Positions 1 to 38,312 of a stretch of 38,312 nt of DNA are shown piece by piece. Numbering within the stretch: position 1 is the first letter of the stretch; the number at the start of each line of letters is the position of its first letter. The translations under genes and the position numbers were made by a program. Location: NCBI GenBank assembly GCA_937996665.1, contig CALKUU010000314.1, positions 1-38,312 on the forward strand, written 5' to 3'. The stretch is from an uncultured Xenococcaceae cyanobacterium (GTDB taxonomy: Bacteria > Cyanobacteriota > Cyanobacteriia > Cyanobacteriales > Xenococcaceae). The notes beneath the pieces were generated by a model. That model did no database searches and had not been told where the DNA came from. It was given only the letters and a program-made list of their open reading frames with translations.

Positions 1-30
1 ATTATAAAACATTTGTTTATGCAGAAGCTT

Positions 31-56
31 TGAAATCACAAATTTGAAATCACAAA
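31..56. repeat. Short direct repeat downstream of apt
   Basis: The 12-mer TGAAATCACAAA occurs at 31-42 and again at 45-56, giving a 14-bp period. A HIP1 octamer follows at 58-65, just past the apt stop codon. I assign no function; it may be simple slippage DNA. Confidence 0.5.
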
Positions 57-69
57 GGCGATCGCTATT

Positions 70-588
70 TTAGTATTCCAAAAGATTTATGATTGGTAGA
101 CTAGGGAGTTTATTCCTTCCTTGTAAATCTTTTAATTCGATTACAAACGCAAAGCCTAAAATCTCGGCACCAATTTGATTGACTAAGTCAGCTGTAGCTC
201 TAGCTGTACCACCAGTGGCGATTAAATCATCAACAATCAGAACCTTAGAATTGCTTGGAATAGCATCTTGGTGAATCTCTAGGCTATCTTGACCATATTC
301 CAAATCATATTTGATGCTATGGACTGCTGCGGGTAATTTTCCTGGCTTTCTGACTGGGATAAATCCTGCATTCAATTTATAGGCTAGTGGTGTGCCAAAA
401 ATAAAGCCACGAGATTCAATGCCGACAATGTAATCTGGAACTAAATTGCTATCGATACATCTATTAGCTAAGGTGTCTATTGTATTTTTTAAGCCTTGTG
501 CATCACTTAGTAAAGTTGTGATGTCGCGAAAAATAATCCCTGGTTTAGGAAAATTAGGAATATCACGAATTAAGGACTGGAGTTCCAT
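70..588 (-). CDS. apt: Adenine phosphoribosyltransferase
   Basis: This cytosolic purine-salvage enzyme converts adenine and PRPP to AMP and pyrophosphate. The 172-residue length is normal for bacterial APRT. The N-terminal segment with [12 protein letters not shown] (about residues 13-24) is typical of APRT, as is the [10 protein letters not shown] block (56-65). The PRPP-binding loop [14 protein letters not shown] lies at 116-129, with the paired Asp residues and the TGGT turn intact. The ATG at 588 gives the family-standard N terminus. The gene diverges from the DUF3038 gene across 129 bp, so the two promoters share that gap. Nothing about it is unusual. Confidence 0.95.
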
Positions 589-717
589 AAATGTTGACTA
601 TCTTTAATGAGAGTAGTGGCTAACCATAATATCTATGGCATTATGGCAGCAGAAAGTCTATCATAGTCTTCTCTATACAAAAACAAAAAATTATTACAAT
701 TTAGACTTAATTTTAGA

Positions 718-1344
718 ATGAGTCAATCCGTCAGTTTAGTTTCCGAGTCTTCTCTCTCTAGTGTTAACCACGTTGATATTTTAGATCGCTTAGCGAATAT
801 TTCTCTTGTTAATCAATATTGCTCTCCTAGAATTCAACAAAATATAGATTTGTTACTACTTGCTGTGGAGGCTTTAGAACTTGGTGCATCAGAAAAAATG
901 TTGGCGTCAATTCATGATTTGAAGTTAACCGAGGTTATTTCTGGTCGGGTTGCTTTGTGGCGACTGCGTTGTAGTAATCCTTGGCGTCGTTCTTATACTA
1001 GAGAATTTTTGAGCGCCGATCAAGCTAAGGTTTTAGTCATTATTGCTACCTTAAGGGCTAAAGATTTAGAACCTTTAATTCGTCATCTGATTGACTCTGA
1101 GTATCAGATGAAAGAGAAAAACTTGCCGATTGAAAATCATTTTATGCTTTCTGAATATTTAGAAAGATTTAGAATCCATTTTCGTAGTCGGATGAATTCG
1201 AGAAGGACTAAGGTTGCTTCTTATATTGCTAATGAATCTGAGTTAAATGAACTTGCTTTGAATTTATTACAAAAGCTCTTGTTTTGTAGTGGTACTAAAG
1301 GGTTAGAAAGAATTTGGTTTAGTCTTTTTGATGGTGAAATTTAA
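718..1344 (+). CDS. DUF3038 family protein, unknown function
   Basis: I recognise this as the cyanobacterial DUF3038 family; no biochemical role is known to me. The 208 residues are soluble and helix-rich, without signal peptide or membrane segment. A serine-rich N terminus (1-20) precedes a conserved core containing ISGRVALWRLRCSNPWRR (about 74-91) and a basic stretch around FRSRMNSRRTKVASYIANE. The start ATG at 718 has no clear Shine-Dalgarno sequence, which is common in cyanobacteria. The DUF4335 gene begins 57 bp downstream on the same strand, and this pairing recurs in cyanobacteria, so the two probably form one transcript. The family assignment is from memory of its sequence pattern. 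Confidence 0.75.
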   Translation: MSQSVSLVSESSLSSVNHVDILDRLANISLVNQYCSPRIQQNIDLLLLAVEALELGASEKMLASIHDLKLTEVISGRVALWRLRCSNPWRRSYTREFLSADQAKVLVIIATLRAKDLEPLIRHLIDSEYQMKEKNLPIENHFMLSEYLERFRIHFRSRMNSRRTKVASYIANESELNELALNLLQKLLFCSGTKGLERIWFSLFDGEI

Positions 1345-1401
1345 ACTTGTATTGTTCACTTATTTCAAAAACTGTATTTTATAAATAGCAACTTTTGTAG
1401 T

Positions 1402-2082
1402 ATGAATATTATTAAACAATATGATCGTCCTAATTGCGTTTTAACTTTAGAAGGTTTTAATGAGAATTCATCTGCATCCCAGGATGATTTTGACGATGAT
1501 TTTGGTTTGATTTCAATTTTGACTAGTGCAGAGTGTGTTTTTAAAACCTCTAATCAGAAGTTACAAGGGCATAGAACTTTTCTGGAAAATCTGGCTAGAG
1601 TAATTAATAATTATGCTCAAGAGCTTTTGAGTGGTTTGTCTCATTCTCAAGAAGATTTACAAGAATATCCAAAAATTAGTGTCACTGCTTTGGATGAAGC
1701 TAAGAAGTATAAAATTACGGTTGAAAATGATGATGATCAAGAAGTAAAAATGCAAGAAATAGAGCTTAGAAAAACTGAATTCTTTGATTTACTCGATGTT
1801 GTAGATCAATTTTATGCCGATTCAACAGCTCTTCCAGATGTTTCCTTAGAATTAGAGGTAGTGAGTAAGAAATTGCGTCAATCTGAGGAGCCTTTATCAC
1901 AGAGAATGGTTCCTGTTGTCACTGGTACTTTAAGTTTAGCTTTAGCTGCGGGAATTTTGTTTGTTGTTCCTAATCCGAAGCCTAGTGATCTCGAACCTAG
2001 TGCTAATCCTCTTCCTGTTGAGGATATTCCTGCTGAAACTGTTCCGCTGGAATCAGATAATGGGAATAGTTCAGAGGAATAG
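1402..2082 (+). CDS. DUF4335 family protein with single membrane anchor
   Basis: The N terminus (NIIKQYDRPNCVLTLEG) is the hallmark I associate with cyanobacterial DUF4335; the function is unknown. Residues 1-160 form an acidic cytoplasmic-type domain. One hydrophobic segment at about 169-188 (VVTGTLSLALAAGILFVV) follows, then a short Pro/Glu-rich C-terminal tail of about 36 residues ending in acidic and Ser residues. It lacks a signal peptide, so I expect the bulk to face the cytoplasm with the tail across the membrane. It lies 57 bp after the DUF3038 gene, probably co-transcribed. No terminator is evident behind it. Confidence 0.72.
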   Translation: MNIIKQYDRPNCVLTLEGFNENSSASQDDFDDDFGLISILTSAECVFKTSNQKLQGHRTFLENLARVINNYAQELLSGLSHSQEDLQEYPKISVTALDEAKKYKITVENDDDQEVKMQEIELRKTEFFDLLDVVDQFYADSTALPDVSLELEVVSKKLRQSEEPLSQRMVPVVTGTLSLALAAGILFVVPNPKPSDLEPSANPLPVEDIPAETVPLESDNGNSSEE

Positions 2083-2454
2083 TTTATTTGTTCGCTTGAT
2101 TGAAAATTTAGCTCTAATTTTTGATTTTAGCTGTTGATATTGTAGGTTTTTTAGTGGTTAATTTATTTTAGTGTATACAATTTATCTAGTATCTAAATTT
2201 TTTACTTTTAGTCTTTAATTTAGTCAATTTAGTATTTGTCAGCGTTGATGTAAGTAAACTATTTTTTGCAAAAATAATTAAAATTTAAATTCATTTATTA
2301 TTATTTTATTGATTATGAGAATTTAACTATCCAAAACTAGAATAAATAAGCAAATTTCTATTTTATTGAGTAATCCAATTAATATTTATTCTGAGATTTT
2401 TGATATTAATTTTTAAGTTTTGGTCTGTTCTATTTTGATGAGAGGAAACTATTC
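2083..2454. other. AT-rich intergenic region before gltA
   Basis: This 372-bp stretch holds no convincing reading frame, RNA gene or terminator. The only structure I see is the self-complementary 12-mer TTTTTGCAAAAA at 2263-2274. It presumably contains the gltA promoter, since gltA has a strong ribosome-binding site just inside the right end. Confidence 0.5.
2440..2447 (+). promoter_or_regulatory. Shine-Dalgarno of gltA
   Basis: GAGAGGAA lies about 8 bases ahead of the ATG at 2455. It is one of the strongest ribosome-binding sites in the window, fixes the gltA start and suggests high translation. Confidence 0.7.
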
Positions 2455-3612
2455 ATGACATCTACCATCCCTAACTCTAATTTGTGTGAGTATAAACCAG
2501 GTTTAGAAGGTATTCCTGCAACAGAATCTAGTGTCTCTCATGTTGATGGTATTAACGGTATTTTGGAATACCGTGGGATTAGATTAGAGGAACTTGCTCA
2601 TAAAAGTAGTTTTTTAGAAACTGCTTATTTATTAATTTGGGGAAATCTTCCTAGTGAGCAGCAACTGCAAGATTTTCAAACTGAAATTTTGTATCATCGT
2701 CGGATTAAGTATCGTATTCGCGACATGATGAAGTGCTTTCCTGAAACTGGTCATCCGATGGATGCTCTGCAAACTTCGGCTGCTGCTTTAGGACTTTTTT
2801 ACTCGCGTCGTGCCTTAGATAACCCTGAATATATTAGGAGAGCAGTAGTTAGGCTTTTGGCAAAAATTCCGACTATGGTTGCTGCCTTTCATCAAATGAG
2901 AAGAGGTAATGATGCGATTCAACCTAATGATGATTTAGATTATGCAGCTAATTTTCTTTATATGTTAACTGAGCGATCGCCACATCCTTTAGCTGCCAAA
3001 ATTTTTGATGTGTGTTTAACTCTTCATGCAGAACATACGATTAATGCGTCAACTTTTTCAGCAATGGTGACTGCTTCAACTTTGACTGATCCTTATGCGG
3101 TGGTTGCTTCTGCGGTTGGAACTTTAGCAGGTCCACTTCATGGCGGAGCCAATGAAGAAGTTTTATCGATGCTAGATGAGATTGGTTCGATAGAAAATGT
3201 TGCCGCTTATGTCGATGAAAAAGTTGCGGGTAAGCAAAAAATTATGGGTTTTGGACACCGAGTCTATAAGGTGAAAGATCCTAGAGCTAATATTTTACAA
3301 GGATTAGTAGAAGAGTTATTTGAGAAGACTGGTTATGATCCTTACTATAAGATTGCTTTGGAGCTAGAAAAAGTAGTTGAAGGAAAATTAGGTGCGAAAG
3401 GAATTTATCCTAATGTTGATTTTTATTCTGGATTAGTTTACAGAAAGTTGGGAATTCCCAGTGATTTATTTACCCCAATTTTTGCGATCGCTCGTGTAGC
3501 TGGTTGGTTGGCACATTGGAAAGAACAGTTAAATATGAATCGTATATTTCGTCCTACTCAGGTCTATACGGGTGGGCATAACATTCCTTATATTCCAATG
3601 TCTGAAAGATAG
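2455..3612 (+). CDS. gltA: Citrate synthase
   Basis: Type II-like bacterial citrate synthase condenses oxaloacetate with acetyl-CoA to give citrate, the entry step of the cyanobacterial TCA branch toward 2-oxoglutarate and nitrogen assimilation. All 385 residues of a short-form enzyme are present. The active-site residues are visible: His229 in PLHGGANEE, His268 in GFGHRVYKVKDPRA and Asp322 in NVDFYSG. His194 in AEHTINAST is also conserved. The short form without the N-terminal NADH-binding domain is usual in cyanobacteria. A strong Shine-Dalgarno precedes the ATG and a hairpin follows the stop codon, so it is probably transcribed alone. Confidence 0.95.
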   Translation: MTSTIPNSNLCEYKPGLEGIPATESSVSHVDGINGILEYRGIRLEELAHKSSFLETAYLLIWGNLPSEQQLQDFQTEILYHRRIKYRIRDMMKCFPETGHPMDALQTSAAALGLFYSRRALDNPEYIRRAVVRLLAKIPTMVAAFHQMRRGNDAIQPNDDLDYAANFLYMLTERSPHPLAAKIFDVCLTLHAEHTINASTFSAMVTASTLTDPYAVVASAVGTLAGPLHGGANEEVLSMLDEIGSIENVAAYVDEKVAGKQKIMGFGHRVYKVKDPRANILQGLVEELFEKTGYDPYYKIALELEKVVEGKLGAKGIYPNVDFYSGLVYRKLGIPSDLFTPIFAIARVAGWLAHWKEQLNMNRIFRPTQVYTGGHNIPYIPMSER

Positions 3613-3668
3613 ATCTGGGGTTGGCGAGTTTAAGAAGATTTAGGGAAGTATTTGGTTGATTTGGCAAT

Positions 3669-3713
3669 TAAAAGCTCAATTTAGAGATTCCCAATCAGTA
3701 AATTGAGCTTTTA
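3669..3713 (+). terminator. Probable gltA terminator hairpin
   Basis: A perfect 15-bp stem (3669-3683 with 3699-3713) encloses a 15-base loop, 57 bp past the gltA stop. The stem is A-rich on its left arm and ends in four T on its right. The U tract is short, so it could also serve as an mRNA-stabilising 3' hairpin. Confidence 0.65.
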
Positions 3714-3902
3714 TCATGACTGCTATTGGGAGTTTGTTCTTAATTAAGATTTTGAGAGACATTAATTACAAAAGTTTCAAGCTAAATCGGGTTTTTGAGA
3801 TTGGTTTTGCTTGTTGAATTTTCCAAGATCTAGATATTTCGTGAGCATAACTAGTCTTGGTCTTTTGGTATTTATTTGCTGTTTTAGAATAAAGGATTAA
3901 CT

Positions 3903-3932
3903 TTGACAACCAGAATGTTGTTAATGTATTCT
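3903..3932 (+). promoter_or_regulatory. Candidate sufC promoter
   Basis: A perfect -35-like TTGACA at 3903-3908 is followed after 18 bp by TATTCT at 3927-3932, a 4-of-6 match to the -10 consensus. The first SufR half-site CAAC at 3907-3910 overlaps the -35, which is where a repressor would block polymerase. The start site is inferred, not measured. Confidence 0.45.
3907..3920. promoter_or_regulatory. SufR operator, upstream copy (CAAC-N6-GTTG)
   Basis: The sequence CAACCAGAATGTTG matches exactly the CAAC-N6-GTTG inverted repeat bound by SufR, the Fe-S-containing DeoR-family repressor of the cyanobacterial suf operon. It overlaps the candidate -35 box of sufC. Repression would be relieved when Fe-S clusters are scarce or under oxidative stress; that is known for SufR and inferred here. 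Confidence 0.75.
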
Positions 3933-3946
3933 ACAATGTACTTAAA

Positions 3947-3960
3947 CAACTAATTTGTTG
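3947..3960. promoter_or_regulatory. SufR operator, downstream copy (CAAC-N6-GTTG)
   Basis: CAACTAATTTGTTG is a second exact CAAC-N6-GTTG match, and its arms extend to AAACAAC and GTTGTTT (3944-3963). Its start is exactly 40 bp from that of the upstream copy, close to four helical turns, so both would lie on the same DNA face. Two sites are also reported in front of sufB in Synechocystis. Confidence 0.75.
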
Positions 3961-4055
3961 TTTATCCTCAAACCCATAACACAAAAAGTTTTGAAGCCTA
4001 TTTAAGTAATGGGTTTTCATAATTTTTAGCCTGATTTTACTTAAGAGCAACACTA

Positions 4056-4820
4056 ATGAGCGAGACTATTCTTTCTATTCAGAATTTAACAGCTAATGTA
4101 GACGGAACTCCGATTTTAAAAGGGGTTAACTTAGAAGTAAAAGCAGGCGAAGTTCACGCCATTATGGGCCGTAATGGTTCTGGAAAAAGTACCCTTTCGA
4201 AGATTATTGCTGGGCATCCTGACTATGAAATAACGGGTGGTGATGTTGTTTACCAAGGACAAAGCATTCTAGAGCAAGAACCTAATGAGAGAGCTTTAAA
4301 TGGTATTTTCCTAGCGTTTCAATATCCGATCGCCATTCCAGGAGTTAGTAATTTAGATTTTTTACGAGTTGCTTACAATGCTAAACGTAAACATCAAGGC
4401 TTAGAAGAGATTGACACCTTTGATTTTGAAGACTTAGTCGAAGAAAAATTAGAAATTGTCAAAATGAACTCTAGTTTTCTCGAAAGAAGTCTCAATGAAG
4501 GATTTTCTGGAGGAGAGAAAAAGCGCAACGAGATTCTGCAAATGGCAGTTTTAGATCCTACTTTGATGATTCTTGATGAAATTGATTCTGGGTTAGATAT
4601 TGACGCTCTCAAGATCGTCTCAGAAGGAGTTAATTATTTGAAGACTCCTGACAAAGGACATTTAATTATTACTCACTATCAAAGATTACTAGATTATATC
4701 GAGCCTGATTTTGTTCATGTTATGCAAGCAGGCAAAATTGTTAAGAGTGGCGGCAAGGAATTAGCAAAAGAACTAGAGTCTCGCGGCTATGAATTTTTAG
4801 AAAAAGCTGCGATCGCCTAG
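4056..4820 (+). CDS. sufC: Fe-S cluster assembly ATPase SufC
   Basis: SufC is the ATPase of the SufBCD scaffold that builds Fe-S clusters in the cytosol. The 254-residue length is standard. Walker A GRNGSGKS sits at 38-45, the ABC signature SGGEKKR at 151-157, Walker B with [12 protein letters not shown] at 170-181 and the H-loop His in IITHYQR near 206. AAGAG lies about 9 bases upstream of the ATG. It is the first gene of a sufC-sufD-sufS run behind a double SufR operator. In the usual cyanobacterial order sufB precedes it, but here citrate synthase does, so its partner must be encoded elsewhere. Confidence 0.95.
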
Positions 4821-4832
4821 ATAAAAATTTAG

Positions 4833-4876
4833 TCAAGCAACTTACATCAGTAGGAATTATCTTGCGGATTGCTTGA
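4833..4876 (+). other. Inverted repeat between sufC and sufD
   Basis: TCAAGCAA at 4833-4840 and TTGCTTGA at 4869-4876 form an 8-bp perfect stem with a 28-base loop. It has no T tract. It may be an intercistronic processing or stability element, or chance. Confidence 0.3.
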
Positions 4877-4928
4877 ATTAACCAACTAAATAATTAATTG
4901 ATTTCACCCCATAAGTTTGCAGTAGATT

Positions 4929-6230
4929 ATGACTCAGGTAAGTACAAATCCATCTCTTCAGCATGACCCTTTTGTTAGCAAAATCCTTGCTCAGCGTCCT
5001 GAGGCACCACTAACTCAATTGGATGAGGAAACTAGTAATTGGTTGCAAAATTTGCGAGAGCAGTCGGCATCTTGGGTATCTCGTTTAGCGTCTCCTACTA
5101 AGAAGGATGAGGAATGGCGATTTACCGATATTTCTGAATTGTTAGATTTAAATTTGGAGAATAGTCAGAAAAATTATTCCCATTTCCCAAAGCTAGACCA
5201 AGAAGATATTCACGTGGTTTTTGTAAATGGCAGTTATGCCGCTGATTTATCTAGTATTGAGGGTTTACCAGAAGGAATTTATGTTGGCAATTTAATTAAC
5301 TTACCTGAAGCTTTTTGTAAGTATTTTCGTCCTTTTTTAGGTACTTTGCCAGGTAAGGAAGAAGTTTTTACAGCTCTCAATACTTCTAGTATTAGTGATG
5401 TAGCAATTATTTGGGCTGCACCTAACACAGTTGTTGACAAGCCTATCCACATATCTTTTATCTCGGTAGCAGAGGATCAAGTAACTTTTTCTCAGCCCAG
5501 AAGTTGGATAGTTGCCGAACAAAATTGCCAACTAACTATTGTTGAAGAGTATCAAGGGACTGGTACTTATTTCACTAATAGTGTGACTGAAGTTTTCTTA
5601 GGAGAAAATGCTCAAATAAATCAAACTCGTTGGCAGCATGAATCTGATACGGCCTATCATGTTGGGAAAACTGCGGTTAATCAAAAACAAGACAGTCGTT
5701 ATACTCTCTCCGAAATTAATTTTGGTGGTAAGTTATCTCGCCATACTCCTGAAGTCCATCAGGATGGGGTACAAACTACTACTAATCTCAATGGTTTAAC
5801 GATCGCCAAAAATGAGCAAACTGCTGATACCCATAGTGTTATTCAGCTTAATCATCCTCATGGAATTACTGATCAATTACACAAGTGTATAGCTGATGAT
5901 CGTGCTCATACAGTTTTTAATGGCAAGGTATTTGTGCCTAAGCCAGCTCAGATGACTGATGCTAAGCAACTAAATCGTAATTTGTTACTTTCCTCGAAGG
6001 CACGAGTAGATACCAAGCCAGAATTACAAATTACTGCTGATAACGTCAAATGCTCTCATGGAGCAACAGTTAGTCAGTTACAGGCTGATGAAATTTTTTA
6101 TCTACGTAGTCGCGGTTTAAGCGAAGATGATGCTCGTCAATTGTTAATTGATGCTTTTGTCAGCGAAATTATTGAACGAATTCCTGCCGATTTAACTCGC
6201 AAGAGAATTCAAGCCTGTTTATCTGATTAG
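4929..6230 (+). CDS. sufD: Fe-S cluster assembly scaffold protein SufD
   Basis: SufD is the non-ATPase scaffold subunit that pairs with SufB and SufC. The protein has 433 residues, a normal length. The N-terminal helical region includes the EEWRFTDIS motif (about 61-69), typical of SufD, followed by a long beta-helix core. The C-terminal family block runs through ELQITADNVKCSHGATV and ends with the helical DEIFYLRSRGLSEDDARQLL segment. It follows sufC by 108 bp and precedes sufS by 81 bp on the same strand. SufB resembles SufD, but the C-terminal block and RFTDIS pattern fit SufD better. Confidence 0.93.
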   Translation: MTQVSTNPSLQHDPFVSKILAQRPEAPLTQLDEETSNWLQNLREQSASWVSRLASPTKKDEEWRFTDISELLDLNLENSQKNYSHFPKLDQEDIHVVFVNGSYAADLSSIEGLPEGIYVGNLINLPEAFCKYFRPFLGTLPGKEEVFTALNTSSISDVAIIWAAPNTVVDKPIHISFISVAEDQVTFSQPRSWIVAEQNCQLTIVEEYQGTGTYFTNSVTEVFLGENAQINQTRWQHESDTAYHVGKTAVNQKQDSRYTLSEINFGGKLSRHTPEVHQDGVQTTTNLNGLTIAKNEQTADTHSVIQLNHPHGITDQLHKCIADDRAHTVFNGKVFVPKPAQMTDAKQLNRNLLLSSKARVDTKPELQITADNVKCSHGATVSQLQADEIFYLRSRGLSEDDARQLLIDAFVSEIIERIPADLTRKRIQACLSD

Positions 6231-6311
6231 CTATTGTTTTTAAACTGATCTAGCTTACCAATCTCTCTCGTTTTTAACCATTTATCATTAAGCCATCGGC
6301 AAGTAGCAAAA

Positions 6312-7571
6312 ATGACCTTGATTCAAGAAAAGACCCTCGGAGATAAAGTCAGAAAAGATTTTCCTATTTTGCATCAAGACATTCATGGTCAGCCTTTAAT
6401 TTATTTTGATAGTGCAGCTAGTTCTCAGAAGCCACAGCAAGTCTTGGATACTTTGCTCAATTACTATCAGCAAGATAATGCTAATGTCCATCGAGGAGCA
6501 CATACCTTAAGTAATCGTGCTACTGATGCTTATGAGGGTGCTAGAGATAAGATTGCTCGCTTTATTAATGCTACTTGTCGAGAAGAAATTGTTTATACCC
6601 GTAATGCTTCTGAAGCAATTAACTTAGTTGCTTATACCTGGGGTCTGGTTAACCTCAATCAAGGTGATGAAATTATTTTATCGGTGATGGAACACCATAG
6701 TAATATCGTTCCTTGGCAAATTATTGCTCAAAAAACAGGTGCTGTTATTAAGTGGATTCAGTTAACTAAAGACGAGTCTCTTGATTTAGACAATTTTAAA
6801 TCTCTACTTTCAGAGAAAACTAAACTTGTCTCAGTGGTTCATGTTTCTAATACTTTAGGGGTAGTTAATCCCGTTGCTGAGATTACACGTTTGGCTCACC
6901 GTCAGGGAGCGAAAGTACTAATTGATGCTTGTCAGAGTGTTCCTCATATGCCGATTGATGTTCAGGCAATTGGTTGTGATTGGCTAGTCGCTTCTGGTCA
7001 TAAGATGTGTGCGACTACTGGAATTGGTTTTCTTTATGGTAAAAAAGCAATTTTAGAAGCAATGCCGCCGTTTTTGGGTGGTGGTGAGATGATCGATCAA
7101 GTTTATTTTGACCATTCTACTTATGGTGAGCTTCCCCATAAATTTGAAGCGGGAACTCCTGCCATTGGTGAGGCGATCGCTTTAGGCGCGGCGATCGACT
7201 ATTTGAATGAGATTGGGATGGATAAGATTCATGCTTATGAAGCAGAACTAACTGCCTATCTTTTTAAAAAACTGGAAACAATTCCTAATTTACGTATTTA
7301 TGGTGCTAAACCTAATTCGAAAGGAGAAGGAAGAGCAGCTTTGGCGGCTTTTAATGTTCCAGGAATTCATGCTAGTGACTTGGCAACCCTGATGGATCAT
7401 GAAGGGATTGCAATTCGTTCTGGACACCACTGTACTCAACCTTTACATCGTCTTTTAGAGGCTTCAGGTAGTGCTAGGGCTAGTTTGTATTTTTATAATA
7501 CTCGTGATGAGATAGATCGTTTTGTGGTTGTTTTACAAGAGACAATCGAATTTTTTACTAGTATGGCTTGA
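6312..7571 (+). CDS. sufS: Group II cysteine desulfurase SufS
   Basis: SufS is a PLP enzyme that removes sulfur from cysteine, leaving alanine and a persulfide that feeds the Suf scaffold. The 419 residues contain the PLP-lysine Lys231 in [11 protein letters not shown], His129 in MEHHSN stacking over the cofactor, Asp205 in LIDACQS, and the persulfide Cys374 in [11 protein letters not shown]. The long RSGHHC spacing and the lack of an extended flexible Cys loop mark the SufS/CsdA group rather than IscS. It is third in the suf run, and sipA starts 29 bp behind it. Confidence 0.95.
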
Positions 7572-7600
7572 TCTTAGATTGGATAATTTAAGGATTAATC

Positions 7601-7822
7601 ATGAGTGATTTAAAAGTAGGGGCTGAAGTTAAACTTATTGCTCTGCCTGATTTTGTGAAAACTGCTGATCCGATGCCGATGTTGCGATCGCCAGATTTAT
7701 TAAAAATTGGTGAGCAAGGTGTCATTATAGATCGTCGTCCTGGAGGTTATTGGGGAGTAAAATTTGCAAGTGGATCTTTTTTATTAGATAGTCAGTATTT
7801 ACACCTAATTAATCAAGGTTAA
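7601..7822 (+). CDS. sipA: SipA-like regulatory protein (DUF3148)
   Basis: SipA is a small beta-rich protein that binds the histidine kinase NblS and stimulates its activity, linking it to high-light and nutrient stress control in cyanobacteria. The 73 residues carry the family pattern: LIALPDFVKTADPMPMLR (about 12-29), then GEQGVIIDRRPGGYWGVKF and LLDSQYL near the end. A good AAGGAT Shine-Dalgarno at 7590-7595 lies 5 bases before the ATG. The 29-bp gap after sufS suggests read-through from the suf promoter. The identification rests on motif memory; the link with Fe-S assembly is my inference. Confidence 0.8.
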   Translation: MSDLKVGAEVKLIALPDFVKTADPMPMLRSPDLLKIGEQGVIIDRRPGGYWGVKFASGSFLLDSQYLHLINQG

Positions 7823-7824
7823 AT

Positions 7825-7856
7825 AAAAAAATACCCCAAGCACTTAAGCAGGGGTA
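7825..7856 (-). terminator. Intrinsic terminator of psaI
   Basis: Read on the minus strand, TACCCC and GGGGTA (7851-7856 and 7832-7837) form a GC-rich 6-bp stem followed directly by seven T (7825-7831). It stands between convergent sipA and psaI and is oriented to stop psaI transcripts. On the plus strand no U tract follows the stem. Confidence 0.85.
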
Positions 7857-7926
7857 ATCATCCAAATAACTAAGGATAAATAATGGTTTCAATTAACATT
7901 AGTTTTATGTTAATTTGGACGAAATT

Positions 7927-8043
7927 TTAAGCTTCGCCTTCTACATAGACAAAGAATAGAACCATAGAAACGGCAAAAGCTACCATCCCAATAAAGGGAA
8001 CCATAGCTATGGGAATCCAAGACGCTGCATAATCACCTATCAT
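7927..8043 (-). CDS. psaI: Photosystem I subunit VIII (PsaI)
   Basis: This 38-residue frame begins MIGDYAASWIPIAMVPFIG and ends in VEGEA, the pattern of PsaI. PsaI is a one-helix thylakoid subunit next to PsaL that helps hold photosystem I trimers together. One hydrophobic helix spans about residues 10-33. An in-frame stop lies one codon before the CAT codon preceding the ATG at 8043, so the start is fixed. It points away from psaL across 258 bp and ends in its own terminator. It is easily missed because of its size. Confidence 0.93.
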   Translation of the reverse strand: MIGDYAASWIPIAMVPFIGMVAFAVSMVLFFVYVEGEA

Positions 8044-8301
8044 ATGCTAATTTCCTATTTGTTTTTAAAACGTTAACATTTTGGATATTACTGCTAAGTT
8101 TACATTATTTGGTTAGTTATAAAGATTCTTAACAAAAAGCGAACTTGAACCAGGTTAGAGTAATGCTATTTAAAGGGTCTGTCAGGAGATTCTTGTCTTT
8201 ATTCAAGGCAGAATTTACCCCGACTTTGTGAATATCATTTTGTTTTTTAAAACGAAACTGAGTTTACTTTGTAAAATAATTTTCTGGAGAAAACAATTCT
8301 T
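8044..8301. promoter_or_regulatory. Divergent psaI/psaL promoter region
   Basis: This 258-bp segment must drive both photosystem I genes in opposite directions. A near-identical motif, TTTGTTTTTAAAACG at about 8058-8072 and TTTGTTTTTTAAAACG at about 8239-8254, flanks both ends and is itself nearly palindromic. TTTAC-TTT-GTAAA forms an inverted repeat at 8263-8275, and GGAGA at 8285-8289 is the probable psaL ribosome-binding site. I could not find a clean HLR1 (RpaB) site. Confidence 0.55.
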
Positions 8302-8787
8302 ATGGATGCAATTCAACATGGTGGAGATCCTCAAGTTGGGAATCTAGCTACTCCTCTTAATTCTTCTGGTTTTAGTACTGCTTTTATCCGTAACTTACCT
8401 GCTTATCGTGCCGATCTTTCTGCATTTCGTCGCGGTTTAGAAGTTGGTATGGCTCATGGATATTTCTTATATGGACCATTTTTAGTTCTTGGCCCTCTTA
8501 GAAGTACTGAAATAGCTGAAGTTGCTGGTGTTCTCTCTGCTGTTGGTTTAGTTTCTATTTTGACAATCGCTCTATCTTTATATGCTAGTGCTATGGGTGG
8601 TTCACCTATTGCTACAGTTACCACTCCCGATATCCCTGAAGATTTGACAACTAAAGCTGGTTGGAGTGAATTTGCAGGTGGATTTTTTGTTGGTGGTTGT
8701 GGCGGTGCCGCTTTTGCTTGGTTTTTATGCTCCACACCCCACCTAATTCCTTTACAAGAAGTTGTTAAGGGTGTTTGGTCTTCATAA
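8302..8787 (+). CDS. psaL: Photosystem I subunit XI (PsaL)
   Basis: PsaL is the thylakoid subunit at the centre of the photosystem I trimer and binds chlorophyll and carotenoid. At 161 residues it has the usual cyanobacterial length. The N-terminal stromal part contains NLATPLNSS and FIRNLPAYRADLSAFRRGLEVGMAHGYF, and the first membrane helix continues through GPFLVLGPLR. Two further helices lie at about 70-95 and 120-142. The C terminus is short (LQEVVKGVWSS). It is transcribed away from psaI and ends at its own terminator. It sits next to psaI and not in a psaF-psaJ-psaL cluster. Confidence 0.96.
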   Translation: MDAIQHGGDPQVGNLATPLNSSGFSTAFIRNLPAYRADLSAFRRGLEVGMAHGYFLYGPFLVLGPLRSTEIAEVAGVLSAVGLVSILTIALSLYASAMGGSPIATVTTPDIPEDLTTKAGWSEFAGGFFVGGCGGAAFAWFLCSTPHLIPLQEVVKGVWSS

Positions 8788-8834
8788 TTTTATTGAAGAA
8801 AAATCTTTAATAGTTCTAATTTGAATTAGGAATA

Positions 8835-8860
8835 AAAGCTCAGAGATAACTCTGGGCTTT
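8835..8860 (+). terminator. Intrinsic terminator of psaL
   Basis: AAAGCTCAGAG and CTCTGGGCTTT form an 11-bp stem with one G-U pair and an ATAA tetraloop, 48 bp after the psaL stop. The following bases are T-rich but interrupted. It separates psaL from psb32. Confidence 0.75.
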
Positions 8861-8938
8861 ATCATTTTATTAGGTGATTAAATTTTTTGTTAATCATTTA
8901 CTATTGATGACACATAATTTTTTGAGAGTAAAAATACT

Positions 8939-9652
8939 ATGCATAAGGCTTCAGCTCTGATGAAGATCGTAAAATTTGGGCTGCGACGATCATTTATATC
9001 TTTATTAGCAATTGTTTTGTTTAGCTTCAGTTTGATTGCTCCTGCTTTAGCAACAGGTGTATATGACTTACCTAGCCCTAATACAGAAGAAATTTGGGTA
9101 GTCGATCAAGCCAAAGAAATTAGTTTGGCAACTCAAAACACTTTAAGTAGCAAATTTAAGGATGTGGCTAAAGCGACAGGGCAAGAAATTAGAATGGTTG
9201 CTATTCGTCGTTTAGATTATGGCGAGACTATTAATAGCTTTGCAGATGAAGTTTTTACTGATTGGTATTCTAATGAAGAATCTCAGGCTAATCAGACTTT
9301 ATTAGTTATTGATACTCTTACCAATACAACCGCTATTCGTCGTGGTTCTCAGGCGGCCGAATTACTTACTCAGGATGCTACTGAAAGTATTGTTAATGAG
9401 ACTGTTGGTTACAACCTTCGGGTCGGTAATAAATATAATCAAGCTTTATTGGATTCGAGCGATCGCTTAGTGGCTATTCTTTCAGGGCTTGAAGATCCAG
9501 GACCACCAGAGATAGAAGAAAATATTCAAGTTGAAGGAACTTTTACCAAAGCTGAAGACACTGATGCTGGTCAAGCATTTACTTGGGTAATTATTCTTTT
9601 AGTTCTAGCTACTGTAATTCCTATGGTTACTTACTTCTGGTACGTCTTATAA
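8939..9652 (+). CDS. psb32: TPM-domain protein, Psb32-like
   Basis: Psb32, with its plant relative TLP18.3, is a thylakoid TPM-domain protein tied to photosystem II repair and protection against photodamage. The 237 residues begin with a signal peptide (hydrophobic core about 18-36, ending ALA). A lumenal TPM domain follows at about 50-185, with the WVVDQAKEISLATQ start and the LLVIDTLTNTTAIRRG block. A C-terminal membrane helix spans about 213-236 (FTWVIILLVLATVIPMV). The ATG at 8939 has GAGAG 10 bases upstream; an ATG at 8960 is possible. The assignment to Psb32 rather than another TPM protein is from architecture and length. Confidence 0.78.
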   Translation: MHKASALMKIVKFGLRRSFISLLAIVLFSFSLIAPALATGVYDLPSPNTEEIWVVDQAKEISLATQNTLSSKFKDVAKATGQEIRMVAIRRLDYGETINSFADEVFTDWYSNEESQANQTLLVIDTLTNTTAIRRGSQAAELLTQDATESIVNETVGYNLRVGNKYNQALLDSSDRLVAILSGLEDPGPPEIEENIQVEGTFTKAEDTDAGQAFTWVIILLVLATVIPMVTYFWYVL

Positions 9653-10156
9653 ACTTAAACTGGGATTTATATAACAATGATTATGTTAAGTAGGTGCGAG
9701 TTTGCCCTACTTATTTTTTTGTTCTTTGACTGCGATTAACTATTTACTGCTAATTGCTGATGACCTCTATGAATTGGACTAGTAAACTTACTTGATGACT
9801 TGACTGTAGTTTATTGCTATAAATTGATTGAATTTAATCACAAACAAAATTTAAAAACGCTAGTATAGTTTGCGTTAGTAAAAATTAGAGTGGACAAAAC
9901 CTAATCCTTGAGAACATAATTTAGTCACAGTTTAGTTATACGCTGAAATTTTGGCTGTTTTGATGATTGATTTGACTGTACATTTAACAAAAGTGTCGTT
10001 TTAGTCAAAATTTTTGTCGACTTTAGGAAACTTCAAATCCGAAGTTTTCGTCCCTCTCCATAAGGTGTATTTCAGTACTAATTTATAAATTTTAAAGTGT
10101 ATTAAAACTACCCTTCCTGAGATTATTCTCTAAGCATCTTTGAGGAGCTATTGATT
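9653..10156. other. Intergenic region between psb32 and the amidase gene
   Basis: About 500 bp without a gene. It opens with the psb32 terminator. The rest is AT-rich and contains TTGACTGTA twice (around 9806 and 9970) and a 9-bp hairpin with one G-U pair at 10026-10049 (arms GAAACTTC and GAAGTTTTC) lying about 110 bases before the amidase start. That hairpin may lie in a 5' leader. I see no small RNA that I can name. Confidence 0.5.
9687..9720 (+). terminator. Intrinsic terminator of psb32
   Basis: TAAGTAGG (9687-9694) pairs perfectly with CCTACTTA (9706-9713), and seven T follow immediately. It is 35 bp past the psb32 stop, a textbook intrinsic terminator. Confidence 0.88.
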
Positions 10157-11947
10157 GTGAAAATTCGCTGGTTATTGTTGAGTTTTTTAGGAGTTATTAT
10201 TTTTGGAGCTCCTGCTGATGCAGGTCAAATTGTATCTTGGGAATTTAAAAAAAATAAGAATCGCCTTGAGTTCAAGACTGATGAAGATGTTCAACCGCGA
10301 GCAAAACTAATTGCAAATCCTACTCGTTTAGTGATTGATCTTCCTGGAACTCAGTTAGGTCGGACAACGGTTAAAGAAAATTACTCTGGAGCCATTCGAG
10401 GATTTAGAATTGGTCAGGCGACTGACGATGTTGTTAGTTTCGTTGTTGAGCTAGCGCCTGGCTATGTTTATGATCCGAAAAGAATTAAGTTTGTCGGTAA
10501 GTCTTCAACTAATTGGTCGGTAGATTTGCCTAGTCCTAAAATTGGTGATTTTCCTTCTTCAACAAAAACGAGCGGCAATGATGAACAAATTATTGCTCTT
10601 CCTATTTCTCCTAAAGCACTGCCTGGTAGAAGAGTTATTCGTCATAATCCTCTTCCTAATCGGAACTTACCAACTGTATCTCGTCCTCCTCAAATTAGTG
10701 CTTCTTCCTCTCATATAAGAACTACTAGTCAAGGTTTTGTTCTTAATATTGATGGCGATCGCAAAGATCGCATAATTCATAGTCGGAAAGGTGACGAGAT
10801 TGTTTTTACTCTCAAAGACAAAAATTTACCTGCTGAATTACTAGATAAATCATTTGAAGTTGCAGAGCATGGGGTTCAGTCAATCAGTTTTGCTCAAAAC
10901 AAAAGATCTCTGACTCAAGTAACCCTAAAATTAAAATCTGATTCTGCTGATTGGCGTGCTAGGTTTAGTGCTGCTAATGGTCTCATTCTAATTCCTGGTC
11001 GAACTATTGCGAAAATCGATAAAGAAGTTAAGCCTATTAATCGCAATACTTTATTAGCAACTATTAATGAAATAGACCTTGCTCAGGATGGGTCTCAATT
11101 ATCAATTAGTAGTGATCAAGATGTAAAGGCTCGCACAGAATTTATTGGAAGAGGAACTTATAAGGTAACTATCAATGATTCTCAGTTAGGGGAGCCTTTT
11201 TCTGGACCACAACTTAGAGCAAATAGTCCGATTTCTGAACTGAAAGTGAAAGAAGAGGGTTCTAAGGTAGTTTTGCTAATTACTACGAAATTAGGAACAA
11301 GGTTAGGCAATATTGTTAACGACTCTAAGTTAGTTTCTTTGCCAGTTATTTCACCAAGAGCAGTATCGGTTAATGATGGCGGACGCTCTTCAAGAGCTAA
11401 AACTAAACCTTTAGTAATTATTGACCCTGGTCATGGTGGTCAAGATCCTGGGACAGTTGGGATTAATGGAGTTGTTGAAAAAAATATTGTTTTACCAATT
11501 TCTCTGGAAGTTGCTAAGGAGTTAGAAAAACAAGGAATTACGGTTAAATTAACTAGAAATAGAGATAACTTTATTAGTTTAGATGGCAGAACAGATTTAG
11601 CTAACAATTCTAATGCAGATTTGTTTGTGAGTATTCATGCCAATGCAATCAATCTTTCTCGTCCTGATGTTAATGGTTTAGAAACTTATTACTATAAGAG
11701 CGGAAGACGTTTAGCAGAAGTCATTCACTGGAATGTTTTGAATAGTGTAAATATTAAAGATCGCAAAATTAGACGCTCTCGATTTTTTGTCTTGAGACAT
11801 TCAAAAGCCCCAGCAGTTTTGGTTGAAGTAGGATTTTTGACTGGACGAGAGGATTCTCGTAATTTGCAAAACTCTAATCATCGTAGCCAGATTGCCAAAG
11901 CGATTGCTCGAGGCATAGTACAGTATGTTAAGGAAAGTAGAATATAA
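10157..11947 (+). CDS. amiC: N-acetylmuramoyl-L-alanine amidase with AMIN domains (AmiC type)
   Basis: This periplasmic zinc hydrolase cuts the bond between muramic acid and the stem peptide, a step in septal wall splitting. An N-terminal signal peptide (about 1-22, ending PADA) is followed by an AMIN domain at about 23-125 that targets the wall, a Pro/Ser linker, a second AMIN-like region near 190-390, and an Amidase_3 domain at about 413-592. Zinc ligands and the catalytic Glu are visible in IDPGHGGQDPG, VVEKNIV, FVSIHANA and VLVEVGFLTG. GAGGAG at 10142-10147 lies 9 bases before GTG 10157 but only 3 before TTG 10151, so I chose GTG. It precedes murI. Confidence 0.9.
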   Translation: MKIRWLLLSFLGVIIFGAPADAGQIVSWEFKKNKNRLEFKTDEDVQPRAKLIANPTRLVIDLPGTQLGRTTVKENYSGAIRGFRIGQATDDVVSFVVELAPGYVYDPKRIKFVGKSSTNWSVDLPSPKIGDFPSSTKTSGNDEQIIALPISPKALPGRRVIRHNPLPNRNLPTVSRPPQISASSSHIRTTSQGFVLNIDGDRKDRIIHSRKGDEIVFTLKDKNLPAELLDKSFEVAEHGVQSISFAQNKRSLTQVTLKLKSDSADWRARFSAANGLILIPGRTIAKIDKEVKPINRNTLLATINEIDLAQDGSQLSISSDQDVKARTEFIGRGTYKVTINDSQLGEPFSGPQLRANSPISELKVKEEGSKVVLLITTKLGTRLGNIVNDSKLVSLPVISPRAVSVNDGGRSSRAKTKPLVIIDPGHGGQDPGTVGINGVVEKNIVLPISLEVAKELEKQGITVKLTRNRDNFISLDGRTDLANNSNADLFVSIHANAINLSRPDVNGLETYYYKSGRRLAEVIHWNVLNSVNIKDRKIRRSRFFVLRHSKAPAVLVEVGFLTGREDSRNLQNSNHRSQIAKAIARGIVQYVKESRI

Positions 11948-11964
11948 GTATGTTTACTTATATT
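11941..11964 (+). other. Perfect hairpin over the amidase stop codon
   Basis: AATATAAGTA and TACTTATATT form a perfect 10-bp stem with a TGTT loop. It includes the stop codon (11945-11947). No T tract follows, so it is unlikely to be a strong terminator; it may protect the 3' end or influence coupling to murI 79 bp downstream. Confidence 0.45.
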
Positions 11965-12026
11965 GCTTATGGTGATTTAATTATTCTCAATTAAGTTTCA
12001 TTATTGGAATCAAAAAAGCAACTGTT

Positions 12027-12863
12027 ATGACATCAATAATACAAACATCAAATTTACGTATCGGTCTTTTTGATAGTGGTGTCGGTGGATTAACAGTTTT
12101 AAAACAAATTTACGCTCAAATGCCTCAAGAGTCGGTAATTTATTTTGGCGATACCGAAAGGCTTCCTTATGGCACTAAAACACCAGTAGAAATTTTGCAG
12201 TATGTGCGTGAAATTATTAACTGGATGCTTGATCAAGGAGTCAAAATGATTATTATGGCTTGTAATACAAGCTCTGCATTGGCTCTTGAAAAAGTACAAG
12301 ATGAATATGATATCCCGATTCTTGGTTTGATTTTGCCTGGAGCAAGAGCTGCTGTTAAACAGGGTAAGCGAATTGGAGTAATTTCTACTCAAGCTACTGC
12401 CGATAGTAATGCTTATCGAAAAGCAATTCAAGAAATAGATACTAATGTTCGAGTTTGGCAGGTTAGTTGTCCTGAATTTGTCATGTTAGTAGAGCAAAAT
12501 CAGATTGATTCTGTGCATGCCTACGAAATAGCACTTAAGTATTTACAACCACTAATCGATGCGAATATAGATACCTTAATTTACGGCTGTACTCACTATC
12601 GACATTTGGAAAGGGTTTTCAAGAAGATCTTGCCATCATCAATCAACATCGTTGATCCTGCTGAATATCTCGTGATTGCGGCTAATCAAGAGCTGGAATT
12701 AATGGGTCTTAAAAGTACTCAGGTTAATTGTTCAACTCGTTTTTGCGTCAGTGGCTCTGATCGAGAATTTGCTGTTACAGCTCAGCAACTTTTATCAGAA
12801 GTAATTCAAGTAGAACAAGTTCAAGTTGCTAATTCTTGTTTACCAGGAAGAGATAATCTTTAA
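12027..12863 (+). CDS. murI: Glutamate racemase
   Basis: MurI interconverts L- and D-glutamate, supplying D-Glu for peptidoglycan. The 278-residue protein shows the substrate-binding FDSGVGGLTVL (15-25), YFGDTERLPYG (39-49), the first catalytic cysteine Cys79 in MACNTSSA and the second, Cys188, in YGCTHYRHL. Length is normal. It follows the amidase by 79 bp on the same strand, so two peptidoglycan genes stand together and may share a transcript. No terminator lies between them. Confidence 0.95.
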   Translation: MTSIIQTSNLRIGLFDSGVGGLTVLKQIYAQMPQESVIYFGDTERLPYGTKTPVEILQYVREIINWMLDQGVKMIIMACNTSSALALEKVQDEYDIPILGLILPGARAAVKQGKRIGVISTQATADSNAYRKAIQEIDTNVRVWQVSCPEFVMLVEQNQIDSVHAYEIALKYLQPLIDANIDTLIYGCTHYRHLERVFKKILPSSINIVDPAEYLVIAANQELELMGLKSTQVNCSTRFCVSGSDREFAVTAQQLLSEVIQVEQVQVANSCLPGRDNL

Positions 12864-13280
12864 GAATTTGCTGAGGCTGAGAGAGTTTAAGTTGAGAGGT
12901 TAAAAGCAGCGATCGCTATTTTTAATAACTAGCTAAGGTGATCATTCATTCTTGGCAAGATTGAGGTTCTTGCGGTTGTAGCTCTTTTTTATGAGAATAT
13001 TTTTGCTGGAAATTGGTCAGACAAGCTTGGGTTTTTCTGATCTAAGACTTTGCTATACCCATAATCTTTGTCCATATCTGGTTGATGAGTAATCTATATG
13101 CCAAGCAAGGTTTGAAAATTACCGTAGACTATGAATTATAGAGCTTTCAATCTAAATGATTAGCCTATTTTTTTTAATTAATTTACAGTAAAATTTTGCT
13201 CTTAGGTTAGGTTAGCTTAAAATAAGTACAATAATATGTAACCTTTCTTAACTAAAATAATTGCCAAATTTGGCGTAACA
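12864..13280. other. Intergenic region between murI and sds
   Basis: A 417-bp stretch with one HIP1 octamer near 12909 and no reading frame I believe. Close to sds it has a TTAGG-TTAGG-TTAGC run at about 13204-13217. A perfect 12-bp palindrome, GCCAAATTTGGC, lies at 13263-13274, 6 bases before the ATG. Confidence 0.5.
13263..13274 (+). promoter_or_regulatory. Palindrome at the sds ribosome-binding position
   Basis: GCCAAATTTGGC is fully self-complementary and occupies the place where a Shine-Dalgarno would sit before the ATG at 13281. It could bind a dimeric regulator or form a small stem over the start. No regulator is known to me for it. Confidence 0.35.
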
Positions 13281-14276
13281 ATGATAACTACTAGCTCTTT
13301 ATTAGCACCTGTCGATGACGACTTACATATTCTGACTGAGAATCTCAAACAACTTGTGGGTGCGCGTCATCCTATTTTGAGAGCAGCAGCTGAACATTTA
13401 TTTGATGCTGGTGGTAAAAGAATTAGACCCGCAATTGTTTTATTGGTGGCTCGTGCAATTAGTCACCATGAAAATAGTGGTAGAAATACAACTGGAGACA
13501 TTACTGCGCGTCATCGTCGATTAGCAGAGATCACCGAAATGATTCACACGGCTAGCTTGGTTCATGATGATGTGGTAGATGAAGCTGATCTCAGGCGTAA
13601 TGTTCCTACTGTTAATAGTCTTTTTAGCAATAAAGTTGCAGTTTTAGCTGGTGACTTTTTGTTTGCTCAGTCTTCTTGGTACTTAGCTAATTTAGATAAT
13701 TTGCAAGTTGTCAAACTTTTATCTGAAGTAATTCGTGACTTTGCTGAAGGTGAAATTCTGCAAAGTATTAGTAGTTTTGATACTGATGTATCTTTAGAAG
13801 CTTATTTAGAAAAAAGTTACTATAAAACTGCTTCCTTAGTTGCGAATAGTGCTAAAGCTGCCGGGGTTTTAAGTGATGTCAGCGAAGAAATTGCTAATAA
13901 CTTTTATGATTATGGTCGCAATTTTGGCTTAGCTTTTCAGATTGTTGATGATATTTTGGACTTTAATGCTTCTACTGAAGTTTTGGGTAAACCTGCTGGA
14001 GCTGATTTAGCTAGCGGTAATTTAACTGCTCCGGTTATTTATGCCATGGAAGAGAAGCCTTATTTAAAGGTTTTGATTGAGCGAGAGTTTTGTGAAGATG
14101 GTGATTTAGAAGAAGCGATCGCAATTGTAAATGATGGTAATGGCATTGCTAAAGCTAGAGAACTCGCTTTAATCCATACAGAGAAAGCACAAAATAGTTT
14201 GCTTGGTTTGAGTGTATCCGATTCAGCTAAATCTCTCAGAAAACTCACTGATTACAATCTTAGTCGTCTGTATTAG
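13281..14276 (+). CDS. sds: Long-chain all-trans prenyl diphosphate synthase (solanesyl type)
   Basis: This trans-prenyltransferase adds isopentenyl units to an allylic diphosphate, most likely making the C45 side chain of plastoquinone-9. The 331 residues show GGKRIRP (44-50), the first Asp-rich motif DDVVD at 96-100 and the second, DDILD, at 223-227. The residues 5 and 4 before the first motif are the small Ala91 and Ser92, which leave room for a long chain; short-chain enzymes carry bulky aromatics there. No Shine-Dalgarno is seen at the ATG, where a palindrome sits instead. Position after murI and before galE is consistent with a stand-alone unit. Confidence 0.88.
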   Translation: MITTSSLLAPVDDDLHILTENLKQLVGARHPILRAAAEHLFDAGGKRIRPAIVLLVARAISHHENSGRNTTGDITARHRRLAEITEMIHTASLVHDDVVDEADLRRNVPTVNSLFSNKVAVLAGDFLFAQSSWYLANLDNLQVVKLLSEVIRDFAEGEILQSISSFDTDVSLEAYLEKSYYKTASLVANSAKAAGVLSDVSEEIANNFYDYGRNFGLAFQIVDDILDFNASTEVLGKPAGADLASGNLTAPVIYAMEEKPYLKVLIEREFCEDGDLEEAIAIVNDGNGIAKARELALIHTEKAQNSLLGLSVSDSAKSLRKLTDYNLSRLY

Positions 14277-14329
14277 ACTTGGGCTAAGTTTTCAGGTCAA
14301 TCTTGATAGTTAGTAAAGGGAGTATCATT

Positions 14330-15328
14330 GTGTCTTCAAGACCAACAATTTTAGTCACTGGTGGTGCTGGTTATATTGGTTCTCATGCTGCATTAGCTCT
14401 TAAAAATGCAGGTTATGAAGTAATTGTTTTAGATAATTTGGCTTACGGTCATCGAGAAATTATTGAAGATGTTGTCAAGGTTGAATTGGTTGTTGGGGAT
14501 ACTAGCGATCGCAAGCTACTAGATGAGCTTTTTGCTACTCGTAATATTGCAGCGGTAATGCATTTCGCGGCTTATATTGCTGTTGGTGAGTCTGTAAATG
14601 AGCCTGGTAAATACTATACGAATAACGTTGCTAGTACTCTTAATCTTTTGGAAGCAATGTTAGCTGCTGGAGTTAATAAGTTTGTTTTCTCTTCTACTTG
14701 TGCGGTTTATGGGATGCCTAAAGAAATTCCGATGACCGAAAATCATCCCCATAATCCTTTGAGTCCTTATGCGGCTAGTAAGGATATGGTGGAAAGAATT
14801 TTAGCTGATTTTGATGTAGCCCATGCACTAAAGTCAGTTGCTTTCCGTTACTTTAATGCTTCTGGTGCTGACCCTAGTGGTTTATTAGGTGAAGATCATG
14901 ATCCAGAAACTCATTTAATTCCTTTAGCTTTATTGACTGCTTTAGGTAAACGTAAACAGCTTTATATTTTTGGTACTGACTACGATACTCCTGATGGAAC
15001 AGCAGTCAGAGATTATATTCATGTTAATGACTTAGCTGCCGCTCATGTTTTAGGTTTGGAATATTTGCTTAAAGGAGGAGATTCTCAAGTCTTTAATTTG
15101 GGTAATGGTAATGGGTTTTCTGTTAAAGATGTTATTGAAACAGCTAGAGAAGTAACTGGTGCTGAGATACCCGCTATTGAAAGCGATCGTCGTGCAGGAG
15201 ATGCACCTATCTTAGTTGGTAGTAGTGATAAGGTTCGCAACATGTTGGGCTGGGATCCTCAATATGCTGATCTGACTAAAATTATTAGTCATGCTTGGCA
15301 ATGGCACCAAAAACGACATAGCAAGTAA
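14330..15328 (+). CDS. galE: UDP-glucose 4-epimerase
   Basis: GalE interconverts UDP-glucose and UDP-galactose for galactolipid and polysaccharide synthesis. It is a classical extended SDR: NAD-binding TGGAGYIGSH (residues 10-19 from my start), the FSSTCAVYG serine/threonine region, and the catalytic pair in YAASK (Tyr147, Lys151). The substrate region RYFNASGADPSG and the RDYIHVNDLA block are GalE-typical. I take GTG 14330 as the start because AAAGGGAG (14315-14322) lies 7 bases upstream; this gives 332 residues, the usual GalE length. A TTG at 14303 would add nine residues without support. Confidence 0.92.
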   Translation: MSSRPTILVTGGAGYIGSHAALALKNAGYEVIVLDNLAYGHREIIEDVVKVELVVGDTSDRKLLDELFATRNIAAVMHFAAYIAVGESVNEPGKYYTNNVASTLNLLEAMLAAGVNKFVFSSTCAVYGMPKEIPMTENHPHNPLSPYAASKDMVERILADFDVAHALKSVAFRYFNASGADPSGLLGEDHDPETHLIPLALLTALGKRKQLYIFGTDYDTPDGTAVRDYIHVNDLAAAHVLGLEYLLKGGDSQVFNLGNGNGFSVKDVIETAREVTGAEIPAIESDRRAGDAPILVGSSDKVRNMLGWDPQYADLTKIISHAWQWHQKRHSK

Positions 15329-15401
15329 AAATGTTTCGATTGCTGGCACATCGTTACTGTTATCGATGTTGATTATGAGGATGGGAATTGATTAAATTTT
15401 G

Positions 15402-15842
15402 GTGAGACAAAAATATAAATCTTGGCTCGTTGTTACTAAGATCTTAGCTTTGTTGATTGTTGGGTGTCGCAACAATGTGACCACTCAATGTAATCTTATT
15501 GTCACAATTGCCAATGATACTAATCGGCAACTGAGCCAAATTACCCAAGTGGATCGATCAAGTAGTGTTCAAGATTCTCAGTCTTGGTCGCGAGCAATCA
15601 CCATTTTTGATCAAGCGGCGGCTCAAATTGAAGCTTTGCAGATTAAAGATGAGCAGCTATTAGTGTATCAACGAGAACTAGCAGAGTTATGGCAAACTTA
15701 TGCTCGAACTACTAATGATGCAATCGATGCTAGAGCAATCAAAAGTTTAGCGACTCTCACAAAAGCAAATAATGATACGCAAGAGGCAGATCAAAAGTTA
15801 TTATCAATAACTAAGCAGCTTAATAGTTATTGTGGAGAATGA
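15402..15842 (+). CDS. Small cyanobacterial lipoprotein, unknown function
   Basis: I do not recognise a named family. A basic N terminus and hydrophobic stretch end in LLIVGC, a lipobox placing the lipid-modified cysteine near residue 22, so the protein is probably a membrane-anchored lipoprotein. The mature part of about 125 residues is predicted helical (coiled-coil-like), with Gln/Ala-rich segments and two more cysteines (TQCNL and NSYCGE) that could form a disulfide. Adjacent TTG and GTG codons at 15399 and 15402 can both serve as start; I chose GTG. It follows galE by 73 bp. Confidence 0.6.
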   Translation: MRQKYKSWLVVTKILALLIVGCRNNVTTQCNLIVTIANDTNRQLSQITQVDRSSSVQDSQSWSRAITIFDQAAAQIEALQIKDEQLLVYQRELAELWQTYARTTNDAIDARAIKSLATLTKANNDTQEADQKLLSITKQLNSYCGE

Positions 15843-16206
15843 TTTTTGTTCTATTTTTGTCTTAATTAGGTTAGTCTTTATAATTATTTATTGATACTTT
15901 TGTCATCACTAAAAGTTGTTGTTTTTTATATTTTCGTTCCTTTTTAAACTTAAGTGCTTATTTATATTTATTTATTTAAGTTTATATTTGTCATGATTTA
16001 GTTTAAAAAAAATTGCAGTTTCTCATTGCGATCCCCATCTCAAGATAGTCTTAAAAGTATAGTATATATTCTGAAATTATTTACTGGTAGTAATTTCAGC
16101 GCTTATAAATTAATTGCAAAAATTTAATTTATGGCTAGTTTTTATTGCTTTTTCTCATAAATATTACCAGTGAAATTCTCAAAATTTTTCTTTCAAGGTA
16201 CCAATT
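15843..16206. other. Leader/intergenic region before the EF-G-like gene
   Basis: This 364-bp AT-rich stretch has no gene. CTGAAATTA (16071-16079) and TAATTTCAG (16091-16099) form a perfect 9-bp stem with an 11-base loop. The loop side TTACTGGTA is partly complementary to TTACCAGTGA at 16164-16173, so a longer alternative fold of the leader is possible. AAGG just before the ATG is the likely ribosome-binding site. Confidence 0.45.
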
Positions 16207-18228
16207 ATGATTACTGGAAAAGATCAAAATATTCGTAACGTTGCTATTGTGGGGCCTTATTCTAGCGGTAAAACGACCTTGCTAGAAAGTCTATTATTAG
16301 TTACTAAGACTATTAATCGTAAGGGAAGTATCAACTCAGGTAATACGGTCGGGGATAGTTCTAAAGAAGCTCGCGATCGCAAAATGAGCGTTGAGGTTTC
16401 GGTAGCTAGTGCTAATTATCAAGACACTCAATTTACTTTTTTAGACTGTCCCGGATCTATAGAACTAACTCAAGAAACCCAAAATATTTTAGTTGGTTCT
16501 GGAGCTGCCATTGTAGTTTGTGAACCTATTTTAGAAAAAGTTTTAACTCTAGCGCCTTTATTCAAATTTTTAGACGATTGGGAAATTCCTCATTTAGTAT
16601 TCATTAATAAAATGAATCGGGCTTCTGTAAATTATTTGGAAATTTTACATGCTCTGCAAAAAGTTTCGTCACGACCACTAGTACCTCAACAATATCCAAT
16701 TCATATTGATCACAATTGTGTTGGTTATGTTGATCTTATTACTGAGCAAGCTTATCGATATCAGTCTGACAATTCTGCTACGCCTATAGCTCTTCCTGAA
16801 GAATTAGCTATTGAAGAAAAAGCAGCTCGGACTGAGATGCTCGAAACTTTAGCTGATTTTGATGATGCTTTACTTGAACAACTAATTGAAGAAATTGATC
16901 CGAGTGAGGAGCAAATCCTTCAAGATTTAAAACAGGATTTGAGTGCAGATTTGATTGTGCCTGTATTTTTAGGTATTGCTGAATATGATTTTGGGATCCG
17001 TCCCTTATTAGCTGCTTTGGTTAAAGAAGCACCTGCACCAGATATAACTGCTGCTCGTCGAGGTTTTGAAGTTAAGAATGAAGGGAATGCGATCGCTCAG
17101 GTCTTAAAAACTTTTTATACTCCGCAAGGTGGAAAGTTATCTTTGGTTAGAGTTTGGCAAGGAATTGTTGTTGATGGGATGACTTTAAATAACCAGAGAT
17201 TGAGTGGAGTTTATGATCTTCAAGGTGGTCATCAGCAACCTATTCAAAAAGCTCAGGTTGGTCAAATAGTCGCTTTGGGGCGATTGGATGGAGTTCATAC
17301 TGGTGACACTATTAGCAGTGGTAAAGTTAAGCAGGAATTACCCAAAGCTGAAATTCTACCGCCTGTTTATGCTTTAGCAATTACGCCTCAAAAGCGCCAA
17401 GATGAAGTGAAACTCAGCACGGCAATGGGTAAATTATTAGAAGAAGATCCTTCTCTATATTGGGAGCAACATGGTGACACTCATGAAGTGATTTTATGGG
17501 GACAGGGTGAAATTCACTTGCAAATATCTTTAGATCGCCTAGCTCGTAAGTACAATTTGCCAATGCAAACTGAATTACCACAGGTTGCTTATAAAGAAAC
17601 TATTCGTCAACAAGTTAAATCTCATGGTCGCTATAAACATCAAAGTGGTGGACATGGTGCTTTTGGCGATGTTTATCTAGAGATCAAACCGCTTGATCGT
17701 GGTGAAGGGTATCATTTTCATCAAAAGATTGTTGGCGGGGTAGTTCCTAAACAATATATTCCTGGCGTGGAAATAGGAGTCAAAGAATATTTGGCTCATG
17801 GTCCTTTAGGATTTCCAGTCGTGGATGTTGATATTACCTTGACTGATGGTTCTCATCATTCGGTTGATAGCTCCGAGCAAGCTTTTAAGCAGGCTGCTCG
17901 TTTAGCTATGGTTGAAGGGATGCCTCAATGTAAACCTGTTTTGTTAGAACCCTTATTAGCTGTTGATATCTCTGCCCCTACTGACTTTACTTCTAAAGTC
18001 TTGCAATTAGTGACTAGTCGAAGAGGACAGATTTTGGGTTATGAATCCCTAGAAAATTGGCAAGGTTGGGATCATACTAATGCTTATCTTCCTCAGGCTG
18101 AAATGCATAATTTTATTGTGGAGCTGCGATCGCTCACTTTAGGTGTAGGCTTTTTTACTTGGCGATACGATCATCTGCAAGAAGTTCCTGCCAAGTTAGC
18201 TCATAATGTTTTAGCTACTGCTAAATAG
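16207..18228 (+). CDS. Elongation factor G-like GTPase (EF-G paralogue)
   Basis: A full-length five-domain EF-G relative of 673 residues. Domain I has the P-loop GPYSSGKT (16-23), G3 DCPGS (80-84) and G4 NKMN (134-137). In canonical EF-G these read AHVDAGKT, DTPGH and NKMD. The switch I Thr of RGIT is replaced by Ser in RKMSV (58-62). Domain IV retains the KHQSGGHGAFGDV block. I therefore place it with the divergent EF-G-like paralogues that many cyanobacteria carry beside the true fusA. It probably binds guanine nucleotide and ribosomes, but the Asp-to-Asn change in G4 and the lost His of G3 raise the chance of altered hydrolysis. It ends at its own terminator. Confidence 0.85.
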   Translation: MITGKDQNIRNVAIVGPYSSGKTTLLESLLLVTKTINRKGSINSGNTVGDSSKEARDRKMSVEVSVASANYQDTQFTFLDCPGSIELTQETQNILVGSGAAIVVCEPILEKVLTLAPLFKFLDDWEIPHLVFINKMNRASVNYLEILHALQKVSSRPLVPQQYPIHIDHNCVGYVDLITEQAYRYQSDNSATPIALPEELAIEEKAARTEMLETLADFDDALLEQLIEEIDPSEEQILQDLKQDLSADLIVPVFLGIAEYDFGIRPLLAALVKEAPAPDITAARRGFEVKNEGNAIAQVLKTFYTPQGGKLSLVRVWQGIVVDGMTLNNQRLSGVYDLQGGHQQPIQKAQVGQIVALGRLDGVHTGDTISSGKVKQELPKAEILPPVYALAITPQKRQDEVKLSTAMGKLLEEDPSLYWEQHGDTHEVILWGQGEIHLQISLDRLARKYNLPMQTELPQVAYKETIRQQVKSHGRYKHQSGGHGAFGDVYLEIKPLDRGEGYHFHQKIVGGVVPKQYIPGVEIGVKEYLAHGPLGFPVVDVDITLTDGSHHSVDSSEQAFKQAARLAMVEGMPQCKPVLLEPLLAVDISAPTDFTSKVLQLVTSRRGQILGYESLENWQGWDHTNAYLPQAEMHNFIVELRSLTLGVGFFTWRYDHLQEVPAKLAHNVLATAK

Positions 18229-18266
18229 TTGGCTAAAGATTATTGATAGTCTTGGGTATTTATTAG

Positions 18267-18305
18267 GTAGAGGCTTTTACCTCAATTGAAGCCTCTACTT
18301 TTTTT
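18267..18305 (+). terminator. Intrinsic terminator of the EF-G-like gene
   Basis: GTAGAGGCTT (18267-18276) pairs perfectly with AAGCCTCTAC (18289-18298), loop of 12, then seven T. It lies 39 bp after the stop. Confidence 0.9.
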
Positions 18306-18442
18306 GGAAAATGATGTTTTACTACAATAGAAGTATTAACAAACAACTATTCTGTAAATTTTACTGATCTGGTGAGAATTTTAAACTAATTAAGTATTAA
18401 TTTATACATCGAATAGTTAAATATTTAAGGCAATATATATTC

Positions 18443-18826
18443 ATGATTTCTTTTTCCTCATCCAATTTAATGAAAAAATACCTGACACTTCTTGGTGTGG
18501 CAGTAGTAAGTGCGATTTCGCTGATAGCTTCTCCTGTTAATGCTCAAGAAGCTGTTGCTGCAAGCACCCAGGAAACTGTAACTGATTATCGAGGTCTTAC
18601 TCCTCGTAAGTTGATTAGTCTTGGTCGTCATGGCAGGTTTAAAGCTCAAGGTATTCCTGGATACAGTCGATTTGGTAGTGCAATTCGTTCTGGGAAAGTA
18701 GATGCTCAGAAACTAGTTGCTAGTGCGGTTGCCCAAAACCGTTTGCCTGAAGAGGCTTTGCAAGACGTTGAATTTATCAACAGTGTTAGTAGTCACTTGA
18801 ACGCTGGTGGTTGCGGGACAAATTAA
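18443..18826 (+). CDS. Small secreted protein, unknown function
   Basis: The 127-residue product starts with a signal peptide: Lys-Lys at 11-12, a hydrophobic core at about 14-30, and a cleavage site after PVNA near residue 35. The mature part contains TDYRGLTPRKLISLGRHGRFKAQG and VDAQKLVASAVAQNRLPEEAL, a pattern I have seen in small cyanobacterial exported proteins of unknown function. One cysteine lies at the C terminus. AAGG at 18427-18430 supports ATG 18443; ATG 18470 would give a shorter but still complete signal peptide. It stands alone between two terminators. Confidence 0.65.
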   Translation: MISFSSSNLMKKYLTLLGVAVVSAISLIASPVNAQEAVAASTQETVTDYRGLTPRKLISLGRHGRFKAQGIPGYSRFGSAIRSGKVDAQKLVASAVAQNRLPEEALQDVEFINSVSSHLNAGGCGTN

Positions 18827-18892
18827 TGTCTTGATAATTGCTTAACTGTTTTTTCAGTGATTGTTTGTTATTTGTTTTTCTTAGTTAATTTA

Positions 18893-18939
18893 GTGATCGC
18901 TTTTTTCTGACTTAAAGGTTGGAAGCGATCGTTTTTTTT
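18893..18939 (+). terminator. Terminator built on a HIP1-like stem
   Basis: GTGATCGCTT (18893-18902) pairs with AAGCGATCGT (18923-18932), eight Watson-Crick pairs plus two wobble pairs, followed by a run of eight T (18932-18939). It ends the small secreted-protein gene before uvrC. The arms are one base away from HIP1 octamers. Confidence 0.8.
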
Positions 18940-19040
18940 GACCTACAGTTAACATGGCGAACCGTAACTAAACTATTTTCACCCTACAACCCCAAAAAGT
19001 TTTACCTTTAAGTTAAGACAATCATCTTTTTAGGAACTAC

Positions 19041-20939
19041 GTGACTACTTTCCTCGCTTCTCAAACCTTACTCAAGCAACCAGCTAAACTTGAAGCTCGG
19101 CTCAAAGAAATTCCTACTTCTCCAGGGGTTTACTTTATGCGTAGTGCCAGTGGAGATATTTTGTATATTGGTAAATCAAAAAGGCTGAGATCAAGAGTCA
19201 GGTCTTATTTTCGTAATTCTCAAAAGCTGAGCGATCGCATTGCCATGATGGTACATCAAGTAGCTGAGATCGAATTTATTGTCACTGATACTGAAGCTGA
19301 AGCTTTGGCACTAGAAGCCAACTTAATTAAAAAGAATCAACCACACTACAATGTTCTTCTCAAAGATGATAAAAAATATCCTTATCTCTGTATTACTTGG
19401 TCAGAAAAATATCCTCGCATTTTTATTACCCGTAAACGCAGAGTAGGCAAGGCTAAAGACCGCTACTATGGCCCTTATGTAGATACCCGTTTGTTGCGCT
19501 ACACAATGTACATTATTCAGCGTAACTTTCCTCTGCGGCAGAGGCGTAAACCCTTATTTAAAAACCGTCCTTGTCTTAACTACGACATGGGAAGGTGTCC
19601 AGGAGTATGTCAGGGTTTGGTGTCTCCCGAAGAATATCATCAGGTAATGCAAAAAGTTGCCATGATTTTTCAGGGTCGTACTGATGAGCTAGTAAATAGT
19701 TTGCAAGTTCAGATGGAAAAGGCTGCTGAGGAGTTGGAATTTGAAAAGGCTGCCCAGTTGCGCGATCGCATTGAAGCCCTGAAAAGACTAAATGCTGATC
19801 AAAAAGTATCTCTACCCGATGATACTGTTTCTCGTGATGCGATCGCCCTAGCTGCTGATGATAAGCACTGTTGTATTCAGTTGTTTCAAATTCGGGCAGG
19901 TAAGCTGGTTGGCAGGTTAGGATTCTTTGCTGATGCTGGCTCCGGAACTTTAGGCGAGATCTTACAGCAAGTTTTAGAGCAACATTACACCAGAGTTGAA
20001 TCTGTGGAAATTCCCACTGAAATCGTGATTCAACATGATTTACCCCAAGCAGAAATTCTGACTGAATGGTTGAGTCAACAAAAAGGTCGCAAGGTTAGTT
20101 TGCTAGTTCCTCAGAGACAAACTAAGGCTGAGTTGATTGAGATGGTGGAAAAAAATGCCCAGTATGAATTAGAACGTACTCAAAGAATTAGCGATCGCAA
20201 TAATCAAGCTTTATTAGATTTAGCTTCGATTCTTGATTTGCCAGAATTGCCCAAAAGAATTGAAGGTTATGATATCTCTCATATTCAGGGTTCTAATGCT
20301 GTGGCTTCTCAGGTGGTTTTTATTGATGGCGTCTCTGCTAAGCAGCATTACCGTCACTATAAGATTAAAGACCCGACAGTTACTATTGGTCATTCGGATG
20401 ATTTCGCTAGTATGGCAGAGGTTATTCAACGCCGTTTTCGTAAATATCAGCGAAATTCTGAGACAAACAATGTTGACCAGAATTATTTTGAGCGAGATCA
20501 GAACTTTCCTGATTTAGTCATGATTGACGGGGGTAAAGGTCAGCTATCAGCAGTGGTTAAAGTTCTTGAAGAGATGAATTTACTTCATGTTGTTAAGGTT
20601 GTTAGTTTGGCTAAAAAACGTGAAGAGATCTTTTTACCAGGAGAGTCTAAACCTTTAGATACTGAAGCAGAACAGCCAGGTGTTCAACTTCTGCGAAGAG
20701 TTAGAGATGAATCACACCGTTTTGCTGTAAGTTTTCATCGTCAACAACGACTCAAAAGTAGTAGGCGATCGCGCTTAGAAGAAATTCCTGGTTTAGGTTT
20801 CCAGCGTCAAAAACAATTGTTAGCTCATTTCCATTCGATTGACTATATTCGGGAAGCATCACTTAAGCAAATCAAGGAAGTGTCAGGGATTGGTGAAAAT
20901 TTGGCTTTAGAAATTTATCAATACTTTCATCCCAGTTAA
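19041..20939 (+). CDS. uvrC: Excinuclease ABC subunit C
   Basis: UvrC makes both incisions around lesions loaded by UvrAB in nucleotide excision repair. Domains in order: GIY-YIG nuclease (about 24-105, with TSPGVYFMR and [18 protein letters not shown]), a cysteine-containing stretch ([13 protein letters not shown]), the UVR domain contacting UvrB (about 205-240), the RNase H-like 5' nuclease ([17 protein letters not shown] and MIDGGKGQL) and two C-terminal helix-hairpin-helix motifs ([15 protein letters not shown] and [12 protein letters not shown]). At 632 residues it is full length. GTG at 19041 is the start, with TAGGA 5 bases ahead. Confidence 0.96.
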
Positions 20940-21010
20940 TTTTATTTATCCTAGTGAATTTTTTTAATCGACTTAGTTGATCACAGTTTCTTTTTGTTGA
21001 AATATTAAGT

Positions 21011-21427
21011 TTAATGAGGTATTAACCAGGTAAACCATTCATGATTAATATTTCGCATAATTGAATAACTGATGATTATCAGACTAATACTTATGATTTT
21101 TGCTTGATTCCACACAATTTTTGGTAATTTTATGTGCCACCACAGTTGGAAGCTGATGGCAATTAGCCAGTAAATTAGATAAGGCAAAACGATAAATATT
21201 AATGGATTTAAAGCCCAGGCAGCTTTAATATTGCCATGAAGTATTTGATGCAATCCTCTTAGGGTTCCGCAACCAGCACAATAGAAACCTCCTAATTTTC
21301 TAGTCAAACTTGGAGGATAAATTTCTGAAGAAGTAGCGGGGTCAAACGAGTACAAAATTGTGCTTCCTATGGCAACAAAAAAGTAGCTAGATAGCAAGAC
21401 CCAACGAAAATCATGTAATTTCTGCAA
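21011..21427 (-). CDS. DUF2752 membrane protein
   Basis: The 138-residue protein matches DUF2752, small membrane proteins of unknown function. The signature GGFYCAGCGTLRGLHQILHGN (about 46-66) carries a CxxC pair (Cys50, Cys53) next to a membrane segment, suggesting a metal or redox role that is unproven. Hydrophobic helices lie at about 10-27, 70-95 and 108-124. It diverges from the TM2-domain gene across 99 bp; DUF2752 and TM2 genes often neighbour each other in bacteria, so a shared role is plausible. It converges on uvrC. Confidence 0.82.
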   Translation of the reverse strand: MQKLHDFRWVLLSSYFFVAIGSTILYSFDPATSSEIYPPSLTRKLGGFYCAGCGTLRGLHQILHGNIKAAWALNPLIFIVLPYLIYWLIAISFQLWWHIKLPKIVWNQAKIISISLIIISYSIMRNINHEWFTWLIPH

Positions 21428-21526
21428 ATTTAAGTTCCTAAATTGGGAATTTTTAAAAATGGGTTATGGTGGTCATGTTCTTAAGACTGTAACTTCATTG
21501 TAAATATATATTAATTAATACAAGCT

Positions 21527-21805
21527 ATGACTAACGGTAATAGTAATGACTCAAGTAGTAAAAAAATAGCTGCTGGAATTTGTGGGATCTTGCTAGGTTG
21601 CTTTGGCGTTCATAAATTTATTTTAGGCTACACCACGGAAGGTTTAATTATGCTGATTGGTGGTATTGTTGGCGGTCTAATTACCTGTGGAGTTGGTTCG
21701 ATTGTTATGGGAGTAATCGGCTTAGCTGAAGGTATTATTTATCTGACAAAATCTGATCAAGAGTTTGAAGATATTTATATCAATAACAGTAAAGGTTGGT
21801 TTTAA
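21527..21805 (+). CDS. TM2-domain membrane protein
   Basis: A 92-residue protein with a hydrophilic Asn/Ser N terminus and a TM2 domain at about 12-75: KKIAAGICGILLGCFGVHKFILGY (first helix and the conserved GxHKFxLG turn) and a second helix region through GVIGLAEGIIYL. TM2 proteins are two- or three-helix membrane proteins of unknown biochemical role. The next gene begins 3 bp after the stop, indicating translational coupling. Confidence 0.82.
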   Translation: MTNGNSNDSSSKKIAAGICGILLGCFGVHKFILGYTTEGLIMLIGGIVGGLITCGVGSIVMGVIGLAEGIIYLTKSDQEFEDIYINNSKGWF

Positions 21806-21808
21806 AAA

Positions 21809-22018
21809 ATGGTATTTCAAAGTAATTTCTTCAAAAGATTATTTTTTGCAATAAGTGGAGGAGCTTACTTAGTTATTTTGTCTACTTTGCAGATTAATCC
21901 CGTACTAAAAAGTTATGTGGTTTTGTTACCTTTGCAAATGGTGGCACTAGTCTATGGAGTTTATTTGATTAGAAAGAATAAACAATCAGATTCTTGGGGA
22001 AATATAGATATTGACTGA
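21809..22018 (+). CDS. Small two-helix membrane protein coupled to TM2 gene
   Basis: No named family is recognised. The 69 residues consist of a short basic N terminus, two hydrophobic helices (about 10-28 and 34-53), a basic cap LIRKNK and an acidic tail. The spacing of 3 bp to the TM2 gene supports that it is real and made together with it. Its layout resembles the 84-residue protein paired with the second TM2 gene at 24.8-25.5 kb. Confidence 0.6.
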   Translation: MVFQSNFFKRLFFAISGGAYLVILSTLQINPVLKSYVVLLPLQMVALVYGVYLIRKNKQSDSWGNIDID

Positions 22019-22117
22019 CACTAGATAAGACTTGGCTTTTTGTAAAATTTCGCTCTTTAATTGATTTGCGAGTAATTTTGCATGGCTGAGAAACAAAGAA
22101 TCATTGTTTTTTGTTGA

Positions 22118-23263
22118 TTAACTATCTTGAGCGCAGCGAAAACCTGCAAATATTTGTCTCACCCAGGGGTGATACCAATTGCGAAAACTAGCTCTCATTG
22201 CCCAAGTCTGAGTAACATAACTGCCTCCTTTTAAAACTCGATGCTGATTGTCAAAGTAAGCTTTCGAGTAACCTGCATAAGGAAAACTGGAGAATTCTGA
22301 ATAGGGTTGAAACCAAGAACTAGTCCATTCCCAGACAGTGCCGAGCATGGCGTAGCAGCGATTATCAGGATTATTTGGTGAGGATTTTTGAGCTGCTTTT
22401 TCCCATTCTGCTTCGGTGGGTAATCTTTTACCTACAAAATTGGCATAAGCGTCTGCTTCGTAATAACTAACTCCACAGACAGGATAATTATTATGTTCTG
22501 GAAGAGTTGACCAATATAGAGGATGAGTGAGTTGATTGTTTTGTAGCCATTGCCAACCTTCATGAGACCAATACTGTGAGTTTTGATAACCTTGGGAATT
22601 AATAAATTTTTGATATTGAGCGATCGTTACAGGATAAATATCAATCAAATAACTATCTAAATAAACTAAATGAGCTGGTTTTTCGTTATCTTGAGCTTGA
22701 ATATCATTGCTACCCATTAAAAAGTTTCCAGCAGCAACCTTAACCATTGTTGATTCAAGCTGCTCACCTGGATAGCTATCTGACAAGCTAATAGTCTTTG
22801 AAGAGAAGAATTGGTCGAGTTGTTGTAATTTTTTGATAATCGCAATTGTTTCACTATGTTGTGATTCGTGCTGAATTAACCACCACCACAAACGCAATTG
22901 GTCATCAAGGTTGGCAGTTGCTAAATAATCAAGAGTCTTGAGTCTAACTGTCTTTAAGTAAGTCTGGAGTTCAGCTAAGGGTGGTAAATTTTGTCTAGCT
23001 TTTTTTGGTAAACCATCTGCGGCAAATAAGTTTTTATATTCAGGAAATAAAGGTGGGAATCCTGCTAATTTTTCTAAAATCCAATATGCTTCGGTAAAAG
23101 CAATATGACCAAGATGCCAACCAATGGGACTAAAGTCGGGATGTGCTTGTTTGGTTAAATTTTCGTAGTCAGTATTGTACGTTAATAATGACGTATATCT
23201 GCGACATTCTTCTAGAGCTTGGCTAATTTCTGATTTAGGGGATTGGATTGATGATGATTTCAA
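22118..23263 (-). CDS. egtB: EgtB-like sulfoxide synthase (DinB_2 plus FGE-sulfatase domains)
   Basis: EgtB is a non-haem iron enzyme that joins a thiol to trimethylhistidine (hercynine) with O2, giving the sulfoxide precursor of ergothioneine. The DinB-like helical domain (about 10-150) supplies the likely iron ligands: His50 in GWHLGH and the HxxxH pair His132/His136 in QHESQH. The formylglycine-generating-enzyme-like domain covers about 172-378, with GKRLPTEAEWEKAA, GTVWEWTSSWF and RVLKGGSYV. At 381 residues it is somewhat shorter than actinobacterial EgtB. Its start overlaps the end of egtC by 29 bp. The methyltransferase egtD is not in the window, so hercynine as substrate is inferred from the EgtC partner. 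Confidence 0.8.
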   Translation of the reverse strand: MKSSSIQSPKSEISQALEECRRYTSLLTYNTDYENLTKQAHPDFSPIGWHLGHIAFTEAYWILEKLAGFPPLFPEYKNLFAADGLPKKARQNLPPLAELQTYLKTVRLKTLDYLATANLDDQLRLWWWLIQHESQHSETIAIIKKLQQLDQFFSSKTISLSDSYPGEQLESTMVKVAAGNFLMGSNDIQAQDNEKPAHLVYLDSYLIDIYPVTIAQYQKFINSQGYQNSQYWSHEGWQWLQNNQLTHPLYWSTLPEHNNYPVCGVSYYEADAYANFVGKRLPTEAEWEKAAQKSSPNNPDNRCYAMLGTVWEWTSSWFQPYSEFSSFPYAGYSKAYFDNQHRVLKGGSYVTQTWAMRASFRNWYHPWVRQIFAGFRCAQDS

Positions 23264-24041
23264 GGTCTTGATTGACTAGTAAAATACTATTTTCAGGACA
23301 ACTATGCCATTTTCCCTCGAACATTGGTTCTGAGGCAACAATGACGGCATCAGGATATTCTGGACTATTTTTAATCCAATAAAGACTAGGTTGATAGGCT
23401 CGGTTACTATAACGAGAAGCAATCAGGCGATCGCCATCACTAATAATGACATTGGCAGAAAAGTCGGTTTGGTGAGTAAGAGCTAATTGAGTTAAATGTA
23501 GTAGTGCTTGTTCAACAGCATTTTCTATTGCTGATTGACCAAGACTGTGAATATCTTGTTGATGTAAATAGCTGAGAATTAACGCCCAAATATGTTCGGA
23601 ATCTGTATTACCTTGAATTGCTTGATAGGTAATATCGTTCAGTTCTCGACGGATTCCTCGGTAAAGTTTTTGACGAAAATTGTCGATATAGCCATTATGA
23701 ATGAAGAGTAATTTTTGATCTGTAAACGGCTGACAGTTGATTAAATCAACAGGTAAACCTGGTGTTGCACTACGAACATATCCTACAAAGCATCGTGATT
23801 TTATATATCTAGCTATGTGAGGTAAATTAATATCGCTCCAAATAGGTAGGGTATTTTTGTAGGTATAGGGACAATCTTGGTTTGAGAGGTGATGCCAACC
23901 AATACCAAATCCATCAGCGTTAACAATTCCTGCGGTCATTTCTTGAGGTTGATAACTTTGAACAACTAGAGAGTGTTGTGGTTGAAACAATAAGTTATCT
24001 AATTGAATGGTTTTGCCTACATAAGCGAGTAAACGACACAT
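23235..24041 (-). CDS. egtC: Class II glutamine amidotransferase, EgtC-like
   Basis: EgtC removes gamma-glutamate from the gamma-glutamyl-hercynyl-cysteine sulfoxide made by EgtB. The protein begins MCRLLAYVG, with Cys2 as the N-terminal nucleophile of class II amidotransferases, which fixes the start at 24041. Other family elements are NADGFGIGWH (41-50), FVGYVRSATPG and the FIHNGYIDNF loop. At 268 residues it has the length of EgtC and YafJ-like proteins. Adjacency and a 29-bp overlap with egtB favour the EgtC assignment over the generic amidotransferase. Its presence suggests the pathway uses gamma-glutamylcysteine as sulfur donor. Confidence 0.82.
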   Translation of the reverse strand: MCRLLAYVGKTIQLDNLLFQPQHSLVVQSYQPQEMTAGIVNADGFGIGWHHLSNQDCPYTYKNTLPIWSDINLPHIARYIKSRCFVGYVRSATPGLPVDLINCQPFTDQKLLFIHNGYIDNFRQKLYRGIRRELNDITYQAIQGNTDSEHIWALILSYLHQQDIHSLGQSAIENAVEQALLHLTQLALTHQTDFSANVIISDGDRLIASRYSNRAYQPSLYWIKNSPEYPDAVIVASEPMFEGKWHSCPENSILLVNQDLEIIINPIP

Positions 24042-24074
24042 TAATTTTGGGCAAATCCTGATAAGTTAACTTTC

Positions 24075-24776
24075 TTATAATAGTGCCTTTAATTTCTCTA
24101 GCGGTAGCCCAGTACGCTTTCTCAAATTAGGAAAAGAATTAAAGGCTCCTTTGAGAGAACGTTCCTTGATAATAATTGCTGCAACTTCTGGTTCTAGATT
24201 GCAGTCAATTAATTCTTGCTCGGAATAGCTATTGCACTTTCGCCAAGAGGATTGAGCTTCTTTGTTGATGTCGTAACTAAACATCACTCTTTCTTCTAGT
24301 TGAGCAAGATAAGTATCAGGAATTCCGGCGATTTCTAAGAGTTCTTCTACATGGGTAAAAATATGACCTTCGAAACGGGCAGATTCGATTTCATTGGCAT
24401 AAACAATCGGTAAATTTAAGCCATAAACAAGATCATCTTTAGAACAACTATTAATATCTATCTTGCTATCGCCACTTTTTTGACTAGTGGGCAATAAATT
24501 AGTTGCTGTTGTTTGCTGATTAGGTAGTTTGGGATATTTACTAATAGCTTCTTGATACTCATCTTTTAAAATAAAGGCGATCGCAACTTGAGTAAGCCAA
24601 ACAAAACCAAACAAGTGGCTAGAGCTTGAAGCCAAAATTAAACCCAGAGTAGTCGTAAAAAGTCCGGCATAGACCCAAAAAAAATGTCTAATTTTTTTGC
24701 CAGCATAGATAACTCCTAACCCTCCTATATAAGGAATTAGGGCAAACCAAAACCAACCAGGATTTTTTTTACTCAT
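24075..24776 (-). CDS. Membrane-anchored helix-hairpin-helix protein (ComEA-like C terminus)
   Basis: The N-terminal third (about 5-70) has two or three hydrophobic segments (WFWFALIPYIGGLGVIYAG, and a second pair ending near 72) resembling small TM2-like modules. After a polar linker come two helix-hairpin-helix-like repeats: KIDINSCSKDDLV...IPDTYLAQLEERV (about 107-165) and YSEQELIDCNLEPEVAAIIIKERS...LKALL (about 180-233). The repeats resemble ComEA-type HhH units that bind DNA or protein. Function is unknown. I start at ATG 24776; the TTG two codons earlier has no support. It lies 34 bp upstream of egtC and may share its transcript. Confidence 0.65.
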   Translation of the reverse strand: MSKKNPGWFWFALIPYIGGLGVIYAGKKIRHFFWVYAGLFTTTLGLILASSSSHLFGFVWLTQVAIAFILKDEYQEAISKYPKLPNQQTTATNLLPTSQKSGDSKIDINSCSKDDLVYGLNLPIVYANEIESARFEGHIFTHVEELLEIAGIPDTYLAQLEERVMFSYDINKEAQSSWRKCNSYSEQELIDCNLEPEVAAIIIKERSLKGAFNSFPNLRKRTGLPLEKLKALL

Positions 24777-24829
24777 CAGCAAACTATCTTGTTTAATGCC
24801 ACAAATACTTTTGTTTATAATATTTGTGT

Positions 24830-25201
24830 TTAGATAGAATCTAACAGTTTTCTGCGCTTAGATTCATATTCTTCAGCAGTAATAATGCCATTATCATAAA
24901 GTTTTTTGAGATCAATGATAGTTTTGGTGACTTCCTGTGTTGATCTATTGGGCAACACCTGAATATTCTTTTGATGATCAAATGTATTAACCTGTCTGGC
25001 ACCATTAAATTTTAAGTTGAAGTCTCGCTCTGACATAAATAAGAGACCAAGAAATTCAAAAAACGTCAGAACCATGGGAATACCAGTCCAACTAAAAACA
25101 AAATAGAGTATGCCAGCAAAGTTTTCTCCTAAATAAAATTTGTGTAAGCCAAATGCACCACCAAAGAAAGTTATTAGAAGAGCGACAATTCGATTTCTCA
25201 T
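24830..25201 (-). CDS. TM2-domain protein with C-terminal SHOCT motif
   Basis: Residues 1-58 form a TM2-like membrane domain: VALLITFFGGAFGLHKFYLGE carries the GxHKFYLG turn, and a second helix region follows to about 55. A polar linker of about 35 residues leads to a SHOCT motif at 96-123 (IIDLKKLYDNGIITAEEYESKRRKLL), a short oligomerisation-type helix pair often appended to membrane or nucleic-acid-binding domains. The upstream small membrane protein ends 2 bp before this ATG, so they are translationally coupled. Function is unknown. Confidence 0.8.
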   Translation of the reverse strand: MRNRIVALLITFFGGAFGLHKFYLGENFAGILYFVFSWTGIPMVLTFFEFLGLLFMSERDFNLKFNGARQVNTFDHQKNIQVLPNRSTQEVTKTIIDLKKLYDNGIITAEEYESKRRKLLDSI

Positions 25202-25203
25202 AA

Positions 25204-25458
25204 TTATTTTTTATTTAAAAAATTATGGGATTTCAGATTTTCTTTTGATTTTCTGAAAAAGTTTTGTTTGCGAATGAATACATAAATAATTACGATTCCC
25301 AACTGTATTTCTAAGAGGGATAAGTAATTTTTAATTAAATAGTTTCCTGACAAATTAGCATTTGTATATATAGCCAGAAGACCCAATAACCCGTAAAAGA
25401 TGTACTGCCAAGATTTGCCTGATTTAATCGTTTTGGAGAGGTAATTCGGTTTTTGCAT
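25204..25458 (-). CDS. Small two-helix membrane protein coupled to TM2-SHOCT gene
   Basis: An 84-residue protein from ATG 25458, with two hydrophobic helices (about 18-32 and 49-63) and a strongly basic C terminus (RKQNFFRKSKENLK). A longer frame from TTG 25515 adds 19 residues but has no better start signal. The 2-bp gap to the TM2-SHOCT gene argues for a joint product. The second helix ends in IIYVFIRKQN, comparable to VYGVYLIRKNK of the 69-residue protein at 21.8 kb. No family is recognised. Confidence 0.55.
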   Translation of the reverse strand: MQKPNYLSKTIKSGKSWQYIFYGLLGLLAIYTNANLSGNYLIKNYLSLLEIQLGIVIIYVFIRKQNFFRKSKENLKSHNFLNKK

Positions 25459-25726
25459 AATGATTTTAACAATTGCAAGGTTCAGGATTCGAAGGTGAGG
25501 ATAGGTTGTATACAAAAAATTTATAAAATCCTAAACACTGAATTCTCTATATTGTAGCTAATCTGATTAAGCTAATGTCGATAATATTTTGGATCTTATC
25601 GATTGGATATGTAGCTTGATTAGATAATCACTTTAAACTCTTCTTAAAAACATCTGCTCATCAACCGATTACAATAGTGGTTAAAAGACTAATTAATCAA
25701 CTATTTTCGCGAAAAAATAATAATTT

Positions 25727-26746
25727 ATGGCTGCTGCTGTCCTGATCGAAAATCTGCAAAAAAGCTACGGAAATGTTCGAGCTGTTAAAGACATTTCTTT
25801 TGCTGTTCAATCCCAAGAAATTTTTGGATTGCTAGGTCCTAATGGTTCGGGTAAAACGACTACTCTTCGTTGTTTATGCACATTGTCAAAACCTGATCTT
25901 GGTAAAATTAGTGTCGGCAATGTTAATGCGATCGCTAATCCTAAGGTCGCAAGACAAAGGTTAGGATATATCGCTCAAGAAGTAGCGATCGACAAAGTTT
26001 TAACTGGCAGAGAATTATTAAGGCTGCAAGCTGCTTTGTATCATATTCCTAGAAAACTAATCGACCCAAGAATTGATCAACTTGTTCAAGCTTTGGGCTT
26101 AGAAGATTATGCAAACCTTAAAACAGGTACTTATTCTGGCGGGATTCGCAAGCGTTTAGATTTAGCTGCTGGGTTATTGCATCAGCCAGAAGTCTTGGTT
26201 TTAGACGAACCAACTGTGGGTTTAGATATTGAAAGTCGCCAGTTATTGTGGGATTTTTTAAGGCAATTGAAGTCAGCAGGAACTAGTATTTTGCTTACTA
26301 GTCACTACTTAGAAGAAGTAGATGCTCTTGCTGATCGGCTTGCCATTATTGATCAAGGTCGGGTTATTGCTGAGGGTACTCCTTCTGAACTAAAAGACCA
26401 AGTTGGTGGCGATCGCGTAACTTTAAAAATTCGTGAATTTACTCCTGACCAAGAAGCCGAACAAGCGAAAGATATGTTGTCGAGTTTACCTTTTGTCGAT
26501 AGTGTTTTGGTAAATAATGCTCAGGGAAATTCTCTTAACTTGATAGTTAAGTCAAATACTAGAGTTTTGACTCAAATAGAACAGTCTTTAACCAGTTTGA
26601 ATCTTCCTACGTTTAGCTTGGCGCAGTCTCGTCCTAGTTTGGATGATGTTTACTTAGCTGCTACGGGTAAAACCCTGATGGATGCTGAGATTGCTGCTTC
26701 TAGTAGTAGAGATATGAAGAAAGAAAAGAAACAACAGATGAAATAG
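25727..26746 (+). CDS. ABC transporter ATP-binding protein (DrrA-type exporter)
   Basis: ATPase subunit of an ABC-2 exporter. The 339 residues contain Walker A GPNGSGKT (37-44), the Q-loop in YIAQEVAID, the signature YSGGIRKRLDLA, Walker B VLVLDEPTVGLD and the H-loop in LLTSHYLEE. A C-terminal extension of about 100 residues with RVTLKIREFTPDQ and SRPSLDDVYLAATG is characteristic of the DrrA/CcmA-like branch. The permease follows 77 bp downstream. The cargo is unknown; daunorubicin-resistance names attached to this family should not be taken literally. Confidence 0.88.
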   Translation: MAAAVLIENLQKSYGNVRAVKDISFAVQSQEIFGLLGPNGSGKTTTLRCLCTLSKPDLGKISVGNVNAIANPKVARQRLGYIAQEVAIDKVLTGRELLRLQAALYHIPRKLIDPRIDQLVQALGLEDYANLKTGTYSGGIRKRLDLAAGLLHQPEVLVLDEPTVGLDIESRQLLWDFLRQLKSAGTSILLTSHYLEEVDALADRLAIIDQGRVIAEGTPSELKDQVGGDRVTLKIREFTPDQEAEQAKDMLSSLPFVDSVLVNNAQGNSLNLIVKSNTRVLTQIEQSLTSLNLPTFSLAQSRPSLDDVYLAATGKTLMDAEIAASSSRDMKKEKKQQMK

Positions 26747-26823
26747 TTATTTTATTTGCTTAAAATTAGTAGTGAAATCTATACCCAATCAATAATTTAA
26801 TTAATAAACAGGATTATTAGAAT

Positions 26824-27720
26824 ATGAGTTCTTCATTTAGATCTAAATCAATAGATTCGATCTTAGCCCCTAATCCTGATCTTTATGAGCAATCTGCTAG
26901 TGATAGTAATTTTCTTAAAGATTTTGGACAAGAAACTTTAGCTTTAACTAAACGTCTATTTATCCAGTTGCAGCGTCGTCCTTCAACCTTAGTTGCTGGA
27001 ATTATTCAACCTTTTATGTGGTTGGTTTTATTTGGCGCTTTGTTTAGCAAAGCACCACAAGGTTTGTTTGGAAATGATTTAAACTATGCAACTTTTTTGG
27101 CTCCTGGGGTGATTGTTTTTACCGCTTTTTCAGGAGCGCTTAATGCTGGTTTGCCGATCATGTTTGACCGCGAGTTTGGTTTTTTGAATCGCTTATTAGT
27201 TGCGCCTCTAGCTTCTCGCTATTCAATTGTTGCGGCTTCTACGATTTACATCATAACTCTTAGTTTTATTCAAACCGCTGTGATTATTGGAGCCAGTGCT
27301 TTTGTGGGTGCAGGGTTTCCTTCAGTGATGAGTTTATTGGCGATCGCCATGATCGTTTTTTTAATTGTTCTTGGTGTAACTGCCATCAGTATGGGACTAG
27401 CATTTGCTTTGCCAGGACATATTGAATTAATTGCGGTTATCTTTGTCACCAATTTACCCTTGCTATTTGCTAGTACGGCTTTAGCCCCTCTAGAGTTTAT
27501 GTCTAAATGGCTACAGGTTATTGCTAGTTTGAATCCCCTTACTTATGCGATCGAACCAATTCGCTATATTTATATGAATAGCAATTGGTCAATGGATAGT
27601 ATAGTAATGCACAATCCTTGGTTTGCTATTAACTTTATGACTATTGCAGTTATTTTGTTGGGTTTTGACGCTTTAATCCTGCTTGCAATTCAACCTTTAC
27701 TCAAGCGCCGTTTTACTTAA
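26824..27720 (+). CDS. ABC-2 type transporter permease, Ycf38-like
   Basis: Membrane subunit partnering with the ATPase just upstream. After a hydrophilic N terminus (about 1-50), the ABC-2 domain has six hydrophobic segments between about 58 and 295, including GIIQPFMWLVLFGALF, ATFLAPGVIVFTAFSGAL and the PLEFMSKWLQVIASLNPLTYAIEPIRY block typical of ABC-2 permeases. The whole sequence resembles Ycf38 of red-algal plastids, so the transporter belongs to a set kept in the plastid lineage. At 298 residues it is complete. Substrate unknown. Confidence 0.85.
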   Translation: MSSSFRSKSIDSILAPNPDLYEQSASDSNFLKDFGQETLALTKRLFIQLQRRPSTLVAGIIQPFMWLVLFGALFSKAPQGLFGNDLNYATFLAPGVIVFTAFSGALNAGLPIMFDREFGFLNRLLVAPLASRYSIVAASTIYIITLSFIQTAVIIGASAFVGAGFPSVMSLLAIAMIVFLIVLGVTAISMGLAFALPGHIELIAVIFVTNLPLLFASTALAPLEFMSKWLQVIASLNPLTYAIEPIRYIYMNSNWSMDSIVMHNPWFAINFMTIAVILLGFDALILLAIQPLLKRRFT

Positions 27721-27935
27721 AAACTATCTTGTTTCTCAGCCTTACAACTTAATTGTTAGCTTTGAAAAGTTGAACTTTCATTTTTAGTTTAAAATGTGCT
27801 CATTGGGTTGTTTTTATTGTCAAGGTTTCAGTTACTTGACTAGAAACTAAAATTCGCTAATTTTTCTAGCTGTCTTAGAAATTTGCTGTTACTTGTTTCC
27901 GCTTTAAATTTTATAAGTTTCGAACTGTTATCATT

Positions 27936-28265
27936 ATGAATAATTCACTTGCTAAACTAATTACTGTTCTGGGATTGACTATTCCGCTTGCTTTTGGTGC
28001 CTGTAGTCTAGCCAGTGCTCAGTCTTCTACTTTCGATGGTGCGAATGATCAATCGAATGAAAAAGATGGTCTTTTTGGTGATAGTACCTTAGGTATTAAT
28101 CCTCTCGATCTCATTCATGAATACAATTTGCGTAATGGTCGTAGTTCCGCAGAGTTTGGTGAAGAGTCGGGAACACAAATTCAAGATTCGGCTGCTGAAT
28201 TCAGACGTTTACAACAAGAGAGAATTTTAGAGCAGACCCAAGGTAATTCAGAAGTTCTAGATTAA
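27936..28265 (+). CDS. Small exported protein, unknown function
   Basis: The 109 residues start with a signal peptide (core about 7-20) with a cleavage site after LASA near residue 28. The cysteine at 23 lies in a poor lipobox context, so I favour signal peptidase I. The mature part is hydrophilic and acidic, with SAEFGEESG and a Gln/Glu-rich helix near the C terminus (AAEFRRLQQERILEQTQ). No named family is recognised. A very strong terminator follows it. Confidence 0.6.
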   Translation: MNNSLAKLITVLGLTIPLAFGACSLASAQSSTFDGANDQSNEKDGLFGDSTLGINPLDLIHEYNLRNGRSSAEFGEESGTQIQDSAAEFRRLQQERILEQTQGNSEVLD

Positions 28266-28304
28266 ATTAATTACCTTATCTATATTTATTGATAGTTATA
28301 AGTG

Positions 28305-28355
28305 CCAAGGAGATCTTCATTTTCAGAACATGAAGATCTCCTTGGTTTTATTTTT
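28305..28355 (+). terminator. Strong intrinsic terminator after the 109-residue gene
   Basis: A perfect 16-bp stem (28305-28320 with 28330-28345) with a 9-base loop is followed by TTTTATTTTT. It lies 40 bp past the stop codon and abuts the convergent gene's stop at 28348. It is the longest perfect hairpin I found in the window. Confidence 0.92.
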
Positions 28356-29169
28356 CGATATTGACTCTGTGAGTGATCATCGTGATTCCATCTCCTCGGA
28401 CAACAATTGCTGAAAGCCAATGATTATCGCTTAGTCTTGGTGCTGTGACAACCTTAAAAATTCCCCCTGCCGATAAAGGTTGTAATTCGAGAGTGCTAGG
28501 TTTGAGATATCTGCTACTAGCTGTTCTTTCCTCTAGAGCTGCACCTAAAAGAACACTACCTTCTAACGGCTCATTAACAATCGTGTCGAAGTTGTATTTT
28601 TCTCCTACCTTGACTGTCTCTGGCAAGTTGACTGTTACTTGAGGTGGATTTTCTCCTGAGAATACTTTTGTTTGTTCTGAAATAATATCTTGGCGGACTA
28701 ATTTTTGGTTACGAAAATATTGACGAGATTTTAAAACGGATTCTAATTTTCTGCTGTTACCGTTGTTATTTTGGATGCCTGTTATGGTTGTAGTTGTTTC
28801 TGCAATGAGTTGACCTTTGCTTTTTTCCCAAGAATTTATTTGGGTACTATAAGTTAATTCTGAATATTGATCCCAAACTTTTTTTAAGGCAGTTTTGATT
28901 GAGTTTTTATTGAAGCCATCACTATTGGTGAAGCTAGGATCATAGTAACTAATAACTTTATCTAAGTTTTTGTCATTAGCTGCGACCTCAATTTTGGCGA
29001 TCGCATTTTTTAAATCTGTGGGGATATTTTTGGTCTCAGCAGTGGCTATATTCTGAATGCTGCTTGCTGCGATTATTGAGATTAAGCAGGAAGCTGCTAT
29101 TTTTTTGATTTTGTTAGTGAATTGATTTACTTGTCGAGATTTAATGAGGTTTTGAGTAGATAAAGTCAT
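28348..29169 (-). CDS. Secreted protein with possible NTF2-like domain
   Basis: The 273-residue product has a long basic N terminus and a signal-peptide core at about 24-38, with likely cleavage after IATA near residue 43. Residues about 48-160 (AIAKIEVAANDKNLDKVISYYDPSF, later RKLESVLKSRQYFRNQKLVRQDI) resemble an NTF2/SnoaL-like fold with a ligand pocket. The C-terminal 100 residues look like a beta-sandwich (VTVNLPETVKVGEKYNFDTIV). The function is unknown to me; the domain call is tentative. It converges on the 109-residue gene and diverges from the putative barrel gene. Confidence 0.6.
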   Translation of the reverse strand: MTLSTQNLIKSRQVNQFTNKIKKIAASCLISIIAASSIQNIATAETKNIPTDLKNAIAKIEVAANDKNLDKVISYYDPSFTNSDGFNKNSIKTALKKVWDQYSELTYSTQINSWEKSKGQLIAETTTTITGIQNNNGNSRKLESVLKSRQYFRNQKLVRQDIISEQTKVFSGENPPQVTVNLPETVKVGEKYNFDTIVNEPLEGSVLLGAALEERTASSRYLKPSTLELQPLSAGGIFKVVTAPRLSDNHWLSAIVVRGDGITMITHRVNIEK

Positions 29170-29583
29170 ACAGTGTATTTTTCCCGCTAAAATTAGGTAG
29201 TTAATTTAGTTTTTTTGCTTCTCGACATAATTTCGACTCAAGAATTTTAGGTAAGCTTTATCTGAAAATTACTTGAATGTAGGTAAAAGGATTTTTCTTT
29301 ATTAAATCTTGATTTTCATTATATTTAAAGTTTACAGAATTAGCATAGAATTATGTTATCTAATCATTTGTGGTGTTCTTGAGTTTTTGATTTACTCAAA
29401 TAAGTTATTTCTTAGTTGAAAATTTGGGTGTTGCTTTGAATATAAGGGCTTAAAACCGAGTAATTACTGATAACTTTTAAAAAGTTTGCTTTTATAATCA
29501 GGAAGATAAGCGAACTTTTTAAAATCATTATTTATTTCTTAATAGTTCTTTATATATAAATAAGTTTATATTTTTTGTACACC
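29170..29583. other. Divergent intergenic region with hairpins
   Basis: This 414-bp AT-rich gap must hold two divergent promoters. It contains a small hairpin (TTGAGT/ACTCAA, 29379-29399) and a large terminator-like hairpin at 29475-29524 oriented toward the barrel gene. I see no reading frame in it. Confidence 0.5.
29475..29524 (+). promoter_or_regulatory. Terminator-like leader hairpin before the barrel gene
   Basis: AAAAAGTTTGCTT (29479-29491) pairs with AAGCGAACTTTTT (29508-29520), one G-U pair, and the flanking TTTT/AAAA extends it to 17 bp with a 16-base loop. The A tract, stem and T tract have the form of an intrinsic terminator. No gene precedes it on this strand, so it may be an attenuator in the barrel-gene leader or the end of a short RNA. 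Confidence 0.5.
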
Positions 29584-30978
29584 ATGAAATTGTCTAGAGC
29601 AAATTGGATTTTAGGTGTCTCTGCAATCTTTTTTGCTAGTGCTTCTCCAGCATTGGCAAGTGAAGTTGAAGTTTCTCAAGTTGAAGTTTTTCCATTTTCT
29701 GATCAACCTACTATTTTTTCTGCAAAAACATTAACTGGTCAGAGTGCTTTTGTTCTTGATCCAGAGTTTCAGCTCCAATCACAAAAATTTGATTATTCTC
29801 TCTCGATTGAAGATAAAAATTATGTTCAAAACTTGTTAGCGAAAGATGCTTGGAAACTTAGTGTTGATTCTTCTATCACTAATACAGATTTTGTTGATAA
29901 ACAAGTAGTTGCTCTCAAAAAAAAGCCTTATTTTTATGATGATCTTGATGAAGACATCATTATTGGTAAACATAATACTTTTTGGGGTACTAGTAATAAG
30001 CAAAAATATTGGGGTTTGACGACTGTTAAAACTTGGGGATCAGAATCAGACGCCAATATTAATACTTTTAAAAACAATGCTAAACACTCTTCTCCTTTAC
30101 TAGCTCCAGGTGCTTCTGCTTTAACTATTTCAGGTGGTAGAGCTAATGGTTTAGGTAACTCGAATACTTTGGTAGAGGAAGTAGATGATTTACAGGGTGG
30201 TGTTGCTTTTCATCAGAGTGTCGCTGAGGATGTAACTGTTGGGGTCGGTTTTGTCTTTGAAGATTCTTTATCAGGTTTTAGCCAGTTTACTTATCAACCT
30301 GAAGATTTACCTTTACAGACGACTGTTTCTTTTCTTCATGATGGCGATACCTTAGAATTTTACTCTCATCTAAAACTGCAACCATCAAAAAAAATAGTTC
30401 TTAATTTTTATGGTGATCATTTAGATCAAAAGTTTGATCTAAATTGGGGTTTAATTTCTGGTCTTACTTTGACTGCTGATGGTAATAGTGCGACAGAAGT
30501 TTTACGAGCAGGGGCAAAAGTTGTTGTGAAACACGATAATTTTTCTTTTTTGGCAAAGGCGCAAGTAGATAATAATAACGATTTACAATGGCAACTTAAT
30601 TCTCAGTTAGGTCGTTTCAAAGTGAACTATGCTTCCGATAAATTAAAAACTAATACGGCAGTTACTTTTGATGTGAATGATTTAGAGAATTCAGAGTTTC
30701 AAGTATCTTTGTTTTTTAGAAATCAAGCTCGCTACCGCCATACAATTGACGATAGTTTAACTGTGTGGGGGTGGAATGTTCATTCTGCGAATCAGATAGC
30801 TAAGAATCAAAATTTGTGGGAAATAGATTTAGGGTATGGTGTTGGCTCAGCAGGGGATGGAGCGATCGCTAATGTCAGTGCAGCTCTTAGCTCTGCCTTA
30901 TCTCTTAAATTGAGCTACGAAGAAATTTCTTTAGTTGGGGATGGAACCAACATCAAATTACAACTTAGCTCTTTTTAA
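29584..30978 (+). CDS. Putative outer-membrane beta-barrel protein
   Basis: From ATG 29584 the protein has 464 residues and a clear signal peptide (KLSRANW, hydrophobic core, cleavage after PALA near 26). The mature part is rich in alternating polar/hydrophobic strands with Asp, Asn, Ser and aromatic residues, especially from about 190 to the end, and finishes in KLQLSSF with a C-terminal Phe as in barrel proteins. There is no SLH domain and no OprB signature I can recognise, so it is not an ordinary cyanobacterial porin. The preceding TTG at 29575 adds only three residues. A terminator-like hairpin stands 60 bases upstream. Function unknown. Confidence 0.6.
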   Translation: MKLSRANWILGVSAIFFASASPALASEVEVSQVEVFPFSDQPTIFSAKTLTGQSAFVLDPEFQLQSQKFDYSLSIEDKNYVQNLLAKDAWKLSVDSSITNTDFVDKQVVALKKKPYFYDDLDEDIIIGKHNTFWGTSNKQKYWGLTTVKTWGSESDANINTFKNNAKHSSPLLAPGASALTISGGRANGLGNSNTLVEEVDDLQGGVAFHQSVAEDVTVGVGFVFEDSLSGFSQFTYQPEDLPLQTTVSFLHDGDTLEFYSHLKLQPSKKIVLNFYGDHLDQKFDLNWGLISGLTLTADGNSATEVLRAGAKVVVKHDNFSFLAKAQVDNNNDLQWQLNSQLGRFKVNYASDKLKTNTAVTFDVNDLENSEFQVSLFFRNQARYRHTIDDSLTVWGWNVHSANQIAKNQNLWEIDLGYGVGSAGDGAIANVSAALSSALSLKLSYEEISLVGDGTNIKLQLSSF

Positions 30979-31045
30979 TTTGAATTTTTGAGTCACGCTC
31001 AAGTGATTACGAATTTTGTAATCCTAAAACTTTGCTTGTTTCTGG

Positions 31046-32176
31046 TTAATTATTTTTGCTCATTAAATCAGTAAATTTGTGAAATAAGTAGTCGGCATCA
31101 TGTGGTCCCGGACTAGCTTCTGGATGATATTGAACTGAAAAGAAAGGCAATGTTTTATGCTCAATTCCAGCAATGGTGCGATCATTAAGATTAATGTGTG
31201 TAACGTTAATGTCTGCATCTAAAGAATCTGCTTCAATCGCAAATCCATGATTTTGGCTAGTTATTTCTACCTGTCTTTGTAAGCCTGTAGGTTGATTTAA
31301 ACCTCTGTGTCCAAACTTGAGTTTAAAAGTTTTTGCACCTAAAGATAAGCCCAAGATTTGATGACCCATACAAATTCCGAAAGTTGGTTTTTTGAGAGTC
31401 AGTAATTGTTTGGTTAGTTCGATTCCTTCCGTGACTGCTTCGGGATCTCCAGGTCCATTAGAGAGAAAAATTCCATCAGGTTTATGCTCTAAAATTTCCT
31501 CTAAAGAAGAGGTGAGCGGTACAACTATTACCCGACAACCGTGGCTGCTTAATCTTCTGAGGATATTCCGTTTGATGCCAAAGTCGATCGCTACTACTGT
31601 GAATTTTGGTTGATTAACTGTATCCAAAAATTCCCAATTATGATTAGTAGTTTCAGACCACTCATAAGTTTCTTTAGTGGAAGCTTCTTTAGCGAGATTT
31701 AGCCCTGTCATATCAGGTGCTTCTTGGATTTTGAGCAGTAATCCTTGAGTGTCTAATGTTTCTGTGGAAATGGCTCCATTCATTGCTCCACTTGATCTTA
31801 GTTTGCGAGTAAGAGCGCGAGTGTCAATTCCATAGATGCCAGGAATATTAAATTGTTGTAGATATTCAGGTAAGGATTGTTGCGATCGCCAATTACTAGG
31901 TCGATAAGTAATATTTCTAGCGATTACTGCTTTGATTTGGGGATGGACTGATTCATTATCTTGATTATTTATTCCCGTATTGCCTAGTTCAGGATAAGTA
32001 AAGGTAACTATTTGACCCAAATAACTAGGATCGCTCATGACTTCTTGATACCCTGTCATGCCAGTATTGAATACTACTTCTCCAACTACAGTTCCTTTTG
32101 CACCAAAAGAAAACCCTTGATAACTACTTCCATCAGCTAAGACTAGTAAAGCAGGCTGCTTATTCTGTTGTGGCAT
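31046..32176 (-). CDS. carA: Carbamoyl-phosphate synthase small subunit
   Basis: CarA is the glutaminase subunit; it delivers ammonia to CarB for carbamoyl phosphate, used in arginine and pyrimidine synthesis. The 376 residues comprise the N-terminal CPSase small-chain domain (to about 150, with [22 protein letters not shown]) and a class I glutamine amidotransferase domain. The triad is visible as Cys269 in FGICMGHQ, and His351 and Glu353 in [11 protein letters not shown]. The oxyanion region SNGPGDP is intact. carB is not in the window, so the subunits are encoded apart, as is usual in cyanobacteria. Confidence 0.95.
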
Positions 32177-32399
32177 TCTTGAAGACCTAGTACTTGAGTA
32201 TGTTTGTGACTAATAATTTAATTTATCAGGTATATAGATAAAGTAACACCGAAATTATATAGGTCTAACAGTAAGTTTTATGGATATTCACATAATTTTC
32301 AAGTCATGATTATGCGTTAACGTTATGATGGTGGAGTTTGCCTGTCTTTATTTTTTAGCAGTCACTATTCTTTTCTTTGTTGTTTGAATTTGCCAGCCT

Positions 32400-33395
32400 A
32401 TGAGTCCTCGAAAATTAACAGAAGATGATAAACAAAGTATGCTCAAGCTGTACCGCAATTCAAAAGCGACTACATCTACTTTAGCAAGTGAATTTGGAGT
32501 CAGTAGCTCTACAGTGAGTAGATTTTTAAAAAATAATCTTGATACTGAAGAGTACGATGATTTAATCCAGCAAAAACGATTGGCTAGGACAGCCAAAGGT
32601 AATCAGGCTCAAAAGATTACTACAAAAAAGAAGGCTAAAAGTTCTAAAAAAGTTCAGTTAAAAGATTCTTCTGGACCAATTCTTGCTCAAGATAATGGGG
32701 AAGGAATTGACAAGGTTTCGAAGATTACTAAAAAAGCCAAAAAAGTTATCAGTTCGCGTAAATCTTCTACGTCTAGCCCATTGAAGTTGGAAGAATCGAT
32801 TCCTGAAAGTTCTGATCAAGAAGTTGTAGATATCTTACCTATTGATGAATTGAAAACTTCTGCTCAAAAAGTTTCTACTGCGGAGCCTGTTAATCAGTTC
32901 GAAGAAGAAGATGATGATGATTTTGATGTCAATTCTTTGGTAGAAATTATCGGTGAGGAAATTGAAGATGATGACGAGCTAGACGAAGATGATGATGAAT
33001 TAGATGATGACGAGCTAGACGAAGATGATGATGAATTAGTAGTTAAATCTTATCCTGACAAAAATGTAGATAAGATTAATTTAGAAATTATTCCTTTAGC
33101 TTCTGCTTCTTTGCCTAGAACTTGTTATTTAGTGATAGACCGCAGTTCAGAACTTATTGTCAAACCTTTACAGGAATTTTCTGACTTGGTTTCTATTCCT
33201 GATCAAGAAACTCAGCAGAAAACTTTGCCAGTATTTGATAACCATCGTGTTGCTAAAAGATTTTCTCATCGTCGAGAAAAAGTTATTAAGGTTCCTGATG
33301 GCAAAATGCTACAGCAGACATCTGCGTATTTATACGAGAAAGGTATTACTCGTCTTTTAATTAAGGGAAAACTATATGGAATTTCCAAAAATTAA
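32400..33395 (+). CDS. Helix-turn-helix protein with acidic tandem-repeat linker
   Basis: Residues 6-45 (KLTEDDKQSMLKLY...LASEFGVSSSTVSRFLKNNL) form a helix-turn-helix like those of transposases and Hom/CENP-B-type DNA binders. A Lys-rich stretch (about 58-125) is followed by an extremely acidic one (168-213). The latter includes a perfect 12-residue tandem duplication at 190-213. A compact C-terminal domain (about 222-331) has CYLVIDRSSELIVKPL and ends in RLLIKGKLYGISKN. No transposase catalytic domain is present. I think this is a conserved cyanobacterial DNA-binding protein rather than a transposon relic, but its role is unknown. It diverges from carA across 223 bp. Confidence 0.65.
   Translation: MSPRKLTEDDKQSMLKLYRNSKATTSTLASEFGVSSSTVSRFLKNNLDTEEYDDLIQQKRLARTAKGNQAQKITTKKKAKSSKKVQLKDSSGPILAQDNGEGIDKVSKITKKAKKVISSRKSSTSSPLKLEESIPESSDQEVVDILPIDELKTSAQKVSTAEPVNQFEEEDDDDFDVNSLVEIIGEEIEDDDELDEDDDELDDDELDEDDDELVVKSYPDKNVDKINLEIIPLASASLPRTCYLVIDRSSELIVKPLQEFSDLVSIPDQETQQKTLPVFDNHRVAKRFSHRREKVIKVPDGKMLQQTSAYLYEKGITRLLIKGKLYGISKN
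32967..33038 (+). repeat. Perfect 36-bp tandem duplication in the HTH gene
   Basis: The segment 32967-33002 is repeated without a single change at 33003-33038. Each unit encodes DDDELDEDDDEL and is itself built of two related halves. The lack of any synonymous difference suggests a recent or actively homogenised duplication, as expected from replication slippage. Confidence 0.9.
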
Positions 33396-33556
33396 TTTAA
33401 TTAATATTACAAAGGTTACGTTGTGTATTAAATACTCTAATTCAATCTTACGATTTGATATCATTTAGTTGTTTAATAATTTCTTAATAAGTTCTCTTTC
33501 TAGGTATTAATACTAGTTTATTAGTCAAGATAATTCACTTAATCTTATTGAAAGAA

Positions 33557-34390
33557 ATGAAAATTGACCAACTGCTTAACTTATATGATCAAGGATATAG
33601 AGATTTTTTAGGTATTGATTTGGGTGGGGTTGACCTTACAGGTGTAACGCTTGTAGGTGTTAATTTTGCTGGGGCTAACTTTATGGGAGCTAACTTAAGT
33701 CGTGCATTTTTGACTAAGTCTAATTTTCAGAATGCTAAGTTTAATTGGGCTAATTTGAGTTTTGCCAAAATGAGCGAATCTAATCTACAAAATACAGATT
33801 TAACTAAAGTTAATCTCTGTGGCGCTTTTATGGTTAAATCTCGTTTAGATCATGCAAAATTATCGGGAGCAAATCTTTCTTATACTAATTTGAGATTAGC
33901 TAGTTTACAGTTTGCGAATTTGTGTGGTGCTAAGTTGCAAAAAGTTAATTTAAGGCAGGCAAATTTAGCAAAAGCTAATTTTAATTGGGCTAACCTTTAT
34001 GAAGGTCGATTAACTGGCGCTTACCTAAATAATGTTTCCTTAAATCAAGTGAATTTAAGTCAAACCTTTTTAAAGGATGTTGATTTGAGTGGTGCTAATT
34101 TGGAAGGAATTAATTTGAGTAAGGCTCGTTTAAACGGTGCAAAATTAATAAAAACGAATCTCAGAAAAGCTAACTTGCAAGAAGCACATTTAGTTAATGC
34201 TGATTTGAGTGGTGCTAATTTGAGTGGTTCTAATTTGAGTGGTGCAAGATTAAATAAGGCTAATTTAAGTAATGCTGATTTAACCTTTGCTAATTTGTAT
34301 AGTACTAATCTTAAGGATGCTAATTTACAAGATGCTAATTTTGATCACGAACAATATTGTGAACAGTTTTTAGAGCATAATATTGCTTAG
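33557..34390 (+). CDS. Pentapeptide-repeat protein
   Basis: Of 277 residues from ATG 33557, about residues 18-265 are tandem pentapeptides of the A(D/N)LXX type (for example GANLS, KANLQ, NADLS, GANFM), which fold into a right-handed quadrilateral beta-helix. Roughly 48 units are visible, with occasional aromatic insertions such as FNWANL. The short N-terminal segment (KIDQLLNLYDQGYRDFLGID) and the C-terminal FDHEQYCEQFLEHN lie outside the repeats. Cyanobacteria carry many such proteins, few with known function. The TTG at 33548 adds three residues. No membrane segment or partner domain is present. Confidence 0.88.
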   Translation: MKIDQLLNLYDQGYRDFLGIDLGGVDLTGVTLVGVNFAGANFMGANLSRAFLTKSNFQNAKFNWANLSFAKMSESNLQNTDLTKVNLCGAFMVKSRLDHAKLSGANLSYTNLRLASLQFANLCGAKLQKVNLRQANLAKANFNWANLYEGRLTGAYLNNVSLNQVNLSQTFLKDVDLSGANLEGINLSKARLNGAKLIKTNLRKANLQEAHLVNADLSGANLSGSNLSGARLNKANLSNADLTFANLYSTNLKDANLQDANFDHEQYCEQFLEHNIA

Positions 34391-34512
34391 AATTTGAGAT
34401 TGCTTAGAAATTTAATTTATTTAGTGCGAGAGATTAGTTAGGCTTTATTGCAGTTAAAGCTGTTGCTACTTTTAATTGTTCCTATATCGGGGTTAGATTT
34501 TTTGATTGCTGA

Positions 34513-35490
34513 TTAAATTCCCGTTGTTTTTAAAACTTCATTAATCGTGGAAACATAATTACTTAGCCCAAATTTTGCTGGGGTGACAGTATTTTGGTAA
34601 GTAAAATTACGATAGTTTAGTGAAAAATAGCTCCAGGAATCCATTTGAATCCTGAATATTTTGATGAAAATATTAATTAGCCAACCATATAAAGGAATAC
34701 TGAAGTACTTTTTAGTATGTGTTGATTTACATAGTTGATCAATTGTTTGATCGACTGTAATTGCTTGATTGCCTAAAACTAGTTTGGTAATTGTTGATGC
34801 TTCTTGTTCTTGCTCTTCTTCGCTCACCAATTGAGTATGAGGATTAACCACTAAATAGGTAATAATTCTGGCAATGTCTTGAGCATGAATAAAATGGAAA
34901 CTTCCTTCGGTACTAAACCAGCGGATTAAACCCATCCATTTCATAATTTCTGGAAATCCTGCGGATAGGTGTGAGAAAGGTTTAGTTCGATCGCCACCGA
35001 GAACTAGTGTTGGGAAGAGTGCGATAATGCGATCGCTAATTTCTAAACGATCTAATTGGGAAAAACACTGATATTTGCTGCGGATATAATCTGTGCCAAA
35101 TTGAAGAGCTGGTTCTAAAAGTTCGTTATTTTGGTCGAGGATGCTGGCGGTTGAGAAATAAAATACTTGGTCGCAAATATTGGGGTTGAGCATCTTTAGC
35201 AAAGCTAGACTCTTAACCACATTGACGTCATAGGCTTCTGCTGAGCCTCCCCAAGAAGTAGCCGCTAAGATGGCAATATTAATTTCTTTAAGTAATAAAT
35301 CACTGTGGTCATCAATATTTTCTAAGTTGCCTACTAATACTTGAACTCTAGGGTGATTTTCCCACTCAAAATTTAACTTGTCTGGATCTCTAACTAACAA
35401 ATATAAATAGTGGTCTGTTTCGTTTAGTAAAGACTCTACGACGTAGTGACCAATACAGCCACTTGCACCTGTAACAAATATTTTTTTCAT
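34513..35490 (-). CDS. SDR-family NAD(P)-dependent epimerase/reductase
   Basis: A 325-residue extended SDR. The N terminus MKKIFVTGASGCIGHYVV holds the dinucleotide-binding GASGCIG (8-14). The serine region is FSTAS (112-116), and the Tyr/Lys pair appears as YIRSK (Tyr135, Lys139). The substrate half is divergent, ending in a hydrophobic region with WLINIFIKIFRI (about 275-286) that may sit on a membrane. I cannot assign a substrate. A 7-bp hairpin lies just ahead of the start codon. It is read in the same direction as hemE but beyond the hemE terminator, so it is an independent unit. Confidence 0.78.
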   Translation of the reverse strand: MKKIFVTGASGCIGHYVVESLLNETDHYLYLLVRDPDKLNFEWENHPRVQVLVGNLENIDDHSDLLLKEINIAILAATSWGGSAEAYDVNVVKSLALLKMLNPNICDQVFYFSTASILDQNNELLEPALQFGTDYIRSKYQCFSQLDRLEISDRIIALFPTLVLGGDRTKPFSHLSAGFPEIMKWMGLIRWFSTEGSFHFIHAQDIARIITYLVVNPHTQLVSEEEQEQEASTITKLVLGNQAITVDQTIDQLCKSTHTKKYFSIPLYGWLINIFIKIFRIQMDSWSYFSLNYRNFTYQNTVTPAKFGLSNYVSTINEVLKTTGI

Positions 35491-35499
35491 TATTAATTA

Positions 35500-35518
35500 A
35501 ATTCAGACTTTCTGAATT
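35500..35518 (-). promoter_or_regulatory. Hairpin just upstream of the SDR start codon
   Basis: AATTCAG and CTGAATT form a perfect 7-bp stem with a 5-base loop, ending 9 bases before the ATG (35490). It occupies the ribosome-binding position and could limit translation. Confidence 0.35.
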
Positions 35519-35662
35519 CTAGTTAACAATATAACAGTTTTATTGATAGTTACCCACTGTAGAGTAGGCAATATTTTCTGATCTTGTCTCGTTTAGTTGA
35601 CTATTGAGAATGACTAATAATGGCAATAATTAGTTTAAAAAGTGCTTATTTCCTTAAATATC

Positions 35663-35692
35663 AAAAAAAAAGCGGCAATAAAAGCCACTTTT
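35663..35692 (-). terminator. Intrinsic terminator of hemE
   Basis: Read on the minus strand, AAAAGTGGC and GCCGCTTTT form a 9-bp stem (one G-U pair) with a 7-base loop and a run of nine T (35663-35671) overlapping its end. It lies 33 bp past the hemE stop. Confidence 0.9.
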
Positions 35693-35724
35693 AATTATGA
35701 ACAACACAGGTAAATAAAGTTTTT

Positions 35725-36780
35725 TTAGCTGGAAGCTACTAATTGTTTTGCTTGTTTACAAGTTTCAAAGAAATAGCGGACGTTATCTTCGGGTGTTCCT
35801 ACGAGAACACCATGTCCTAGATTGAGAATGTGTCCCCAGTCGCCTGCTTTTTTAACGGTGTCAATAATGCGATCGCGGATGAGATCGTGAGAGCCAAATA
35901 AAATACCAGGATCGATATTACCTTGAACTTTCATATCTTTGCCTAGACGACGGCGAGCATCAGCCATGTCAACTGTCCAGTCAACGCTAACTATATCTAC
36001 TCCAGACTCTCCCATTTTTTCGAGGATGCCTGCACTACCACTGATGTAGAGAATTAAGGGGGTATCAGGATGAGTTTCTTTGACTTGACGAACGATTTGC
36101 TGTTGGTAGGGAAGAGCAAAAGTTGCATAGTCTTGAGGGCTGAGATAGCCTGCCCAAGAATCAAATAATTGAACTATTTGAGCACCACAATCGATTTGAT
36201 ATTTAACGTAGATAGCGATCGCATCAGCAATCTTGCTTAAATATCCGTGGAGCATTTCAGGCTCATTAAAAGCCATGCTTTTGATGATTGAATAATTTTT
36301 GGAGCCTTTGCCTTCAATTGAATAGGCGGCTAAAGTCCAGGGCGCACCCACAAATCCTAATAAGGTTGATTGATTGTTTATTTCTGACTTTAATGTCTGC
36401 AAAATTGTCTTGATAAAAGGCAAAGACTTTTCAGGATCAAAAGTGGTCAGCTTATCAATTTGATCTTGAGTTCGAATGGGTGTTTTAAATACAGGGCCTT
36501 GACTTTCGATAATATCGAAGTCGATGCCAATCCCAGGTAGAGGAGTGAGGATATCTGAGAACATAATGACGCCATCAGGCTGGAATGCTCTCCAAGGCTG
36601 CAAAGAAATTTCAATAGCTATATCTGCATTTTCTGAGCGCTCCCGAAAACTGGGATATTTTTCTCTGAGGTCACGATAAACTTTCATATAACGACCCGCT
36701 TGGCGCATCATCCAGACAGGTGGACGTTCTACTTTTTCTCCACGGGCTGCTCTCAGCAGTAAAGGTGTATCTGCACTCAT
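35725..36780 (-). CDS. hemE: Uroporphyrinogen decarboxylase
   Basis: HemE removes four carboxyl groups from uroporphyrinogen III to give coproporphyrinogen III, the branch toward haem, chlorophyll and bilins. The 351 residues carry [14 protein letters not shown] (about 20-33) and the catalytic Asp in [14 protein letters not shown]. The [16 protein letters not shown] block and the C-terminal [10 protein letters not shown] and [18 protein letters not shown] blocks are intact. The ATG at 36780 is family-standard. It ends at a clear terminator, and two 9-bp direct repeats lie upstream. Confidence 0.96.
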
Positions 36781-36833
36781 GTATATAAAATTCCTTACAA
36801 TAATATTTTCTTTAGGGCAATTGCTAGCTTACC

Positions 36834-36853
36834 ATTGCCAGAGTATTGCCAGA
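36834..36853 (-). promoter_or_regulatory. Direct repeat upstream of hemE
   Basis: On the minus strand TCTGGCAAT-AC-TCTGGCAAT repeats with an 11-bp period, 54-73 bases before the hemE ATG. One repeat per helical turn is the layout of a tandem regulator site. No known factor is assigned. Confidence 0.4.
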
Positions 36854-36999
36854 CCTTTCTGATTGTTGATTTATATTAAGTATTTCAACTGGTTTTAGAA
36901 TTTAAAGATAGCTAATACGAGAGTTATGTTTCTGACTAAATTTTTCTGTAAATAGGTCTTGATTTGAACAAGTTTGTAAATCAAAAAAGGGCAATCTAT

Positions 37000-37698
37000 T
37001 TATTGATAATAACGACGTTGTGGCGATCGCTTTGGTTGAGATTTGCGATAATTGTGCCGACCACCGAGTTGGCGACTAACTTCTAGAAATACATCTCTTT
37101 GTAACCAAGGATAAGAACCAACCCAGAGATTTTGGCTAGGAATATAAGCATCTGTAACCTTATCAATTGTTGATAAGTCCTGACGATTGGAAAGTAAGAG
37201 TAGCTCGGCAAACTGACCTACTTTTATTCCTTTATGGAGTCTCTCTAGAGGTGCTTGGATAGTGATGTTAAAACCTGTATCGTCTCCTAGAACTAAATTA
37301 ATTCGTCTTTCTCTATTTTCAACTAGTACTAATTCTCCTCTTTGGTTAACTGTTTCTTCTTCGCCAATAATTTCTTCGGTTAGATAGATATCTTGAACTC
37401 GGCATCGCCAAAAGCCACTATATTTAATCCGACGTGCTTGAGCATTACGCAGACTGGCTTGATAGATAGGTAACCATAACCAGTAAAAGCCAGCAATGAT
37501 CGAGAGTAGTAAAATTAATGCGCCTGCACCTTCGCCTAAAATGAGGCTAAGGATAAATACAACGACTACTGCAACCACCGAAACCAAAAGGCGATTGACA
37601 ATATTTTGCCATTTGCCCCAATAGTGAGCGTACTGCTTTCCTGTAGCAATAGTGGGGATTAGCTGTTCGAATTTAGCGCGGGTGAGAGACTCGATCAT
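37000..37698 (-). CDS. Conserved cyanobacterial membrane protein
   Basis: From ATG 37698 the product has 232 residues. Two adjacent membrane helices (about 38-54 and 58-78) follow a short cytoplasmic N terminus. The C-terminal soluble domain includes RRIKYSGFWRCRVQDIYLTEE, a beta-rich VNQRGELVLVENRERRINLVLGDDTGF and a basic tail (YRKSQPKRSPQRRYYQ). Similar proteins are sometimes labelled phosphate ABC transporter permease, but no permease signature is visible, so I do not use that name. GTG 37725 would add nine residues without a ribosome-binding site. It lies downstream of dapB by 44 bp, probably in one transcript. Confidence 0.65.
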   Translation of the reverse strand: MIESLTRAKFEQLIPTIATGKQYAHYWGKWQNIVNRLLVSVVAVVVVFILSLILGEGAGALILLLSIIAGFYWLWLPIYQASLRNAQARRIKYSGFWRCRVQDIYLTEEIIGEEETVNQRGELVLVENRERRINLVLGDDTGFNITIQAPLERLHKGIKVGQFAELLLLSNRQDLSTIDKVTDAYIPSQNLWVGSYPWLQRDVFLEVSRQLGGRHNYRKSQPKRSPQRRYYQ

Positions 37699-37742
37699 AA
37701 AGTTAGCAGCAGAAATTGGCGGCACATTTTCTATATCATAAA

Positions 37743-38312
37743 TTACAAAATCTTTTCGAGACCATAAACTAGACTGGTTAGCTCAGTGACTTTGCGAATA
37801 GATAAAACAACTCCTGGCATATAACAAGAGCGATCGCTAGTATCATGACGGATAGTATAAATTTGTCCTGGGGCGCCAAAAATCATTTCTTGGTGAGCAA
37901 TCAGACCTGGTAGCCGCACGCTATGAATGCGAATATTTTCTGGAGTGACACTACCTCTTGCTCCTGGTAAATGTTCTGTTTCTTTGACTTGTTGGGGATT
38001 AAAATTTTTACCCATTTCCGCCAGCATTTGGGCAGATTTTATTGCTGTTCCACTTGGTGCATCTGCTTTTTGGTTGTGGTGTAATTCAATAATTTCTACA
38101 TGGTCGAAATATTTAGAAGCCCTGACTGCTGCTTGTTGCATCAAGATGACACCGATCGAAAAGTTGGGAATAATTAGTGTACCAGTGCTAGCTTTCTCGG
38201 CAAACTCGCCCAGTTCTTTGAGTTGTGTTTCACTCAGACCAGTTGTTCCAACTACAGGACGAACACCATAGGCGATCGCGCTACGAACATTTTCATAAAC
38301 TCCATCAGGATG
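37743..38312 (-). CDS. dapB: 4-hydroxy-tetrahydrodipicolinate reductase, partial
   Basis: DapB reduces the product of DapA to tetrahydrodipicolinate on the way to diaminopimelate and lysine. The frame continues unbroken to the right edge of the window, giving 189 C-terminal residues of about 275; the N-terminal nucleotide-binding glycine motif lies beyond. Visible features are VVGTTGLSE, the catalytic [19 protein letters not shown] block with its His pair and Lys, and the [19 protein letters not shown] region. An internal Met at 38144 is not the start, since coding similarity extends upstream ([11 protein letters not shown]). Gene is cut by the window, not broken. Confidence 0.93.

Follow-up and report, generated by a model that had tools for sequence, protein, structure and literature searches.

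Genes encoding the parts of one essential complex usually stay linked. The window, by which we mean the whole stretch of 38,312 nt analysed here from an uncultured Xenococcaceae cyanobacterium (contig CALKUU010000314.1, below C314), carries sufC, sufD and sufS in a row, headed by two operator sites of the SufR type and with no sufB before them. The locus thereby raises the question of where sufB is encoded, and how the two parts of the scaffold complex may be controlled. According to reviews of the system, oxidised holo-SufR binds CAAC-N6-GTTG and represses both sufBCDS and sufR, the repression being relieved by reduction or loss of the cluster (PMC7058544, PMC13421787, PMC8593673).

Results

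The sufCDS genes of the window follow a double operator

Profile searches agreed with the original prediction that sufC is the first suf gene and that a citrate synthase gene lies upstream of it (Table 1). The SufC cut-off was exceeded at one place in the genome, the sufC of the window, and the sole match to the SufB profile on this contig was sufD, which remained under the cut-off. The predicted lack of sufB in the gap between citrate synthase and sufC was borne out as well: a permissive tblastn search with SufB found no relic of the gene in positions 3613–4055, where the single match was 8 residues long (E = 10). Downstream of sufS, the window encodes a CRR42-like small protein (7601–7822), a similar gene also following sufS in the genome G001, and psaL of photosystem I (8302–8787).

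Two exact sites corresponding to the operator consensus CAACNNNNNNGTTG (CAAC-N6-GTTG) precede sufC at a distance of 40 bp, start to start, and a TTGACA overlaps the first of them by two bases, just as had been noted before. These are the sole exact matches in the window. Two or more matches were obtained in 6 of 100 shuffles, and the bare count of two operator sites per window is weak evidence. Inside the control block, TTGACA-N18-TATTCT was the sole promoter-like match in a consensus scan; over the region, the scan gave 2 matches versus 2.1 in shuffles, i.e., not above chance.

Table 1. Positions of the suf genes, the neighbouring gene and the candidate control elements in the window
Feature	Position	Strand	Basis and remarks
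Citrate synthase gene, outside the suf unit	2455–3612	+	NCBIfam NF010639, 703 bits
SufR-type control block	3900–3964	+	52/65 bases identical to its counterpart between sufR and sufB (C246 from 28136)
TTGACA, putative −35 box	3903–3908	+	consensus scan
Operator site 1, CAACCAGAATGTTG	3907–3920	n/a	exact motif match; start 149 bp before sufC
TATTCT, putative −10 box	3927–3932	+	consensus scan; 18 nt from TTGACA
TACAAT, second −10 candidate	3932–3937		within the sufC control block
Operator site 2, CAACTAATTTGTTG	3947–3960	n/a	exact motif match; start 109 bp before sufC
sufC	4056–4820	+	NCBIfam TIGR01978, 360 bits, above cut-off
sufD	4929–6230	+	NCBIfam TIGR01981, 292 bits, above cut-off
sufS	6312–7571	+	NCBIfam TIGR01979, 615 bits, above cut-off

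sufB remains beside a divergent sufR at another locus

The draft genome comprises 349 contigs, and a search of these with the SufB profile revealed sufB in two pieces, one at the end of C246 and the other at the end of C102. The two contig ends have exactly the same 141 bases, a stretch with no further copy in the genome, and the simplest reading is a single sufB gene interrupted by the assembly. The sufR gene was found on C246 (TIGR02702, 303 bits), divergent from sufB and about 270 bp away from it; since this is the single place in the genome recognised by the SufR profile, there is no sufR beside sufCDS. The encoded SufR has the ligands C-X12-C-X13-C-X14-C (cysteines 167, 180, 194 and 209), kept in 60 of the 60 rows compared. 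No relic of sufC was found 3′ of sufB on C102. The gene convergent with sufB on C102 (L021, 12145–12711) matches the Imm11 immunity protein family (PF07791, 38 bits) and adjoins a 487-aa frame with repeated stretches.

With sufB on C246/C102 and sufCDS on C314, the four genes sufB, C, D and S do not form one operon, and the scaffold genes occupy two loci, as had been supposed. While this separation stands, the direction proposed for it, that sufB had been moved out and the control region had stayed with sufC, has to be reversed: sufB did not leave its control region, because it still adjoins the divergent sufR with the block between them, as in intact relatives. Rather, sufCDS would be the displaced piece, furnished with a copy.

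The two control blocks are alike beyond the operators

The double operator, sought at sufB and sufR to check the original prediction, is indeed present in the sufR-sufB gap, as one exact site and one with a single mismatch. Between this block and that before sufC, 52 of 65 bases are identical, spacer included, the flanks giving 17/60 and 21/60. In the whole genome the 54-bp operator pair was met with no mismatch once (in the window) and with one mismatch once (in the sufR-sufB gap). With up to three mismatches allowed, the pair pattern was not commoner than its control (15 versus 19 places), nor were single CAAC-N6-GTTG sites enriched (76 versus 94 for the reversed control). Since single sites are not enriched genome-wide, a chance motif had to be weighed; what counters it is the paired spacing, together with the similarity across the entire block and the evidence of the relatives.

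The comparison was then extended to the family f1, to which this genome belongs. In 21 family genomes (the set without G004, G018, G024, G003, G006 and G011, the last three of which offer no pair), the 26-base spacer between the operators was on average identical at 21.6 of 26 positions in the sufB and sufC leaders, versus a shuffled mean of 8.6 and a shuffled maximum of 15. As judged by eye, the base after TAATGTA (or its variant) is T or G in the anchored f1 sufC leaders and A in the f1 sufB leaders, the irregular G024 excepted; this pattern is weakly consistent with a single copying event.

The split is conserved in the family

Both sufB and sufD were located in 24 of the 26 relatives sampled from f1 (G006 gave no sufB match, and G011 no sufD match). 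The two genes lie apart in 23 of the 24, being near each other only in G003, and in five split genomes a single contig holds both, with 57 kb to 3.4 Mb between them. Adjacent, divergent sufR and sufB were seen at 26 loci of the family, counting those of this genome and of G003, and among these only the G003 locus also holds sufC (some flanks are short). Comparison of the junction upstream of sufC with that in relatives gave a divided answer: the sufC leader is the same in relatives, and the citrate synthase neighbour was seen in this genome only.

A SufR-type site is present in all 25 split family sufC leaders, exact in 22 and with one mismatch only in 3; an exact pair at 40 bp was seen in 14 leaders and one exact site in 8. 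Furthermore, TTGACA-N18-TANNYT is present in 23 of these 25 leaders and TTGACA-N23-TA(C/A)AAT in 24. The stringent half-promoter pattern CAACNNNNNNGTTGNTAATGTA gave 28 matches across 27 family genomes (at least one in 18 of the 27), and the reversed control gave 2. A comparison of coordinates showed that all 28 matches are sufB or sufC leaders; no further regulon member carrying this pattern was found in the 27 genomes.

The leaders are not equally preserved everywhere. In the genus g8, TTGACA is missing from its place in 13/13 sufB leaders, 12 of which keep two operators within one mismatch, while in the sufC leaders TTGACA-N23-TA(C/A)AAT is kept in 12/13, and 9/13 lack any site of up to one mismatch at the position 40 bp ahead of site 2. 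This divergence of the sufB and sufC leaders hints that the two promoters may differ in control strength.

Behind sufS, on the same strand, a 73-aa gene was observed at 194 and 256 bp in two family members (L135 of G004 and L144 of G014, respectively); that of G004 matches the ferredoxin-thioredoxin reductase variable alpha chain (PF02941), which may be compared with the reported suf-ftrC link.

Intact operons and other split lineages

Intact operons served as controls. An exact operator before sufC was found in none of 30 intact genomes or loci, and a one-mismatch site in four. These controls include five loci (L052–L056) out of 80 from a SufC scan of named genomes, mostly distant bacteria, as well as G027, which is broken by contig ends and presumed intact, with a sufC leader of 247 bases. 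Among the split sufC leaders of f1 and f14, 28 of 31 carry an exact site, the chance being 0.4% for each in resampled sequence, with related genomes counting as non-independent trials.

In a phylum sample of 291 genomes, at least 157 gave matches of the sufB/sufD type. Among the matches listed, 15 genomes are split, with coordinates assessed by eye and the suf genes of some on different contigs: two of f1, six of f14, four of f40, two of f39, and G147 of f8. Genomes at contig edges or outside the matches listed (e.g., G027, G064, G076, G172, G213, G240 and G317), together with the lowest-scoring matches, were left out of this call.

In f14, sufB, sufCD, sufR and sufS lie at separate places, and exact operators precede sufB, sufC and sufR in 6/6 sampled genomes each; the sufS leaders have an exact operator in 0/6 and a one-mismatch site in one case. 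In G147, sufR, sufB and sufC stay together and sufD-sufS are on another contig, where an exact operator precedes sufD, the first gene of the displaced piece. What the leaders of f14 and G147 share is limited to a site plus a −10-like box and does not extend to the full double block. In the split f39 and f40, an exact site before sufC was found in 0/6 genomes, one of which, G315, has a one-mismatch site; the operator is thus not needed everywhere.

The number of splits

In a quick concatenated SufBCDS tree, f1 and f14 are kept apart, with intact rows next to each, and so their splits look independent; this tree came with a long-branch warning, and its G011 row is only 30% filled. A single branch of the same tree (99, starred) sets the family f1 off from the other rows.

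Within f1, the number of events depends on G003, where the suf genes are in one locus and in the intact order (L134); here sufB and sufC flank a DUF29 gene, and sufC has no operator before it. G003 is nested inside the family both in a careful tree (93/87) and in the quick one, and this placement complicates a single fission. Another concatenated tree put it outside the split members with a support of 56, and a single clade of split members was not rejected by the AU test (p 0.27); the careful tree and the test were run without G006, G011 and G024. In single-gene trees the position of G003 is weak or discordant, the innermost large group around it in the SufC and SufD trees consisting of family rows only. 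The neighbours of both suf loci are so strongly rearranged among family members that they cannot tell one family split from two. Response-regulator neighbours common to G004, G010 and G006 were considered as shared context and rejected, being only 48–49% identical and likely paralogues. G003 also encodes two more SufR-like proteins (C204:287-886, 140 bits; C188:29910-30512, 138 bits; family cut-off 178.8).

Discussion

In this work, we found sufB and sufCDS at two loci with a common control block, an arrangement conserved in the family, and splits of the operon that recur elsewhere in the phylum, all of which can be read directly from the genomes. Very probably, the ancestral sufR/sufBCDS locus underwent operon fission with copying of its promoter, such that SufR control would have been kept and SufB and SufCDS would be co-regulated though unlinked. 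After the fission, sufB would have stayed beside the divergent sufR, and sufC-D-S would have come to lie elsewhere behind a copy of the double-operator promoter, either because the locus was duplicated and the two copies lost complementary genes, or by moving together with the promoter; no intermediate was seen. SufR binding, repression, the start site and the origin of the block by copying are inferred, the regulatory part from sequence conservation. SufR, whose 4Fe-4S cluster reports the iron-sulphur status, would bind sites 1 and 2 of either locus as long as clusters abound, and it could block the polymerase there, because site 1 falls in the interval that separates the putative −35 box from the putative −10 box and site 2 closely follows the expected start. 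When clusters are scarce, SufR would leave both loci, so that SufB and SufCDS would rise together.

Instead of being copied, the operators might have been gained anew in the sufC leader once the operon had been split, through selected point changes. Operators are short, and the f14 and G147 leaders, with no more in common than a site and a −10-like box, would suit such a gain; however, the f1 spacer, which is no part of the operators, is far more alike at the two loci than its shuffled versions, and the sufD leader of G147 matches its own sufB leader at 32 of 41 bases (stretches picked by eye). We therefore regard a new gain as unlikely. Still less probable is a scenario in which sufCDS and its promoter came from another cyanobacterium and the native copy was lost. 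The strongly differing gene neighbourhoods of both loci within the family might speak for a transfer, but it is opposed by the concatenated tree, where a single branch sets the family off, by the family-only group around G003 in the SufC and SufD trees, and by the resemblance of the sufC leaders to the family's own sufB leaders.

An error of assembly or binning, with a chimeric sufC contig or with sufB truly adjoining sufC, had been foreseen as a way in which the original prediction could fail. It might be suspected in a draft where sufB itself is cut by contig ends and where citrate synthase stands beside sufC as in none of the relatives seen. Yet sufB and sufD are separated in 23 of 24 relatives as well, five of which have both genes on a single contig, and the same sufC leader is present in 25 of 25 split genomes; this explanation appears extremely improbable.

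Taken together, the genome comparisons allow us to conclude that the split arrangement with its shared switch is real and conserved, and that it is a variant of the known SufR-suf system, formed most probably by fission and promoter copying. An essential operon has been divided repeatedly, and three lineages have a copy of the switch, or a similar site, ahead of the detached piece. Two other split lineages have no exact site, which makes it testable whether shared repression replaces linkage in balancing SufB against SufC/SufD. More tentatively, fission with copying of the SufR promoter may be a recurrent cyanobacterial route, with breakpoints between sufB and sufCDS, among sufR, sufB, sufCD and sufS, and between sufBC and sufDS, the copies then specialising; we hold this wider proposal to be possible rather than probable. 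If so, the supplies of SufB and SufCDS would answer SufR with different strength, and the ratio of the scaffold complexes would shift with the iron-sulphur status.

In the literature searched, mostly at the level of abstracts, no description of a split cyanobacterial suf operon was recognised; RegPrecise may hold predictions for split genomes. The picture of one sufBCDS operon in cyanobacteria, as drawn in the reviews (PMC7058544, PMC13421787, PMC8593673), is qualified by the arrangement found here. The sufR/sufBCDS locus of Synechocystis PCC 6803 with its CAAC-N6-GTTG operators (Wang 2004 and Shen 2007, as cited in these reviews) resembles the present case in having a SufR with four cysteines, divergent sufR and sufB, the same operator and the same four suf genes. 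It differs in that the reviews present it as one sufBCDS operon, whereas here sufCDS lies away from sufB, behind a copied control block of its own. In Synechococcus PCC 7942, SufR is reported to control ftrC, an extra gene co-transcribed with suf (PMC13421787). The common point is a SufR target beyond the core genes; the difference is that an extra gene joins suf in PCC 7942, and that in the present genome it is the core operon that has been split up.
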